A stretch of 64,000 nucleotides of DNA from Arthrobacter sp. SLBN-100 (GTDB taxonomy: Bacteria; Actinomycetota; Actinomycetes; Actinomycetales; Micrococcaceae), in contig NZ_VFMY01000001.1 in NCBI RefSeq assembly GCF_006715305.1, forward strand, positions 2,108,001 through 2,172,000, written 5' to 3'. The notes beneath the pieces were generated by a model. That model was not told where the DNA came from and did not search any database. It worked only from the letters and a program-made list of their open reading frames with translations. Below, piece after piece: positions 1 to 64,000 of this stretch. Position numbers and translations under genes: made by a program. Every line of letters starts with the position of its first letter. Positions within the stretch are counted from its first letter, which is position 1.

Positions 1-101
1 GTGAGCTCGGACAGTGAGAGGGTTGCAGTTGTCACGTGAGGTACCTGTTCTGTGGTTGTGCGTTCTTCTACGGTGCGTCGCCGGTTACGGTGCGTCGTAG
101 C

Positions 102-1205
102 CTACGGTGTGTCCCGGAAGCGGAAGCCGAGCCCCGGCTGGTCCGTGAGGGTCACCCGGCTGTTGCTGAACCGGACCGGCGACGGGCCCGCCAGGATTCC
201 CAGCTGCTCAAAGGACGCCTCCTCCACGTCTTCCACCAGGGTAGGCTCCGCGAGCGTCAGCGCCAGCTGGCCGGACAGCTCCGGCAGCAAGTGCGGCATG
301 ACCTTGATGCTGTTGGTCCTTGCCAACTCCACAATCCGCCGGAACGGGGTAATACCTCCCACCCGGATGATGTTCGGCTGGATGATGTCCACCGCCTCCG
401 CATCAATAAAATCGCGGAACCGGTAGATGGTGTGCAGGTTTTCACCGAGGGCGATCGGCACCGGCGAAAGCTTGCGGAGCCGGCGGTAGGCCCAAAGGTC
501 ATCAGCACGGATAGGTTCTTCAAGCCACTCAAGCCCGAACCCGGCCAGGACATCGAGGGCGCGGAGCGTGGTGGGCAGGTCCCAGCGCTGGTTGGCGTCG
601 ATCATCAGTTTCCGGTCCGGGCCGAGAACTGAGCGGACGGCGGCCACGCGTTCGGCGTCCTCGCGGATGTCCGGTTTGCCCACCTTGATCTTCACGGCCT
701 GGTGCCCCGCCGCGATCCAGCGTTCCGTCTGCGCGACCAGCTCGTCAAGGCTGTAGTGCAGGTTCACGCCGGACCCATAAACCTCGGCGGACTCGTGCCG
801 CTGGCCTACAAGTCCGGTGACGGAGGTGCCGGCGCGTGTGGCCTGCAGGTCCCACAGGGCCAGGTCCACCCCGGCCATCGCAATGGTGGTCAGGCCCCCG
901 CCGCCAGCCTCATGCAGCCGTTTCCACAGCGAGTCCCAGACCACCTCGGGGTTGGCGGGCAATCCCGCGATGAAGGGCGCGATGTCGTAGTCAAGCAGCG
1001 CTTTAACCGCCTGCGGGCCAATGGTGGGCGTCCAGGAAAAACCATGCCCCGCACCGCCGTCGTCCGTGTGGATCTCTGTGACGATCACGTGGTTCTCCGG
1101 AGCTTCAACGCCCCAGCTGCGGCGCAGCGGAACGGTGATGAGCCGGGTGGAGAGGCCCGTGATGCGCGGTACTGTCCGGACCGCTTCGGCGGCCAGGGCG
1201 CCCAT
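102..1205 (-). CDS. Enolase-superfamily (mandelate racemase subgroup) sugar-acid dehydratase or cycloisomerase
   Basis: A 367-aa protein of the mandelate racemase/muconate lactonizing enzyme family. The N-terminal capping domain is followed by a barrel with the KxK pair (K172, K174), metal ligands around D203, E229/E230 and E255, and the mandelate racemase-type D273/H305 dyad (the MPHLLPEL segment). These enzymes abstract a proton alpha to a carboxylate; members include aldarate dehydratases and aldarolactone cycloisomerases. It is the last gene of a four-gene operon, and its ATG overlaps the upstream stop by one base (TGATG), which implies translational coupling. The KdgD-like neighbour makes an acid sugar (glucarate, galactarate or a lactone of these) the likely substrate, but the exact reaction cannot be read from sequence. 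Confidence 0.85.
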   Translation of the reverse strand: MGALAAEAVRTVPRITGLSTRLITVPLRRSWGVEAPENHVIVTEIHTDDGGAGHGFSWTPTIGPQAVKALLDYDIAPFIAGLPANPEVVWDSLWKRLHEAGGGGLTTIAMAGVDLALWDLQATRAGTSVTGLVGQRHESAEVYGSGVNLHYSLDELVAQTERWIAAGHQAVKIKVGKPDIREDAERVAAVRSVLGPDRKLMIDANQRWDLPTTLRALDVLAGFGLEWLEEPIRADDLWAYRRLRKLSPVPIALGENLHTIYRFRDFIDAEAVDIIQPNIIRVGGITPFRRIVELARTNSIKVMPHLLPELSGQLALTLAEPTLVEDVEEASFEQLGILAGPSPVRFSNSRVTLTDQPGLGFRFRDTP

Positions 1206-2110
1206 CAGCGGCCGGCCAGCTCGTAGCCCTTGGCGAGGATGGCCTTGAGCTGGACCAGCTGCTCCTCGCTAGGGTCTACCAGCGGCGGACGCACGGAGCC
1301 AACGGGCAGGCCGCCCAGGCGAAGGCCCGCCTTGATCAGCGAAACACCGAAACCGGGGGTCTGGTCACGGAGCCGGACCAGCGGTGCGTAGAAGCCTTCC
1401 AGCAGCGCGTTGCGGCGCTCCTCATCACCGGCCATGTAGGCGTCGTAGTAGGCCTTTGCGATTTCGGGGGCCATGGCGAACGCGGCCGAGGAGTACAGGG
1501 GAATCCCCAGTCCGCGGTAGGCGCCCTGGGTCAGTTCGGCGGTCAGCAGGCCGTTGAAGAAGGCGAAATCCTCTCGTCCGGTGGCACGGACCGCGGAGAC
1601 GATTTCCTGGGCGAGGCCAACATCGCCCAGTCCGTCCTTGAAGCCGACCACTTTGGGGTTGGCAGCAAGCCGCGCGATTGAGGCAGCAGTGAACTTTGCG
1701 TTGCCGCGGTGGTAGACGATCACGGGCAGGCTGCTGGCGCCGGCCACGGCCTCGATATAGGCCACCAGCCCTTCGGTGGGACCGGTGACCAGGTACGGCG
1801 GCAGCACCAGGAGGGCGTCAGCGCCGGCTTCTTCGGCCGCGCGCGCAGCGGCAATGGCGTGGCCCAGGGGGCCGCCGGCGCCGGCAACTACGGGCACCTT
1901 TCCCGCGACAACCTCGACGGCGGCCGTCACCACAGTGCGGACCTCCTCGATGCTGAGGGCGTGGAATTCGCCGGTGCCGCAGGCGGGGAACACGGCGCCC
2001 GGTCCGAAGGGAAGCCGGGAGCTGATGTGCTCCTTGAGCAGCTCGACGTCAACGGCACCTTCAGCCGTGAACGGGGTGACGGGGAAGAACAGTACGCCGT
2101 CGAATTTCAT
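1205..2110 (-). CDS. 5-dehydro-4-deoxyglucarate dehydratase-like aldolase-family enzyme (KdgD)
   Basis: A 301-aa member of the DHDPS/N-acetylneuraminate lyase family. Visible are the GTGE substrate-carboxylate motif (residues 45-48), a Tyr in VYHRG (Y133) and the Schiff-base lysine in GFKDG (K158). The overall sequence fits the KdgD subgroup, which converts 5-dehydro-4-deoxyglucarate to 2-oxoglutarate semialdehyde with loss of water and CO2. The ATG at 2110 has a good AGGAG site seven bases upstream and overlaps the stop of the preceding gene by four bases (ATGA). No 2-oxoglutarate semialdehyde dehydrogenase gene is visible in the window. Other DHDPS-family specificities remain possible. Confidence 0.82.
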   Translation of the reverse strand: MKFDGVLFFPVTPFTAEGAVDVELLKEHISSRLPFGPGAVFPACGTGEFHALSIEEVRTVVTAAVEVVAGKVPVVAGAGGPLGHAIAAARAAEEAGADALLVLPPYLVTGPTEGLVAYIEAVAGASSLPVIVYHRGNAKFTAASIARLAANPKVVGFKDGLGDVGLAQEIVSAVRATGREDFAFFNGLLTAELTQGAYRGLGIPLYSSAAFAMAPEIAKAYYDAYMAGDEERRNALLEGFYAPLVRLRDQTPGFGVSLIKAGLRLGGLPVGSVRPPLVDPSEEQLVQLKAILAKGYELAGR

Positions 2111-3072
2111 GGTGTCTCCTGGGTTCCGCTGCCGGCAGTAACCAGCGCGGAGTTCTCGTCGTTGAGGGTGGGTTTGGACTTAAGTTCTGTGCGCCAGCTG
2201 CGCGTGGGGTGCCAGCCCAGGAGTTCCCGGGCTTTGGCGATGGAGAAGGCCGGGCTGGTGCCGGTAAGGCCTGCGCTGAGGGCTTCGCTTCCGGGCAGGA
2301 ATTTCGGCATCAGTTCAGCCAGGGGTGCCGTGGCCAGGGCGTCAGCGGCGCCAACGAAGAACGTTTCCCCGTTGGGGATGGACGGCATCTTCTCCAACAG
2401 CAGGTCCAGGAAGTCCGCCACATCCCGTGCATCCACGTAGTTGAACAGCGCGGGTGCGGACAGTGCGGGATCGGCCAGCCGTTCAGCGAGGGTATGGCCC
2501 TGCTGGGTCGGCGCGCCTCCCCACTCCTCCGGGGAGATCACGTAGCAGGGGCGGAAGGCAGCGTACCGGATATTCTCGCCCTGCGCTTCCGCGAACGCCT
2601 GCACGGTCTGCTCCGCGATGAGTTTGGACAGCGCGTAGGCATTCCACGGCTTGGGCGGCGTGCGCTCGTCCAGCGGGAAGGCCGGCGGCAGCCAGCCCGC
2701 GGGTGAGCCGTAACCCAGTACCGTGGGGCTGCTGGCCGTCACGATCTTCGGCACCCCCACTTCCGTGGCGGCGCTGACCACGGCGAAGGCGAGGCGCGTG
2801 TTCGTGGCGAAGATGACGTCCTCGGGCGCGCTGAACGGTACAGCGATCGCGGCAAGGTGGATGACGGCGTCGGGCTTCGTTTCCGCAAGGAGGCGCAGCG
2901 CCTCGCCCGGAGCCAGGAGGTCGGCGGTTTCCTGCACGACGCCGGCAGGCAGCTGTTCCGCCGGAACGGCATCGCGGTCCACCGAAATCACCTGGTGGCC
3001 CTTTTCGGCGAGGCCGGCCACAACACTGCGCCCCAGGCGGCCGGAGCCGCCGGTGACAAAAATCCTGCTCAT
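2107..3072 (-). CDS. NAD-dependent epimerase/dehydratase (extended SDR); possible uronate dehydrogenase
   Basis: A 321-aa extended short-chain dehydrogenase. It begins with the Rossmann motif TGGSGRLG and carries the YxxxK active-site motif in NAYALSK. Extended SDRs include sugar nucleotide epimerases and uronate dehydrogenases. In this operon, upstream of an enolase-superfamily enzyme and a KdgD-like dehydratase, oxidation of a uronic acid to an aldaro-lactone would make a coherent pathway. That is inference from context, and at 321 aa it is somewhat longer than the uronate dehydrogenases I know (about 265 aa). The ATG is preceded by GAAGGA at good spacing. The gene is 27 bp downstream of the Gfo/Idh gene. 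Confidence 0.8.
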   Translation of the reverse strand: MSRIFVTGGSGRLGRSVVAGLAEKGHQVISVDRDAVPAEQLPAGVVQETADLLAPGEALRLLAETKPDAVIHLAAIAVPFSAPEDVIFATNTRLAFAVVSAATEVGVPKIVTASSPTVLGYGSPAGWLPPAFPLDERTPPKPWNAYALSKLIAEQTVQAFAEAQGENIRYAAFRPCYVISPEEWGGAPTQQGHTLAERLADPALSAPALFNYVDARDVADFLDLLLEKMPSIPNGETFFVGAADALATAPLAELMPKFLPGSEALSAGLTGTSPAFSIAKARELLGWHPTRSWRTELKSKPTLNDENSALVTAGSGTQETP

Positions 3073-3099
3073 GTTATTCCTTCAAATCCAGTGCTGCGG

Positions 3100-4548
3100 T
3101 CACTTGCCGCGGCGGAGGTCGACGCCGAGGTCCAGGTCCTCGATGCGTACGGGCAGGGAGGTCTCGAGGGAGCGGTTGCCTGCGATGCCCACGGAGACCG
3201 AGCGCAGCCCGTCAAGGTAGCCGGAGGGGCGGCCCAGCGGGTCCTCGCCCGGGCCGTTGAAGAGATCCGAGAGCAGGAGCTCGTCGCCGCCGCCGTGGCC
3301 GCCTTCGCCGTTGACGATCGGCACCTCGTAGGCTGCTTCCCAGTGGCGCTGGACCACCAGGCGTTCGCCGTTCCGGCGGACGGCGTCCTCTTCTTCAACG
3401 GGGGTTGCGCTGGGGTCCACCACGGTCTTCTTGTCCGTGCTGCTGACTACTGCGGCACGTTCCACGACCTCCAGCTCGGCCCGGCCTTCGGTGCCATTGA
3501 CGGCCACGCGGTAGCCCTCCCACGGGCTGTGCGCGTTCAGCGAGTAGCTCAGGCGCGGCCCGCCCTGGTACTCCACCACCAGCGCGAGGTTGTCCTCGAT
3601 GGTGATGCCGCCGGTGAAGACGTCCTGGTCGCGGCGGTAGCCGTCGTAGTGCTCGTTGTCCAGGAAGAGGGCCTTGAGCCGCTCGTCCTCCCGCAGGTCC
3701 AGGGTGAAGGGATCCTTCTCCGCCGCGGCCGGGGCATCGGCGTCGGGAGTACCGCGCTCCGGGCGGGGGCCCAGGCCGCGCTCGGCGGCGTTTTTGTCAC
3801 CGTAGAACTTGAGGCCGCCGGAGGCGAAGACGCGCTCGGGGACGTCGTCGATCCACCAGTTGACCAGGTCGAAGTGGTGCGAAGCCTTGTGGATCAGCAG
3901 GCCGCCGGAGTTTTTCTTCTCCCGGTGCCAGCGGCGGAAGTAGTCCGCGCCGTGCACAGTGTCCAGGACCCAGCTGAAGTCGATGGACGTGACCTTGCCG
4001 ATCACGCCGCTCTGGATGATCTCCTTGAGTGCACTGTTGCGCGGGGAGTAGCGGTAGTTGAAGGTGACCACCACGTTGCGGCCGGTCTCGTGCACCGCCT
4101 GGGTGATGCGGCGGCAGCCTTCAGCGTCGATCGTGAGGGGTTTCTCGACGACGACGTCCGCGCCGGCGCGGAGTCCCTCCACGATGTAATCGGCGTGGGT
4201 GTAGTCCGGCGTGGTGACGATGACGCGGTCTATATTGTTGGCCTGGATGAAGGCTGTGAGGTCTGCCGGATCAAATGAAGCGACGGGTCCGGGCGCCCCC
4301 AGTTCCTGGATGAGCTGCTGGTAGAACTCCACGCGGCCCGGGTTCACGTCTGAGAACGCGACGAGTTCTGCGGTATCTGCGTGCTTGCCGAAGATGGCGC
4401 GGATGTACATCTCGGAGCGGCCGCCGGTGCCGATGAGGGCGATGCGGGCTCTGCCACCCTGCCCGGCTGCAGCACCAAGAGCTGCGGCGGTGTCCGCGGC
4501 AGCTGTTGCCGTCCCTGCAGCAGTACTCGACTCGGCTGTGTTGACCAT
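3100..4548 (-). CDS. Gfo/Idh/MocA family oxidoreductase
   Basis: A 482-aa predicted oxidoreductase. After a roughly 30-residue Ala/Thr-rich N-terminal tail comes the dinucleotide-binding motif ALIGTGGRS and, further on, the family EKP motif (VVVEKPLT) that precedes the catalytic region. The C-terminal half is the alpha/beta substrate-binding domain. The family oxidises or reduces sugars and sugar derivatives with NAD(P). The ATG at 4548 was chosen over an in-frame upstream extension because AAAGGGACC lies just ahead of it. It is the first gene of the operon, and the operators in 4632-4801 lie upstream. Substrate unknown. Confidence 0.85.
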   Translation of the reverse strand: MVNTAESSTAAGTATAAADTAAALGAAAGQGGRARIALIGTGGRSEMYIRAIFGKHADTAELVAFSDVNPGRVEFYQQLIQELGAPGPVASFDPADLTAFIQANNIDRVIVTTPDYTHADYIVEGLRAGADVVVEKPLTIDAEGCRRITQAVHETGRNVVVTFNYRYSPRNSALKEIIQSGVIGKVTSIDFSWVLDTVHGADYFRRWHREKKNSGGLLIHKASHHFDLVNWWIDDVPERVFASGGLKFYGDKNAAERGLGPRPERGTPDADAPAAAEKDPFTLDLREDERLKALFLDNEHYDGYRRDQDVFTGGITIEDNLALVVEYQGGPRLSYSLNAHSPWEGYRVAVNGTEGRAELEVVERAAVVSSTDKKTVVDPSATPVEEEDAVRRNGERLVVQRHWEAAYEVPIVNGEGGHGGGDELLLSDLFNGPGEDPLGRPSGYLDGLRSVSVGIAGNRSLETSLPVRIEDLDLGVDLRRGK

Positions 4549-4631
4549 GAAGGGTCCCTTTCGAAAGGTATTGCCTGGCCGCACCGGCGGCCTCTGACGT
4601 ATCGACTTGCGGCGCTCGGTGCGCCCGTCCA

Positions 4632-4645
4632 AGAAAGCGTTTTCT
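4632..4645. promoter_or_regulatory. Operator copy 1 (AGAAAGCGTTTTCT)
   Basis: A near-palindrome with arms AGAAA/TTTCT and a central GCGT, typical of LacI/GalR operators with a central CG. It lies about 85 bp upstream of the Gfo/Idh start and is identical to the copy at 4709. Confidence 0.65.
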
Positions 4646-4708
4646 CGGATTCGCTATAAGATTTGTACCAACCGGAACCGGCATCCGTCAACCATTATGG
4701 GCACTGGC

Positions 4709-4722
4709 AGAAAGCGTTTTCT
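4709..4722. promoter_or_regulatory. Operator copy 2 (AGAAAGCGTTTTCT)
   Basis: Identical over 14 bp to copy 1 and placed 77 bp from it, a distance compatible with DNA looping by a dimer-of-dimers LacI protein. Probably bound by the adjacent LacI product. Confidence 0.65.
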
Positions 4723-4787
4723 AGTGGAGCGCCCGCCTCGGCCTGCCTGGGAGGGCTAAAACTTGCAGGAAAACTTGGGAAAACGTT

Positions 4788-4801
4788 AGAAATCGCTTTC
4801 C
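4788..4801. promoter_or_regulatory. Operator copy 3, diverged (AGAAATCGCTTTCC)
   Basis: A variant of the same motif with arms GAAA/TTTC and a central CG, 79 bp from copy 2. A further half-like element, GGAAAACGTT, is immediately upstream. It lies on the lacI side, so autoregulation is plausible. Confidence 0.5.
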
Positions 4802-4930
4802 CGCGGCGTTATATGCTGTGAATCAACACAGCTGTCAGGAAAAGGCGGCACGAACCTGCCGCGGCAGCAGAACGCCCGGGCAGCAGCACGCGCGGGGGGC
4901 AGGGCCCGCAGCGCCAAGGAAGGGACCACC

Positions 4931-5965
4931 ATGGTCAGGAGATCGGCAACCGGCAGGATTGGCATCGCGGATGTTGCCGTCAAGGCTGGGGTTTCCCACG
5001 CCACCGTGTCCCGGGTCATGAACGGGAATTTCACCGTGGACCCGGATATCGCCGCGCGCGTCCGCGCGGCCGCAGCAGAACTGAAGTACCAGCCCAACCC
5101 CGTGGGCCGGAGCCTGGCCCTGGGCAAGACCGACACCATCGGCATTGTGGTTCCGGACCTCGCAAACCCCACGTTCCAGGCAATTCTCCGCGGCCTGAGC
5201 CGGGCTGCCGCCGAGGACGGCTACCGAGTCCTCATCGCCGATTCCTTCGAGGTGTCCAGCGAAGAAACCATCCTTGCCGGCGAGGCCCGCAGGCGCTGCG
5301 ATGGCCTGGTGCTGTGCGCGCCCCGCATGACCGATGCTGAACTGGAGGAGATCGCTCCGTCCCTGAGCCCCCTGGTGCTGATCAACCGGACCACGGCGGC
5401 AGCCGGCGTTCCCAGCCTGGTGGTGGATTACGGGCAGGGCGTGCAGGACCTCGCCGAGCACCTTGTGGACCTGGGCCACACCCGCCTGGCATTCCTTGCG
5501 GGCCCGCCCCGCAGCGCCTCCAACGGCATGCGCCTCAAGGGACTGGAAGCGTTCAAGGCGGCCCATCCACACGTGGATGTGCGGATGCTTGAAGGCGGCT
5601 CTGACTTCGATACCGGACATGTTGCTGTGGACGCGGTGCTGGAAAGCGGCGCAACCGGGATCCTTGCCTTCAACGACCTGGTGGCCATGGGCCTGATGAG
5701 CGGGCTCCATGAACGCGGACTCGACGTTCCCGGCGACATCTCCGTCACCGGCTTCGATGACATCCCGTTCGCCAAGTACACCACCCCCGCCCTCACCACG
5801 GCTGCCGTCCCCATCACCGAACTGGGTGAGCAGGCCTGGCACCAGCTCCGCGCGCTGATCCGCAAGGAGGAGAACGACGCTCCGGGCAGCCGCTACCAGC
5901 CGCGCCTTCAGGTCAGGGCCAGCAGCGGCCCGGCAAAGGCGCCGCGCTCAACCGTGCACGGCTGA
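4931..5965 (+). CDS. LacI-family transcriptional regulator
   Basis: A 344-aa regulator. The N-terminal helix-turn-helix (IADVAVKAGVSHATVSRVM, about residues 13-32) is followed by the hinge helix and a periplasmic-binding-protein-like sensor domain (IGIVVPDLANP onward, with the TGFDDIP segment near residue 277). It is divergent from the sugar-acid operon and almost certainly controls it through the three operators between them, with a sugar or sugar acid as effector. The ATG has GGAAGGGA about seven bases upstream. Confidence 0.9.
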   Translation: MVRRSATGRIGIADVAVKAGVSHATVSRVMNGNFTVDPDIAARVRAAAAELKYQPNPVGRSLALGKTDTIGIVVPDLANPTFQAILRGLSRAAAEDGYRVLIADSFEVSSEETILAGEARRRCDGLVLCAPRMTDAELEEIAPSLSPLVLINRTTAAAGVPSLVVDYGQGVQDLAEHLVDLGHTRLAFLAGPPRSASNGMRLKGLEAFKAAHPHVDVRMLEGGSDFDTGHVAVDAVLESGATGILAFNDLVAMGLMSGLHERGLDVPGDISVTGFDDIPFAKYTTPALTTAAVPITELGEQAWHQLRALIRKEENDAPGSRYQPRLQVRASSGPAKAPRSTVHG

Positions 5966-5972
5966 CCCTGCA

Positions 5973-6572
5973 CTACACCCGGGTGTCGGCCGGCGGCTTC
6001 AGGAGGACGTCTATGAACTGGGAAAGCCCGTTCGCCACGTCCACGTCCTTGTTGTAGAGCCACTGCAGCTGCAGGCCGTCGGAAACAGCCACCACCAGCC
6101 GCGCAAGGTCCCTCGCCGGCAGGTCCGCGCGCGCCTCCCCGGCGGACTGCCGGCGTTCTATGTCGATGGCCAGAGCGTCAACCACCTCGGCAAACCGCTC
6201 TTCAAAATACCGGTGTGAATCATGTCCGGGGTCATTCGCCGTAGCTGATGCCACTGCATACAACGTGGTGAGCCCTGGTTCATGACGGTTACGTTCGGCG
6301 GACCGGACCATCAGCGGAAGGCCAGCTTCTTCAGCGTCCATCGACCTGAGGCTCCGGCGGTCCCTTTCGGCGAGAACGGCCGTCAGCAGTTCCTGCTTCC
6401 CCCGGAAGTAGTGGAACAGCGTAGCTTCCTTCACTCCCACCAGTTCAGCCACCCGCTTCATCGCGGTGCCCTCAAAGCCTTCGGTGGCGAAAACGTCGGT
6501 TGCCGTCTGGATGATCTGTTCGCGGCGTTCCGCTCCTTTTGCATACTGGCCGCGCAGCTTTGATAAAGACAT
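5973..6572 (-). CDS. TetR-family transcriptional regulator
   Basis: A 199-aa protein with an N-terminal TetR helix-turn-helix (ATEGFEGTAMKRVAELVGVKEATLFHYF region) and an all-helical ligand domain. Its 3' end is seven bases from the lacI stop (convergent). It is divergent from the MFS/beta-glucosidase operon, with an inverted repeat between them, so it probably represses that pair. Start uncertain: I chose the Met at 6572, but an in-frame Met at 6590 is possible and neither has a clear ribosome-binding site. Glycoside uptake genes under a TetR repressor are less usual than under LacI. Confidence 0.85.
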   Translation of the reverse strand: MSLSKLRGQYAKGAERREQIIQTATDVFATEGFEGTAMKRVAELVGVKEATLFHYFRGKQELLTAVLAERDRRSLRSMDAEEAGLPLMVRSAERNRHEPGLTTLYAVASATANDPGHDSHRYFEERFAEVVDALAIDIERRQSAGEARADLPARDLARLVVAVSDGLQLQWLYNKDVDVANGLSQFIDVLLKPPADTRV

Positions 6573-6601
6573 CAGGCCAGTGTATTTCACAGCTTTACTG
6601 G

Positions 6602-6624
6602 AAAACCTAGTCAGACTTGGTTTT
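6602..6624. promoter_or_regulatory. Inverted repeat, probable TetR operator
   Basis: Perfect arms AAAACC and GGTTTT are separated by 11 bp, with further AG/CT symmetry inside. It lies between the TetR gene and the MFS gene, where an operator for both is expected. Confidence 0.55.
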
Positions 6625-6681
6625 TGCCGGTACTATCTTTTGCAGGACCCAACGGAGGGTCACTTTTTGTCAGGAGGCACC

Positions 6682-7989
6682 GTGGCCGTCAAGACCATCA
6701 CCGAAGATTCCGCAGGGCTGCCTGCCCGTGGAACTTCATCCAGCAACACCGCTGGATCCGCTCCCGCCCCGGGAGCGCCCACCAGTACACCCCGCGCTTA
6801 CGTCATCGGCATGCCTATCGCCAGCGCCGGCCTGTGGATGGCTGTCCTGGCCCCGGCCCTTGTGGTGCTGGCCATCAAGGTTTCGGAGATCACTACTCCG
6901 GAAACCCGGGCCGGAGCCCTGAGCCTGGTGGCCGGCGTCGGCGCACTGATCGCCCTTTTGGCCAACCCCTTTTTCGGCCGCCTCAGTGACCGGACCACGT
7001 CCCGGTTCGGCATGCGCAAGCCTTGGATTGTTGGCGGCTCCATCGTGGGGATGGGCTCGCTGTTCCTGCTCGGGTCAGCCACCGACGTTGCCGGCGTGCT
7101 GGTGGCCTGGGTCCTTGCCCAGCTCAGCTTCAACGCCGCCCTGGCAGCATTGGTGGCAACCCTCCCGGACCAAACAGCACCCGCTGAGCGCGGCCGCCTG
7201 TCCGGACTGATCGGAATGACCCTGCCGGTCGGCCTGGTTGCCGCCGCCTATTTCGCCCAGCTCTTCGACAACGCCTTCCAAATGGCGGTGGTCCCCGGCG
7301 CCGTCGGGACAGCAGTGGCCATCGCCTTCGCCTTCACCTTCAAGGACCGGGTCCTCACCGAGAAGCCGGCCCCGCTGAACCTGAAGGAAATCGCGGGGTC
7401 CTTCTACTTCAACCCCCGCACCTACCCCGGCCTTGGCTGGGCATGGTTCACCAAATTCCTGGTGTACATCGGCTACTGTGCCGGCCTGCTCTATCTGCCC
7501 TACTTCTTCACTGACCACCTCCGCGTCGCGGAGACCGAAGTGGCCTCGCTGGTTTTCCAGGCAACGCTGGTCAGCTCCTTGGGAACTGTAGTTACCAGCC
7601 TCGCCGGCGGCTGGATCAGCGACAAGATCGGCAAGCGCAAAGGGATGGTCATTGCCTCCGCCATCATCATGATGGCCGGCCTGATCATCATCGCCACCAG
7701 CACCACCACCGACCAGGTCCTGGTGGGTCAGGCTATCGCCGGTCTCGGCCTCGGCTGCTTTGGAGCTGTGGACGTAGCCCTCATTGCCGATCTTCTTCCA
7801 GGCAGCCAGAGCGAAAATGCCAAAACCTTCGGCGTCTTCAACATCGCCCAGGCACTGCCCCAGTCACTGGTCCCCGCCCTGGCATTCCCCGTGATCACCC
7901 TCGGCGGTTACCCCGCACTCTTCATCGGCGGGGCCGTCGTCGGCATCATCGGCGCCGTCCTCGTTACCCGCATCAAAGGAGTCAAGTAA
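6682..7989 (+). CDS. MFS transporter, probable glycoside permease
   Basis: A 435-aa protein with about 12 predicted membrane segments. It carries the MFS loop 2-3 motif in GRLSDRTTSRFG and a related motif in the second half (GGWISDKIGKRKG). A hydrophilic tail of about 40 residues, rich in Ser, Ala and Pro, precedes the first helix. The GTG start was chosen because AGGAGG lies just upstream. The stop directly abuts the ATG of the GH3 beta-glucosidase, so the two are translated together; import of a beta-glucoside for intracellular hydrolysis is the simplest reading. Confidence 0.85.
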   Translation: MAVKTITEDSAGLPARGTSSSNTAGSAPAPGAPTSTPRAYVIGMPIASAGLWMAVLAPALVVLAIKVSEITTPETRAGALSLVAGVGALIALLANPFFGRLSDRTTSRFGMRKPWIVGGSIVGMGSLFLLGSATDVAGVLVAWVLAQLSFNAALAALVATLPDQTAPAERGRLSGLIGMTLPVGLVAAAYFAQLFDNAFQMAVVPGAVGTAVAIAFAFTFKDRVLTEKPAPLNLKEIAGSFYFNPRTYPGLGWAWFTKFLVYIGYCAGLLYLPYFFTDHLRVAETEVASLVFQATLVSSLGTVVTSLAGGWISDKIGKRKGMVIASAIIMMAGLIIIATSTTTDQVLVGQAIAGLGLGCFGAVDVALIADLLPGSQSENAKTFGVFNIAQALPQSLVPALAFPVITLGGYPALFIGGAVVGIIGAVLVTRIKGVK

Positions 7990-10485
7990 ATGAACCCCAC
8001 TCTTTCCCCGGCCGTCACGGCTCCCGCCGCCGGTTCACCCGATGCGGAAGCCCGCATCCGCGAACTCGCCGAAAGCCTGCCCCTGGAACAGCAGATCCAG
8101 CTACTGACTGGCGCGGACGTATGGGCCACCCACGCATTGCCTTCCATCGGCCTCTCCCGCGTTGTCCTGTCAGATGGTCCGTCGGGCGTCCGGGGCGAAG
8201 ACTTCGACGAGCGCCATGACTCGGTCTCCCTGCCGTCGTCGTCCGCCCTGTCCGCCACCTGGAGCGTGGACACCGCACGCCGGTACGGCCAGGTCCTGGG
8301 CCAGGAAGCCCGCCGCAAGGGCGTGCACGCCGTGCTGGGACCCACCATCAACCTGCACCGCTCCCCGCTGGGCGGCCGGCACTTCGAGTGCATGAGCGAA
8401 GACCCCCGCCTCACCGCCACCCTGGCCGCCGGGTATGTGACCGGCGTGCAGTCCATGGGCATCGGGGCCACGCCCAAGCACTACCTCGCGAACGAGGCGG
8501 AGACGGAGCGTTTCACCGCAGATTCGGTGGTGGACGAGCGTCCGCTGCGTGAGCTCTACCTGGCCGCCTTCGAGGATGCCATCACCGAGGCCCGTGCATG
8601 GCTGGTCATGAGCTCCTACAACTCCATCAACGGCACCACGGCCAGTGAGAACGAGCTTCTAAAGACGCCCCTGTCCACGGAATGGGGCTTTGACGGTGTG
8701 GTTGTCTCGGACTGGACCGGTGTCCGCTCCGTGGAAGCGGCGAACGCGAACCAGGACCTGGAGATGCCGGGACCGGTAGGGCACTGGGGGCCCAAGCTGC
8801 TGGCCGCCGTGAATGACGGCCGCGTCAGCCGGTCTGCCATCCTCGAAAAGGTCATCCGTATCCTCCGCCTCGCCGCCCGTGTCGGCTCGCTGGAAGGCGT
8901 CGCCCCTGCAGTATCCCAACTTCCGTCGGCCCTCAACGCGGCCGCCGTCGCGCGTGAAGTGGCCGTGCGCGGTGCTGTCCTGGTCCGCAACAGGGACGGG
9001 CTCCTGCCCCTGGACCCGGCTGCGCTGAGTAGCGTCGCGGTCAGCGGGCACAACGCGGAGGAAGCCCGCACGCAGGGCGGCGGCAGCGCCACCGTCATGC
9101 CCAAGTACACCATCTCACCCCTGGAGGGCCTGCGTGAGGCACTGCCGGACGTCAGCGTGAGCTACGCCCGCGGCGCCAAAGTGGCCGAAGGCCTGCAGGC
9201 CTTCCCGCGCACCTCCCTGCACAACCCGGTATCGGGCGTTCCCGGCATGCGCGTGACCTTCCTGGCCGAAGACGGCTCGGAAATCTCGGGCGAGGACCGG
9301 CTGGCTTCGCACCTGATCTGGTTCGGCGTCGGGATCCCGGAGGGTGCGGCGGCCATCCGCATGGAGGCGGACTGGACTGCTCCGACGGCGGGTGTCCACC
9401 ACCTGGGCGTCGGAACCGTGGGCCAGATCCGGCTCTCCCTGCAGGGCGAGGAGGTGTTCAATGGCGGGATCGAGGACGACACCGACGTACTGGGCGCCGC
9501 CCTCTTCGACCCGCCCAAGACCGTCCACCCCGTGGAAACGGTAGCCGGCGAATCTGTCCGGATCGAGGCTGTTTACCAGCTGCCAAAGGAGCAGGTTATT
9601 CCTTTCACCGCCATCCTCCTGGGCGAGGAAACCGTGGTGGAGGATCCGCAGGCGGAAATCGACGCGGCGGTGGAAGCGGCAAAGACTGCTGACGTGGCAA
9701 TCGTGGTGGTGGGAACCAGCGCCGCAATCGAATCCGAGGGCTTCGACCGCAAGGACCTGGATCTCCCCGGCGAGCAGAACCGGCTGGTGGAGGCGGTTGC
9801 TGCGGTGAATCAGCGCACCATCGTGGTGGTGAACTCCGGCTCGCCGGTCCTGATGCCGTGGCTCGACAAAGTGGGCGCAGTCCTGTTGGGGTGGTTCGGC
9901 GGCCAGGAGTTCGGCCGGGCCATTGCGGACATCCTGCTGGGTGCGGAGGAACCGGGCGGCCGTTTGCCCACCACCTGGCCCGCAGCCCTGGAGGACGTAC
10001 CGGTACTCAACACCATCCCCGTGGACGGCAAGGTTGTGTACTCCGAGGGCATCCATGTGGGCTACCGGGCCTGGCTCAGGCAGCAGGCCGAAGGGGGCGC
10101 CGCCCCGGCCCTCCCGTTTGGCTTCGGGCTGGGTTACACCACCTTCGAGCTGGCCGCGCCGCACGCACCGCAGTCGGTCCTGGCGGGCAATGACGTGGTG
10201 GTGCATGTACCGGTGCGCAACACCGGCAGCCGTTCCGGCCGCGAAGTGGTCCAGGTGTACCTGGAGCGGACGGAGTCGTCAGTAGACCGTCCCGTCCGGT
10301 GGCTGGCGGGCTATGCGGGGACGCACCTGGCCCCTGGCGGCACCGAAAGCGTGGCGGTCCGGATTCCCGCCAGGTCCTTTGGGCATTACGACGGCGGCTG
10401 GCAGTTTGAGGCAGGGACGTTCCGGATCCTGGTGGGCCGCCACTGCGCAGATGACTTCCAGGCGTTGGAGATAGAGCTGCGCTAG
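7990..10485 (+). CDS. Glycoside hydrolase family 3 beta-glucosidase with PA14 insert
   Basis: An 831-aa GH3 enzyme. The N-terminal barrel contains SDGPSGVRGE and the nucleophile Asp in VVSDWTG (D241). A PA14-like carbohydrate-binding insert lies at roughly residues 405-545 within the second domain. A fibronectin type III-like domain closes the protein (HVPVRNTGSRSGREVVQVYL). No signal peptide is visible, so it is cytoplasmic and probably acts on beta-glucosides brought in by the MFS transporter encoded immediately upstream. The ATG follows the transporter stop with no gap. Confidence 0.9.
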   Translation: MNPTLSPAVTAPAAGSPDAEARIRELAESLPLEQQIQLLTGADVWATHALPSIGLSRVVLSDGPSGVRGEDFDERHDSVSLPSSSALSATWSVDTARRYGQVLGQEARRKGVHAVLGPTINLHRSPLGGRHFECMSEDPRLTATLAAGYVTGVQSMGIGATPKHYLANEAETERFTADSVVDERPLRELYLAAFEDAITEARAWLVMSSYNSINGTTASENELLKTPLSTEWGFDGVVVSDWTGVRSVEAANANQDLEMPGPVGHWGPKLLAAVNDGRVSRSAILEKVIRILRLAARVGSLEGVAPAVSQLPSALNAAAVAREVAVRGAVLVRNRDGLLPLDPAALSSVAVSGHNAEEARTQGGGSATVMPKYTISPLEGLREALPDVSVSYARGAKVAEGLQAFPRTSLHNPVSGVPGMRVTFLAEDGSEISGEDRLASHLIWFGVGIPEGAAAIRMEADWTAPTAGVHHLGVGTVGQIRLSLQGEEVFNGGIEDDTDVLGAALFDPPKTVHPVETVAGESVRIEAVYQLPKEQVIPFTAILLGEETVVEDPQAEIDAAVEAAKTADVAIVVVGTSAAIESEGFDRKDLDLPGEQNRLVEAVAAVNQRTIVVVNSGSPVLMPWLDKVGAVLLGWFGGQEFGRAIADILLGAEEPGGRLPTTWPAALEDVPVLNTIPVDGKVVYSEGIHVGYRAWLRQQAEGGAAPALPFGFGLGYTTFELAAPHAPQSVLAGNDVVVHVPVRNTGSRSGREVVQVYLERTESSVDRPVRWLAGYAGTHLAPGGTESVAVRIPARSFGHYDGGWQFEAGTFRILVGRHCADDFQALEIELR

Positions 10486-10510
10486 CAGCCCGTCACCGAC
10501 GCAAACCCGC

Positions 10511-11221
10511 CTAAGGCCGGGCTGGCTCCGTTCTTTCGGTAGCCAGCCCGGCTTCTTTGTAGTAGCCCTCGATGTGGGCTGCGACCAGCTTGGCCGCACG
10601 TTCGCCGTCGTTATTGTGCACGGCGGCCAGGATGTCATGGTGCTCCGCCCGCAACCGCGCCGCAGTGGAGTCCCAGTCCGGCAGGTTTGCCGTGAGCCGG
10701 GACACGTAGCCGGTGATGGATTCGCGCAGCGATCCCATCATGGCGCTGACCACCGCGTTGCCGGCGGCATCTGCCAGAGCCAGGTGGAATCGAACGTCCA
10801 GTGCCAGGAACTCATCCACTTCCACGGCCTCAGCATCCATCTCAGCCAGGAGCCGGGCTGCACCGGCCAGCTCCGGTGAATCCGGCTCGGCATGGGACAC
10901 AGCCCATGACTCCAGCAGCACGCGGGTTTCCACGATGTCCGCCACGGGAAGGTGCTGCGTGGCCACGTGCAGCCGCAGGGCCGAGCCGAGTGCCGCCGTC
11001 GGATCCGAAATGACAACCGTCCCGGCTTCCGGGCCGGACCCGACTCCCGCCCGCACTACGCCCATCGCCTCAAGGATCCTGATGGCCTCGCGGACAGAGG
11101 TGCGGGACACCTGCAGTTGCTCGGCGAGTGAACGTTCGGCGGGAAGCCGTCCGCCCACTGCCAGCCGCCCCTCCGAAAGCTCCGTCTCAATCCAGGTGAG
11201 GACAAGTTGGTGGGTCTTCAT
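10511..11221 (-). CDS. FadR/GntR-family regulator, LldR-like
   Basis: A 236-aa regulator with an N-terminal winged helix (LPAERSLAEQLQVSRTSVREAIRILEAMG) and a C-terminal all-helical FCD ligand domain with metal-binding His residues (RFHLAL, RAEHHDI, AAHIEGYY). It is divergent from lldD, and two identical-arm palindromes of the FadR-family consensus lie between them. Control of lactate use, with L-lactate as inducer, is therefore likely. The last codons overlap a hairpin terminator that serves the convergent beta-glucosidase gene. Confidence 0.85.
   Translation of the reverse strand: MKTHQLVLTWIETELSEGRLAVGGRLPAERSLAEQLQVSRTSVREAIRILEAMGVVRAGVGSGPEAGTVVISDPTAALGSALRLHVATQHLPVADIVETRVLLESWAVSHAEPDSPELAGAARLLAEMDAEAVEVDEFLALDVRFHLALADAAGNAVVSAMMGSLRESITGYVSRLTANLPDWDSTAARLRAEHHDILAAVHNNDGERAAKLVAAHIEGYYKEAGLATERTEPARP
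10516..10552 (+). terminator. Hairpin terminator of the beta-glucosidase operon, inside the lldR 3' end
   Basis: A perfect 12-bp stem, GCCGGGCTGGCT paired with AGCCAGCCCGGC, with a 13-nt loop and the tail TTCTTTGT. It lies within the last codons of the convergent lldR-like gene. Confidence 0.75.
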
Positions 11222-11238
11222 GGAGCAATAGTAGTTGA

Positions 11239-11253
11239 TGTGGTTGGACCACA
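11239..11253. promoter_or_regulatory. LldR operator 1 (TGTGGTTGGACCACA)
   Basis: A 15-bp palindrome with perfect 6-bp arms TGTGGT/ACCACA. The core TGGTNNNACCA matches the FadR-family operator consensus. It is 17 bp upstream of the lldR start. Confidence 0.75.
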
Positions 11254-11263
11254 TGCCCTACAG

Positions 11264-11278
11264 TGTGGTTAGACCACA
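11264..11278. promoter_or_regulatory. LldR operator 2 (TGTGGTTAGACCACA)
   Basis: Same arms as operator 1 with a different 3-bp centre. Centre-to-centre distance is 25 bp. It lies 49 bp upstream of the lldD start. Confidence 0.75.
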
Positions 11279-11327
11279 GAACGGTCTGCTCAACGGCAGA
11301 ACTGTCACCGGCCCAATGGAGGACGCC

Positions 11328-12677
11328 ATGACCCACACCATCCAGCCCAGCAACCCTGAGATCACACCTGCACCCGAGGCAACGGATGTTCCGGCGGCCT
11401 CCGCGCCGGCAGCAACCACGGCTGCCGGCGGCGCTGTGTCCGCCGTGCCGGCAGCGCTGAAGCGGCGGATCCCCAAATACTCCGACCTGGCTCCGCTGAT
11501 GCAGTTCAAGAAGCCCGAGTTCAGCAAGGAAGCCCGGCTCAAGCGCGCCAGCACTATTTGGGAACTGCGGGACATCGCCAAGCGCCGCACTCCCCAGGCA
11601 CCCTTCGACTACACCGATGGCGCAGCCGAAGAGGAAATCACCCTCCGCCGCGCCCGCCAGGCCTTCCTGGACATCGAATTCCGCCCGGGGATCCTGCGCA
11701 ACGTCTCCGCCATCGACCTCAGCACCGAGATCCTGGGCAAGTCCTCGCGCCTTCCCGTAGGCATCGCCCCCACCGGTTTCACCCGGATGATGCAGTCCGA
11801 GGGCGAGTACGCCGGATCCCAGGCAGCCGAGGCGGCCGGCATCCCGTACACCCTCTCGACCATGGGCACGGCCTCCATCGAGGACGTTGCCGCCGCCGCA
11901 CCCAACGGCCGCAACTGGTTCCAGCTGTACCTGTGGACGGACCGTGACCGCTCGCTGGAGCTGATCGATCGTGCCGCCAAGGCCGGCAACGACACCCTGA
12001 TGGTCACCGTGGACACAGCAGTGGCCGGCGCCCGCCTCCGTGACGTCCGCAACGGCATGACCATCCCGCCGGCATTGACCGTCAAGACCGTGCTGGACGC
12101 GTCCTACCGCCCGGCCTGGTGGTTCAATTTCCTCACCCACGAGCCGCTCACGTTTGCCTCATTGTCCCGTTACACCGGCACTGTGGCGGACCTGATCAAC
12201 TCCATGTTCGATCCCACGCTTACCTTCGAGGACCTGGACTGGCTGCGCGAAACCTGGAAGGGCAAGCTGGTGGTCAAGGGCATCCAGACCGTGGAGGACG
12301 CCCGCCGCGTGGTGGACCACGGCGCCGACGGTGTGGTCCTGTCCAACCACGGCGGCCGCCAGCTGGACCGCGCCCCCATCCCGTTCCACCTGCTCCCCGA
12401 GGTCAAGCAGGCGTTCACCGCGGACAACAGCAACGCTGCCATCATGCTCGACACCGGCATCATGAGCGGCGCGGACATCGTGGCAGCCCTGGCCCTCGGC
12501 GCCGACTTCACCCTGATTGGCCGCGCCTACCTGTACGGCCTGATGGCTGGCGGCCGTGCCGGTGTGGACCGCACCCTCCAGATCCTTGAAAAGGACATGG
12601 CGCGCACCATGGCGCTGCTGGGTGTCAGCAAGATCTCCGAGCTCACCCCGGACCACGTGCGCCTGCTCAACAAATAG
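11328..12677 (+). CDS. lldD: FMN-dependent L-lactate dehydrogenase (quinone type)
   Basis: A 449-aa member of the FMN-dependent alpha-hydroxy acid dehydrogenase family. The FMN barrel carries the catalytic His in [10 protein letters not shown], the preceding lysine in [11 protein letters not shown], and the phosphate-binding end [10 protein letters not shown]...GRAYLYG. It oxidises L-lactate to pyruvate and passes electrons to the quinone pool. It is about 50 residues longer than the E. coli enzyme because of a 35-residue Ala/Pro-rich N-terminal tail and a short insert. The Met at 11328 was chosen since TGGAGG lies six bases before it. Expression is probably controlled by the divergent LldR-like regulator. 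Confidence 0.9.
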
Positions 12678-12708
12678 GGACTGGCATCCTGCGGCTGAGC
12701 CTTCCGCC

Positions 12709-12803
12709 GGTGGTTGAGCCGGGCCCACGGCCGCAGGGTCCCCTGACCGAGCTTGCGAGGTGAGGGAGCGGCTGGGGAGCGAAACCGGACAGGCTCAACC
12801 ACC
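12709..12803. repeat. 95-bp inverted-repeat element ending in GGTGGTTGAGCC / GGCTCAACCACC
   Basis: The perfect 12-bp terminal inverted repeats enclose about 70 bp. It sits in the convergent gap between lldD and the ArsR gene. The termini match the core of the GGTTGAGCCTGTC repeat family at four other sites in this window. It encodes nothing and may act as a bidirectional terminator or be a miniature mobile element. Confidence 0.7.
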
Positions 12804-12815
12804 GACTGGCGGGGG

Positions 12816-13418
12816 CTACTTTTTGCGGCCGAACTTGGGCAGATTGGGGAGGTTTGCCAGCAGGTCCGCTGCCTTGGTGGCGGCGCGGCCCACGGTCCGG
12901 CCGATCTGCTGGGGCACGGTGTCATCGCTGAGCGGCGCAGCTGTTCCGCCTGGAATAACGACGGCGGGACTCAGGTCGGCGCCATCGGGCGCCAGGACGC
13001 CCGTAGAGACAGCGTCCGCTGCCACGGCATCGGCTGTGGCGTGTTCCTTCGCAGGCGCCACCCGTGGCGCTTCCCCTGCGGACAATGCCGGAATCTGGTC
13101 CCGGCTCCCCGCGACGGCGGCAGGGGCGGCAGGTGACTTCGCCGCGATCGCTGCCGAGCCGACGTCGAACGTTTCAAGCCAGCTGGCGATCCCCTCCAGC
13201 GGTTTGCGGTTCAGCGCGTAGTAGCGCTTCTGGCCCTGCGCCCGCATGCTCACCAGCTGCGCTTCACGCAGGACTTTCAGGTGCTTGGAAATGGTGGGCT
13301 GGCTCGCCGCCAGTTCCTCCACGAGCTCCCCTACGGCCTTGTCTCCTGAGCGGAGGGAGGTCAGGATGTCCCGCCGGGTCGATTCCGCTATGACGGCAAA
13401 TACGTCGTCTGTCACCAT
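12816..13418 (-). CDS. ArsR-family winged-helix regulator with long low-complexity tail
   Basis: A 200-aa protein. Residues 1-80 are an ArsR/SmtB-like winged helix (DVFAVIAESTRRDILTSL, then ELAASQPTISKHLKVLREA). The rest, about 110 residues, is Ala/Pro/Val-rich and ends in a basic segment with NLPNLPKFGRKK. Most ArsR proteins are about 100-120 aa, so the tail is unusual. No metal-binding Cys cluster is visible. The ATG at 13418 lies very close to GGGAGG; the next codon, a GTG, may be the true start. Confidence 0.8.
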   Translation of the reverse strand: MVTDDVFAVIAESTRRDILTSLRSGDKAVGELVEELAASQPTISKHLKVLREAQLVSMRAQGQKRYYALNRKPLEGIASWLETFDVGSAAIAAKSPAAPAAVAGSRDQIPALSAGEAPRVAPAKEHATADAVAADAVSTGVLAPDGADLSPAVVIPGGTAAPLSDDTVPQQIGRTVGRAATKAADLLANLPNLPKFGRKK

Positions 13419-13507
13419 GCCTCCCACCCTAGCGACATATACGCCGAAAGGCATCAACTATTTCGCCGGGCAAAGCCATTGGGAAGAGGGCAGGACGGAG
13501 GGGGATT

Positions 13508-14719
13508 TTAGTCGAACCAGGGGTCCAGTCCGTGCAGCGGAAAGACTGCCTTGCGGGTAGCCATCACGGTGCGGTCCACGGCGTCGTTGGGGTCGAATCC
13601 CACTTCCCAGGACCGCCACCAGAGCTCCACGTCGTCGCCCATCAGGTCAGGCGCCGACGCACCGAACTTCTCCTCAACGTACATCCGCCAGTCCTCGGGG
13701 ACCGCGGTCCGCAGCGGCACCGGCCGGCCCGCTGCGATGGCAACGAGGTGGCTCCACGACCGCGGAACCACCTGCAGGACGTTGTACCCGCCGCCGCCGG
13801 TGGCAATCCAGCGGTTGTCGCAGTAGCGGGCGGCAAGGTTCCCGACGGCGGTGGCCGCCTCCCGCTGCCCGTCGACGCTGAGGTTGAGGTGCGTGAGCGG
13901 GTCCGTCCGGTGGGAGTCACAGCCGTGCTGGCTGACGATCACCTCCGGCTGGAACGCTGCCACAAGCTGCGGCACCACCGCGTGGAAGGCGCGCAGCCAC
14001 CCGGCGTCGCCCGTCCCTGAGGGCAGGGCGATGTTGACGGCCGTTCCTTCCGCTAAGGGTCCGCCGATTTCGTTGGCGAACCCGGTGCCCGGGAACAACG
14101 TGAGCCCGCTTTCGTGCAGGGATACCGTGAGCACGCGGGGATCATCCCAGAAAATACTTTCGGTTCCGTCCCCATGGTGGGCATCGACGTCGAGGTACGC
14201 AACCTTGCCGATCCCGCCGTCGAGCAGCTTCTGCACGGCGAGGGCGGCGTCGTTGTAGATGCAGAATCCGCTGGCCCGGTCGCGGGCGGCGTGGTGCATG
14301 CCGCCGCCGAAGTTAACCGCGTGCAGGGCCGAGCCGTCCAGGATTTTTGAAGCGGCGAGCAGCGAGCCGCCGGCCAGCCTGGCGGCGGCCTCATGCATCC
14401 CGGCGAACGCAGGATCGTCCTCAGTGCCCAGGCCGCGCGATTCGTCGGTTGCGTAGGGGTCATCACTGACCCTGCGGACCGCTGCCACGAATTCAGCAGA
14501 GTGCACGGACTCGAGCTCGGCGTCAGTTGCGACGTAGGGGGCTTCCACGGTGACGTGGTCGAGGTCGAAGAGTCCCAGGCTGCGGGCCAGGCGTGCTGTG
14601 AGGTCCATGCGCTCCGGTGCCATCGGGTGGCCCGGACCGAAATTGTAGGCAGTCATGTCAGCGCCCCACGCCACCGTCGTTGGGGGCGCGGGCTGGCTGA
14701 GACCGGGCAGGTATGTCAT
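13508..14719 (-). CDS. acuC: Acetoin utilization protein AcuC, class I-type deacetylase
   Basis: A 403-aa member of the arginase/deacetylase superfamily. The zinc site and catalytic histidines are visible in GGGMHHA, YLDVDAHHGDGTE and the VSQHGCDSH region, with the C-terminal ATGGGGYN loop. AcuC proteins deacetylate lysines; in Bacillus the target is acetyl-CoA synthetase, and an acs gene lies 26 kb away in this window, although no operon link exists. The Met at 14719 was chosen; the Met 22 codons in (MTAYNFGPGHP) is a possible alternative. Confidence 0.87.
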   Translation of the reverse strand: MTYLPGLSQPAPPTTVAWGADMTAYNFGPGHPMAPERMDLTARLARSLGLFDLDHVTVEAPYVATDAELESVHSAEFVAAVRRVSDDPYATDESRGLGTEDDPAFAGMHEAAARLAGGSLLAASKILDGSALHAVNFGGGMHHAARDRASGFCIYNDAALAVQKLLDGGIGKVAYLDVDAHHGDGTESIFWDDPRVLTVSLHESGLTLFPGTGFANEIGGPLAEGTAVNIALPSGTGDAGWLRAFHAVVPQLVAAFQPEVIVSQHGCDSHRTDPLTHLNLSVDGQREAATAVGNLAARYCDNRWIATGGGGYNVLQVVPRSWSHLVAIAAGRPVPLRTAVPEDWRMYVEEKFGASAPDLMGDDVELWWRSWEVGFDPNDAVDRTVMATRKAVFPLHGLDPWFD

Positions 14720-14823
14720 CAATCACAGGCTACCCGAGCCCACAGCCCTTCCCGCCCGGCCATTACGTGGGCATAAGTGGTTTACTACTGAGGGAAGCAG
14801 ATTCAACCGAGGAAAAGCCACAC

Positions 14824-16254
14824 ATGACGCAAAGCCAGTCGAGGCCCCGGAACCCGGCCAGCTGGCATCCTGCCCAGGAGCGGGAGGGCCTCTGGGTTCT
14901 CACGCGGCTCCGCGACTTCATTGACGACATTGCCAACACCTCGCCGGCCCGGCTCGCGCTGAGCGCATTCGCCGCCGTATGCCTGGTGTTCACGTTCCTG
15001 CTCTCCCTGCCCGTCTCGTCCGCCACCGGCGCTGTCACACCGCCCCACCAGGCTTTGTTCACGGCCGTCTCCGCGGTCTGTGTCACAGGCCTGACCGTGG
15101 TTTCCACGGCGGTGCACTGGTCCTTCTTCGGCCAGCTGGTAATCCTGATCGGCATCTTCATCGGTGGACTCGGAACCCTGACCCTGGCCTCACTGCTCGC
15201 GCTGATGGTGAGTAAGCGCCTCGGGGTCCGGGGCAAGATCATTGCAGCGGAATCCATGAACAACGCAGGGCGCCTGGGCGAGGTGGGCACCCTGCTGCGG
15301 ATCGTCATCACCACGTCAGTGGTCATTGAAGGCATCCTCGCACTGGCACTTATCCCCCGGTTCCTCGCCCTCGGCGAGCCGTTCTGGCAATCGGTGTGGC
15401 ACGGGATCTTCTACGCCATCTCGTCCTTCAACAACGCCGGCTTCACTCCGCACTCGGACGGCATCGTGCCGTACGAAACGGACCTGTGGATCCTGGTTCC
15501 CCTGATGCTGGGCGTCTTCCTGGGCAGCCTCGGTTTTCCCGTGGTGATGGTCCTGCAGCAGAACGGCCTGAACTGGAAAAAGTGGAACCTGCACACCAAG
15601 CTCACCATCCAGGTGTCCCTCATCCTCCTGCTGGCCGGCACCTTCCTGTGGGCCTCGATGGAGTGGGACAACCTTCGGACCATTGGGGCGATGGACCTGG
15701 GGGACAAGATCACCCACTCCCTGTTTGCTTCCGTCATGATGCGCTCCGGCGGCTTCAACCTGGTGGACCAGAACCAGATGGAATCCACCACCATGCTGCT
15801 GACTGACGCGCTGATGTTCGCCGGCGGCGGCTCAGCCTCGACGGCGGGCGGCATCAAAGTCACCACCATCGCGGTGATGTTCCTGGCCATCATTGCCGAA
15901 GCGCGCGGTGACGCCGACGTCAAGGTCTACGGCAGGACGATCCCGCAGGGCACCATGAGGGTGGCCATCTCGGTGATCGTCGCAGGCGCCACCCTGGTCT
16001 CCGTCTCCGCGTTCCTCCTGTTGCACATCAGCGGTGCATCACTGGACCGGGTGCTGTTCGAAACCATTTCTGCTTTTGCCACGTGCGGCCTCAGCACGAA
16101 CCTCAGTGCCGAAGTGCCGCCGTCGGGCGTTTATGTCCTCACAGCCCTGATGTTCGCCGGCCGCGTGGGCACTGTAACCCTCGCCGCCGCCCTGGCCCTG
16201 CGCCAGCGCAGCCAGCTGTACCACTACCCGGAAGAGAGGCCAATCATTGGCTAG
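14824..16254 (+). CDS. TrkH-family potassium uptake membrane subunit
   Basis: A 476-aa integral membrane protein of the Trk/Ktr/HKT family, with four pseudo-repeats (helix, pore loop, helix). The filter segments are visible around TAVSAVCVTGLTVVST, SSFNNAGFTPHSDG, MRSGGFNLV and SAFATCGLSTNLS, each with the expected Gly. GAGGAAAAG precedes the ATG at 14824. The following trkA-like gene overlaps it by eight bases, so the channel and its regulatory subunit are co-translated. Confidence 0.9.
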   Translation: MTQSQSRPRNPASWHPAQEREGLWVLTRLRDFIDDIANTSPARLALSAFAAVCLVFTFLLSLPVSSATGAVTPPHQALFTAVSAVCVTGLTVVSTAVHWSFFGQLVILIGIFIGGLGTLTLASLLALMVSKRLGVRGKIIAAESMNNAGRLGEVGTLLRIVITTSVVIEGILALALIPRFLALGEPFWQSVWHGIFYAISSFNNAGFTPHSDGIVPYETDLWILVPLMLGVFLGSLGFPVVMVLQQNGLNWKKWNLHTKLTIQVSLILLLAGTFLWASMEWDNLRTIGAMDLGDKITHSLFASVMMRSGGFNLVDQNQMESTTMLLTDALMFAGGGSASTAGGIKVTTIAVMFLAIIAEARGDADVKVYGRTIPQGTMRVAISVIVAGATLVSVSAFLLLHISGASLDRVLFETISAFATCGLSTNLSAEVPPSGVYVLTALMFAGRVGTVTLAAALALRQRSQLYHYPEERPIIG

Positions 16255-16933
16255 TTCCCCAGACGCCCCCCGGCGGCCCGCCCACAACGCTCCAGTGCTG
16301 GTCATCGGCCTGGGCCGGTTCGGTTCCTCGACGGCCGAGCAGCTGGTCAAGCAAGGCCGGGAAGTGCTCGCCATCGAACGCGACCGCAGCCTCGTGCAGA
16401 AGTTCGCCCCGCTGCTGACACACGTGGTGGAGGCCGACGCCACCAACATCGACGCGCTCCGCCAGCTCGGGGCACAGGAGTTCAGCTCGGCCGTGGTGGG
16501 CGTTGGCACGTCCATCGAATCCTCGGTGCTCATTACGGTCAACCTGGTGGATCTGGGCATCGAGCACCTGTGGGTGAAGGCTATTACGCCCTCGCACGGC
16601 AAAATCCTCACCCGGATCGGCGCCAACCACGTGATCTACCCGGAGGCCGATGCCGGTGTCCGCGCCGCCCACCTGGTTTCCGGGCGCATGCTGGACTTCA
16701 TCGAGTTCGACGACGACTTCGCCATCGTGAAGATGTACCCGCCGCGCGAAACGGTGGGGTTCACCCTGGACGAGTCCAAGGTCCGGTCCAAGTACGGGGT
16801 CACGATCGTGGGCGTCAAGTCGCCGGGCGAGGATTTCACCTACGCGCGGCCGGAAACCAAGGTGTCCTCCCGGGACATGCTGATCGTGTCCGGCCACGTG
16901 GACCTGCTGGAACGCTTCGCCGCCCGTCCGTAA
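16247..16933 (+). CDS. TrkA/KtrA-type potassium channel regulatory subunit
   Basis: A 228-aa cytoplasmic RCK protein. The N-terminal Rossmann fold begins with VLVIGLGRFGSS and an acidic end of strand 2 (AIERD), and the C-terminal RCK-C domain starts near residue 145. It binds nucleotides and gates the TrkH partner encoded just upstream. The start codon is TTG, placed by the AGAGAGG sequence seven bases upstream and by the overlap with the trkH stop. Confidence 0.88.
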   Translation: MASSPDAPRRPAHNAPVLVIGLGRFGSSTAEQLVKQGREVLAIERDRSLVQKFAPLLTHVVEADATNIDALRQLGAQEFSSAVVGVGTSIESSVLITVNLVDLGIEHLWVKAITPSHGKILTRIGANHVIYPEADAGVRAAHLVSGRMLDFIEFDDDFAIVKMYPPRETVGFTLDESKVRSKYGVTIVGVKSPGEDFTYARPETKVSSRDMLIVSGHVDLLERFAARP

Positions 16934-16941
16934 GGGCAGGT

Positions 16942-16984
16942 GGTTGAGCCTGTCCAAACCCCGGTGGTTGAGCCTGTCGAAACC
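16942..16984. repeat. Two direct copies of GGTTGAGCCTGTCNAAACC
   Basis: Copies at 16942-16960 and 16966-16984, period 24 bp, with one mismatch between them. They lie in the convergent gap between trkA and proC. Confidence 0.85.
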
Positions 16985-16990
16985 CCCGGA

Positions 16991-17824
16991 TCAACCAAGC
17001 TGTTTGGTGATCTCCGCTGCGCGGTCCGCCGCTGCGCGCGCGCCGGCGGCGATGATCGACGGGATGCCGCGCTCGTCAAAGGTTGCGATAGCCCGCTCGG
17101 TGGTGCCGTTTGGGCTGGTCACCGCTTTCCGCAAGGCCGCCGGGTCCGCCCCGGGTTCCGCAAGCATAAACCCGGCGCCGGCCACGGTTTCCCGCGCCAG
17201 GAGCAGGGACAGTTCCGCGTCCAGGCCCAGCTCCTCTCCCGCCGCTGCCATCGCCTCCGCAAGATAGAAGGCGTAGGCCGGTCCTGAGCCGCTGATGGCG
17301 GAAAGGGCGTCCACCTGTTCCTCCGGCACTTCAACAACGGTTCCGGCGCCCTGCAGGATGCCCTTGACCTTCTGCAACTGTTCGGGCGTGCAGTTGCTGC
17401 CCGGCGAGACCGATACAACACCGCGCCCCAGCTTGGCGGGGGTGTTGGGCATGGTGCGGATCACCGGCTGTCCGGCCGGAAGGGCAGCCTCCAGCTGGGC
17501 GATCGAAACGGCCGCCGCCACACTTACCACTACTGTGTCCGGCGACAGTGCCGGACTGATCTCGCGCGCCAGATCGGTGATGCCAACCGGCTTAACGCCC
17601 AGAATGACGACGGCGGACCCCTTGCTGGCCTGCTTGTTGTTGTCCGGTTCCTCCTCTCCGGCGATCGCGGTGATGCCGTGGTGGCGCTCCGCCAGTTCCG
17701 CGGCACGTTCCGCACGCCGGACCGTGGCCACGATGTCAGCCGGATCCGTCCCGGCTTCCAGCAGACCTCCGAGGATGGCTTCATTCATGGACCCACAGCC
17801 AAGGAATGCGATTCGGTTGCTCAT
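16991..17824 (-). CDS. proC: Pyrroline-5-carboxylate reductase
   Basis: A 277-aa enzyme performing the last step of proline synthesis (pyrroline-5-carboxylate to proline with NAD(P)H). It has the N-terminal dinucleotide-binding motif FLGCGSMNEAILGG, the central NTP-containing segment RTMPNTPAKLGRG, and the C-terminal signature that begins DALSAISGSGPAYAF. Length is normal for the family. It is transcribed alone, convergent with trkA. Confidence 0.93.
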   Translation of the reverse strand: MSNRIAFLGCGSMNEAILGGLLEAGTDPADIVATVRRAERAAELAERHHGITAIAGEEEPDNNKQASKGSAVVILGVKPVGITDLAREISPALSPDTVVVSVAAAVSIAQLEAALPAGQPVIRTMPNTPAKLGRGVVSVSPGSNCTPEQLQKVKGILQGAGTVVEVPEEQVDALSAISGSGPAYAFYLAEAMAAAGEELGLDAELSLLLARETVAGAGFMLAEPGADPAALRKAVTSPNGTTERAIATFDERGIPSIIAAGARAAADRAAEITKQLG

Positions 17825-18188
17825 GGCTCCATCATTGCAGTTTGATCCGGCAGGCGCAGAAATGCGTTAAGCGAAGCGTTCCCGCCGCTTTCAGACACCA
17901 ATTCCTGCCGGCCGGGAACTTCCCGAAAGGCTTTCACAGCTGGCTCACATGTTGGGCGCAGGTACTTCACAACTAGGGCCCCTACTGTAGTTAGTACCTC
18001 ATTGAGGGTGCGAGTGATGCGGCAGGCATGGGGATGTCTGCCAGGGCACCGGCGTACGCAACAGGTTTTCCCCCATTTTCCTGTCGCGGCCGCCGGTGCT
18101 TCCGCTTTTAAAGCTGCCTTCTTACCCTGGGGCTGTCCGCATACTTGAGACCCGTACTTGAGACGGCTTCCTTGCCTTAGCTCCGGGT
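17825..18188. other. Intergenic region between proC and the ppx gene
   Basis: This 364-bp stretch has no convincing ORF. I looked for the small BldC-like and bS22-type genes that often lie near proC in actinobacteria and found neither. It contains the inverted repeat at 17961-17998 and a direct repeat TACTTGAGAC near 18141-18160. Confidence 0.6.
17961..17998. promoter_or_regulatory. Compound inverted repeat upstream of proC
   Basis: Nested arms GGTACT...AACTA and TAGTT...AGTACC span 38 bp around a GC-rich centre. It lies about 140 bp upstream of proC and could be an operator or a transcript hairpin. No protein can be assigned. Confidence 0.4.
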
Positions 18189-19175
18189 TCAGACGGCTGC
18201 CTGGACGGCCGGCGGCGTAACGTGCGGTGCCAGCTCCGGGGGCCCGGAGAACACCAGCTGGTCCAGGCGGCGGAGGATCAGTCCTTCCCGCAGCGCCCAT
18301 GGACAGATCTTGATCTTCTTGAACTTGAACAACTCCAGTGCTGCCTCCGCCACCAGGGCCCCGGCAAGCAGCTGGTGGGCGCGGGCTTCGGATACGCCGG
18401 GCAGATGCAAGCGGTCTTCGGCTTTCATGGCCGAGATGCGCTGTGCCCACACCCCGAGGTCGGACCCGTGCAGCTCGCGCTTTACGTAAGGGCCGGCTGC
18501 GCTGGGGGCCGCACCGGCGATCCGCGCCAGGGACCGGAAGGTCTTGGAGGTTCCTGCGACGACGTTTGCCCGGCCCAGCCCGTCGAATTCCCGAACCGCG
18601 GGCTTGAGTGTGGCCCGGATGTAGCGCCGGAGTTCCTTGACGCTCTTGGCGGACGGCGGGTCCTCGGCAAGCCAGTCCCGGGTGAGCCGGCTGGCGCCCA
18701 ACGGCACGGACGTGGCAACTTCCGGCAGCTCGTCCTGGCCAAAAGCCATTTCGAAGGAGCCGCCGCCGATGTCGAGGTTGAGGATGGGTCCCGCGCCCCA
18801 GCCGTGCCAGCGCCGGACGGCGAAGAAGGTCATGGACGCTTCTTCGCTTCCCGTCAGTTCCTGCAGCGTAACGGTGGTTTCATGCTTAACGCGTGCCAGG
18901 ACTTCGGGACCGTTGGTGGCTTCGCGGATGGCGGAGGTACAGAACGCCAGGAGGTCCTCGGCCTGGTGCCGTGCCGCGAATTCCCAGGCTTCCAGGACGA
19001 ATTCGGTGAGTTCGTGCTGGCCGGCGTCACTGATGCTGCCGTCCGGTTTCAGGTACTGGACCAGGGAAAGCGGACGCTTGTGCGAGGCGAAGGGCACTGG
19101 CCGCGCGCCGGGGTGGGCATCCACCAAGAGAAGATGGACAGTGTTGGACCCGATATCGAGGACGCCTAGCCGCAT
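18189..19175 (-). CDS. Ppx/GppA exopolyphosphatase-family phosphatase
   Basis: A 328-aa member of the ASKHA-fold Ppx/GppA family, which hydrolyses polyphosphate or pppGpp. The start MRLGVLDIGSNTVHLL contains the phosphate 1 motif, and LNLDIGGGSFEM near residue 140 is the phosphate 2 motif. At this length it is the short actinobacterial form without the HD domain. The Met at 19175 was chosen because an in-frame upstream extension only shadows the neighbouring SseB gene. It starts seven bases after the SseB stop, forming a two-gene operon. Confidence 0.87.
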   Translation of the reverse strand: MRLGVLDIGSNTVHLLLVDAHPGARPVPFASHKRPLSLVQYLKPDGSISDAGQHELTEFVLEAWEFAARHQAEDLLAFCTSAIREATNGPEVLARVKHETTVTLQELTGSEEASMTFFAVRRWHGWGAGPILNLDIGGGSFEMAFGQDELPEVATSVPLGASRLTRDWLAEDPPSAKSVKELRRYIRATLKPAVREFDGLGRANVVAGTSKTFRSLARIAGAAPSAAGPYVKRELHGSDLGVWAQRISAMKAEDRLHLPGVSEARAHQLLAGALVAEAALELFKFKKIKICPWALREGLILRRLDQLVFSGPPELAPHVTPPAVQAAV

Positions 19176-19182
19176 GCTGACA

Positions 19183-19602
19183 TTATTCCCCGTCGGCGCG
19201 CTTGAAGTCGCGCTTGATGTTGGCCACGCCCTCGGGATTGATCTCAAAGCCGTAGGCTGCCCCCGGGTTGATGACCATTCCCAGCTCGTCGCCGATGTTC
19301 GCGATGATCGCCGCGCCCTGCGTTCCGAGGACGTTGGGTGCTGCCTCAAGGTACTGCTGGTCAACGCGGCTGGGGTGCGAGAAGACGGCCAGGACGGGGT
19401 CGCCGTCGGCGTTGGCGAGGACCAGCGGTTCCACTTGGGAATCGACGCCTTCGATATTGTCCGAGCTCACGATGTAGACCTCACTGTTCAGGAAGGACAG
19501 GATGACGTCCACAGGACTGGCGTCAGGCTGTCCGCCCTGGGCGAGCTTCTCCTCGAGGTCGTTCAGCGGAGCGGTGTCGGCAATTCCAGGCTGTTCTGTC
19601 AT
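19183..19602 (-). CDS. SseB-family protein
   Basis: A 139-aa protein matching the SseB N-terminal domain pattern (VYIVSS...PLVLANADGDPVLAVFSHPSRV, then NIGDELGMVINPGAAYGFEI). No catalytic motif is known for this domain and its role in actinobacteria is not established. No signal peptide. It is the first gene of an operon with the Ppx/GppA phosphatase. Confidence 0.75.
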   Translation of the reverse strand: MTEQPGIADTAPLNDLEEKLAQGGQPDASPVDVILSFLNSEVYIVSSDNIEGVDSQVEPLVLANADGDPVLAVFSHPSRVDQQYLEAAPNVLGTQGAAIIANIGDELGMVINPGAAYGFEINPEGVANIKRDFKRADGE

Positions 19603-19642
19603 ACATCTACCCGATCATGATGCAGTGCCGCATGCAAACCCC

Positions 19643-19706
19643 GGTGGTTGAGCTTGTCGAACGAGGGGTTCGACAAACTCAACCATCGGCGACAAGCTCA
19701 ACCACC
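19643..19706. repeat. Inverted copies of the GGTTGAGC(C/T)TGTCGAA repeat
   Basis: One forward copy (19646-19662) faces an inverted copy (19668-19684) across a 5-bp loop, forming a hairpin of about 17 bp. A third inverted copy ends at 19706. It lies between the 3' end of topA and the start of the SseB gene. Confidence 0.8.
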
Positions 19707-19732
19707 GTCACAAGCCCAGCCGGGGCCAGCCC

Positions 19733-22459
19733 CTACTTCTTCGCCGCGGCCTTCTTCTTGGCGGGAGCCTTGCGGGTGGCGGTGCGCTTGACCGGGCCCT
19801 TGGCGCGTTTCTCGGCCAGGAGCTCAACGGCCTGCTCGCGGGTGAGTTCCTCCAGGGAGGTGGCGCGGGGAACGGTGATGTTGGTGATCCCGTCAGTGAT
19901 GTAGGGGCCGAAGCGGCCTTCCTTCACCACGATGTTCTTCTCCGACACCGGATCCGGGCCGAACTCCGCCAGTGGCGCGACGGCGGCACGGGCGCCGCGC
20001 TGCTTCGGCTGCGAGTAGATTTCCAGCGCCTGGTCCAGCGTGATGGTGAAGATCTCCTCCTCCGAACCGATCGAGCGGGAGTCGGTGCCCTTCTTCAGGT
20101 ACGGACCGAACCGGCCGTTCTGCACGGTGATGAGGTTGCCTTCGGCGTCCTCCCCCAGCACGCGGGGCAGGCTCATCAGCTGAAGTGCCTCGTCCAGGGT
20201 CACGGACTCAACGGTCATTGACTTGAACAGCGAGCCGGTGCGCGGCTTGGCCTTGACCGGCTTCTTAGGCGGCTTGGGCTTGCCGTTCTTGTAGTACTCC
20301 ACCGGCTGGGCGGCGATCTGTTCCTCGGTCATCTCCGGGATGACCTCGGTGACGTACGCACCGTACCGGCCGTTCTTGGCGACGACGGTGTGCCCGGTGT
20401 GCGGGTCCGTACCCAGCACGCGCTCCTCGGGAGCGGCCGTCTCCATCAGCTCAATGGCCTTGGCGGCGGTCAGTTCATCGGGGGCAAGGTCCTCCGGCAC
20501 GTTGGCACGCGCCGACTCCACGATCTCCCCCGTCTTGGCGTCCACGGTGGCGGCGGAGCTTTCCAGGTACGGCCCGAATTTGCCCACCCGGAGGGTGATC
20601 TCGTCCGTGATGGGAATGGAGTTGATTTCCCGCGCGTCGATCTCGCCAAGGTTGTTGACGATGCTCAGCAGGCCCGGATCGGAGTCCTCGCCGAAGTAGA
20701 AGTGCCGGAGCCAGGAGGCTCCCACGGCCTGGCCGTTGGCGATCTTGTCCAGGTCGCCTTCCATGTCAGCGGTGAACTCGTAGTCCACGTAGTCGCTGAA
20801 GTGCTGTTCCAGCAGCCGGATCACGGAGAAGGCGATCCAGCTGGGAACGAGTGCCGAGCCCTGCTTCCGGACGTAGCCGCGGTCCTGGATGGTGGAGATA
20901 GTGGAGGCGTAGGTGGAGGGGCGGCCGATGCCTTTCTTCTCCAGCTCCGCCGTGAGTGATGCTTCGGTGTAGCGCGGCGGCGGTGACGTTTCGTGGCCGA
21001 TGGCGATGATGTCGGCGGCCGTGAGCGCATCGCCCTTGGCAACGTTGGGCAGGCGGCGGGCTTCGTCGGAGTCGTCGTCGCCGCGGGTCTCGTCCTTGCC
21101 TTCCTCGTAGGCTGCCAGGAAACCGGGGAACGTGATCACGGTGCCGGAGGCGGAGAACTCGGCGTCGCGCCCGTCGGAAGCCACGGCGCCCAGGCGGATG
21201 GTCGCCGTCGAACCCTTGGCGTCAGCCATCTGCGAGGCGACCGTACGCTTCCAGATGAGCTCGTAGAGCCGGAATTCGTCGCCTGACAGCTGCTTGGCCA
21301 CCTGCGCGGGGGTGCGGAAGGAGTCCCCGGCGGGGCGGATGGCCTCGTGGGCTTCCTGGGCGTTGGCTGCCTTGCCGGTGTACACGCGGGGCGACTGCGG
21401 GATGTACTCGGGGCCGTACAGCTCGGAGGCCTGGCGCCGGGCAGCCGTGACGGCTTCGTCGCTCAGCGAGGAGGAGTCCGTACGCATATAGGTGATGTAG
21501 CCGTTTTCGTACAGCCGCTGGGCCACCTGCATGGTGCTCTTCGAGGAGAAACGCAGCTTGCGGCCCGCCTCTTGCTGAAGGGTGGAGGTGGTGAAGGGCG
21601 CGGCCGGGCGGCGGGTGTAGGGCTTGGTGTCGACGGAGCGGACGCGGAACTCGGCGTCCTGCAGCCCGGCGGCCAGCGACGTTGCCAGCTCCTCGTTGAG
21701 GTGCGCGACGTTCTTGGAGGTGAGGACGCCGTCGTCGTTGAAATCCCGGCCGCTGGCCACCTTGGCGCCGTCAACGGAGGCGAGCTTGGCCTTGAAGGAG
21801 CCGGCGTCGGCGCCGAACTGGCCGGTGAGGTCCCAGTAGGAGGCTGCCTTGAACGCCATGCGCTCGCGTTCGCGGTCCACCACCATGCGCGTGACCACTG
21901 ACTGCACGCGGCCGGCGGACAGGCCCCGCGCCACCTTGCGCCAGAGCACCGGGGAGATCTCGTAGCCGTACAGGCGGTCCAGCACACGGCGGGTTTCCTG
22001 CGCGTCCACCAGGGCGGAATCGACGTCGCGCAGATTGCCCATGGCGCGCTGGATGGCTTCCTTGGTGATTTCACCGAACGTCATCCGGTACACCGGGACC
22101 TTGGGTTTGAGTACTTCCAGCAGGTGCCACGCGATGGCTTCGCCCTCGCGGTCCCCATCGGTTGCGAGGTAAAGTTCGTCGGCGTCCTTGAGCGCAGCCT
22201 TGAGCTCGGTCACCTTTTTCTTTTTGTCCGGGGACACCACGTAGTACGGCTTGAAGTCGTGTTCAATGTCGACGGCGAACTTGCCCACCGAGGTTTTCTT
22301 CAGCTCCGCGGGGAGTTCGGACGGCTGCGGCAGGTCGCGGATGTGACCAATGGAGGCCTCTACGATGAAGCCCTCGCCCAGGTACTTGGCGATGGTCTTG
22401 CTCTTGGCCGGAGACTCCACAATCACGAGTTTCTTGCCGGTTTTGGCCTTGCTTGGCAC
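19733..22459 (-). CDS. topA: DNA topoisomerase I
   Basis: A 908-aa type IA topoisomerase that relaxes negative supercoils. The Toprim domain starts KKLVIVESPAKSKTIAKYLG and has the acidic triad D101, D103, E105 (DGDREGE). The catalytic tyrosine is Y324 in GYITYMRTDS. The C-terminus has no zinc-finger Cys but carries repeated actinobacterial topoisomerase domains (the FGPY segments) and a Lys/Ala-rich tail (KAPAKKKAAAKK), as in mycobacteria. The GTG at 22459 was chosen because AGGAG is correctly spaced upstream. Confidence 0.96.
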   Translation of the reverse strand: MPSKAKTGKKLVIVESPAKSKTIAKYLGEGFIVEASIGHIRDLPQPSELPAELKKTSVGKFAVDIEHDFKPYYVVSPDKKKKVTELKAALKDADELYLATDGDREGEAIAWHLLEVLKPKVPVYRMTFGEITKEAIQRAMGNLRDVDSALVDAQETRRVLDRLYGYEISPVLWRKVARGLSAGRVQSVVTRMVVDRERERMAFKAASYWDLTGQFGADAGSFKAKLASVDGAKVASGRDFNDDGVLTSKNVAHLNEELATSLAAGLQDAEFRVRSVDTKPYTRRPAAPFTTSTLQQEAGRKLRFSSKSTMQVAQRLYENGYITYMRTDSSSLSDEAVTAARRQASELYGPEYIPQSPRVYTGKAANAQEAHEAIRPAGDSFRTPAQVAKQLSGDEFRLYELIWKRTVASQMADAKGSTATIRLGAVASDGRDAEFSASGTVITFPGFLAAYEEGKDETRGDDDSDEARRLPNVAKGDALTAADIIAIGHETSPPPRYTEASLTAELEKKGIGRPSTYASTISTIQDRGYVRKQGSALVPSWIAFSVIRLLEQHFSDYVDYEFTADMEGDLDKIANGQAVGASWLRHFYFGEDSDPGLLSIVNNLGEIDAREINSIPITDEITLRVGKFGPYLESSAATVDAKTGEIVESARANVPEDLAPDELTAAKAIELMETAAPEERVLGTDPHTGHTVVAKNGRYGAYVTEVIPEMTEEQIAAQPVEYYKNGKPKPPKKPVKAKPRTGSLFKSMTVESVTLDEALQLMSLPRVLGEDAEGNLITVQNGRFGPYLKKGTDSRSIGSEEEIFTITLDQALEIYSQPKQRGARAAVAPLAEFGPDPVSEKNIVVKEGRFGPYITDGITNITVPRATSLEELTREQAVELLAEKRAKGPVKRTATRKAPAKKKAAAKK

Positions 22460-22595
22460 GGTGCTCCTACAGAAAAAGGTTGCTCGGGCAGATGCGCCCA
22501 TACTGGCCTAGTTCACCATATTTTGGGGAAATGTGCGCATCCATGTGGAAAAGAGGGGGGTTGGCCGGGCTGCCTCCCGCCCCTCCGTCCTTTCC

Positions 22596-24233
22596 TTAAT
22601 ACGTGGCTGGAATCAGGAAGCCGTCCCGGACCAGGTTGGCTGCTTCGGTGAGCAAACCGCTCCGGAATGTGCCGGCGTCGAACGCTCCCTCCCCGCCCAG
22701 CAGCGCCTCCAGCGCACCGGCGATCTGCCCGGCGGTGAGGTCACCGTCGCAGGCGGAGACGAACCCGGCGAGTTCGGTGCTGAGCAGGTTGGTCCGGCGC
22801 AGGCCGGCGCCCTGGCGCAGCAGGATCACGCCCGGGTGCTCGGCGCCGGGCCGCTGATGCCTTTCCTCGGTCACGTCGTCCGCCACCAGCAGGTGCGCGT
22901 CCTCGATCCTGTTGGCCGCCAGCCAGTCCTGGCGTTCCAAAGCGGCACCCAGGTGCGGGCCGATGGGCTGCTCAATGGGGTACGTGATTTCCTCGAACCG
23001 GTGAAAGGGGGCTTGCCCCGGCAAGGGCGGCCGGCGCAGCAGCACCATGCCGAAGCCGATCCCCGCGACGTTCCTGGACTCGAAGTCTGCAAGGTAGGCC
23101 GCGTATGCGTCCCGGTAGTGTTGGCGGTCCCGGCCCTCGGAGGCGTCGCGCAGCCACGTCTCGGCGTACTCCTCCGGGCTGACCAGTTCGCGCTGGATGA
23201 ACCAGGCGTCCACGCCCGAACCGGCCCAGCTTTGCGGCCGTTCCTGCCATGACGTTCCCGCTATAACCTCCCAGTTGCCTAAAAGCTGGGCCGTTCCGGC
23301 AGGGGCGAGGACGGACGGCAGTGTCCTGACGAGCGAGGAGACAATTTCATCGCCCGGCAGGCCGCCGTCGCGGTAGGTGAACTGTTCGGAGGTGTCCTCC
23401 CCCGCACTGCGCGGCGTGATGACGAAGGGCGGGTTGGAGACCACCAGTCCGAATTCCTCGCCGGCCACCGGCTCCAGCAGCGAGCCGAGGCGCAGGCTTA
23501 CCCGGTCCTCCAGCCGGTCCGGGTCCACGGACAGGGCCTCTGCGTTCAGCAGGATATTGAAGCGGGTAAAGGCGAGGGCCCGTTCGGAAATGTCCGTCGC
23601 CGTCACGTGCTCGCAGTGGTGCAGCAGGTGGAAGGCCTGGATGCCGCAGCCCGTGCCTAGATCCAGTGCCCGCACTGTGTGGCGGCGGAACGTTGTCTGC
23701 ACCAGGGTGGTGGAGGCCTGCCCGATGCCCAGGACGTGGTCGTGCCGGAGCACCCCTTCCTGCTGGTGCGCCGCGAGGTCGCTGGCCACCCACAGTTCGG
23801 CGCCGCCGCTGCCGTCTTCATTTACGTCCCAGCCGTAGGGCCGCAGGTCGGCTTTGGCGGCCAGGAGCGCGCTGCCGGGAACGGGCTCTGCCAGCCCCAG
23901 TGCCAGCAGGCCTTCGGCGCGGATACCTGGCAGGGCGGCGTCGAGCGTTTCCTCCAGCTGCGGCTCGGCGAGGAGCCACAGGCGGACGACGGCGGCAAGC
24001 GCCTTCGCGCCGTCATCCCGCCGCACGGCGCGCTCGGCAGCCAGCAGTGCGGGGATGGTCTGGTCCCGGTTCAAGGCGGTGTAGGCCGATTCGCCCAGGA
24101 GGTTGGCTACGCCGTCGAGCGTGTACTCCACGGCGCGCAGGTCCGCGGCAAGGGCGGCGAGCAGGTCCGGAAGGTCGCTGCGGGGCGCGTCGGGGGTGTT
24201 GCCGGCAGTGAACTCGTACGGGGAATTAGGCAC
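22596..24233 (-). CDS. Class I SAM-dependent methyltransferase with actinobacterial N- and C-terminal domains
   Basis: A 545-aa protein. Residues 1-150 form an N-terminal domain I do not recognise by function. The Rossmann methyltransferase core has motif I in LDLGTGCGIQAFHL and motif IV in VVSNPPFVIT, the (N/D)PP(F/Y) signature of enzymes that methylate an amide or exocyclic nitrogen, such as Gln methyltransferases or rRNA guanine N2 enzymes. A C-terminal domain of about 200 residues follows. Substrate unknown. The start is GTG with a weak GAG upstream. The neighbour, topA, is probably not functionally linked. Confidence 0.8.
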   Translation of the reverse strand: MPNSPYEFTAGNTPDAPRSDLPDLLAALAADLRAVEYTLDGVANLLGESAYTALNRDQTIPALLAAERAVRRDDGAKALAAVVRLWLLAEPQLEETLDAALPGIRAEGLLALGLAEPVPGSALLAAKADLRPYGWDVNEDGSGGAELWVASDLAAHQQEGVLRHDHVLGIGQASTTLVQTTFRRHTVRALDLGTGCGIQAFHLLHHCEHVTATDISERALAFTRFNILLNAEALSVDPDRLEDRVSLRLGSLLEPVAGEEFGLVVSNPPFVITPRSAGEDTSEQFTYRDGGLPGDEIVSSLVRTLPSVLAPAGTAQLLGNWEVIAGTSWQERPQSWAGSGVDAWFIQRELVSPEEYAETWLRDASEGRDRQHYRDAYAAYLADFESRNVAGIGFGMVLLRRPPLPGQAPFHRFEEITYPIEQPIGPHLGAALERQDWLAANRIEDAHLLVADDVTEERHQRPGAEHPGVILLRQGAGLRRTNLLSTELAGFVSACDGDLTAGQIAGALEALLGGEGAFDAGTFRSGLLTEAANLVRDGFLIPATY

Positions 24234-24322
24234 CGCTCAAGTTTAGTGCGGCGGCTTCGGTCCGGATTCGGTCGGGCGGCAGGTGGAACATTCCGCCCGG
24301 CCGGACGGGGTAGCGTTGAGGT

Positions 24323-24799
24323 ATGCCAACACCGCTTTCCGTCCTTCCGCGCGCCCGGAAGCAGTCCGCCAACCCGAGGCGCTTCCCACGCAAAGCATTG
24401 GCGCTGGCCGGCGTGGCGGCTGTTGCCCTGGCGGGGTGCTCGCCGGTGGTGTCGATTGAGAACGCCGATGTGCCCGGATGGCGGGCCACCGCGCTGCCGC
24501 CAGCCCCGGGCGCCGTGCTGGAAGATGCCGGAAAAATCCTCAACCGGGACCGGATTATCCAGGAGGCTTCCAGCGTCAGCGCCGGCCGCTACACCCTGAC
24601 GGCGACCTGCGAGGGCGGGGGCAAAGCCTTCTTCGCGGTGTCGCTGGACGGGGAAGACGTCGTGGATGCCGGAGCGGCCTGCAACGGCAGCAAAGAGGTC
24701 ACCAGGATCACGCTGCCGCGATCAGGGACACTGGAAATCAGCACCTCCAGCGTGGACGCGCCCCTCATTTACGCCTACCAGCTGACGCCGGCCCAATAG
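24323..24799 (+). CDS. Small lipoprotein, copy A of a tandem pair
   Basis: A 158-aa protein with an n-region of about 20 basic residues, a hydrophobic stretch and a lipobox LAGC (Cys at residue 39), so it should be lipidated and face outward from the membrane. The mature part has no family I recognise. It carries two Cys (CEGGG and CNGSK, about 25 residues apart) in a beta-rich segment, TLTATCEGGGKAFFAVSLDG, that parallels copy B. Function unknown. The ribosome-binding site is weak. Confidence 0.75.
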   Translation: MPTPLSVLPRARKQSANPRRFPRKALALAGVAAVALAGCSPVVSIENADVPGWRATALPPAPGAVLEDAGKILNRDRIIQEASSVSAGRYTLTATCEGGGKAFFAVSLDGEDVVDAGAACNGSKEVTRITLPRSGTLEISTSSVDAPLIYAYQLTPAQ

Positions 24800-24804
24800 C
24801 TATG

Positions 24805-24824
24805 GCCCGCAGGGGCGTGCGGGC
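24805..24824. terminator. Short hairpin between the lipoprotein genes
   Basis: GCCCGCA pairs with TGCGGGC over a 6-nt loop and is followed by only TT. It is a weak terminator or a stability hairpin directly after copy A. Confidence 0.5.
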
Positions 24825-24837
24825 TTAAAGTCGGACT

Positions 24838-25407
24838 ATGCCCAGTGTGCGGAAGTCCTCCGCGCCCAGTCCGGTGCGGACAGCTTCGGCGCCGCTGACG
24901 CGAAACCCTGCGGCCGCCGTCGTCCTCGGCCTTGTGCTCGCGGCGGGGCTGGCGCTGGGCGGCTGCGAATACACGTACGACGACGGCCGCTGGGCCGATC
25001 CCGCTGATGCGGAGCAGACCGTGGCCCCGGCTCCGGCATTTACCCGGGACCCGCTGCAGCGCGAGCCTGTCAGCGAGGCCGAGCTGGGGTCTTGGGTGGC
25101 CCGCACCCTGCCCGACACCGGCGATCCGGTGCTCCATTCGGCGGCCGGGCTGCTGGCCGCAGGCGAGCTTCGCAGCGAAACGACCCCGGTGGTGGGGACG
25201 GGAACCTATGCGTTGGCGCTGGCCTGCCGGAGCCAGCGCAGGGTGAACTTCACTGTGCGGAGCAACGCGCTCACGATGGTTGACCTTGGGCTGCGGTGCG
25301 GCATCAACCGGGAGAACGTCATTTATCTCTCCGCCGAAACTGCGCTGACCATCACCGTGGAGGCCAGGACGGGCGCCAACTACGCCTACCGCCTCCGGCG
25401 TCTGTGA
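24838..25407 (+). CDS. Small lipoprotein, copy B of a tandem pair
   Basis: A 189-aa protein with a lipobox LGGC (Cys at residue 42) after a clear hydrophobic segment. The C-terminal half (YALALACRSQRRVNFTVRSN ... DLGLRCGINRENVIYLS ... YAYRL) has the same Cys spacing and the same end (YAY.L) as copy A, so the two probably arose by duplication and diverged. An N-terminal linker with Asp and Arg follows the Cys. Function unknown. It is 38 bp downstream of copy A and likely co-transcribed. Confidence 0.75.
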   Translation: MPSVRKSSAPSPVRTASAPLTRNPAAAVVLGLVLAAGLALGGCEYTYDDGRWADPADAEQTVAPAPAFTRDPLQREPVSEAELGSWVARTLPDTGDPVLHSAAGLLAAGELRSETTPVVGTGTYALALACRSQRRVNFTVRSNALTMVDLGLRCGINRENVIYLSAETALTITVEARTGANYAYRLRRL

Positions 25408-25430
25408 TGACTGTTGCCGGTGCGCGGACT

Positions 25431-26324
25431 TTAGGCCGTGCAGCCTTCGGGGCACCGCAGGGTGTCCGGGCTGGCCGCGCACTCCGCGCAGTACAGGGTG
25501 AGGGTGCGGCAACTCGGGTTGGAGCAGTTTTCGAACTTGCTGGTGGGAGCCGCGCAGCGGGTGCATTGGCCGATAGTTTTGGCATCCTCGCTGAACTCGA
25601 GGTGCATGCGTTTGTCGAACACGTAGAGCGAGCCTTCCCAGAGGCCCTGGTCCTTGAAGGTTTCGCCGTAGCGCACGATCCCGCCGTCCAGCTGGTACAC
25701 CTCTTTAAAGCCGCGGTTGACCATCAGGCTGGACAGCACCTCGCAGCGGATGCCGCCGGTGCAGTAGGTGACCACGGGCTTGTCCTTGAGGGCGTCGTAT
25801 TTCCCGGACTCGAGCTCCTTGATGAAATCATGGGTGGTGGTGACGTCCGGGACAATGGCGTCCTTGAAGCGGCCGATCTGTGCTTCGAAGGCGTTCCGGC
25901 CGTCGAAGAAGACCACGTCTTCCCCGCCCTGTTTCCTGGCGTCGACGAGTTCGTGCAGCTCTTCGGGTTTGAGGTGCTTGCCTCCGCCCACCACGCCGTT
26001 GGCGTCCACCTTGAGTTCGCCGGGGGCGCCGAAGGAGACGATCTCGTCGCGCACTTTGACGCTGAGCCGCGGGAAGTCATCCGCGCCGCCGTCGGACCAC
26101 TTAACGTCGATGCCGTGGAAACCTTTGTACTCACGGGTGGTCTTGACGTACTGCTTCACGGCGCCGATCTCGCCGCCGACAGTTGCGTTGATGCCGTCCG
26201 TGGAGATCAGGATGCGGCCGGTCAGTCCCAGCTTTTCGCAGAGGGCACGCTGCCAGAGCCGCACGGCGTCGGGATCAGCGATGGGGGTAAATCCGTAAAA
26301 AAGGACGATTCGGTTCAAAGCCAC
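25431..26324 (-). CDS. trhO: tRNA uridine(34) hydroxylase TrhO (rhodanese-related, YceA family)
   Basis: A 297-aa protein of the YceA/TrhO family, which makes 5-hydroxyuridine at tRNA position 34. Domain order is the N-terminal acylphosphatase-like domain ([15 protein letters not shown]), then a rhodanese domain with the catalytic Cys in [10 protein letters not shown], then a Cys-rich C-terminus (CTRC, CSNPSC, CAEC) that may bind zinc. Length is in the family range. The start is GTG with no clear ribosome-binding site. Confidence 0.88.
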
Positions 26325-26472
26325 GTATTTAAGGGTACCGGCTTGGATTCGCCGGGCCTGCCCCGGTTCCCTGGGCAGCCGCGCGACGGTGCTGCATCAC
26401 AATTGCATAAGCACCGGGCTTCCGGCCTGCCAACCCCTGTTGCTTGTGATCGGGGTGGAATAGTCTCATCGC

Positions 26473-27162
26473 ATGAGCCCGGAAACCATGGTTAACGACA
26501 TCACTGGCCTTCTCGAAGTGTGGGTGGCCGGCTGGGCGGGCTGTCGCGGTTACCGGACATCCTCCGAAGGCCGCTTTCCCGCCGCGCTCCGCTCTGACAC
26601 CACCGGTGAATGGGAATTTTTCGCGTCCGAGCCAACGGATACCGAGTTTGCCGTTCTCGCGGCCAAGACGGCGGAAGTGCCGGCCAGGGTCCTCACGGTC
26701 CTGACCAACGACCCCGCCCGTTATTCGGACCTTGCCCGGCAGCACGGGCTGAATGTGACCTCCGATTCCCAGGCCATGATGATCGTGGACATGGAAACCC
26801 AGGACGCCGAAGATCCGTGGCTTTCAGACGACGACCTTTCCCTGGCGACCTACGAGCAGGACGGCGTGCACTACGCGGAGGTGCGCTCCGCTGACACTGT
26901 GGCCGCCAGCGGCCGGGTTTATGTGGTGGGCGATACCGCCGTGTTCGACAAAATCATCACCGAGCCGGCCTTCCAGCGGCGCGGCCTTGGAAGTTTCATC
27001 ATGCGGGCGCTGGCGGCGCAGGCCTTTGGGCACGATGTCCAGAGCGGGCTGCTGCTGGCGTCCGTTGACGGCCAGAAGCTTTATTCGCATCTTGGCTGGA
27101 GCACTGTTTCGCGCGTGCTGATGCTTTCGGCATCCCACGAGGGCTCCGACCTGTCGAGCTAA
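26473..27162 (+). CDS. GNAT-family N-acetyltransferase
   Basis: A 229-aa protein. The C-terminal half is a GNAT fold: the acetyl-CoA loop is in EPAFQRRGLGSFIMRAL, followed by GLLLASVDGQKLYSHLGW. The N-terminal half (WVAGWAGCRGYRTS onward) is a degenerate second domain of the kind seen in two-domain actinobacterial GNAT proteins. The acceptor is unknown. It is a single gene, with an alternative Met start at 26488. Confidence 0.83.
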   Translation: MSPETMVNDITGLLEVWVAGWAGCRGYRTSSEGRFPAALRSDTTGEWEFFASEPTDTEFAVLAAKTAEVPARVLTVLTNDPARYSDLARQHGLNVTSDSQAMMIVDMETQDAEDPWLSDDDLSLATYEQDGVHYAEVRSADTVAASGRVYVVGDTAVFDKIITEPAFQRRGLGSFIMRALAAQAFGHDVQSGLLLASVDGQKLYSHLGWSTVSRVLMLSASHEGSDLSS

Positions 27163-27251
27163 ACGCCCGGCGTATCCCTCGTTTCCCGGTTTCCCTGTTT
27201 CCCCCGAGGGCGAACCCTGCGTGCCCGGCTCCTGGCGGGTGAAACAATGTT

Positions 27252-29630
27252 GTGGTGAACCCCCATGACTCCCTGATTCCCTTGCTGGGCCGCGGCCCGG
27301 ACCCGGAACAGCTGCGTCATGTCCGCACCATCCCTGCCCGCGAGGCGGTGCACGAGGCGTGGCCGTCATGGGTCCACCCGGATTTGGTTGCTGCCTACGG
27401 TGCGCTCGGCGTCCAGCAGCCCTACCGCCACCAGGTTGCAGCCGCTGACATCGCCCACGGCGGCGAACACGTTGTGGTGGCCACCGGCACGGCTTCCGGA
27501 AAGTCGCTCGCCTACCAGCTGCCGGCATTGGATGCCATCCACCGTTCCGAGCTGCGGGTTCTCGCCGATCCCGGGAAGATCCATGACGACGGCGCCGTCA
27601 CCCTTTACCTGTCCCCCACCAAAGCCCTCGCAGCCGACCAGTTGAACGCCATCCGGGCCCTGCAACTGCCCACCGTCCGCGCGGAAACCTACGACGGCGA
27701 CACCGACCCGGCGTCCCGGCGATGGATCCGGGACCACGCCAATTTCATCCTCGCCAACCCGGACATGCTGCACTTCGGCATCCTTCCCAACCACGCCTGG
27801 TGGGCGGGGTTCTTCCGGCGCCTTCGCTATGTGATCGTGGACGAGGCCCACAGCTACCGGGGCGTCTTCGGCTCGCACGTGGCCAACCTGATGCGCCGGT
27901 TGCGGCGGATCTGCTCTTACTACGGGGCCGGCTCCACCTTCCCCGAGCCGGTGTTCATTGCCGCTTCAGCCACAGCATCTGAACCGGACGTCTCCTTCGC
28001 ACGGCTCATCGGCGCCCCGGTGAAGGCCGTGTCTGAGGACGGTTCGCCGCATGGCGCCACCACCGTGGCGTTCTGGGAACCGGCGCTGACGGAAATCCGC
28101 GGCGAGAACGGCGCCAAGGAACGGCGGACGGCGGTGGCTGAGACTTCCGACCTGCTGGCGAACCTGGTGTCGGCACACATCCGCACCATTGCCTTCATCA
28201 AGTCGCGCCGCGGAGCGGAGACCATCTCCTCCATCACAAAGCGCCTGCTGGACGAGGTAGACCCGAGCCTGCCGCAGCGGGTGGCGGCCTACCGCTCCGG
28301 GTATCTGCCCGAGGAACGCCGGGCCGTGGAGAAGGCGCTGCGCTCCGGCAGGCTGCTGGGTGTTTCCAGCACGTCAGCGCTGGAACTGGGGATCGACATC
28401 TCGGGGCTGGACGCTGTTTTGGTAGCCGGCTGGCCCGGCACCAGGGCCTCACTGTTCCAGCAGATCGGGCGGGCCGGCAGGGCAGGACAGGACGCTATCG
28501 CGGCCTTTGTTGCCAGTGACGATCCGCTGGACACCTTCCTGGTGAACCATCCGGAGGCCATCTTCGACGTCTCGGTGGAAGCCACTGTTTTCGACCCCGG
28601 CAACCCCTACGTGCTGGGACCCCATCTTTGCGCTGCGGCCGCCGAACTGCCGCTTGGACCGGCTGAGCTGGACCTGTTCGGGAGCACGGCCGGGATGCTT
28701 CTCGACCGCCTGGTGGCCCAGGGGTATCTCCGGCGCCGCCCTGCGGGATGGTTCTGGACCCATTCCCAGAGTGCGGCCGCCATGGTGAACCTGCGGGCCG
28801 ACGGCGGCGGGCCGGTCAGTATTGTTGATGCCGATACCGGCTCCCTCCTCGGGACGATGGACTCGCCCCAGACCCACTACCAGGCGCACACCGGCGCCGT
28901 TTACATCCACCAGGGGGACAGCTACGTGGTGGAGGAGCTCAACGAAGACGATCACTGTGTGGTGGTCCGCCGCGCCAATCCCGACTACTACACCACCGCC
29001 CGCGACGTGACCCAGATCGAGGTGCTGGAAACCCAGCGCACCGCCATGTGGGGTAACGTTTCCCTGCACTTCGGCGACGTAAAGGTCACCACCCAGGTGG
29101 TTTCCTTCCAGCGCAAGGCCCTGATTTCCAACGAGATCCTTGGCGAGGAACCCCTCGACCTCGGCGCCCGGGAGCTGTTCACGAAGGCAGTGTGGTTTGT
29201 GGTGGACAACCGGTCGCTCACTGCCGCCGGCCTGATCGAAGCCCAGTTCCCTGGCGCCCTGCATGCGGCGGAGCATGCGGCAATCGGCCTGCTTCCACTG
29301 GTGGCTTCGAGCGACCGGTGGGACATCGGGGGTGTTTCGACTGCCTTGCATGCCGACACCGGGGTGCCCACCATTTTTGTGTATGACGGGCACCCTGGCG
29401 GGGCCGGCTTTGCCGAGCGCGGTTTCGACAAGGCGAAGGTGTGGCTGGCCGCGACGCGGGATGCCATCAAGGCCTGCGAATGCGAGTCCGGCTGTCCCTC
29501 CTGCGTCCAGTCGCCCAAGTGCGGGAACAAGAACAACCCGCTGGACAAGGCGGCCGCGGTCACGCTGCTCGATGTCCTGCTGAAAGATTCCACCGAGGCC
29601 AGCTCCGACAGCGCCGAAGCCCTGCGCTGA
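27252..29630 (+). CDS. DEAD/DEAH-box superfamily 2 helicase with C-terminal zinc-binding (DUF1998-type) domain
   Basis: A 792-aa helicase. Walker A is in VATGTASGKSLAYQLP, the DEAH box in VDEAHSYRGVFG, motif III in AASATASEP and motif VI in QQIGRAGRAGQDA. The C-terminus carries a Cys cluster (CECESGCPSCVQSPKC) typical of DUF1998/MZB domains. It belongs to the Hrq1-like group, implicated in DNA repair in yeast; the bacterial role is less clear. In many actinobacteria this gene lies beside the Tad locus, as it does here (convergent, 18 bp apart). The start is GTG. Confidence 0.88.
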   Translation: MVNPHDSLIPLLGRGPDPEQLRHVRTIPAREAVHEAWPSWVHPDLVAAYGALGVQQPYRHQVAAADIAHGGEHVVVATGTASGKSLAYQLPALDAIHRSELRVLADPGKIHDDGAVTLYLSPTKALAADQLNAIRALQLPTVRAETYDGDTDPASRRWIRDHANFILANPDMLHFGILPNHAWWAGFFRRLRYVIVDEAHSYRGVFGSHVANLMRRLRRICSYYGAGSTFPEPVFIAASATASEPDVSFARLIGAPVKAVSEDGSPHGATTVAFWEPALTEIRGENGAKERRTAVAETSDLLANLVSAHIRTIAFIKSRRGAETISSITKRLLDEVDPSLPQRVAAYRSGYLPEERRAVEKALRSGRLLGVSSTSALELGIDISGLDAVLVAGWPGTRASLFQQIGRAGRAGQDAIAAFVASDDPLDTFLVNHPEAIFDVSVEATVFDPGNPYVLGPHLCAAAAELPLGPAELDLFGSTAGMLLDRLVAQGYLRRRPAGWFWTHSQSAAAMVNLRADGGGPVSIVDADTGSLLGTMDSPQTHYQAHTGAVYIHQGDSYVVEELNEDDHCVVVRRANPDYYTTARDVTQIEVLETQRTAMWGNVSLHFGDVKVTTQVVSFQRKALISNEILGEEPLDLGARELFTKAVWFVVDNRSLTAAGLIEAQFPGALHAAEHAAIGLLPLVASSDRWDIGGVSTALHADTGVPTIFVYDGHPGGAGFAERGFDKAKVWLAATRDAIKACECESGCPSCVQSPKCGNKNNPLDKAAAVTLLDVLLKDSTEASSDSAEALR

Positions 29631-29648
29631 CGCCCGTCCTTCGCCTGC

Positions 29649-30023
29649 TCAGGGTGGAGGCCCGGCCCGGGCGTGGCCGCTTGCCGTCCCCAGCATGGTC
29701 CGTTCGATCAGCTCCGTCCGGACTTCCACAGTCTGGCCCGCACCCTCGGAGCAGCTGACCACTGTGGCGGCATGGCGTGCCGCGACTTCCGCTGCTGCAC
29801 CGCACGGTTCCCCGTGAGTGACCCCGCGCAGCGCGTCCGCCGCGGCGAGTGCAGCAAGATCAGCAGCTGCGGCGGACCTGCTGGCCAGAACGGCCGACTG
29901 CGCCAGGAGCAGCAGAAGCGCCATCACTATCATCACCATCAACGCGAGACCCGCCGCCAGGACGGTGCCCGAGCCGCGTTCCGTGCCGTCCGGGGCGTGC
30001 CTGGCCTCCACAGTCGTTCTCAC
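29649..30023 (-). CDS. TadE/TadG-like pilus-associated membrane protein
   Basis: A 124-aa protein with one membrane segment (VLAAGLALMVMIVMALLLLL) after a short cytoplasmic stretch containing ERGSGT, then an alpha-helical part with two Cys. This is the form of the TadE-like protein found with the helicase/secretion gene neighbourhood of actinobacteria. It is probably a minor pseudopilin or assembly factor. It starts with GTG, with AAGGAG at ideal spacing, and is the last gene of the Tad cluster. Confidence 0.78.
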   Translation of the reverse strand: MRTTVEARHAPDGTERGSGTVLAAGLALMVMIVMALLLLLAQSAVLASRSAAAADLAALAAADALRGVTHGEPCGAAAEVAARHAATVVSCSEGAGQTVEVRTELIERTMLGTASGHARAGPPP

Positions 30024-30072
30024 CTGAGCGCTCCTTCCTGTTGTTCCGCTTGGCTGCAGGGGGCGGGCCCAG

Positions 30073-30498
30073 TCATCCGGCGCCTGCCGCAGCCGCAGCC
30101 GCCGACGGCGTGGCCGGGCCCGCTGCAGCTGTCTCGCTACGGGTTGAGGCGCGGGCCGTCAGCGTCCACGGAATCGATGACCCCAGCGGGCCCCCTACCC
30201 GGCCGGTGACTGTGACGCTGAGCCATTCGCCCTCCGCCGCAACAGCCGCGGACACCGATGCTCCCGAAAGGGTCCTCACGATCCTTTCCACGGCGGCGGC
30301 ATCGTCCCCGCGGGCCAGTGCGCGGGCTCCCGCCCGGGCTCCTTCCTCCAGCCGCAACTGGGTGACACCGGCCGCTGCACCTGTGAGCAGCATGGCAAGG
30401 AGCAGCAGGACTGCAGGCAGTGCCACGGCAAACTCTGCGGTAACGGCGCCGCGCTCTCTCGCTCGCCGAAGGCGCACCGCCTCCGGGACACCGGTCAT
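30073..30498 (-). CDS. TadE-family pseudopilin
   Basis: A 141-aa protein. RERGAVTAEFAVALPAVLLLLAML shows the TadE motif: a Glu five residues past a Gly at the start of a hydrophobic helix (GAVTAEF). The remainder is short and Ala-rich. TadE proteins are minor pilins that need prepilin processing. It overlaps the DUF4244 gene stop by four bases (ATGA), so the two are coupled. Confidence 0.82.
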   Translation of the reverse strand: MTGVPEAVRLRRARERGAVTAEFAVALPAVLLLLAMLLTGAAAGVTQLRLEEGARAGARALARGDDAAAVERIVRTLSGASVSAAVAAEGEWLSVTVTGRVGGPLGSSIPWTLTARASTRSETAAAGPATPSAAAAAAGAG

Positions 30499-30842
30499 GG
30501 CAAGGCCAGCGCCGTGCGGATCAGGTTCAGCAGGAAGCCGCGCACTTCCTCGCTGCGAAGGATGAAGACCAGCAGCCCGGCAAAACCGACGGCCGCCAAA
30601 GTGGTGATGGCATACTCGGCCGTTGCCATGCCTGCTTCTGATCCCAACAGTCTTCGGATGCCTGTGCGGTGCCGGGCGGTGATGCCCGGGTAGAGCTCCA
30701 CCACGTTGGCTGGCAGTGATGTAGCCCGGGTCGGGGATGCATCAGCTGATTGGGCTGCGGCCCCGCGCCGTCTGATGTTTGACGGGGCTGCTGCGAGCAC
30801 TGCGGTTCCGGCGGCGTAGTCGCGGTCCTGGTTGATGGACAT
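30495..30842 (-). CDS. DUF4244 protein, probable Flp-type major pilin
   Basis: A 115-aa protein. The C-terminal 45 residues read GMATAEYAITTLAAVGFAGLL followed by more hydrophobic sequence: a Flp-pilin-like GxxTxEYA processing motif and a single helix. The N-terminal 70 residues are a hydrophilic leader much longer than in Flp pilins. By position and motif it is probably the structural pilin of this Tad system. AGGA lies eight bases before the ATG. A gap of about 294 bp with a tandem repeat separates it from tadC. Confidence 0.8.
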   Translation of the reverse strand: MSINQDRDYAAGTAVLAAAPSNIRRRGAAAQSADASPTRATSLPANVVELYPGITARHRTGIRRLLGSEAGMATAEYAITTLAAVGFAGLLVFILRSEEVRGFLLNLIRTALALP

Positions 30843-31043
30843 GCGGTGGTTCCTTTCTGTGGGCCGGCAGGGTTACCGGCTGGTCTGACTCTTCCGGGCC
30901 CTGCCGCAAGCGGTAAGGCCGGCTGTTGCGTAAGTGGAAAAGTTGGGGCGCTTGGGCTGCTGTGGAGGACAAGAGCGGGCCTTATGGTCCTGCCGGAATC
31001 CGCGCCGTGATAAGCCTCTGCCGGCGAGGGCGGCCGAAGGGCT

Positions 31044-31157
31044 ATGCGCCCGACGGAACCCTACGATCCCGACGGAACCCCACGATCCCGACGGAACCCC
31101 ACGATCCCGACGGGACTCCACGATCCCGACGGAACCTTACGATCCCGACGGAACCAG
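31044..31157. repeat. 19-bp tandem repeat array, six copies
   Basis: Units start at 31044, 31063, 31082, 31101, 31120 and 31139, a strict 19-bp period with consensus ACGATCCCGACGGAACCCC. The first copy is diverged and the inner ones differ by 1-4 bases. The last copy overlaps the stop and final codons of tadC; the rest lie in the gap before the DUF4244 gene. There are no spacers, so it is not a CRISPR. Confidence 0.9.
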
Positions 31158-31754
31158 GGCCAGTAAAACGGGAACTACGCCGAGGCAGATAAAGGCAGGC
31201 AGCGAACACAGTCCCAGCGGCACCACCAGCTTGACGCCGAGGGACGCAGCGCGCTTTTCGGCTTTCCGGAACCTCTCCCGGCGAAGCGTTGCAGCCTGGG
31301 CGTAGAGGATCGCCGACGACGGGGCGCCTGTCAGCGCCGCAAACCCCAAGGCATCCCGCAGCTCCAGAATCCCGGGCAACCTGACGGCAGAGCTTCGCCA
31401 CGCTGTTTCCCAGTCCGTCCCGATCGCCAGTGCGGAAACGACCGGACGGAGCGAGTCCCGGTACTGGGAGGAGGCGGAAGCAGAGACGAGATCGAGGGAA
31501 CGGCCAATGCCGGACCCGGCGTCCAGCATCGCGGCGACGAGTTCGAGCATCATGGCGGTGTCCTGCAGGCCGCCCGGACCATCCCTGTTGCGTGGCCGTT
31601 TGCCTGCCGACCTTGGATAGTTCAGCGGATGAGAGTGTTGCGACGTGGACGCGATCAGCCGCTTCCGTGCGCGGCCCTTCCCGGTGCCTATGAGACAGGC
31701 CGCGGTGGCCAATATGGCCAGGAGCGCGAGCGCCTGCAGCAATGGTTCGGTCAT
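31137..31754 (-). CDS. tadC: TadC-like type II secretion F-domain inner-membrane protein
   Basis: A 205-aa protein with an N-terminal helix (LLQALALLAILATAACLIG), a cytoplasmic GspF domain (LELVAAMLDAGSGIGRSLDLV ... SAILYAQAATLRRERFRKAEKRAASLGVK) and a C-terminal hydrophobic pair. It forms the platform of the Tad pilus together with TadB. The ATG at 31754 overlaps the tadB stop (ATGA); a long in-frame upstream extension is only a shadow of tadB. The last three codons fall inside a 19-bp tandem repeat, so the C-terminus may vary between strains. Confidence 0.87.
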   Translation of the reverse strand: MTEPLLQALALLAILATAACLIGTGKGRARKRLIASTSQHSHPLNYPRSAGKRPRNRDGPGGLQDTAMMLELVAAMLDAGSGIGRSLDLVSASASSQYRDSLRPVVSALAIGTDWETAWRSSAVRLPGILELRDALGFAALTGAPSSAILYAQAATLRRERFRKAEKRAASLGVKLVVPLGLCSLPAFICLGVVPVLLALVPSGS

Positions 31755-32551
31755 GGCAGTCCCGCACCTGCTGCTGCCGCCACCAGCCGGGCGGACCACA
31801 ACCGCCCCGCTACGGTGAGGGCAGTCCCGGCCGCGAGCGCTGCCAGTCCCAGCGGCGTACCCAGCAGGATGGCCAGCGGATCCACGCCGAGGGCCATTCC
31901 GAGGCCTAGCCCCATCAGCGGAAGCCAGGTCAGCAGCCGGACTGTCGCTTTGGGCCCTGCCAGTGCCGTCTGCCGGGCTGCATCGGCATCGTCCTCTGCT
32001 TCCAGCTGTGCGGCGAACCTTGTCAGAACGTCGGCCAAGGGACAGCCGCTTGCTTCTGCGATGTCGAAGCAGGCACCCAGCTGGGACCAGATCCGGCACT
32101 CCCTGTCCGTCCGGGGAAAAGCCGTGGCCAAGGAGCGCGTGATGGCCTCCGATACAGGAGCCCCGGTCCCCGCAGCGGCGCGGGCGGCAGCCAGCATGGC
32201 GACTGACCCCTGTGTAAGCCCGCCAGCGTGCTGCGATGGGGTTGGTCCGTCCGGCCGGGTTTGGCTGTTCGCGCCGTAGACAAACCACAGCTCGTCCCAT
32301 AGGTGCGCGGGCGTCCGGCCACCTTTGAGCAGCGCGGCCAGTTGCTGCACCACCAGAGTCATGGGTACCGCCGAGCCGGAGATTGCTGCCTTCCCGGCCC
32401 CAGGCCTGGCCCAGCCGAACAGGCGTGTCCTGATGGCGGCTGATGAAGCAACACCACCGGTTGCGCGGCGGAACCTTGCTGCCGCACGCTGCTGCGGGCG
32501 GAGAATCAACAGCGCGGCCAGCACCAATGCGGCTGCCAGGAAAATAGTCAC
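31751..32551 (-). CDS. tadB: TadB-like type II secretion F-domain inner-membrane protein
   Basis: A 266-aa protein: one N-terminal helix (TIFLAAALVLAALLIL), a GspF domain at about residues 75-200 (QQLAALLKGGRTPAHLWDEL ... CFDIAEASGCPLADVLTRFAAQLEAEDDADAARQTALAGPKATVRLL) and two C-terminal helices. It is the partner of TadC in the pilus platform. It overlaps tadA by four bases and tadC by four bases. Confidence 0.87.
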   Translation of the reverse strand: MTIFLAAALVLAALLILRPQQRAAARFRRATGGVASSAAIRTRLFGWARPGAGKAAISGSAVPMTLVVQQLAALLKGGRTPAHLWDELWFVYGANSQTRPDGPTPSQHAGGLTQGSVAMLAAARAAAGTGAPVSEAITRSLATAFPRTDRECRIWSQLGACFDIAEASGCPLADVLTRFAAQLEAEDDADAARQTALAGPKATVRLLTWLPLMGLGLGMALGVDPLAILLGTPLGLAALAAGTALTVAGRLWSARLVAAAAGAGLP

Positions 32552-33855
32552 AGGCCTTGCCCTGGTTCAAGCCCCAGCCGGTTGGCGAGGGCTTGCCATG
32601 CCGGACCCGGAACGGCCGCGCTTTCCGAGGCTTCCAGGGCGGACAGCACGCGAAGCCCGTCAGGACCGTCCTCGATGACGCCGAGGCAGGTCACTTCCCT
32701 GCCGCGGCTGGTCCTTTCGACATGGATCACCACGTCGAGGGCACTGGCCGCCTGGAGCCGCACACCGTCAGGGCTCAACCCGGCGAGGGCACCCAAAGCC
32801 GTGAGACGGGCAGGGACGGCACCCGCAGCATTGGCGTGAATCGTTCCGCCTCCTCCGCTGTGGCCGGTGTTCATTGCTGTCAGCAATTCGCGGACCTCGG
32901 CACCGCGGCACTCGCCGACCACCAGCCGGTCGGGCCTCATGCGCAGGGCCTGCCGGACGAGCTCGCCGAGCCCCACTTCCCCGCCGCCTTCAAGGTTTCC
33001 GTGCCGGGATTCGAGGGAGACCACATGCGGATGGACCGGGTTCAGCTCGGAAGCATCCTCAATGAGGACCAGCCGCTCCGCCGGGGCACACAGCCCCAGC
33101 AAGGTGGACAGCAGGGTCGTCTTCCCCGAACCGGTGGCACCACTGATCAAAAAGCTCAGCCGAAGTTCCAGCACCCGTTCCAGGACGTCCTTGACGAGGG
33201 GGCCGAACATGCCGGCTGCCTCCAGTTCGTCCATGCTGAATACCCGCTCCCGGCGGATCCTGACGCTGAGCAGTGTTCCCGCCGTGGAAACCGGCGGCAG
33301 TACTGCATGGACCCGGTACCCGCCCGCCAGTCGCACATCCACGCAGGGTGAACCGTCATCAAGACGCCGCCCTCCGGCGGCAACCAGCCTGCAGGCCAGT
33401 GCCCGCAGTTGGGCTTCATCGCCGAAAGCCACCGGGACGCGCTCGATGCCCCGGCCGCGGTCCACCCATACGGAGTCAGGAGCGTTGACGAAGATGTCTG
33501 TGACTGCGGGATCCCGGGTGAGCGATTGCAGCGGTCCCAGCCCGTTGAGCTCGGCGCTGATGCGTTCCACCGCCGCGAGCGAGCCGGCCGTGCCCAGCAG
33601 CTTGCCGGTGGCCTGCACCGCGGCAGCCACCCGTGAAGGCGTTACAACGCCGGCTTCCGCCATCATGGACTCGCGAACCGATTCCAGCAGCCCGGCGTCA
33701 ACAACCTGCCGCTCCACCTGGCGTGGATCCCGGCGTTGGCCTTCCCGGCGTTGGCCTTCCGCGCGCTGGCCTTCCACGACCTGGCCTTCCATGAGCCGGG
33801 CACGCCGCCGCAGCCCGTCGGCTGCTCCCGATCCTCGTGCCGATTGCTGTTTCAT
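32548..33855 (-). CDS. tadA: TadA/CpaF secretion ATPase
   Basis: A 435-aa hexameric ATPase that powers pilus assembly. An N-terminal domain precedes the core: Walker A in ISGATGSGKTTLLSTLL, Asp box and Walker B in RMRPDRLVVGECRGAEV, and a His box near TGHSGGGGTIHAN. The first 45 residues contain an unusual run of alternating E/G/Q/R (EGQVVEGQRAEGQRREGQRR), encoded by a short tandem repeat. It overlaps tadZ and tadB by four bases each, indicating one transcript. Confidence 0.92.
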   Translation of the reverse strand: MKQQSARGSGAADGLRRRARLMEGQVVEGQRAEGQRREGQRRDPRQVERQVVDAGLLESVRESMMAEAGVVTPSRVAAAVQATGKLLGTAGSLAAVERISAELNGLGPLQSLTRDPAVTDIFVNAPDSVWVDRGRGIERVPVAFGDEAQLRALACRLVAAGGRRLDDGSPCVDVRLAGGYRVHAVLPPVSTAGTLLSVRIRRERVFSMDELEAAGMFGPLVKDVLERVLELRLSFLISGATGSGKTTLLSTLLGLCAPAERLVLIEDASELNPVHPHVVSLESRHGNLEGGGEVGLGELVRQALRMRPDRLVVGECRGAEVRELLTAMNTGHSGGGGTIHANAAGAVPARLTALGALAGLSPDGVRLQAASALDVVIHVERTSRGREVTCLGVIEDGPDGLRVLSALEASESAAVPGPAWQALANRLGLEPGQGL

Positions 33856-35063
33856 CCAAACTCCCCCTCCGGCAGCTCGTCGCCGAGGGAATCGAGTACC
33901 GAGGCGGCAAAATTCCGGATGCTGCGCCGCTTGCCGAGTTCCAGGAGGCGGCCGGAATCCATGGCGCCACCCACACCGCGCAGCTCAGGGACCCGGCCGT
34001 GCACGGGAAGGCCGATGGCCTCGGAAATGAGCGGGCCATCCAGGGCAGCCCCCGGCCGCCCCCGGACCAGGAGCCCCGCCTCAACGGGCGGGAACTCGTG
34101 GAGCAGCCGCACCGCCGCCACGGCAGCCTTCAGCTGCGCGGGAACCACCATCATGATGCGGTCGCAGTCCCAGGCATAGGACTGAAGCGGCCCGGGACCC
34201 CTGCCGATGTCCAGCACCACCAGTTCATACCCCCGGCGCGCCGCATCGAGCACGCCGGTGGTGGTTGGGGCGGCTACCGGAACGGGCTGTTCACGGCTGG
34301 CCGGCCAGGAGAGGAACGAGAATCCCCCGGAGACGGGCAGTGAGTCGGACAGCTGGCCGGAATCGATGCTGCCCCGCGCCTCGGAAAGGTCGGGCCAGCG
34401 CAGGCCCGGTCTTTCCTCCGCGGCGATGGCGAGTTCCAGCCCGCCGCCCCAGGGGTCGCCGTCAACGAGCAGCACCCGGGCTCCCATTCCGGACGCCGCC
34501 TGGGCTATCCAGATCGCAGCCGTGGTGGCTCCGGCCCCGCCGCACCCGCCGGTCACGCCCAGGATGATCCCGCCGGGCCCGGGCGCCCGGGAGCGGCTGA
34601 GGTGGTCCGCCAGCCAGGCCGCGGCATCAGGGAGCACGGCCACCCGCTCAGCTCCCAGGGCCGCAGCCAGGTGCCAGAGGCTGTCGCCTTCACCGTCCAA
34701 ACCCACGAGGACGGCCGGTGCCCGCCGCCGGGGCGGCAGCTCCCGGATGTCACTGCCCACCAGGACCGCGGCTGAGCCATCCCAGTATCTGGCCCCTTCC
34801 AACGCATCGGCAACAACGCGAAGATGGGCACCCGCCGCCGCGACGATACGCTCCACCTCGGCGCGCACAACAGCAGACGAAGTCACCAGGAGCACCTCTT
34901 CCCCGCTGTCCGGCAGCCAGGCATCGGCTGGCCCTCCTAAACCCGCCGCAAGGCCCGCCGCGAAACCCGCAGCGCCGGACAGGAGCTCCTCATCGGGGCT
35001 CCGGGATAAACGCCGGGCAAGGACCGGATCAGGGTGGGAGGGGGTTGACTGGTGCCTGCTCAT
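33852..35063 (-). CDS. CpaE/TadZ-like septum-site-determining MinD-family protein
   Basis: A 403-aa protein of the helicase/secretion-neighbourhood CpaE-like group. It has an N-terminal receiver-like domain (EVLLVTSSAVVRAEVERIVAAAG) and a MinD-like ATPase domain with a deviant Walker A (GVTGGCGGAGATT) and an RGRPGAAL region near the end. It probably positions the pilus machine. It is the first gene of the Tad operon. The Met at 35063 lacks a Shine-Dalgarno sequence; a GTG 15 bp upstream in frame is possible. Confidence 0.83.
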   Translation of the reverse strand: MSRHQSTPSHPDPVLARRLSRSPDEELLSGAAGFAAGLAAGLGGPADAWLPDSGEEVLLVTSSAVVRAEVERIVAAAGAHLRVVADALEGARYWDGSAAVLVGSDIRELPPRRRAPAVLVGLDGEGDSLWHLAAALGAERVAVLPDAAAWLADHLSRSRAPGPGGIILGVTGGCGGAGATTAAIWIAQAASGMGARVLLVDGDPWGGGLELAIAAEERPGLRWPDLSEARGSIDSGQLSDSLPVSGGFSFLSWPASREQPVPVAAPTTTGVLDAARRGYELVVLDIGRGPGPLQSYAWDCDRIMMVVPAQLKAAVAAVRLLHEFPPVEAGLLVRGRPGAALDGPLISEAIGLPVHGRVPELRGVGGAMDSGRLLELGKRRSIRNFAASVLDSLGDELPEGEFG

Positions 35064-35199
35064 GGAGCCACTGTCCACCCCCGGCCAGGCAAGGATAAGG
35101 AGATCCCAGCCGTATGTGCACAAAACCGGCGGCAACAAGCCCTGTGCAGGAAGAGTCCTGGCGGCAAGACGCCCGGAAAAGACAAGGCAGAATTGGAGC

Positions 35200-36918
35200 A
35201 TGTACCTCCTGCTCGCAGCCCACCCCTCCGGTGCGGCCCTGCAGGAACTCACACAGGGAGGCCACCCCCACCCCGCCAATCCGGAACCCAGGCTGGTATC
35301 CGCAAGCGAGTTGGCCGACGTCGTCCTCGGACTGGAACGCAGGCCACGCGCCGGGCAACCTCCCCGCTGGATCTGGCACCGCACCCAGGACTGGTACCCC
35401 TCCCTGCTGGCACACGGAGTGGAACTCGAGCGGTGCTACGACCTCAGCCTCTGCGGGAACATCCTGGCCCTCTCCCAGTTCACCGCCCACACCGGCTACG
35501 CGCGCAACGCCGAGAAGATCACCCTTGATGACCCGCAGCAGCCGCCAAGGGCACTCCAGCCGCCACCGCCGCCACCGGAACAGGACGCCCTGTTCGATAA
35601 TCCCCGCCCGGGCTCCGAACCCCGCCTCACCCTTGAAGACCTCCGCGCGGAATACGCCGCCCAGCAGGAAGCCCTGGCCGCCGTCCGTCCGGAGGAGAAC
35701 CGCCGAAACCGGCTTCAGCTCCTGCTGGCCGCCGAATCCGCCGGCGCCATGATCGCGGCTGAAATGCAGCACGCCGGAGTTCCCTGGCGGGAGGACCTGC
35801 ATGAAGAAATCCTGGCCGGTTACCTGGGCCCGCGCCCGCCCGTGGGGCACCGCCCGGCAAAACTTGAGGCCCTGAACCTCGAACTGCGCGGGCTGCTGAA
35901 CGCGCCAACGCTCAACCCGGATTCCCCGCAGGAACTCATCCGTGCCCTGCACCGGAACGGCATCGAAGTGAAAAGCACCCGTCAGTGGGAGCTGAAGGAG
36001 TCAAACCACCCGGCCATCGGTCCGCTCCTGGCCTACAAAAAGCTTTCACGCCTCCACAGCGCGAACGGGTGGGCCTGGCTCGACGCGTGGGTTGCCGGCG
36101 GCAGGTTCCGGCCGGAATACGTGGTGGGCGGGGTGGTTTCGGGCCGCTGGGCATCGCGGGGCGGAGGCGCATTGCAGATTCCCCGCCAGATCCGCGGCGC
36201 CGTCCATGCCGATCCCGGACACAAGCTGATCGTGGCGGACGCTTCCCAGCTTGAACCGCGCGTCCTGGTGGCACTGGCCCAGGACTCGATCATGGCCGAG
36301 GCCGCCCGGGACCAGGACCTGTACGCGGGAATCGCCGCCAAGGGCTTCGGCGGCGACCGGGCGAAGGCGAAGGTGGCGCTGCTCGGTGCCATGTACGGCG
36401 CCACCTCGGGCGAGGCCGGGCGCCTCATGCCGCAGCTCGCCAGGACGTATCCGCGGGCAGTGGATTTTGTGGAGCAGGCCGCCCGCGCCGGCGAGTCCGG
36501 CGGGACCGTCACCACCCGGCTGGGCCGCAGCAGTCCTCCCCCATCGGAGCGGTGGTTCCAGAGCCAGCGCCCGGCGTCGGCCGAGGAACAGCGGCGCGCG
36601 GAATCGATAGCCCGTTCCAGGGGGCGTTTCACGCGCAACTTCGTGGTCCAGGGTTCCGCGGCGGACTGGGCGGCCTGCTGGCTGGCGGAATTACGACGGC
36701 GGCTGCGCACCCTGCGCACGGAAGGCCAAGCGGGGGCGGAGCTGGTTTTCTTCCTCCACGACGAGGTGATGGTCCACGCACCTGTACACCAGGTGGAGGC
36801 TTGCATCAAGGCGATCGAGGATGCCGCCAGCGCAGCAAAGGAACTGCTGTTCGGACGCATCCCCGTCGAGTTTCCGGTGAGCGTGGCGGTGGTGGATTCC
36901 TACAACCACGCCAAGTAG
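35200..36918 (+). CDS. Family A DNA polymerase-like protein (bifunctional 3'-5' exonuclease/DNA polymerase type)
   Basis: A 572-aa protein. The C-terminal half is a PolA fold: motif A with D347 in VADASQLEPR, motif B with R387/K391 and MYG (399-400), and motif C with FFLHDEVM (H520, D521, E522). No 5'-nuclease domain is present. The N-terminal 170 residues align in position with the 3'-5' exonuclease domain but lack its DxE carboxylates, so proofreading is doubtful. It is distinct from replicative PolI, and its physiological role is unknown. The ATG follows GGAG with only one base between, so the start is uncertain. It is divergent from the Tad operon. Confidence 0.8.
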   Translation: MYLLLAAHPSGAALQELTQGGHPHPANPEPRLVSASELADVVLGLERRPRAGQPPRWIWHRTQDWYPSLLAHGVELERCYDLSLCGNILALSQFTAHTGYARNAEKITLDDPQQPPRALQPPPPPPEQDALFDNPRPGSEPRLTLEDLRAEYAAQQEALAAVRPEENRRNRLQLLLAAESAGAMIAAEMQHAGVPWREDLHEEILAGYLGPRPPVGHRPAKLEALNLELRGLLNAPTLNPDSPQELIRALHRNGIEVKSTRQWELKESNHPAIGPLLAYKKLSRLHSANGWAWLDAWVAGGRFRPEYVVGGVVSGRWASRGGGALQIPRQIRGAVHADPGHKLIVADASQLEPRVLVALAQDSIMAEAARDQDLYAGIAAKGFGGDRAKAKVALLGAMYGATSGEAGRLMPQLARTYPRAVDFVEQAARAGESGGTVTTRLGRSSPPPSERWFQSQRPASAEEQRRAESIARSRGRFTRNFVVQGSAADWAACWLAELRRRLRTLRTEGQAGAELVFFLHDEVMVHAPVHQVEACIKAIEDAASAAKELLFGRIPVEFPVSVAVVDSYNHAK

Positions 36919-37092
36919 GAGCAGCCTTCTGCAAGGCGCGCGGGCCCTCCGGCGCGACGATTGTCGAGAGATGTAACCTACCCGGTAGTAGCTCGCTCGG
37001 GCCCCGTGAGGCGGGTTACAGTCTTGTGGTGACTGAAACAGATCGGTCCAGAGGTTGATGCAACGACGCAAACACCAGGGGAGGTCCGGCAC

Positions 37093-37284
37093 ATGGCGGG
37101 CAGGTTTGAAATACATCGGGTTGGGGACGAGTCGTACAGGCTTCGGCTTACGGACGGCGAAGGCAACATCGTTGCCGTTTCGCCAAACTTCAAGTCAGTA
37201 AACACACTTTTGGAAGGCATCAAGGCCATGCGTGAGAACGCGGCCACCGGGATAGTGGTGGATCTCCGCCAACAACAGGCCTAG
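37093..37284 (+). CDS. DUF1508 (YegP-type) small protein
   Basis: A 63-aa protein with a single DUF1508 unit (RFEIHRVGDESYRLRLTDGEGN ... SVNTLLEGIKAMRENA). The function of the family is not established. GGGGAGG lies eight bases before the ATG. It is monocistronic, with 174 bp upstream containing a promoter-like region. Confidence 0.85.
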   Translation: MAGRFEIHRVGDESYRLRLTDGEGNIVAVSPNFKSVNTLLEGIKAMRENAATGIVVDLRQQQA

Positions 37285-37328
37285 AAAAAACGCCTGGAAC
37301 ACCCGGCCCGGTGCAACCCGGGCAACAA

Positions 37329-38006
37329 CTAGACACCCATGGGGTGCACCCGGCTCCGATCCCACGGGACGGCCCAGCCGAGCTGTTCAAAGAGGCCGTT
37401 CAGGACGATTCCGGTAAAGCCCCAGACCACCACGCCGTTGACGGTGAAGGCCGGGCTGTCAAAGGTACGCCCGGCCCGGTGGACTGTGGCCATGACCCTG
37501 TTGTCCGGGTCGAGCAGGTCCCGGACGGGGACCCGGAACACCTGCGCAGACTCGGCATAATCCACCACCCCGACGGGCGACGGCGAGCGCCACCACCCCA
37601 GGACAGGGGTGACGAGGAAGTTGCTGTGGGCCAGGCCCAGCTCCTGCAGGGTGCCCAGGACTTCGACGCCGCCCGCCTCGACTCCCGTTTCCTCTGCGGC
37701 CTCGCGCAGTGCTGCCTGTACCGGCGTTTCCTGCGCGTCAATGCTGCCTCCTGGAAATGCCACCTGCCCGGGGTGGGAACCCAGCGTGTGGGCGCGCTCC
37801 AGGAGCAGGACGTCCAGGTCTGCCGGAGCCAGGGGTTTGTCCGAGGCAGCCGGAATGTCATCGAGCGCCCCGAACAGCATCAGGACGGCAGCCCTGCGGG
37901 CCGTTTGCGCATCAACGGTCAGGGCTGCCCAGAGGGGGTCGGGCGCCGACGCCGATCCGGACGCCGCCCGTTTCGCCAGGCGGATCAGGTCTTCGCGCGC
38001 GCTCAC
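37329..38006 (-). CDS. NUDIX hydrolase, CoA pyrophosphatase-like
   Basis: A 225-aa hydrolase. The NUDIX box, GX5EX7REUXEEXGU, is matched by the stretch from GGSIDAQET to [10 protein letters not shown]. The segment [20 protein letters not shown] upstream of the box is typical of CoA diphosphatases (NudL/CoAse). The GTG start overlaps the upstream nth stop (GTGA), with GAGG six bases before it, so the two genes are coupled. Confidence 0.88.
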
Positions 38007-38896
38007 GGAGCCCTCTTTTGGGATTCCATCCTGATTTCAGCTGCTCTGTGGGTTTCGGCCAGCAGTTGGGCAAGGAGGGCTTCATTGCCGGGAGCGAGTT
38101 CGTACTTCAGCAGTTTGGCTGCCTTCGCCGGGTCTGTTTCGCCCATCCCATAGCTGGGGCACCAGTTAGCCACGGGGCACGCCCCGCACGCCGGCTTGCG
38201 GGAGTGGCACACCCGCCGCCCGTGGAACACCACCCGGTGGGACAGCATGGTCCAGTCCCTCTTCTCGAAAAGCTCGGCGACGTCGTGTTCGATCTGGACC
38301 GGGTCCTCGGACTGGGTCCAGCCGAACCGGCGGGACAGGCGGCCAAAGTGGGTGTCCACCGTGATGCCCGGGACGCCGAAGGCGTTGCCCAGCACCACGT
38401 TGGCGGTCTTCCGGCCAACCCCCGGCAGTGTGACCAGATCCTCCAGCCGGCCGGGAACCACGCCGTTGTACTCATCCACCAGCCGGGTGCACAACGCGAC
38501 AAGGCTGCGCGTCTTGGCCCGGAAGAAACCCGTGGGCTTGATGATTTCTTCGATCGCGGCCGGATCCGCTTCCGCCATGGACCTCGCGTCCGGATAGCGC
38601 GCGAACAGCAACGGGGTGACCTGGTTAACGGTGACGTCGGTGGTCTGGGCCGACAGGACCGTGGCCACCAGCAGTTCGAACGGATTGCGGAAATCAAGTT
38701 CCGCATGGGCGTAGGGATACTTCTCGGCCAGCGCCCTGTTGATCCGGCGCGCCCGCCTCTTCAGCCCGAGCGTGGACTCCGAGGAAATCACAGGCATGCC
38801 CGCGGACTGGCCATCAGATGCCGCCACAGCGCCGGACTTGGAGGCCTGGGAGGCAACGGCGGCCCGTGGGGCTCTGGCCGCCGGGGGCGGGGCCAT
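38003..38896 (-). CDS. nth: Endonuclease III
   Basis: A 297-aa bifunctional DNA glycosylase/AP lyase for oxidised pyrimidines. The helix-hairpin-helix carries the catalytic Lys in [13 protein letters not shown] and the catalytic Asp in [11 protein letters not shown] [4Fe-4S] cluster is supplied by Cys residues in [17 protein letters not shown]. An Ala/Pro-rich extension of about 45 residues precedes the enzyme core; an internal Met (MPVISSEST) is a possible true start. It begins three bases after the upstream gene's stop and overlaps the NUDIX gene. Confidence 0.93.
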
Positions 38897-38899
38897 GTG

Positions 38900-40249
38900 C
38901 TAGCCGCGCTCGATATTGCTGAGGTCGCGCAGCACGCCCAGCCGGCCGTCGGTGTGCTGGACGAGGAACTCGTGCCCGCGGTCCTCCAAAGCCAGCACCC
39001 AGCCGCCGGGCTCGATAACGAAGGCCGGGGCGCCGGTGCGGGGATCGAACGCGGTGCGGTGCTGTGCAACGGCGAACCAGAAGGCTTCATGGATGGGCTG
39101 ATCGTCCGACTCCTCGGGCCGGCTTGCCGGATCCACAGTTGCCCCGATCGGAACATCGGCGCGGACCTGCGGGTGGACGGCCGTAGCGGCGGGCGGCTCC
39201 CAGGAGCCCTGCGCATCCGAGGCAGCGGAAGGGGCCGTACCGCCGTCGTGATTGCCGGCCGCCCTCTGGCCCGCAGCCGACGCGGCACCGACAGCCGGTG
39301 AAGCACCGGCACCGGGAGCAGGACCGGTGGCAACGGCGCTGGCGGAAGGGACATCTCCCAGCTGCGTCTCCTCCGCGGCCGGCGCCGAAGCAGGCCGGAC
39401 GTCGTCGGACGCCTGGGTTGCGGGGCCAAGGTCACTGGCTGCACCGGAATCGGAGGCTTCGGGGGCGGTGGAAACAGGTGCGGGCCCGGCCGCCGGTGCC
39501 CCGGCAGCAGCAACACCGGTGGTGGGAACTGCTGCGGTGGCGGGCGTGTGGTGCGCAGCACTGGGCTGGACGGCGGAAGATCCGGCACCGGCGCCGCTGA
39601 ACAGGCCCCCGCTGGAGGCAGGCTTGGAAGCAGCGGACCCGGCCTTGGGCTTTTTGGGAGCGCGGGGCTTCTGTACAGGAACGGCGGCGTCCCGCGCCAC
39701 CACATGCGCTGGGGCTTCCGCGCGGCCCTGGAAGTCAGGTGAGACGTATGGAAGGAAGCGGCCCAGGACCGTCGCGGCGAACAGGACCAGGGCGCCGATC
39801 AGGCCCACCAGCAGGCTGGGAACATAGGCGCCCGCTACGGACAGGAAGAAGAAGGCGACGGCGAAGGACGCGACCACGGAGGCAAACTGGTCAATGGACA
39901 GCGATCCGATCCGGATTTGCGTGCCGGGGGACAGCCTGCGCGCGGCGAAGAGCGCGCTCACCACCAGGGGCAGGACAATTCCCAGGCCCAGGAAGAAGAG
40001 GTTGTTCAGGTTCCAGAGGTTGTACCTGCCACCGAATATGGGCAGCAGGGACGCGATGAACAAAATGAGGGTGGCGGCGAACACGGCCAGGTCCCGGATG
40101 GTGAACGGACCCAGCACTGCCTGGTGGGCGCTCGCGCCCTTGCCATCGGACGTAGCCGGCTTGCCTGCCCCGGCTGCCGGGGCGGTGGTGCTGCCGGAAC
40201 CCGCCACGGTGTCAGGGCCTGTCTTCTGGCCGACGATCTGCTGGTTCAT
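38900..40249 (-). CDS. Four-helix membrane protein with long Ala/Pro-rich cytoplasmic tail
   Basis: A 449-aa protein I do not recognise. After a 35-residue Gly/Ala leader come four hydrophobic segments (DLAVFAATLILFIASLLPIFG, LNNLFFLGLGIVLPLVVSAL, FASVVASFAVAFFFLSVAG, VPSLLVGLIGALVLFAATVL). About 190 residues of Ala/Pro/Gly/Ser low complexity follow, and then a compact C-terminal domain of about 75 residues (EAFWFAVAQHRTAFDPRTGAPAFVIEPG ... DLSNIERG). AGGAGAAC precedes the ATG. It is the first gene of an operon with nth and a NUDIX hydrolase. The C-terminal module may be a sensor, but nothing shows its ligand. Confidence 0.75.
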   Translation of the reverse strand: MNQQIVGQKTGPDTVAGSGSTTAPAAGAGKPATSDGKGASAHQAVLGPFTIRDLAVFAATLILFIASLLPIFGGRYNLWNLNNLFFLGLGIVLPLVVSALFAARRLSPGTQIRIGSLSIDQFASVVASFAVAFFFLSVAGAYVPSLLVGLIGALVLFAATVLGRFLPYVSPDFQGRAEAPAHVVARDAAVPVQKPRAPKKPKAGSAASKPASSGGLFSGAGAGSSAVQPSAAHHTPATAAVPTTGVAAAGAPAAGPAPVSTAPEASDSGAASDLGPATQASDDVRPASAPAAEETQLGDVPSASAVATGPAPGAGASPAVGAASAAGQRAAGNHDGGTAPSAASDAQGSWEPPAATAVHPQVRADVPIGATVDPASRPEESDDQPIHEAFWFAVAQHRTAFDPRTGAPAFVIEPGGWVLALEDRGHEFLVQHTDGRLGVLRDLSNIERG

Positions 40250-40647
40250 TCTGTTCTCCTTAGCGTGGCGGCACCGGGGCCACGGCGGCCCCGAAACCGT
40301 GCCGTCGTACAGCGGTTCCCTTCCGTCCCGGCCGCTGGGGGGCCCGGACGGGAGGGTCCGAAGTGAAGTCACAATTCCATCTCAGCCTAGTCAAGAGCCT
40401 GACCGATCACTAGCTGGGCGCGGACAGCTGCCTGTCGCAGCATGTCCATTCACCGCTTAATAAAGGCCGTTCGCGGGCCCGTCTGTGACAGCGCACACAC
40501 CTGCCGCCGGGCAAGCATTAGTCTTGATTCCGGAACAGCTCTTTGCGGAATATCCGTGACCAGCCGATGCCCGGTGCCGTGCAGGCGGCGGAGCCGGGCC
40601 GGCGGCGGATGTCCGCGCAGCAAAGATCGATGAATGATGAGGTTCAC
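40250..40647. other. Divergent intergenic region between the membrane-protein operon and acs
   Basis: This 398-bp region has no convincing gene. Near its left end is a GC-rich self-complementary stretch around 40265-40300. A Crp/GlxR-like site lies at 40484-40499, about 150 bp before the acs start. Confidence 0.6.
40484..40499. promoter_or_regulatory. Candidate GlxR (Crp-type) site TGTGA-N6-ACACA
   Basis: It matches nine of ten conserved positions of the Crp/GlxR palindrome TGTGA-N6-TCACA. Acetate metabolism genes are known GlxR targets in Corynebacterium, and a glxR-like gene is in this window. Confidence 0.4.
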
Positions 40648-42678
<2,031 letters not shown>

Positions 42679-42693
42679 CAGGGTTTCGGATTA

Positions 42694-42732
42694 CGACGGC
42701 GGCGCTGCCCACCTTGGGCAGCGCCGCCGTCG
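42694..42732. terminator. Strong hairpin after acs
   Basis: A perfect 17-bp stem (starting CGACGGCGGCGCTGCCC) with the 5-nt loop ACCTT. There is no T-run, so it may be an L-shaped or bidirectional hairpin terminator of the type common in actinobacteria. Confidence 0.75.
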
Positions 42733-42780
42733 CCGTATGCTGGGAGCAGCCCTAATCCCTGCCCCGAAGGAACCGCCCAG

Positions 42781-43569
42781 ATGCTCGCCGTCGCCCGCCA
42801 CCAGGCCATTTTGGACGCTCTCCAGCGCGAACGGGTTGTTCGGATCTCGGACCTGGCCCAGCAGCTGGGAGTGTCCCTGATGACGGTGCGGCGGGACATC
42901 GAGGTGCTGGAGGAAGGCGGGCGCCTCGAGCGTATCCACGGCGGCGCCAAGATCCCGGGCGACACCAGCACTCACGAGCCCGGATTCGACCTGAAGTCCA
43001 CACAGCTCACCGCCGAGAAGCGTGCCATAGCGGTCGAGGCGGCCGGCCTGGTGCAGGAGGGCATGGCTGTGGGGCTCAGCGCCGGAACCACCACGTGGGC
43101 TCTGGCGAAGGAACTCACCAACGGGCCCAGGATCACCGTGGTCACCAACTCGGTACGAATCGCTGACCTTTTCCACCATGGCGCCTCCGCCGGCACCGCC
43201 CGCTTCGCTTCCACTGTCATCCTGATCGGCGGCGAGCGCACGCCGTCGGACGCCCTGGTCGGTCCCATCGCCACAGGTGCGCTGAAACAGCTGCACCTCG
43301 ACGTGCTGTTTCTCGGCGTGCATGGAATGGACGCCGACGCGGGATTCACGACGCCCAACCTGCTGGAGGCGGAAACGGACCGGGCTTTCGTGGCGGCCGC
43401 GCGAAAAACCGTGGTCCTGGCAGATCACACCAAGTGGGGCGTGCTGGGCATCAGCTCCATCGCCTCGCTGGAGGAAGTGGACGAACTCATCAGCGATCCG
43501 GGCCTTGGCACCGAAGCGCAGCGCATCCTGCAGGAAAAGGTGGGCCGACTGAGGCTCGCCGCCCTCTAG
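42781..43569 (+). CDS. DeoR/GlpR-family transcriptional regulator
   Basis: A 262-aa regulator. The N-terminal winged helix (RHQAILDALQRERVVRISDLAQQLGVSLMTVRRDIEVLEEGG) and the family signature following it are clear, with the DeoR sensor domain (phosphosugar isomerase fold) after residue 75. DeoR proteins usually sense phosphorylated sugars. No carbohydrate operon is directly attached; the nearest is the galactoside locus on its right. AGGA precedes the ATG. Confidence 0.9.
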   Translation: MLAVARHQAILDALQRERVVRISDLAQQLGVSLMTVRRDIEVLEEGGRLERIHGGAKIPGDTSTHEPGFDLKSTQLTAEKRAIAVEAAGLVQEGMAVGLSAGTTTWALAKELTNGPRITVVTNSVRIADLFHHGASAGTARFASTVILIGGERTPSDALVGPIATGALKQLHLDVLFLGVHGMDADAGFTTPNLLEAETDRAFVAAARKTVVLADHTKWGVLGISSIASLEEVDELISDPGLGTEAQRILQEKVGRLRLAAL

Positions 43570-43579
43570 GCGACAAATC

Positions 43580-44608
43580 CTAGGGACAGCCGCAGGATTG
43601 CCGGACACGCAGCTTGGTGGGGAAGATCCGGTGACGGGGCTTCTCGCCGCGGCTGGCTCCCACCAGCGCTTCCACCGCAGCTTCCGCCATGGCGGCCACG
43701 GGCTGCTCCACCGTGGTCAGCGGGGGCCATGAGTACTCGGATTCAGCGGAACCGTCAAAGGAAGCCACGGCAATCCCGCCGGGGATGGAGAGTCCTGCTT
43801 CGTGCACCGCCCGCAACAGGCCGATCGCCTGCATGTCGGAGGTGGCAAAGATAGCTGTTGGCCGGTTGATCGACGCCAGCAGCCGCTGGCCGGCAAGGTA
43901 GCCGCCCGGCCGGGTAAAGGCATTGTAGACAATCGGCCCCTCCGGCAGGCCCGCCTCCTGCAAAGCCTCCCGCCAGCCCACTTCACGGCCGTCTGTAATG
44001 CCGGAAACGTTGGTTCCCATTGCCAGTCCGATGTTGGTGTGGCCATGGCCGATCAGGTGCTCCACCGCCATCCGGGCGCCGGCTGCAAGATCCACGCCGA
44101 TGCTGTTGAACCCGGGGGCATCCCGTTCCTGGTTCAGCAGGACCGAAGGGATGTCCGCCGTTTCCAGGACCTCCAGGTCGGGTTCGAAGAGGACGCTGGC
44201 CAGCAGGACGCCGTCCACCTGTCGGGCGGCGAGGTTGCGGATGTTACGCCGCTCCTTGGCGAGGTTTCCGTCCGAGTTGCTCAGCAGCAAGGCGTACCCC
44301 AACTCTGCCGCGGCATCCTCCACCGCGTGCGAAAAAAGGGAAAAGAAGGGGTTGGAGATATCCGGGACCACGAGCCCCAGCGTTTCGCTGGAGCCCAGCT
44401 TCAGCGCCCTTGCCGCAGCGTTGGGACGGTAGCCCAGGACGCGGATGGCGTCCTGGACCTTCGCCTCGGTGGCGGGCGCCACCTTTTTGGGCCCGCCGTT
44501 CACCACGTAACTTACGACGGCGGTGCTGACGCCGGCGTACCTGGCCACGTCCTTGCGGGTCACCGGGCCCCGTGTGGCTTGTGCTGCCGGAGAAGTCATG
44601 CTGTCCAT
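43580..44608 (-). CDS. LacI-family transcriptional regulator of the galactoside locus
   Basis: A 342-aa regulator with a LacI helix-turn-helix (TRKDVARYAGVSTAVVSYVV, with an unusual STAVVSYVVNGGPKKV hinge) and a sugar-binding domain (LGLVVPDISNPFF; AVASFDGSAESEY). It lies directly downstream of a Gfo/Idh gene on the same strand and probably controls both that gene and the divergent importer through the operators at 45887 and 45963. The start is uncertain: Met at 44608 or 44599, and neither has a clear ribosome-binding site. Confidence 0.88.
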   Translation of the reverse strand: MDSMTSPAAQATRGPVTRKDVARYAGVSTAVVSYVVNGGPKKVAPATEAKVQDAIRVLGYRPNAAARALKLGSSETLGLVVPDISNPFFSLFSHAVEDAAAELGYALLLSNSDGNLAKERRNIRNLAARQVDGVLLASVLFEPDLEVLETADIPSVLLNQERDAPGFNSIGVDLAAGARMAVEHLIGHGHTNIGLAMGTNVSGITDGREVGWREALQEAGLPEGPIVYNAFTRPGGYLAGQRLLASINRPTAIFATSDMQAIGLLRAVHEAGLSIPGGIAVASFDGSAESEYSWPPLTTVEQPVAAMAEAAVEALVGASRGEKPRHRIFPTKLRVRQSCGCP

Positions 44609-44609
44609 G

Positions 44610-45815
44610 TTAGGTAGAAGTACCCGCTGCATCGCCAAAGTCGCGGATGGGCAGGCGGGCGCCATTTTGCCGGGCCGACTGGTGGGCCACGATCCCGGGG
44701 AGGGTGAAGCGGGCCGCTACCCAGGCATTGACCGGCGGCTGCGTGCCTGCGTTGACGGAGGTAACGAAGTCATCCACCAGGAAGTGGTGGCTGCCTTCAT
44801 GGCCGTTGGGCGCGCCCCGGAACTCTTCCGGCAGCCGCTCCGCGTCATGGACGGGTGAGAGCCCGGAGACGAAGGCGTCCCGAAGCTCGGGGGCCACGTT
44901 GGCCAGCGACGGGTCATCCAGGGACATGCTGGGCCGGGTTTCCAGCCGCTCCGAAATGTCATGGACGTTCACCTTGTCCTGCCAGACGGTGACCTTGGCG
45001 AGTTGTTCGAAGCTTGCCTCAGTCCCGAAGAACCGGAATCGGGATTCGCGGATGTGGGACGGATAGCCTACGCGGCGCATCTCGTTGGTACGCATCACGC
45101 CGCCGTCGTTGAGTTCAAAGAGCGCGGTGGCGTTCGAAAAGTCGTTGCCAAACATGCTGACGTCCCGATCGAAAACACCGTCATTCCGGTCATCCCGGAC
45201 CCCCACGCAGCTGACGCTGACGGCGTGCGCAGGGACGGCACCGAGCACACCCCCGATGGCGTGGGTGGGGTAGAGCATCGGCGGATAACTGGCCGTCTCT
45301 TTCCAGCGGTCGCCACCGCTGTACTGGTACGCGTCGTAAAAGCCCAGGTCCATGTCGTGGACGTAATCGCCCTCAGAATAGAAGATTCGGCCAAACCGGC
45401 CGGCAGCGTGCTGCTCGCGGGCGTACACGGTGGCCGGGTTGTAGTAGCTGGTCTCCCCCATCATGTACACCAGGCCGGTGTCGCGGACGGCGTCGATGAT
45501 GCGCGCAATCTCTTCTTCGGAGATAGCCATCGGCACGGCCGAGTACACATGCTTGCCCGCGCGCAGCGCCTGCTCAACCAGCGGACCGTGGGTCCAGCGC
45601 TGCGTGAAGATCGCAACAGCGTCCACGTCCGAGGCGAGGAGGTCCTCGAAACTCGCCTTGGACCCGGCAAGGCGGTACCGCTCCACGGCCTCGGCCGCCC
45701 GCTCAGCACGCTCGTCCACCACGTAAACGTCACTGACGCCGGGGTGGAGGTTGAAAAGGTGTGCGAACTGCCCGCCGAACTGCCCTGCGCCGAGTACGCC
45801 GATCGAAAACGTCAT
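44610..45815 (-). CDS. Gfo/Idh/MocA family oxidoreductase of the galactoside locus
   Basis: A 401-aa protein. The Rossmann motif is GVLGAGQFGGQFAHL and the region around YSAVPMAISEEE replaces the usual EKP motif, so it is a diverged member. The C-terminal domain has YYNPATVYAREQH and a metal- or sugar-binding-like end. It may oxidise a released sugar, for example as part of glycoside cleavage through 3-keto intermediates; this is inference. The Met at 45815 was chosen, with GGAAAGG upstream. It is followed two bases later by the lacI gene. Confidence 0.83.
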   Translation of the reverse strand: MTFSIGVLGAGQFGGQFAHLFNLHPGVSDVYVVDERAERAAEAVERYRLAGSKASFEDLLASDVDAVAIFTQRWTHGPLVEQALRAGKHVYSAVPMAISEEEIARIIDAVRDTGLVYMMGETSYYNPATVYAREQHAAGRFGRIFYSEGDYVHDMDLGFYDAYQYSGGDRWKETASYPPMLYPTHAIGGVLGAVPAHAVSVSCVGVRDDRNDGVFDRDVSMFGNDFSNATALFELNDGGVMRTNEMRRVGYPSHIRESRFRFFGTEASFEQLAKVTVWQDKVNVHDISERLETRPSMSLDDPSLANVAPELRDAFVSGLSPVHDAERLPEEFRGAPNGHEGSHHFLVDDFVTSVNAGTQPPVNAWVAARFTLPGIVAHQSARQNGARLPIRDFGDAAGTST

Positions 45816-45886
45816 TGTCTGCCTTTCCCGCGTTGCGTGAGCACCGAGGTGGGCACTCTCCATCAGGAAGCCAGTGTTACACCTGC

Positions 45887-45901
45887 TTCTACTCGAGTCA
45901 A
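45887..45901. promoter_or_regulatory. Operator O2 overlapping the minus-strand -35
   Basis: TTCTACTCGAGTCAA has the core ACTCGAGT palindrome and shares TCTACTCG with operator O1. On the minus strand its end gives TTGACT, a good -35 for the Gfo/Idh-lacI operon. Confidence 0.5.
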
Positions 45902-45951
45902 TAAGCCAGTACCTAAACTAATTCGGCTCACCGCAGCCGAAAAACTAACTC

Positions 45952-45980
45952 TTGCAGCCGCGAATCTACTCGTGTAGATT
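45952..45980 (+). promoter_or_regulatory. Importer promoter with operator O1 over the -10
   Basis: A -35 TTGCAG (45952-45957), a 17-bp spacer and a -10 TAGATT (45975-45980). The near-palindrome AATCTACTCGTGTAGATT (45963-45980, 7-bp arms, central CG) covers the spacer and -10, as expected for repression by the LacI protein. Confidence 0.65.
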
Positions 45981-46025
45981 GCTTTCCTAGTTGTTACTCC
46001 CGTCACAGTCAGGAAAGGGTCGAAG

Positions 46026-46967
46026 ATGACCACCCTTGCCAAACACCCAAGCTCTGTCGCTCCTGCCGAGGTCAAACCCAGGCCCAAGAGCGGCCTCCGC
46101 GGGCTCGGGGACCTCAAGATCGCACTGCTTTTCATCGCCCCGGCCATGATCGGGTTCATCGTTTTCTACGTGGTGCCCACCCTCCGCGGCGTGTACCTGA
46201 GCTTCACCGAATACAACATCCTGGGAGACCCCGAGTGGGTGGGCATGGAGAACTACACGGCCATCGCCAAGGACCCCCTCTTCTGGAACTCCCTTGCCGT
46301 CACGGGGCAATACGTATTCCTGAACATCGTCCTCCAGACCGCACTGGCGCTGGGCCTGGCCCTCCTGATGCACCAGGTGGCCAAATCGACCATCATCCGG
46401 GGAGCCCTGCTGCTGCCGTACCTGATGTCCAACGTCATCGCCGCGCTGCTGTGGTTCTGGATGCTCGACTACCAGATCGGCGTGGTGAACCAGTTCATTG
46501 AATGGAGCGGCCTTCCCCGCGTGGCGTTCTTCGGCAGTGAAGCGTGGGCCATCCCCACCCAGGCCCTGATCAACACCTGGCGGCACATGGGCTACACCGC
46601 GCTGCTGATCTTCGCCGGCCTGCAGGCCATCCCCGGCCATGTGTACGAGGTAGCGAAACTGGATGGCGCGTCAGCCTTCCAGACCTTCCGCAAAATCACC
46701 ATTCCGCTGCTGCGTCCGGTCCTGGTCCTGGTGCTGGTGGTGACGGTGATCGGTTCCTTCCAGGTCTTCGATACCGTTGCCGTCACTTCAGGAGGCGGCC
46801 CGGTCAACGCCACCCGGGTCATCCAGTACTACATCTACCAGCGCGCCTTCACCGAGTCGGACTTCGGCTACGGATCCGCCATCGCCGTCATCCTCTTCCT
46901 CATCCTCGCCCTGGTGGCCTTCATCCAGATGAAGTTCCTCAAGGGCAACGAGTCGGACCTGGACTAA
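46026..46967 (+). CDS. ABC sugar transporter permease (MalF type)
   Basis: A 313-aa permease with six predicted helices. The ABC coupling motif EAA...G is in YEVAKLDGASAFQTFRKITIPLL. The sequence begins with a hydrophilic 20-residue tail. It forms a heterodimer with the next permease. AGGAAAGGG lies upstream of the ATG. The ATPase for this importer is not encoded in the window; a shared MsiK-type ATPase is common in actinobacteria. Confidence 0.9.
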   Translation: MTTLAKHPSSVAPAEVKPRPKSGLRGLGDLKIALLFIAPAMIGFIVFYVVPTLRGVYLSFTEYNILGDPEWVGMENYTAIAKDPLFWNSLAVTGQYVFLNIVLQTALALGLALLMHQVAKSTIIRGALLLPYLMSNVIAALLWFWMLDYQIGVVNQFIEWSGLPRVAFFGSEAWAIPTQALINTWRHMGYTALLIFAGLQAIPGHVYEVAKLDGASAFQTFRKITIPLLRPVLVLVLVVTVIGSFQVFDTVAVTSGGGPVNATRVIQYYIYQRAFTESDFGYGSAIAVILFLILALVAFIQMKFLKGNESDLD

Positions 46968-46976
46968 GGAGTCCCC

Positions 46977-47906
46977 ATGACCACCACCGCAAGCCGCGCC
47001 CCGCTCGCACAGCCGGCCAGCCGCCGCCGTCGTCCTTTCAACCCCCGCCGCGCCGCCGCCTGGGCCCTCCTGGTCCTCGCCATCGCCGTCTCCGTCCTGC
47101 CCTTCCTCTGGGTACTGCGCACGGCACTGTCCACCAACAACGCCTTGGCCACCAACGCCGCCAGCCTGCTGCCGGCGGAGTTCAGCTTCGGCGCCTTCAA
47201 ACGGGTGTTCGGGCTCCAGTCAGCGGCGGAAGCCGTGGCAGAAGGCGGCTCCGGGGCACAGATCGACTTCTGGCTCTACCTGCGGAACTCGATTGTCTTT
47301 TCCTCCATCACCACCGCGGGCGCGGTCTTCTTCAGCGCAATGGCCGCCTACGCCTTCGCCCGGCTGCGCTGGAAGGGCCGGAACGCCGTCTTCAGCCTCT
47401 TCCTCGGCACCATGCTGGTGCCGCCGATCTTCACCGCACTGCCCAACTTCCTGCTGATCAAGAACCTGGACCTGCTCAACACCATGCTCGGCATGGTCCT
47501 GCCCTACCTCTTCATGACGCCGTTCGCCATCTTCTTCCTCCGGCAGTTCTTCCTGAACATGTCCCGCGAAGTGGAGGAGGCAGCAATGCTCGACGGCGCC
47601 AAGCACCTTCGGATCTTCTTCCAGATCGTCCTGCCCAACGCCGCAGCCCCCATCGCCACGCTTGCCCTGCTCACCTTCATCGGCCAGTGGAACGAATACT
47701 TCTGGCCCCTGCTGGTGGGCTCCCAGGACGACGTCCGCGTGCTCCAGGTGGGCCTGGGCGTCTTCAAGTCCCAGTCTCCGCAGGGAGCGCCGGACTGGTC
47801 CGGCCTGATGGCCGCGACCCTCATCTCCGCCCTGCCGGTGCTGATCCTCTTCGCCGCATTCGGAAAGAAGATCGTCAACTCCATCGGCTTCTCCGGCATC
47901 AAGTGA
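46977..47906 (+). CDS. ABC sugar transporter permease (MalG type)
   Basis: A 309-aa permease with six predicted helices; the coupling motif is in EVEEAAMLDGAKHLRIFFQIVLPNA. An Arg-rich N-terminus (SRRRRPFNPRR) lies before helix 1. AAGGAG precedes the ATG. It lies nine bases after the first permease and is co-transcribed with the binding protein. Confidence 0.9.
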   Translation: MTTTASRAPLAQPASRRRRPFNPRRAAAWALLVLAIAVSVLPFLWVLRTALSTNNALATNAASLLPAEFSFGAFKRVFGLQSAAEAVAEGGSGAQIDFWLYLRNSIVFSSITTAGAVFFSAMAAYAFARLRWKGRNAVFSLFLGTMLVPPIFTALPNFLLIKNLDLLNTMLGMVLPYLFMTPFAIFFLRQFFLNMSREVEEAAMLDGAKHLRIFFQIVLPNAAAPIATLALLTFIGQWNEYFWPLLVGSQDDVRVLQVGLGVFKSQSPQGAPDWSGLMAATLISALPVLILFAAFGKKIVNSIGFSGIK

Positions 47907-47944
47907 CCACCCTTCCACCCCACCCCCGAACGGAAAGTAGAACC

Positions 47945-49285
47945 ATGAAGAAAACCCTCGGCGCCGTCGCCGTCGCCGCAGCTGTGGCACTGTCCCTGTC
48001 CGCCTGCGGCGGATCCTCCTCCTCGGCAGAATCGTCCAAGGGCGAGGTCAGCTACTGGCTCTGGGACGCCAACCAGCTCCCGGCCTACCAGCAGTGCGCT
48101 GACGACTTCACCAAGGCCAATCCGGACATCAAGGTCAAGATCACCCAGCGCGGCTGGGACGACTACTGGAGCACCCTCACCAACGGCTTCGTCGGCGGCA
48201 CCGCCCCGGACGTGTTCACCAACCATCTGGGCCGTTACGGCGAACTGGCAGAAAACAAGCAGCTGCTGGCGATTGACGACGCCGTCGAGAAGGACAACAT
48301 CGACCTGACCGCCTACAACGAAGGCCTCGCCGATCTCTGGGTGGGCCAGGACGGCAAGCGCTACGGCCTGCCCAAGGACTGGGACACCATCGGCCTCTTC
48401 TACAACAAGGCCATGCTGGCCGGCGCCGGCGTCACTGAGGACCAGATGAAGAACCTCACCTGGAACCCCGAAGATGGCGGGACCTACGAAAAGGTCGTTG
48501 CCCACCTCACCGTGGACAAGGCCGGCAAGCGCCTCGACGAGCCCGGCTTCGACAAGAACAACGTGGCTGTATACGGGCTGGGCCTGAACGGCGGCGGCGA
48601 CTCCTCCGGCCAGACCGAATGGAGCTACCTCACCAACACCACCGGCTGGTCCCACACGGACAAGAACCCTTGGGGCACGCACTACAACTACGACGATCCC
48701 AAGTTCCAGGAGAGCATGGGCTGGTTCGCCGGACTGGCTGACAAGGGCTACATGCCCAAGCTGGAAACCACCGTGGGCGCCGCCATGGCTGACACCTTCG
48801 CAGCCGGCAAGTCCGCCATCAACGCACACGGCTCGTGGATGATCGGCCAGTACACCGGCTACAAGGGCATCGAAGTTGGCATCGCCCCCACCCCGGTTGG
48901 CCCGCAGGGCGAGCGCGCCTCGATGTTCAACGGCCTGGCGGACTCCATCTGGGCCGGAACCAAGAAGAAGGACGCAGCCATCAAGTGGGTGGAGTACCTT
49001 GCGTCGGCTGACTGCCAGGACGTCGTAGCCTCCAAGGCCGTTGTCTTCCCTGCGCTCAAGGCATCCTCGGACAAGGCTGCGCAAGCCTTCGCCGCCAAGG
49101 GCGTGGACGCCACCGCCTTCACCGAGCACGTCAAGAACAAGACCACGTTCCTGTACCCCATCACGGACAACACCGCCAAGGTCAAGGGCATCATGGAGCC
49201 CGCCATGGACGCCGTAGTCTCCGGCAAGGCTCCCGCCAGCTCCCTCACCCAGGCCAACGAACAGGTCAACGCCCTCTTCAAGTAG
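47945..49285 (+). CDS. Extracellular sugar-binding lipoprotein of the ABC importer
   Basis: A 446-aa solute-binding protein. The signal peptide ends in a lipobox, LSAC (Cys at residue 22), followed by a Gly/Ser linker. The mature part is a bacterial extracellular solute-binding protein family 1 fold (SYWLWDANQLPAYQQCADDF, KDWDTIGLFYNKAML). With the GH36 gene downstream, an alpha-galactoside such as melibiose or raffinose is the likely ligand. The hairpin after the stop may let this gene be expressed at a higher level than the enzyme gene. Confidence 0.9.
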   Translation: MKKTLGAVAVAAAVALSLSACGGSSSSAESSKGEVSYWLWDANQLPAYQQCADDFTKANPDIKVKITQRGWDDYWSTLTNGFVGGTAPDVFTNHLGRYGELAENKQLLAIDDAVEKDNIDLTAYNEGLADLWVGQDGKRYGLPKDWDTIGLFYNKAMLAGAGVTEDQMKNLTWNPEDGGTYEKVVAHLTVDKAGKRLDEPGFDKNNVAVYGLGLNGGGDSSGQTEWSYLTNTTGWSHTDKNPWGTHYNYDDPKFQESMGWFAGLADKGYMPKLETTVGAAMADTFAAGKSAINAHGSWMIGQYTGYKGIEVGIAPTPVGPQGERASMFNGLADSIWAGTKKKDAAIKWVEYLASADCQDVVASKAVVFPALKASSDKAAQAFAAKGVDATAFTEHVKNKTTFLYPITDNTAKVKGIMEPAMDAVVSGKAPASSLTQANEQVNALFK

Positions 49286-49322
49286 CCCCCATTCGTAGCT
49301 GCGTATGTGCTCGCAGCCACCA

Positions 49323-49367
49323 GGCTGGATGCCGCCGCTCCCCTTCTCGCGGCGGCGGCATCCAGCC
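49323..49367. terminator. 16-bp hairpin between binding-protein and alpha-galactosidase genes
   Basis: GGCTGGATGCCGCCGC pairs with its exact complement at 49352-49367 over a 13-nt loop. There is no T-run, so it could be a partial terminator or an mRNA-protecting hairpin within the operon. Confidence 0.6.
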
Positions 49368-49434
49368 ACCCCTTCCCTTGCATTCCGCTCGTGCGTAACT
49401 TAAGACGCACCCCTTGAATACTGAAAGAGATCCT

Positions 49435-51615
49435 ATGGACCCCCTCCACCTCCGTTCCGCCGGCACCAGCCTGGTGATCAGCACCAGCAGCGGGGAGGCC
49501 GAGATCATCCATTGGGGCGCGGATCTTGGCAGCAGCCTCCCGGACCTCGCCATCCTCGGCGAACCGGTCCCGCACTCCGCCATCGACGCCACCGTTCCCG
49601 CCGGCCTCCTGCCCCAGGCCTCCTCCAGCTGGCGCGGCCGGCCGGGCCTGCGCGGGCACCGCCTTGCCGACGGCGTCTCCGGACTCGACTTCTCCCCGCG
49701 CCTGCGCACGGTGTCAGCGCGCGCCGAGGGCAACACAGCGGTCATCAACCAGGCCGACGCCGATGCAGGCCTCAGCGTTGAGTCCACCCTGACACTGCAC
49801 GACGGCGGCCTGCTGGAACTGCAGCACACCATCACCAATGACGGCACCACCCCTTACCAGCTGGACGAACTGGCGGCCATCCTCCCGGTGGCCCCGGACG
49901 CCGTCGAACTCCTCGACCTGACCGGCCGCTGGTGCCGGGAAAACCACCCGCAGCGCCGCGCCATCCAGCAGGGCACGTGGGTGCGGACCGGCCGGCACGG
50001 CCGCACCGGGCACGATTCATCCCTCCTGCTGGCCGCCGGTACCGCCGGTTTTGGCAACCGCCACGGCCGGGTCTGGGCCACGCATCTGGCGTGGAGTGGA
50101 AACCACGAGCAGTTCACCGACACTCTTGGTGATGGCCGCACCATGATCGGCGGTTCGGAGCTTTTGGGTCCGGCCGAGGTCATCCTTGAACCCCGGGGGA
50201 CGTACACCACGCCTGCCCTGTTCGCCGCCTACTCGGACCGCGGCCTGGACGGCATCAGCGAAGCCTTCTACAGCTGGTTCAGGTCCCGTCCCCACCACGT
50301 GCTCCCCACCGCCGGCGGCGGCAAGCCCCGGCCCGTGGTGCTGAACACGTGGGAAGCCGTCTACTTCGACCACAACCTCGCCACGCTGATCGAGCTGGCC
50401 GACTCCGCCGCGGAGCTCGGCGTCGAACGCTTTGTGCTCGACGACGGCTGGTTCCGCGGACGCCGCGACGACCACGCCGGACTCGGCGACTGGTACGTGG
50501 ACGAGACCCTGTGGCCGGACGGGCTGACCCCGCTGATTGACGCCGTCACCTCACGCGGCATGGAATTCGGCCTGTGGGTGGAGCCCGAAATGGTCAACCT
50601 CAACTCGGACATTGCCCGGGCGCACCCGGACTGGATCGTGGGCCCGGCCGCCCTGTCCCACAAGGACGGCGGCCGCCTGCCGCTGGAATGGCGGAACCAG
50701 CACGTCATCGACCTCGTTAACCCCGACGCCTGGCAGTACATCTTTGACCGCATCGACGCCCTGCTGCGCGACAACAAGATCAGCTACCTGAAGTGGGACC
50801 AGAACCGGGACCTGCTGGAACACGGCCACGCCGGCCGCTCCTCCGTCCACGAGCAGACCCTGGCCGCCTACCGCCTGTTCGACGAGCTCAAGAAGGCGCA
50901 CCCCGGCGTCGAAATTGAAAGCTGCTCCTCCGGCGGCGCCCGTGTGGACCTGGGGATCCTGGAGCGGACGGACCGGATCTGGGCCTCGGACTGCAACGAC
51001 GCCCTGGAGCGCCAGAGCATCCAGCGCTGGACCGGCCTGGTGGTCCCGCCGGAACTGGTGGGCGGGCACATCGGGCCCACCACTTCGCACACGACAGCCC
51101 GCACCCACGATCTTTCGTTCCGGGCCATCACCGCCCTCTTTGGGCACTTCGGCATGGAGTGGGACGTCCGGCAGGTCAGCGGTGCCGAGCGGGAGGAACT
51201 CAAGCGGTTCATCGGCCTGTACAAGGAGCACCGGGACCTCATCCACAGCGGACGAATGGTCCGGGCGGACGTTCCGGACGAGTCGCTGATGCTGCACGGC
51301 GCCGTAGCTGCCACGTCACCTGGGGCAGGTACGACGGCGGCCCTGTTCGCCTTGGTCAGCACCCGCACAGCCTTCGCCGAGCAGCCCGGCAAGGTGGGCA
51401 TCCCCGGCCTGGAGCAGGACCGCGACTACCGGGTGGAAGCCGTCTTCCCGGCACCCGGTGACGCTGACTACGGCCACACCTTCACGCAGGTCCAGCCCCC
51501 GGCCTGGCTGGCGGACGGAGCGGTGGCCAACGGCCGCTTCCTGGCCGAGGTGGGCCTGCCCATGCCCATCCTCAACCCTGAGCACGCGCTGCTGCTGCGC
51601 TTCACCGCGCTGTAG
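49435..51615 (+). CDS. GH36 alpha-galactosidase
   Basis: A 726-aa cytoplasmic glycosidase. The GH36 N-terminal beta-sandwich, the barrel with LDDGWFRGRRDD, the nucleophile D455 in YLKWDQNRD and the acid/base D519 in WASDCNDA are all present. It hydrolyses terminal alpha-galactose from imported oligosaccharides. No signal peptide. GAAAGAG precedes the ATG. The locus has no galactokinase, so galactose must be handled elsewhere. Confidence 0.92.
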   Translation: MDPLHLRSAGTSLVISTSSGEAEIIHWGADLGSSLPDLAILGEPVPHSAIDATVPAGLLPQASSSWRGRPGLRGHRLADGVSGLDFSPRLRTVSARAEGNTAVINQADADAGLSVESTLTLHDGGLLELQHTITNDGTTPYQLDELAAILPVAPDAVELLDLTGRWCRENHPQRRAIQQGTWVRTGRHGRTGHDSSLLLAAGTAGFGNRHGRVWATHLAWSGNHEQFTDTLGDGRTMIGGSELLGPAEVILEPRGTYTTPALFAAYSDRGLDGISEAFYSWFRSRPHHVLPTAGGGKPRPVVLNTWEAVYFDHNLATLIELADSAAELGVERFVLDDGWFRGRRDDHAGLGDWYVDETLWPDGLTPLIDAVTSRGMEFGLWVEPEMVNLNSDIARAHPDWIVGPAALSHKDGGRLPLEWRNQHVIDLVNPDAWQYIFDRIDALLRDNKISYLKWDQNRDLLEHGHAGRSSVHEQTLAAYRLFDELKKAHPGVEIESCSSGGARVDLGILERTDRIWASDCNDALERQSIQRWTGLVVPPELVGGHIGPTTSHTTARTHDLSFRAITALFGHFGMEWDVRQVSGAEREELKRFIGLYKEHRDLIHSGRMVRADVPDESLMLHGAVAATSPGAGTTAALFALVSTRTAFAEQPGKVGIPGLEQDRDYRVEAVFPAPGDADYGHTFTQVQPPAWLADGAVANGRFLAEVGLPMPILNPEHALLLRFTAL

Positions 51616-51616
51616 T

Positions 51617-51750
51617 GGTTGAGCCTGTCGAAACCGCCGGTTGAGCCTGTCGAAACCGCCGGTTGAGCCTGTCGAAACCGGTGGTTGAGTCTGGTGGTTC
51701 AGCCCGGTGGTTGAGCTTGTCGAAACCCAATTTCGGCAAGCTCAACCGCC
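51617..51750. repeat. Cluster of GGTTGAGCCTGTCGAAACC repeats
   Basis: Direct copies at 51617, 51639 and 51661 (period 22 bp) and a variant at 51709-51727, then an inverted copy at 51732-51750. It lies between the GH36 gene and aroQ. Confidence 0.88.
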
Positions 51751-51813
51751 GGCGGACTGTTGCATGAACCGTAAGAAATGCGTCCCAGCCCTCGCAGCAC
51801 TAGATTTGCATCC

Positions 51814-52272
51814 ATGACTGAAGCCACCACCGCTGCCGGCCGCGGCACCATCCTGGTAATTAATGGACCCAACCTCAACCTGCTGGGGACCCGCGAACCG
51901 GAAAAATACGGAACGTCCACCCTGGCTGACGTGGAGGAACTGGCCGCCCGCACTGCAAAGGCGCACGGGTTCGCCGCCGAATGCGTTCAGTCAAACCACG
52001 AGGGCGTGCTGCTGGACGCCATCCACGCCGCCCGGGGATCCGCCGTCGGAATTGTTCTCAACGCCGGGGCTTTCACGCATACGTCCGTGGCACTTCGCGA
52101 TGCCCTCGCAGCAGTCCAACTGCCCGCGGTGGAAGTTCACATCACCAACGTGCACCAGCGCGAGGAATTCCGGCATCACTCGTTCCTGTCACCGGTGTGC
52201 TCCGCCGTGATCGTGGGCGCAGGGGTGTTCGGCTACAAGCTGGCCATCGACTACCTCGCGGAAGTCCTCTAA
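51814..52272 (+). CDS. aroQ: Type II 3-dehydroquinate dehydratase
   Basis: A 152-aa dodecameric enzyme of the shikimate pathway that converts 3-dehydroquinate to 3-dehydroshikimate. It has the family start [21 protein letters not shown] with the catalytic Tyr, the QSNHEG segment, [16 protein letters not shown] with the Asn binding loop, and [18 protein letters not shown] with the catalytic His. A 10-residue tail precedes the core. The Met at 51814 was chosen. Confidence 0.95.
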
Positions 52273-52285
52273 GGCCCGGCTCCAG

Positions 52286-53470
52286 CTACTTCTGGATGCA
52301 CTGCCCCGAGGACACGGGTGCGCTGAAGGACCCTGCCTGGGAGGCTACCGGGCTCAGGTCGTCCATGGTGATGGCAAAGCCCATCTCGGCGTCGGACGTC
52401 GCTTTCGCGAAGATCACGCCCGCCACCTGGCCTTCTGTGGTCAGGAGTGGGCCGCCCGAGTTGCCGGGCTGGACGTTTCCGGCCAGCCGGTAGATCTCTT
52501 CAGGGGACGGGTTGCTGCCGTAGATATCCGGCACCAGCACCGTGGTGATGTCCTGGATGGTGGCGGGCCGGGACTGGAAGGGGCCGCCGTGCGGATAGCC
52601 TGCGAACGCTGCGGGGCTGCCGTTGGGCAGATCGGTGCTCAGCGGCAGGGGCTGGACCGGGAGGTCCTCCACGGCAAGCACGGCGAGGTCATGCTGGGTG
52701 TCGAAGTAGACAACGCGCCCTGGCATCGCTCCGCCGTCGGGCATCTCCACTACCGGCTCCGACACGCCCGCCACTACATGTGCATTCGTCACTACCCGGT
52801 CCTCGGAAACGACGAAGCCGGTACCCGTCTGGTTCTGGCCGCACTGATACGCCGTTCCGGCAATTTTGAGGACGGATTCGCCGGCGCGGTTCAGGGCAGG
52901 GGTGTCGGTGCTGGCGTCGGGCACGGGCACGGCCTGTCCCTGGTCCAGGCCTTCAATCAGGGTGGGAATGCCGTTGCCGATCACTTCGGACCGCAACTGG
53001 GCCATGGTGGCTTTCAGAGGATCCGGCGTCATGCCGTCGATGAAGCGGATCACCTTGGATTCTGCCAGCTGCTGCGAAACAAACGGCACACCCAAAGAAC
53101 CGATGCTGAAGGCCAGCATTGACATCACCAGAGCGGAAACCACCAGGTTCACTGCGCCGCCCACCAGCCGGTCAACGGCCCGCAGCGGCCTGATCCGCAC
53201 TGCGCCGCGGATTTGGCGGCCGATCATGGTTCCGAGGCCATGGCCAAGAACCACCAGGGCGACGGCGGCGGCCACGATGGCGGTCAGCCTCCAACCGGAG
53301 TCCGCCACGAAGCCGCTCACCAAAGGGACTGCGAAAAAGGCGGCGATGGCTCCGGCAGCAAACCCGGCAATGCCGCCGACAGTGACGAGGAAGCCGTTGC
53401 GCAGGCCGTAGGCGAAGTAGGACAGCAGCGCCAGGATCAGGACGAGGTCCAGGACAGTCAAGCCGACCAC
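52286..53470 (-). CDS. marP: MarP-type membrane serine protease (acid resistance)
   Basis: A 394-aa protein. Four N-terminal helices form a CvpA-like domain (residues 1-125), followed by a periplasmic chymotrypsin-like protease. The catalytic triad is H231 (NAHVVAG), D261 (TQHDLAVL) and S338 (PGNSGGPLL), almost the same positions as in M. tuberculosis MarP. Two Cys, near residues 210 and 391, match the disulfide described there. The GTG start has AAGGAG at the right spacing. MarP is needed for acid and oxidative stress survival in mycobacteria. Confidence 0.93.
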   Translation of the reverse strand: MVGLTVLDLVLILALLSYFAYGLRNGFLVTVGGIAGFAAGAIAAFFAVPLVSGFVADSGWRLTAIVAAAVALVVLGHGLGTMIGRQIRGAVRIRPLRAVDRLVGGAVNLVVSALVMSMLAFSIGSLGVPFVSQQLAESKVIRFIDGMTPDPLKATMAQLRSEVIGNGIPTLIEGLDQGQAVPVPDASTDTPALNRAGESVLKIAGTAYQCGQNQTGTGFVVSEDRVVTNAHVVAGVSEPVVEMPDGGAMPGRVVYFDTQHDLAVLAVEDLPVQPLPLSTDLPNGSPAAFAGYPHGGPFQSRPATIQDITTVLVPDIYGSNPSPEEIYRLAGNVQPGNSGGPLLTTEGQVAGVIFAKATSDAEMGFAITMDDLSPVASQAGSFSAPVSSGQCIQK

Positions 53471-53653
53471 TAAGGCTCCTTATAAGCAGTTGTAGGCTCA
53501 TTCTAGTGGCGCAGGCTGACAATCTTCTGTGGTCCCTGCTGCCCGTCCTGCCCGTCGTTTGGGCGTTTTGGCTGCCAAGTTCGTCACAGAACCTTGAAAA
53601 TTCTGAAACAATGGCACAAGCGCCACAGCCGAAACTTTTATTCAGGAGATTTT

Positions 53654-54331
53654 ATGGACATCGAGGTACTGCGCCGAGCACCACTTTTCGCCACGCTCGA
53701 CGACGACGCATTCCGTTTGTTGACGGACGAGCTCACCGAGGTGGACCTTTCCCGCGGTGCTTCGGTTTTCCGCGAGGGCGACCAGGGCGACCAGCTCTAC
53801 TTCATCGTTTCCGGCAAGGTGAAGCTGGGGCGCACTTCCCCGGACGGCCGGGAATCGCTCCTTGCCATCCTCGGCCCGGGTGAGCTCTTCGGCGAAATGG
53901 CCCTGTTCGATCCCAGCCCGCGTACCGCCACCGCCACCGCCGTGTCGGAAACCCGCCTGGCCGGGCTGAAGAACGAAAGCCTGAACAACCTGCTCCGCAC
54001 CCGCCCTGAGGTTTCCGCGCAGCTGCTGCAGGCCCTCGCCCGCCGGCTTCGCCGCACCAACGACTCCCTGTCGGACCTGGTGTTCTCCGACGTGCCGGGC
54101 CGCGTAGCCAAGGCACTCCTGGACCTTGCGGACCGCTTCGGCCGCCCGGCCACTGATGGTGTGCTGGTGGCCCACGAGCTCACCCAGGAAGAGCTGGCCC
54201 AGCTGGTTGGTGCTTCGCGCGAGACCGTCAACAAGGCCCTCGCCGAGTTCGTCCAGCGCGGCTGGCTCCGCCTGGAGGCCCGCGCAGTGGTCATCCTGGA
54301 CATGCAGCGCCTCCGCCAGCGCTCCCGCTAA
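53654..54331 (+). CDS. glxR: Crp/Fnr-family global regulator, GlxR type
   Basis: A 225-aa regulator. The N-terminal cyclic-nucleotide domain contains the phosphate cassette region FGEMALFDPSPRTATATA, and the C-terminal winged helix is ELTQEELAQLVGASRETVNKALAEF. Its high similarity in pattern to GlxR/Crp of actinobacteria suggests cAMP-dependent control of carbon metabolism. AGGAGATTTT precedes the ATG. A perfect 12-bp terminator follows. Confidence 0.92.
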   Translation: MDIEVLRRAPLFATLDDDAFRLLTDELTEVDLSRGASVFREGDQGDQLYFIVSGKVKLGRTSPDGRESLLAILGPGELFGEMALFDPSPRTATATAVSETRLAGLKNESLNNLLRTRPEVSAQLLQALARRLRRTNDSLSDLVFSDVPGRVAKALLDLADRFGRPATDGVLVAHELTQEELAQLVGASRETVNKALAEFVQRGWLRLEARAVVILDMQRLRQRSR

Positions 54332-54342
54332 TTCCACAGCAC

Positions 54343-54369
54343 AAAGGCCGTCCCGAGGGGACGGCCTTT
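54343..54369 (+). terminator. Terminator of glxR
   Basis: AAAGGCCGTCCC pairs perfectly with GGGACGGCCTTT around a GAG loop (12 bp). Confidence 0.85.
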
Positions 54370-54380
54370 GGTGGTTAAGC

Positions 54381-54517
54381 CGGCTCCCGCAAACCCACCA
54401 CCGGGTTTCGACAGGCTCAACCACCGGATTTCGACCGGCTCAACCACCGGCCCGGCTCCCGCAAACCCACCACCGGGTTTCGACAGGCTCAACCACCAGG
54501 TTTCGACACGCTCAACC
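54381..54517. repeat. Inverted-orientation copies of the GGTTTCGACAGGCTCAACC repeat
   Basis: Four copies (54404, 54426, 54476, 54499) lie in the opposite orientation to those at 51617. A 45-bp block is duplicated at 54381-54425 and 54453-54497, period 72 bp. It sits in the convergent gap between glxR and the NUDIX gene. Confidence 0.87.
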
Positions 54518-54534
54518 CCCGGCTCAGCTTCGGT

Positions 54535-55446
54535 TCAGCGTTCCCGCTGGGGATCCCCCGCCACGGTCTTGGCGGCTTCGACCTCGAGCAGCAGTTTGCC
54601 GTCTTCCTCCACGAGCTGCGGCTGGTACACGTGTGCCTTGCGCTTGTAACTGAGGTACGCGATGCAGCCATTGGCCATGGCCATCTTTTCGAGCATGATC
54701 TCCGAGCCGGGAACCAGGAGCTCGCCGAGGGTGCGGCCCACCGTGTTCTCCTGGCCCACCTCGTCACCGAGCGCGGTGGTATCCCGGCCGGCAATGACGT
54801 CGGCCGCGTTCACCCACCGCCCCCACACACCCTTGCCTTCCAGCAGGGCGGGCTGCTGGTTCAGCGGCACGGTGGCCGCGAAGTAGCGGGTATCGAACCT
54901 GCGGTGGGCGAAGTCCGGGCTGCGCCAGTTGACCAGGGACTTCAGCAGGTCGGTCCGGAGGGACAGTCCCCGCTTGCCGAGGACCTCCGGGAAGGTCTTT
55001 TCCTGGTTGGCCACGGCGAGGCGGGCCCGCATCCACTCAGCTGTGGACGTCGCTTCAAACGTGGTCGCCATGTCCGGGCCGGCAAGGAGCACGCCGGTCT
55101 CCTCGAAGAGTTCGCGGATCGCGCCCACCACGTGGCGGCGCGCCAGTCCGACGTCGTCCGTTCCCATCTGCTCGGCCCAATGCTGGGGCGAGGGGCCCAG
55201 CCAGCCGATAGGGTCGTCGTCGGCGGCGTCCAGGGAGCCGCCGGGAAACGCGAGGACCCCCAGCGGCGAGGAACCGGGCCGGTAAGCCAGCCAGGTTTCC
55301 AGGCCGGTGGGGGAATCACGCAGCAGGACAACAGATGATGCTAAGCGAGCGGCCCGGGGGCTCCTCTCGCCATGTTCGAGCCAGCTCTGCGCTGCCCCTT
55401 CAAGGTCCTGAGGGAGTGCGAACAGGCGTCGGGCAAGGTGAGGCAA
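54535..55446 (-). CDS. NUDIX hydrolase
   Basis: A 303-aa NUDIX protein. The box is split: GGSLDAADDD at one end, then about 28 residues before RELFEETGV, a long insert typical of the NUDT19-like actinobacterial group. The substrate is not predictable; CoA esters are a known substrate of the eukaryotic relative. The only in-frame start after the upstream stop is a TTG with a weak ribosome-binding site, so the true start is uncertain. It is the third gene of the operon with RidA and DUF4177. Confidence 0.82.
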   Translation of the reverse strand: MPHLARRLFALPQDLEGAAQSWLEHGERSPRAARLASSVVLLRDSPTGLETWLAYRPGSSPLGVLAFPGGSLDAADDDPIGWLGPSPQHWAEQMGTDDVGLARRHVVGAIRELFEETGVLLAGPDMATTFEATSTAEWMRARLAVANQEKTFPEVLGKRGLSLRTDLLKSLVNWRSPDFAHRRFDTRYFAATVPLNQQPALLEGKGVWGRWVNAADVIAGRDTTALGDEVGQENTVGRTLGELLVPGSEIMLEKMAMANGCIAYLSYKRKAHVYQPQLVEEDGKLLLEVEAAKTVAGDPQRER

Positions 55447-55461
55447 AGGAAGCGACCGGTC

Positions 55462-55995
55462 CTAGCTGAATTCGGCGATCAGTTCGACCTCAACCGGAGA
55501 GTCGAGCGGCAGCACAGAAACGCCGACGGCGGAACGTGCATGCTGGCCTGCGTCACCGAGGACGCGGCCCAGCAATTCCGATGCACCGTTGATGACACCG
55601 GGCTGTCCGGTGAAGGACGGGTCCGAAGAGACGAATCCCACAACCTTGACGATGCGGGTGATCCGATCGAGGTCGCCAATGACGCTCTTGACGGCTGCCA
55701 GGGCGTTGACGGCACAGACCGCGGCGTACTGCTGTGCGTCTTCGGGGGAAACTGTGGGCTCGTCAGCGAAACCCTCGGTGCCGGCGGAAACTTTCCCGGT
55801 TGCTGGGAGTTTGCCATTAATAAAGGGCAGCTGGCCGGAGGTGTAGACGTGGTTGCCGGAGATCACGGCAGGAACGTAGGCGGCCACCGGAGCGGCAACG
55901 TCGGGAAGGGTCAACCCAAGATCCGCCAGGCGCTGCTCAACAGCGGAAACGGGTGCGCCGGCAGTGCCGGACTGGGCTTCTGCGGAGGTGCTCAT
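55462..55995 (-). CDS. RidA (YjgF/YER057c/UK114) family protein
   Basis: A 177-aa protein with the RidA fold (VISGNHVYTSGQLPFINGKL ... DLDRITRIVKVVGFVSSD ... ARSAVGVSVLPLDSPVEVELIAEF). The Arg in HARSAVGV is the conserved ligand Arg of imine deaminases. RidA removes reactive enamines made by PLP enzymes. It starts one base after the DUF4177 stop. Confidence 0.9.
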   Translation of the reverse strand: MSTSAEAQSGTAGAPVSAVEQRLADLGLTLPDVAAPVAAYVPAVISGNHVYTSGQLPFINGKLPATGKVSAGTEGFADEPTVSPEDAQQYAAVCAVNALAAVKSVIGDLDRITRIVKVVGFVSSDPSFTGQPGVINGASELLGRVLGDAGQHARSAVGVSVLPLDSPVEVELIAEFS

Positions 55996-55996
55996 G

Positions 55997-56152
55997 CTAC
56001 TGCTTCTCCCTCTTCAGGTAGGCAACCAAACCGTTTCCGTCCGGTCCGGGGACTACCTGGACGAGCTCCCAGCCGTCATCTCCCCACTGGTCCAGGATCT
56101 GTTTTGTGGCGTGGATAATGAGCGGAATCGTGGCGTACTCCCATTTGGTCAT
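55997..56152 (-). CDS. DUF4177 small protein
   Basis: A 51-aa protein, MTKWEYATIPL followed by QWGDDGWELVQVV, the DUF4177 pattern. Function unknown. It is the first gene of the operon with RidA and NUDIX and was chosen over longer in-frame N-terminal extensions that are antisense to the PBP gene. Confidence 0.8.
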   Translation of the reverse strand: MTKWEYATIPLIIHATKQILDQWGDDGWELVQVVPGPDGNGLVAYLKREKQ

Positions 56153-56189
56153 GAGAGAAAGACTAGTCCTTGCCGGTAAAGTGGAAAAC

Positions 56190-58487
56190 ATGGCTCCTCG
56201 TAAGAACCCATTATTCGACACTGCCACCACCCTCGGAAAGATTCTGGTTTTCCTTGGCGTGAGTGCAATTTGTGGTGTCCTGGTAGCAGGCCTGCTGGTC
56301 CCCGCGGCGGCTGTCTCAGGCAGCGCGGCCAGCGGTTCGATCGAGTTCTTCGACACCCTTCCGGCAGAGCTGAAGGTTGACCCGCCCAACCAGACCACCA
56401 GGATCCTGGCAGCGGATGGAAGCGAGATAGCCAACGTCTACACCGAGAACCGCACCAAGGTTGCGCTGGACCAGATTTCGCCGTTCATGAAGGAAGCTGT
56501 CATCGCCGTCGAGGACAGCCGTTTTTATGACCACGGCGGTGTGGACACCACCGGCATCCTGCGTGCGCTGGTCAGCACCGCGCGCGGCAACAAGCAGGGT
56601 GCCTCCACGGTCACGCAGCAGTACGTCAACAACGTCCTCAACGCCAATCTCGCCGCCGAGGGCAACGAGGACCAGATCAAGCTCAACGGTGTCAACAAGG
56701 GCGTGGGCGACAAGCTCCGCGAAATGAAGCTGGCCATTGCCCTGGAGAAGGAGTTCAGCAAGGAGCAGATCCTTGAGGGCTACCTGAACATCGTGTTCTT
56801 CAACCGTGACGCGTATGGGGTCGAGGCTGCCTCCAAGTTCTTCTTCAGCACCTCTGCCAAGGACCTCAGCCTTCCGCAGGCTGCGCTGCTGGCCGGGCTG
56901 GTCAACAGCCCCTCCGCGTTCGACCCGATCTCCAACCCTGAGAGCTCGAAAGAGCGCCGCGACCTGGTTCTTGGCCTGATGTTGAACCAGGGCAAGATCA
57001 ACCAGGCGGACCACGACGCTGCCGTCGCCACTCCGGTGGAAACCAAGGTGACCCCCGCCCGCCAGGGCTGTGCCTACGCGTCCACCGCACCCTATTTCTG
57101 CGACTACGTGCTGCACCTGCTGGAGAACAACCCGGCCTACGGCGCGGATCTCAAGGAGCGCCAGCGCCTGATCTATGGCGGCGGCCTCACCATCACCACC
57201 ACACTGGACCCGAAAGCCCAGGCCGTTGCGCAGGAGCAGGTCAACGCCTCCGCCGGTGCCAACCCGGACAAGTGGGGTGCTGCCATGGTTTCGGTGCAGC
57301 CCAACACCGGCAAGATCATCTCCATGGCGCAGAACACCAGCTTCCTGCCGGCCGAGGGTTCCTTTGATTCCCAGGTGAACTTCAACGTGGACAAGCTGGA
57401 CAAGGACGGCAACGACCTTAACGGCCTGGGCGGCGCACAGCCCGGTTCCACCATGAAGCCGTTCACGTTCGCGGAGTGGCTCAATGAGGGCAAGTCCATG
57501 AACACGGTAGTCAACGCCGCCCAGCGCATCTACCCCCTGAGCTTCCCGTGGCGGAACACCTGCGGCAAGGTGACCGGCGGCTACAGCACCGCGCAAAAGA
57601 ACCAGGGCCTCGGCACGGCAGACGACCTGCAGAACGCCGAACCCCAGTGGTACCGGCCCCTGTCCGTCCTGGAAGGCCTCTACAACTCCATCAACACGGT
57701 GACCTTTGCTTCAGCAGCCCAGCTGGACTTCTGCGGCATCCAGAAGGTGGTTGACGCCGTCGGACTCCACAGCGGCCTGCCGTCGGCAGACGAGCCGAAC
57801 CCGAAGGTCAACATGTCCACGCTGGGTAACCTCCTGGGTTCCACGCAGACCTCCCCGCTGACCATGGCCAGCGCGTTCGCCACGTTCGCGAACGACGGCA
57901 AATTCTGCGAAGCCATCGCCGTCACCTCGGTGACGGATGGAAGCGGCAAGCAGCTGCCCGCACAGTCCACCAGCTGCCGGGACGCCATCAAGCCCGACGT
58001 GGCCCGCGGTGTGAACCACGCGCTGCAGGAAGTCCTCAACCGCGGCTCCGGCTCGCTGATCCAGCCACGGATTTCCACGCGGACCAGCTTCCCCATCGGC
58101 GCCAAGACCGGTACCTCAAACAACAACGGCTCCACTTGGGTTGTCGGGCACACCACCGGCCTTGCCACTGCTGCCTGGTTCGGTGATGCACTGGGAGACC
58201 AAGGCCGCGCCGGGCAGAACATCACGGTCAACGGGAAGTTCTACCAGGGCATTGACGGTTACATGATCGCCGGGCCCATGTTCTCCAGGTTCATGTCCCA
58301 GATCGCACCGGCCTACGGCACCAATCCGTTCCCGGCGCCGCCCAGCAACCTGCTGAACGGAACCACGCGGAGCACCAGCCCCGCAACTTCGCAGGCCACG
58401 CAGGCGCCCGCCCCCACCACGACGCAGCCCGCACCGGCGCCGAGCAACAACGACAAGGGTAACGGCAATGGAAACGGGAACGGCTAG
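56190..58487 (+). CDS. Class A penicillin-binding protein (transglycosylase/transpeptidase)
   Basis: A 765-aa bifunctional enzyme that polymerises and cross-links peptidoglycan. A short N-terminus is followed by one membrane helix (LGKILVFLGVSAICGVLVAGLL). The GT51 domain has EDSRFYDHGGVD and GASTVTQQYVNN. The transpeptidase domain has SxxK in GSTMKPF, SxN in YNSINTV and KTGTSN. A Thr/Pro/Asn-rich tail ends the protein, without PASTA domains. It corresponds to PonA-type proteins. A GTG nine bases upstream of the chosen Met is an alternative start. Confidence 0.94.
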   Translation: MAPRKNPLFDTATTLGKILVFLGVSAICGVLVAGLLVPAAAVSGSAASGSIEFFDTLPAELKVDPPNQTTRILAADGSEIANVYTENRTKVALDQISPFMKEAVIAVEDSRFYDHGGVDTTGILRALVSTARGNKQGASTVTQQYVNNVLNANLAAEGNEDQIKLNGVNKGVGDKLREMKLAIALEKEFSKEQILEGYLNIVFFNRDAYGVEAASKFFFSTSAKDLSLPQAALLAGLVNSPSAFDPISNPESSKERRDLVLGLMLNQGKINQADHDAAVATPVETKVTPARQGCAYASTAPYFCDYVLHLLENNPAYGADLKERQRLIYGGGLTITTTLDPKAQAVAQEQVNASAGANPDKWGAAMVSVQPNTGKIISMAQNTSFLPAEGSFDSQVNFNVDKLDKDGNDLNGLGGAQPGSTMKPFTFAEWLNEGKSMNTVVNAAQRIYPLSFPWRNTCGKVTGGYSTAQKNQGLGTADDLQNAEPQWYRPLSVLEGLYNSINTVTFASAAQLDFCGIQKVVDAVGLHSGLPSADEPNPKVNMSTLGNLLGSTQTSPLTMASAFATFANDGKFCEAIAVTSVTDGSGKQLPAQSTSCRDAIKPDVARGVNHALQEVLNRGSGSLIQPRISTRTSFPIGAKTGTSNNNGSTWVVGHTTGLATAAWFGDALGDQGRAGQNITVNGKFYQGIDGYMIAGPMFSRFMSQIAPAYGTNPFPAPPSNLLNGTTRSTSPATSQATQAPAPTTTQPAPAPSNNDKGNGNGNGNG

Positions 58488-58493
58488 CCGCCG

Positions 58494-59441
58494 ATGATCT
58501 CGACCAGTGCTTTGGCCAGCCGCGCCCGGACCATCGGGCGCGGCTTTGCCGTCACCGCCGGGGCAGGAGCGACAGCGGGACTGGCTGCGTTCGGGTACGG
58601 CCTGTGGGAGAAAAACCAGTTTGTCCTCCGCAAAGAGACGCTGGGCATCCTCCCACCCGGGCGGGCACCGTTCCGCATCCTGCACCTGAGTGATATCCAC
58701 TTTGTCCCGGGGCAGAACAGGAAGGCAGCCTGGCTGGAGTCCCTGGCTGGCCTTGAACCGGACCTGGTGGTCAACACCGGGGACAACCTCAGCCACGTCA
58801 AGGCTGTGGACCCGCTCCTGGCAGCGCTCCGCCCCCTCCTGGAGTTCCCTGGCGTCTTTGTTCCCGGTTCCAACGACTACTTCGCTCCCACCTTGAAGAA
58901 CCCGGCGTCCTACCTGCTGGGACCTTCGCAGGTGAAGCCGAAGCCGGCCCAACTGGACTGGCCGCGCCTGCGCTCGGGCTTTGGCATGGGCGGCTGGATA
59001 GACCTGACCAACCGGCACCAGTCAGTGGTCCTGAAGGGCATCCGCTTCGACTTTTCCGGTGTGGACGATCCCCACTTGAACCGGGAACGGTACGCCGGCT
59101 GGCCCCGCGGCACCGTCAACCAGAACGCCGCTGCGCACCTCCGCGTCGCCGTTATCCACGCCCCCTACCAGCGCGTGCTGGACCACTTCACCGAGGACGG
59201 CGCGGACCTCCTGCTCGCCGGGCATACCCACGGCGGCCAGTTGTGCATCCCCGGGTATGGCGCCCTGGTGTCCAACTGCGACCTTCCCACCTGGCGGGCC
59301 AAGGGCCTCAATGACTGGCAGAGCAACGGAAGTACGACGCCGGTCAACGTCTCGGGCGGTATCGGCACCTCACGCTTCGCCCCGGTCCGTATCGCCTGCA
59401 AACCCGAAGCGGTCCTTCTCACCCTCACCTCGCCCAACTGA
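58494..59441 (+). CDS. Metallophosphoesterase, membrane-anchored
   Basis: A 315-aa enzyme of the calcineurin-like family. An N-terminal hydrophobic segment (ALASRARTIGRGFAVTAGAGAT...) probably anchors it. Metal-binding motifs are ILHLSDIHF (DxH), NTGDN (GDN), GSND and AGHTHGGQ (GHxH). The YkuE-like group is thought to act on phosphodiesters, but the substrate is unknown. It follows the penicillin-binding protein by seven bases and is probably co-transcribed with it. Confidence 0.88.
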   Translation: MISTSALASRARTIGRGFAVTAGAGATAGLAAFGYGLWEKNQFVLRKETLGILPPGRAPFRILHLSDIHFVPGQNRKAAWLESLAGLEPDLVVNTGDNLSHVKAVDPLLAALRPLLEFPGVFVPGSNDYFAPTLKNPASYLLGPSQVKPKPAQLDWPRLRSGFGMGGWIDLTNRHQSVVLKGIRFDFSGVDDPHLNRERYAGWPRGTVNQNAAAHLRVAVIHAPYQRVLDHFTEDGADLLLAGHTHGGQLCIPGYGALVSNCDLPTWRAKGLNDWQSNGSTTPVNVSGGIGTSRFAPVRIACKPEAVLLTLTSPN

Positions 59442-59460
59442 TCCGGTTGCGCCATCACTT

Positions 59461-59491
59461 TTGGTTCCCAAGCAGGGCTTTTGGGCACCAA
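59461..59491 (+). terminator. Hairpin after the metallophosphoesterase gene
   Basis: TTGGTTCCCAA pairs with TTGGGCACCAA (10 of 11) over a 9-nt loop, 20 bp after the stop codon. No T-run. Confidence 0.5.
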
Positions 59492-59654
59492 CATCTGATA
59501 GCGCAGTGGGCGGGCGGGGGTCAAGGGTCCATCGCGGACTGCAATAACTGGCCAAGCTTCACAAGCAGGGCGGAAGCCTGTGAATCGGATCACGCCATGG
59601 CATAGGGTTGTTGCTACGGGAAACTACATTCGTTTTAGAGCTTGAGAAGCGGGC

Positions 59655-61463
59655 ATGGCCAAGCAAACTCCATTTTTTCGATCCATCAGTCGCCTCTACC
59701 CGCATGTCCGGCCGATCATCCCCCGGCTTCTGTTGGGACTTCTCTGCGCGTTGTCGGCCAGCGTTGTTGCACTCGCCATCCCGCAGGTCCTCCGCGTGCT
59801 GGTCAACGAGTCACTGAAGCCCGGCGGTGCATCGGAAGCGGTCTGGATTTCCGCGGGCGCCATCCTGGTACTGGGCGTGGCCGAGGCAGGACTGGTGGCC
59901 CTCCGCCGGCAGTTCGTCATCAACCCCGCCACGTCAGTGGAAACCAGGATGCGGGTTTCGCTGTATGACCACCTCCAGGATTTGACTGTCTCCTTCCACG
60001 ACCGCTGGGGCTCCGGCCAGTTGTTGTCGCGTGCCATGACCGACCTGAACTTCCTGCGCCGCTGGATGGCGTTCGGTGCCATCATGCTGGTGGTCACCAC
60101 CCTCACGGTGATCATCGGCATCACGGTGATGTTTGTGATGAGCTGGCAGCTTGCCCTCATCTTCCTGGCCGCGGCCGTGCCCATCATGGCCTACAGTTTC
60201 CGGTTCCGGACCCGCTTCAGCAGGGTGACCCGCCGCAGCCAGGACCAGGCCGGCGACCTCGCCACCACCGTTGAGGAATCAGTCCACGGCATCCGCGTGC
60301 TCAAAGCGTTCGGGCGAAGCCGGGAGGCGCTCGAAAACTTCAACGAGCAGGCCGAGGAACTGCGCCAGACGGAGATCGAAAAGGCACGCCACCAGGCAAC
60401 ATTCACCATGGTGGTCACCCTGCTTCCCGAGCTCGCCCTCGGCGCCGGCCTGGTGGTCGGGGTGATGCTGTGCGCCAGCGGGCAGCTCAGCATTGGCGCG
60501 CTCGTGGCGTTCTTTGCCACCGCCGCGGTCATGGCCTCGCCTGTGGAATTTTCGGGAATGCTGCTGGCCATGGCCCTCACTGCCAAGACCGCCGTGGACC
60601 GCCACTTCGAAGTGATGGACTCGCCCAACACCATCACCAGTCCCCCCGGGCCCCGGCGGCCCGGCCAACTGGCCGGCGGACTCCGTTTCAACAAGGCCAC
60701 CTTCGCCTTTGAGGATGCACCGGACAAGCCCATCCTGAAGGAGATCGATCTCGACGTCCGCCCAGGCGAAACCATGGCACTGGTGGGTATCACCGGCAGC
60801 GGGAAGAGCGCGCTGATCCAGCTCGTTCCCCGCCTCTATGACGTCTCCGGCGGGGCCATCACCATCGACGGCGTGGACCTGCGGGACTTCGAAGTCGAGG
60901 AGCTCCGCCGGATCGTCGCAGTTGCCTTCGAAGACACCACCCTGTTCTCCAATTCGGTCCGGGACAACGTTTTGCTCGGCGCCCCTGTGCGCACTGATGC
61001 CGTCCTCGACGAGGCCCTGGACGTGGCGCAGGCGCACTTCGCCTACTCCCTGCCCGAGGGAGTGGACACACTGATTGGCGACGAGGGCCTCAGCCTTTCC
61101 GGCGGCCAGCGGCAGCGGATCGCCCTGGCGCGTGCCATCGCCGCGCGCCCCCGGGTACTGGTCCTGGACGATCCGTTGTCCGCCCTGGACGTCCACACCG
61201 AGGAACTGGTGGAAACGCGGCTCCGGGCCGTGCTGAAGGACACCACTACGCTCATCGTGGCCCACCGCCCGTCCACCGTGGCGCTGGCGGACCGGGTGGC
61301 GCTGCTGGAAGATGGCCGCATCACCGCCGTCGGCACCCACACCGAACTGCTGGCGGGCAACCACCACTACCGCTACGTCATTGCCAGCCTGGACCAGGAA
61401 CCACGCGACCTCGATTCCGAACTGTCCGCCCTTGAGGACCAGGCAGAGGAAGTGACCCGGTGA
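59655..61463 (+). CDS. Heterodimeric ABC exporter subunit with degenerate Walker B (subunit 1)
   Basis: A 602-aa exporter: a six-helix transmembrane domain (residues about 1-310) and an ATPase domain. Walker A is [10 protein letters not shown], the signature is LSLSGGQRQ (canonical), but Walker B is [12 protein letters not shown], where the catalytic Glu is replaced by Asp. The H-loop is IVAHRPST. The Asp makes its own Walker B the weak half of a degenerate site. GAGAAG precedes the ATG. It overlaps the next gene by four bases (GTGA). Substrate unknown. Confidence 0.9.
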
Positions 61464-63286
61464 GCACCACAACTTTTGGCACGGCCAACGAGGACAATGC
61501 CCACCTCAGCAAGAGTGACAGCAGGGCTGTACGACGGCGGTCGCTGGCGCTGCTGCGCAGCCTGATCCGGCCGGTGCGGCTGCGGTTCTGGCTGACGATA
61601 GCCACGGTGATCCTTTCGCAGGCGGCCCGCGTGGCCGGTCCGGCGCTGATCGCCTTCGGCATCGACCACGCGCTGCCCGCCCTGCAGGCCGGAGACAACC
61701 TCCCCCTGGTGTTCACCGGCGTCGCTTATCTGCTCGCGGCCATCGCGACGGCGGGACTCACCGCCCTGTACGTGACGTCCACCGCGAAGCTGAGCCAGGC
61801 CATGCTCCTGGACCTGCGTCTTCGGGTATTCCGCCAGACGCAGCGGCTGAGCCTGGAGTTCCACGAAAAATACACCTCCGGCCGGATCATTGCGCGGCAG
61901 ACCTCGGATCTGGAGGCCCTCCGCGAACTCCTGGACTCCGGCGTCAGCTCACTGGCCTCAGGCCTGCTGTTCATGATCTTCACTGCCGTTACGGTGTTCG
62001 CCCTGGATTGGCGCAGCGGCCTGCTGGTGCTGGCCGCGGGTGTTCCGATGTTCTTCCTGGCCCGCTGGTACCAGAAGCACTCCCAGATCGTGTTCCGCGA
62101 ATCCCGGGTGGTTTCGGCACGGCTGATCGTGCACTTCGTGGAGACCATGACCGGCATCCGCGCGGTGAAGGCGTTCCGCAAGGAGCAGGAAAATGCTGAC
62201 CGCTACGGGAAGCTTGCCGAGGACTACCGCCGGGTCACCGTCCGCTCCATCAACCTCAACGGCATCTTCCAGCCGGGGCTGGTCCTGATCGGAAACGTCT
62301 GCGTGGCCGTGGTGCTGCTCTTTGGCGGTTTCCGCGTCCTCACCGGGGACCTTGCGGTGGGTGTGCTGCTGGCGCTCATCCTGTCCACGAAGCGGTTCTT
62401 CCAGCCCGTGGACCAGATGGCGATGTTCTACAACTCCTTCCAGAGTGCCCAGGCAGCCCTGGAAAAGGTGTCCGGGCTTCTTGAGGAAGTGCCCACCGTC
62501 CGCCCGCCCAGGAACCCGATAGCCTTGGGCAACGCCAGGGGGGCGATCGATTTCAAGGGTGTGGAGTTCCGCTACGGCGACGGCCCGCTCATTGTTCCCC
62601 AGCTGAACCTGCACATACCTGCCGGCCAAACAGTGGCCCTGGTGGGCCAGACCGGAGCCGGAAAATCCACCCTCGCCAAGCTGATCGCCCGCTTCTACGA
62701 TGTTTCCTCCGGGTCCTTGACCCTCGACGGCGTGGATCTGCGCAACCTCAGCACCACCGACCTGAGGCGGAACATCGTGATGGTCACCCAGGAGGCCTTC
62801 CTGTTCAGCGGTTCCGTTGCGGACAACATCGCCTTGGGCCGGCCGGAGGCATCGCGCGCCGAAATCGAGGAAGCAGCGAAGGCGGTGGGCGCGCATGGCT
62901 TCATCCTGGAACTTCCCGAAGGATATGACACTGATGTCAATAAGCGGGGCGGCCGTGTATCGTCCGGGCAGCGCCAGCTCATCAGTTTCGCCCGGGCCTT
63001 CCTGGCCCGCCCGGCCGTGCTGATCCTGGATGAGGCCACGTCCTCACTGGACATCCCCTCGGAGAGGCTGGTGCAGCACGGGCTGGCCAGCCTTCTGGCG
63101 GGGACGGACGCGGCCAGCAGGACAGCACTGATCATCGCGCACCGGCTGTCCACAGTGGAAACTGCTGACCGGGTACTGGTAGTGCACGGCGGCCGGATCG
63201 TCGAGGATGGCTCACCTGCGGAGCTGATCGGCGGCGGCGGACGTTTCGCGGACCTGCATGGTGCGTGGAAGGACTCGCTGGTCTGA
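61460..63286 (+). CDS. Heterodimeric ABC exporter subunit with canonical Walker B (subunit 2)
   Basis: A 608-aa exporter of the same architecture. Walker A is [10 protein letters not shown], Walker B is [12 protein letters not shown] (Glu present), but the signature is VSSGQRQ, which lacks the canonical LSGGQ. Pairing Walker A/B of this subunit with the signature of subunit 1 gives the single competent site. Starts with GTG. Such asymmetric pairs are multidrug or lipid-type exporters elsewhere. Confidence 0.9.
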
Positions 63287-63368
63287 CAGGGGGAAACCCG
63301 AGGGCTTTCAGGATTTCGCATCGGGGACCAGCATCGGCTATCCTTGTAAAGTTGCTTTTGCAGCGGAT

Positions 63369-63445
<77 letters not shown>

Positions 63446-63453
63446 AAAAGCGG

Positions 63454-63483
63454 AAGAGGGTCTCCCACGGGAGGCCCTCTTTT
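63454..63483 (+). terminator. Terminator of tRNA-Pro
   Basis: A 12-bp stem, AAGAGGGTCTCC paired with GGAGGCCCTCTT (one G-U), a 4-nt loop and a run of T. Confidence 0.85.
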
Positions 63484-63530
63484 GCGCTGCCTGGCGGTCA
63501 CAGCGAGAGATAACTTTTTGGTAAAGGGAA

Positions 63531-63558
63531 AGGCCCCGAAGCAGTTGCTCCGGGGCCT
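63531..63558 (-). terminator. Terminator of the repeat-peptide gene
   Basis: AGGCCCCG pairs with CGGGGCCT, extended inward by four more pairs after one mismatch. On the minus strand it is followed by TTTCCCTTT. It lies 29 bp after the peptide gene stop. Confidence 0.75.
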
Positions 63559-63586
63559 CCCTCGCCTCCTGTGATGAGGAAGCTGG

Positions 63587-63802
63587 TTACGCAGGATCAG
63601 GCCAGTTACCGATGTATGTGACCGTGGTGTCGTTGCTCTTTTCCTTCTTAACCTTCTGGGAAGCCGGATCAGGCCAGTTCCCAATGGCTACGGAAGTCTG
63701 AGAGTTGTCAGCCAGCGAACCTGCAGACAGTACGGCCGGAGCCGCTGCGGAAAATGCCAGCGCCCCCGCCAGCACGGCGGCAGCAGCAATTTTCTTCAAC
63801 AT
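63587..63802 (-). CDS. Exported 71-aa precursor with duplicated C-terminal octapeptide IGNWPDPA (candidate peptide signal)
   Basis: A signal peptide starts MLKKIAAAAVLAGALAFSAA, with a likely signal peptidase I site at SLA-DN (after residue 31). The mature part is 40 residues. It carries IGNWPDPA at residues 40-47 and again at 64-71, the very C-terminus, with a Lys-rich linker (KVKKEK) between. The two octapeptide coding segments (63662-63685 and 63590-63613) differ at four codons, for Ile, Gly, Pro and Ala, all synonymous. TTGAGGA precedes the ATG. I recognise no family. The layout resembles pheromone precursors such as Phr, PapR or AimP, whose active peptide is the C-terminus; an antimicrobial or structural peptide is an alternative. 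Confidence 0.8.
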   Translation of the reverse strand: MLKKIAAAAVLAGALAFSAAAPAVLSAGSLADNSQTSVAIGNWPDPASQKVKKEKSNDTTVTYIGNWPDPA

Positions 63803-63843
63803 ATGAGTTCCTCAATACGAGTCGGATTCGTTACAAAGCCAGC

Positions 63844-63913
63844 ACTGTCCTTGTTGACACCCATTGTAAAATGTTTTCCACAGAGACTGTCAAGCATTCG
63901 TCAACTGACTGTC
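63844..63913. promoter_or_regulatory. Divergent promoter region with three ACTGTC repeats
   Basis: ACTGTC occurs at 63844, 63886 and 63908, spaced 42 and 22 bp (about 4 and 2 helical turns); the last two extend to GACTGTC. TTGACA (63854-63859) and its inverse TGTCAA (63888-63893) also occur. These are candidate binding sites for the XRE protein encoded on the right. Confidence 0.45.
63863..63893 (-). promoter_or_regulatory. Promoter of the repeat-peptide gene
   Basis: On the minus strand, -35 TTGACA (63888-63893) is followed by TTTACA at 17-bp spacing or TACAAT (63863-63868) at 19 bp. The transcript would begin about 50 bp upstream of the ATG. Confidence 0.55.
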
Positions 63914-63932
63914 CGGAAGAGGAGGAAATCCC

Positions 63933-64000
63933 GTGGGCAACGGATTCGGGGAGAAGCTCCGGGCGGAGCGGCTCGAACGGGGACTAACACAGGCCGAACT
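63933..64000 (+). CDS. XRE-family helix-turn-helix regulator, 5' part only
   Basis: The GTG at 63933 has AGGAGG about eight bases upstream. The 22 complete codons read MGNGFGEKLRAERLERGLTQ then AE, the first helix and turn of an XRE/Cro HTH domain. The gene runs out of the window, so the rest is unseen; a C-terminal TPR domain would fit a peptide-binding RRNPP regulator, while a plain short XRE protein would not. It is divergent from the repeat-peptide gene with 130 bp between the starts. Confidence 0.75.
   Translation, partial: MGNGFGEKLRAERLERGLTQAE

Follow-up and report, generated by a model that had tools for sequence, protein, structure and literature searches.

Introduction

Whether an actinobacterium can talk to itself through a linear peptide pheromone, in the manner of the RRNPP systems, is the question raised by two divergent genes at the end of the 64,000-nucleotide stretch of Arthrobacter DNA analysed here ("the window"). 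An earlier note, made from the letters of this stretch, had proposed that a small exported precursor with a duplicated octapeptide and a neighbouring XRE-type regulator form an RRNPP-like system, and knew of no described family with such a sequence. Its proposal is supported by the pairing of the genes, by selection on the peptide copies and by the XRE-TPR architecture of the regulator, and we consider it highly probable that precursor and regulator are a self-sensing pair of peptide pheromone and receptor, working like the RRNPP systems.

Gamma-butyrolactone receptors are TetR-type proteins. Gamma-butyrolactone signalling is the best known quorum sensing of actinobacteria; like the proposed pair, it joins a self-made diffusible signal to a cytoplasmic regulator, while, unlike the pair, it employs an enzyme-made small-molecule lactone and no peptide (PMC4748050). 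In the available part of the same source, cyclic or modified peptide signals of Actinobacteria are also mentioned, and for quorum sensing in Arthrobacter just predicted AAA, LuxR_C_like and REC domains are listed. Actinobacterial signals are described as mostly enzyme-made small molecules (PMC10075063), and the RRNPP group is treated as a family of Firmicutes/Bacillota or of Gram-positive bacteria, with actinobacterial members unnamed in the available portions of the texts (PMC10075063, PMC9765709, PMC13220807); the words "actino-" and "Streptomyces" are absent from the searched text of PMC12700828. The open-access literature searched gave no description of such a system in Actinomycetota and no paper with the string "GNWPDP".

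The Precursor and Its Repeated Octapeptide

The precursor (pro-pheromone) gene lies at positions 63587-63802 on the minus strand, as read from the list of open reading frames and from homologues in the genus, and encodes 71 amino acids from an ATG start. Two lysines, a hydrophobic core and small residues make its N-terminus resemble a Sec signal, and a signal peptide of about residues 1-28 (63719-63802) is predicted; of the earlier claim of an exported precursor, the size and the Sec-like N-terminus stood, the signal being judged by a hydropathy heuristic only. The octapeptide IGNWPDPA occurs internally (residues 40-47, 63662-63685) and again at the exact C-terminus (residues 64-71, 63590-63613), the two copies being separated by a Lys-rich linker (residues 48-63, 63614-63661) that differs among species, all on the minus strand; two copies around a Lys-rich linker is the arrangement first described. 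The mature part reads ...SVA-IGNWPDPA-SQKVKKEKSNDTTVTY-IGNWPDPA-stop, with the protein ending in ...TYIGNWPDPA. Four of the eight codons differ between the copies, every difference being synonymous; hence, the two copies are not a fresh duplication of DNA. Among 74 two-copy precursors, the mean column identity is 0.85 in the signal region and 0.89 in each copy, and falls to 0.56 in the linker.

Behind the gene, a GC-rich hairpin at 63532-63557 (minus strand), followed by a T-rich tract, is the probable terminator of the precursor; the 52-nt fold reaches -34.3 kcal/mol (z -4.4), and one of 200 shuffles was as good. The assignment of a terminator to the precursor is thus upheld by hairpin and T-rich tract, but not by a strict terminator scan, which omits the hairpin and lists as its sole site 63468-63450, with 1.7 expected by chance.

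The Regulator

The putative pheromone receptor starts with a GTG at 63933 on the plus strand, 130 bp from the precursor and divergent from it, as had been claimed. It covers 63933-64000 in the window (68 bases) and runs on for 1192 bases to the window-equivalent position 65192 (L004:3933-5192). Reading past position 64000, a check that had been proposed, gave a protein of 419 amino acids with an N-terminal XRE helix-turn-helix (HTH) and a TPR superhelix behind it, rather than the short XRE protein devoid of a peptide-binding domain that had been named as the contrary case; the TPR part is recognised both by Pfam and in a structure model. The Pfam matches comprise HTH_31 (E 9.2e-12) and HTH_3, both within residues 5-64, and TPR_12 (E 7.9e-08, above cut-off), further TPR models being weaker. 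In the regulator family, TPR_12 matches 15 of 22 members at E 0.1, and no RRNPP-specific family appears among the 25 listed of 34 Pfam families. PPR matches in the profile search were disregarded as sums of many tiny repeat matches. In its own genome, the regulator has no second homologue at E 1e-3.

Two structure models were made, the first from 28 close homologues and the second, which is the better one, from 32 more diverse rows. In the first, the HTH is weak and the best structural matches are LGN-type TPRs, with RapI and NprR lower. In the second, some nine pairs of helices follow one another from residue 71 onwards (pLDDT 80-98 by tens), and residues 1-28 lie below 50; the HTH part is poor in both. 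Structural matches of the second model include Rap (Z to 24.0), NprR (22.0) and AimR (19.9), which make up 18 of the 50 matches listed, and their scores are equalled or surpassed by those of unrelated TPR proteins (APPBP2, MalT domain III, APC subunits); as modelled, the superhelix matching the RRNPP receptors is a generic fold, common to many TPR proteins outside that group.

Retention of the Pair in the Genus

A precursor match is present in all 121 genus genomes examined (E 3e-41 to 4e-6 at a threshold of E 0.1; genomes drawn evenly from a larger group, the own one included), and therefore the octapeptide precursor is not a product of chance. The earlier note had also named precursor homologues without a linked regulator and with non-conserved octapeptides as a contrary case. 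At the locus level (126 loci, from 120 of the 121 genomes, i.e., without G086, and from six others), the precursor stands beside the regulator in 126 of 126, and in 125 of these it is divergent with a gap of 124-146 bp; the 126th locus (G105, L191) has a precursor with three identical copies and the start MVKK.

Named relatives come from Pseudarthrobacter and Arthrobacter. Among the loci of named genomes (the best 80 of 293, with details listed for 17), for which the genera Arthrobacter, Pseudarthrobacter, Paenarthrobacter, Sinomonas and Specibacter are named, 79 of 80 contain a divergent, signal-like open reading frame with W-P. As a background control, 449 other long open reading frames of the same 80 loci, all from close relatives, were inspected likewise; such a divergent frame accompanies 20 of them, one of the 20 being a true precursor. 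Of the 12 control matches listed (out of 24), four are true precursors, and eight seem to be the same piece of a longer gene met repeatedly. The proposed search of Micrococcaceae for W-P precursors next to XRE genes has, thus, found them genus-wide, and in other genera as well.

The cassette or gene was met in a metagenome-assembled genome named Acidobacteria (L238, JABBNV010000048.1, one of the 79 loci), where the in-frame precursor sits in the same place as in L075, and in a 352-bp contig named Streptococcus pneumoniae (P0133); these two occurrences are probably due to mis-binning and contamination.

Constraint on the Octapeptide Copies

Copies were counted with the strict pattern xGx[WL]PxPx, in which positions 2, 5 and 7 are invariant and position 4 almost so, and which is blind to changes there. 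By this pattern, the 126 genus precursors carry one (4), two (74), three (30) or four copies (18), and all recognised copies are identical in 114 of the 122 multi-copy precursors. Once rows with the same mature region are collapsed, concordance is seen in 106 of 114, while in 2000 shuffles of copies among precursors the concordant number averaged 25.9 and peaked at 37. This shuffle ignores relatedness, and more weight is given to the codons: 269 within-precursor copy pairs differ by 697 synonymous and 24 nonsynonymous codon changes, with 14 pairs identical in DNA, and at the free positions 1, 3, 6 and 8 the counts are 292 and 24 (272 pairs). Under a loose pattern (five of eight letters), 106 of 123 precursors are concordant, with 743 synonymous versus 110 nonsynonymous differences; the extra differences stem from seven related genomes (G020, G059, G063, G082, G101, G114, G116) that carry a degenerate copy, xGNWADQL, from GNWPDTM in G115 and from one false match in G021. 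As synonymous differences far outnumber nonsynonymous ones, the recognised copies are, to judge by these alignments, old and held to one amino-acid sequence, with some copies decaying.

Counted without G105, the 113 concordant precursors assign to the octapeptide types IGNWPDPM (45), VGNWPDPM (37), IGNWPDPA (10), TGNWPDPV (6), TGNWPDPM (5), VGNWPDPA (4) and SGNWPNPM (3), with TGIWPDPM, TGNWPNPM and SGNWPDPM occurring once each. Rare types occur in both copies of one precursor. On the receptor tree (FastTree, 121 rows, 117 labelled), the type has changed at least 13 times. When receptor columns are compared with the type in the 117 labelled rows, each trait rests on one to a few independent changes, too few to demonstrate a column that tracks the peptide; among the positions listed, residues 129 (Q) and 168 (G) are lacking from all 17 T/S-type rows and shared by all 100 others, a difference that reflects a single evolutionary event. 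These natural variants are ready-made tests of specificity, and the pair can be tested with synthetic octapeptides.

Mixed precursors exist: in seven genomes the last copy ends in V and the others in M, and G111 combines three V-type copies and one I-type copy in one precursor. G015 and G032 have one copy each, and G328 has lost the C-terminal part. Of 125 genus precursors, 122 stop directly after the last residue of a recognised copy. The Sinomonas precursors listed mostly have short tails behind the last copy, and so a free C-terminal position is not essential. To free an internal copy, cleavage before and after it would be required, and the residues flanking such copies are variable.

Among the degenerate strains, G328 (L037) is truncated, G115 (L163) has GNWPDTM and G015 (L149) a single SGNWPYPV; these, like the seven xGNWADQL genomes, are possibly non-producers, strains of changed pherotype or strains with decaying copies.

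The Shared Intergenic Region

Between the two start codons, a 45-bp block at 63851-63895 (TTGTTGACA...TGTCAAGC) stands out by its column conservation across 125 intergenic regions of the genus: 35 of its 45 columns are more than 95% conserved (mean 0.945), compared with 22 of the 85 remaining intergenic columns (mean 0.758). It contains TTGACA and, 28 bp further, TGTCAA, and the elements TTGACA, GTAAA and TGTCAAG recur, some of them altered, in several other genera whose regulators are 48-77% identical. By our own reading, the candidate promoter of the precursor (63863-63893, minus strand) consists of a -35 element TTGACA (63893-63888) and a -10 element TACAAT (63868-63863) at a spacing of 19 bp, with TTTACA at 17 bp as an alternative -10 element; a strict promoter scan of 61000-64000 found no promoter. 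From the pattern of conservation we infer that the block serves as the divergent promoter and probably holds the regulator's operator in it or beside it.

When the own genome was searched for TTGACANNCATTGTAAAAT with up to three mismatches, one perfect site, that of the pair's locus, and two three-mismatch sites were retrieved, against one in the control; there was no second perfect site, and the surroundings of the two three-mismatch sites offered nothing compelling. A single perfect site fits local autoregulation. The palindrome ACGARTCSGAYTCGT, tried as a handle on a regulon, was rejected, as 22 matches in the own genome versus 26 in the backward control carry no signal. A further palindrome, ACGAATCCGACTCGT, in the leader of the precursor (63817-63831), is largely conserved in the own genus; it was not seen in the other genera examined, and in the own genome it is no more frequent than the control.

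Proposed Mode of Action

By analogy with RRNPP systems, the precursor would leave the cell via Sec, and proteases outside would release from it several identical IGNWPDPA octapeptides, which an oligopeptide permease would take back into the cell. Uptake is possible, since the genome encodes 10 SBP_bac_5 proteins. Inside, the octapeptide may bind the groove of the TPR superhelix and thereby alter the action of the XRE domain on DNA, at least at the shared divergent promoter; the direction of this regulation, the reach of the regulon and a dependence on cell density are likewise conceived after the RRNPP model. In the yeast alpha-factor precursor, peptide repeats raise the signal yield, and repetition could similarly provide more signal per precursor here. 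The copies would stay identical because all of them must fit one receptor.

The most serious competing explanation, which we hold to be rather unlikely, leaves this machinery in place and changes its purpose: the octapeptide would be a message of the producer to itself, passed inside the cell or across its envelope, by which the regulator would monitor, for instance, the cell's own secretion or proteolysis and not population density. The tight divergent pairing and a block that is perfect only at the pair's own promoter would suit such an autocrine loop, and an RRNPP-like anatomy by itself is no demonstration of density sensing. However, the octapeptide drifts between species with its copies changing together, as pherotypes do, for which an internal monitor gives no obvious reason.

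Relation to Known Systems

Considered as a self-sensing pheromone and its receptor, the pair can be held against published descriptions of the RRNPP group. The strict rule of RRNPP_detector, as given in the accessible part of its description, asks for a receptor of 250-500 amino acids that matches peptide-binding TPR models and for an adjacent propeptide of 10-100 amino acids with SignalP-predicted Sec secretion (PMC10075063). The regulator, with 419 residues and TPR_12 above cut-off, agrees with the receptor part of the rule as worded; the precursor agrees in size and adjacency, with secretion taken from the hydropathy heuristic. RRNPP receptors are further described as right-handed superhelices of five to nine TPR-type helix pairs (PMC9765709), to which the roughly nine modelled pairs correspond, handedness being taken solely from the matches to Rap, NprR and AimR. 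Mature RRNPP peptides are linear and 5-10 residues long (PMC6540685), and the unit repeated here, the putative mature form, has eight residues and is bounded by variable sequence. The host, a relative of Arthrobacter and Pseudarthrobacter, lies outside the range of the surveyed systems, which is Bacillota with their mobile elements, which is a matter of survey scope and no mechanistic criterion. Descent was assessed against Rap, Rgg, NprR, PlcR, PrgX and AimR: the family profile matches PlcR with 42 bits over residues 4-207, by eye largely in the HTH, and the fold match is not exclusive. On sequence grounds, and measured against the parts of the rule available, the pair would work like an RRNPP system and fits the detection rule in outline, common descent being no more than possible.

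We know of no described RRNPP peptide with a W-P core. PlcR/PapR and NprR/NprX, RRNPP factors of the Bacillus cereus group, belong to another phylum than the host of the pair, which differs from them by its divergent gene order and by several identical copies per precursor. Unlike Rap of the Rap/Phr systems, the receptor carries an HTH. Duplicated pheromones are known from Rap/Phr, where identical internal repeats are a minority, whereas in the pair identity of the recognised copies is the rule (114 of 122); in the available text on the Phr105 family, six members with identical internal repeats are set against 33 with pseudo-repeats, and Phr3T has none (PMC11343458). The AimR/AimP arbitrium system is a lysis-lysogeny switch of Bacillus phages, while the pair is chromosomal and genus-wide, and no phage genes were recognised beside it.

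A Wider Class of W-P Precursors

Regulator homologues at E 1e-10 are found in 116 of 245 genomes of the family, drawn evenly, and in 17 of its 32 genera. The precursor units of the other genera include AVGIWPNS, FVGNWPDAV, RVGNWPDA, PGNWPD, PGIWPDS, TGNWPNxV, VWIWPD, VGEWPH, VGDWPH and PAVGNWPDRF, in one to eight copies. A W-P precursor adjoins 35 of 62 XRE-TPR receptors (L052-L123), one of them (L119, a single W-P in a plus-strand frame) being unconvincing. The other 27 have no such neighbour; these orphans, in many cases a second or third paralogue, are L080-L086, L090, L092-L103, L106, L107, L110, L118, L120, L122 and L123.

In a sister branch whose TPR receptors lack an HTH, as Rap does, each of the 11 receptors is accompanied by a W-P precursor, whose very last residues are often IGWWPN, KMGNWPH or the like; L079, an XRE-TPR gene read in two frames, is left out of this count. 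A GGDEF-EAL protein, recognised by similarity to the L111 proteins, belongs to the cluster in 15 of the 18 genomes examined (L111:2715-6038, L112, L113, L114, L115 and L108, and in part L216, L218-L220 and L224-L230) and is absent from L104, L105 and L109; eight of the 15 also contain a DUF7793 (PF25056) protein, the Pfam names being taken from three GGDEF-EAL and two DUF7793 proteins. A peptide-to-cyclic-di-GMP pathway is possible, and such a sister cassette would link a peptide pheromone to cyclic-di-GMP. Upstream of the cassette in L115, a gene for a REC-GAF-HisKA-HATPase kinase was noted (L115:908-2590). L108 and L109 each contain two HTH-less receptor and precursor cassettes in tandem, with the peptides IDDWPH/KVGNWPG and IDNWPN/KVGNWPDG, which looks like duplication and divergence.

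Outside the family, two of four receptors of the same order have a W-P precursor, one repeating TVGGSWPTSQDP and one ending in SDTWPA. Elsewhere in the class, such a precursor accompanies 6 of 13 receptors and carries either DIEWP, DIGWP or DISWP repeats or one of the single-copy ends TLDWPWI, ALNWPKCC and PDWPGMCC. The Cys-Cys ends, found in the single-copy precursors of L322 and L331, might indicate a disulphide or otherwise modified pheromone. One of these genomes is a Streptomyces, with a precursor identical to a Streptomyces vilmorinianum protein; a search with this precursor as query matched solely itself. Among 150 Streptomyces genomes, 30 have the receptor at E 1e-30, and 5 of the 30 loci, the query's own included, have a W-P precursor, the other 25 being without one and at least one of them missing upstream DNA. 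Divergent precursors with repeated DIEWP, DIGWP, DISWP or IDWP accompany Streptomyces XRE-TPR genes at L323, L325, L328, L339, L343, L344 and L349. For these distant cases, called by a heuristic frame finder whose background control covers the loci of close relatives, repeated W-P units appear convincing and single-copy ones weaker.

We lean slightly towards regarding all these cassettes as an actinomycete-wide superfamily of W-P-coded pheromones (GxWP in Micrococcaceae, DIxWP in Streptomyces, other xWP elsewhere) whose receptors act in two ways, as XRE-TPR transcription factors or as TPR proteins devoid of an HTH and clustered with a GGDEF-EAL cyclic-di-GMP protein, in which co-changing multi-copy cassettes form species pherotypes and which would be either a second origin of the RRNPP principle or an ancient branch of it outside Bacillota. 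With the genus-wide pair of soil Arthrobacter relatives and the related cassettes of some Streptomyces, a group noted for its antibiotics would gain a signalling language of simple genetic make-up.

It is very improbable that the repeats merely serve the structure of a protein of the cell wall or surface and stand beside the regulator by accident. Up to eight copies in some genera would suit a structural role, as would the database name "putative low-complexity protein", which relatives of the precursor bear beside "hypothetical protein" (a few jgi entries are unrelated guesses); yet single-copy versions ending exactly in the motif exist, the linkers are unconserved, adjacency to a TPR receptor persists across genera and in the second, HTH-less branch, and the control frequency of 20 in 449 speaks against coincidence.

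Neighbouring Genes

Two genes recognised as ABC exporters (59655-61463 and 61460-63286) are convergent with the precursor and could be a peptide exporter or just neighbours. The least probable reading of the locus takes them as the exporter of an antimicrobial or toxic peptide, with the XRE protein doing no more than regulating it, or immunity to it, locally. In its favour, bacteriocin loci too may combine an XRE gene with a small exported protein made of repeats, the exporter genes adjoin the pair and a homologue of the nearer one occurs in 77 of 95 relatives' loci. Against it, this homologue is missing from 18 of the loci, which extend over no more than 2-3 kb, and most of the 18 retain the precursor; the precursor has a predicted Sec-like signal of its own; the pair contains nothing recognisable as a gene for modification or immunity; the octapeptide is short and hardly varies within the genus; and the receptor has a superhelix of the peptide-binding type. 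Beyond the precursor hairpin lies a tRNA-Pro(CGG) gene (63369-63445), and genes recognised as purC/purD-like follow the regulator on the opposite strand.
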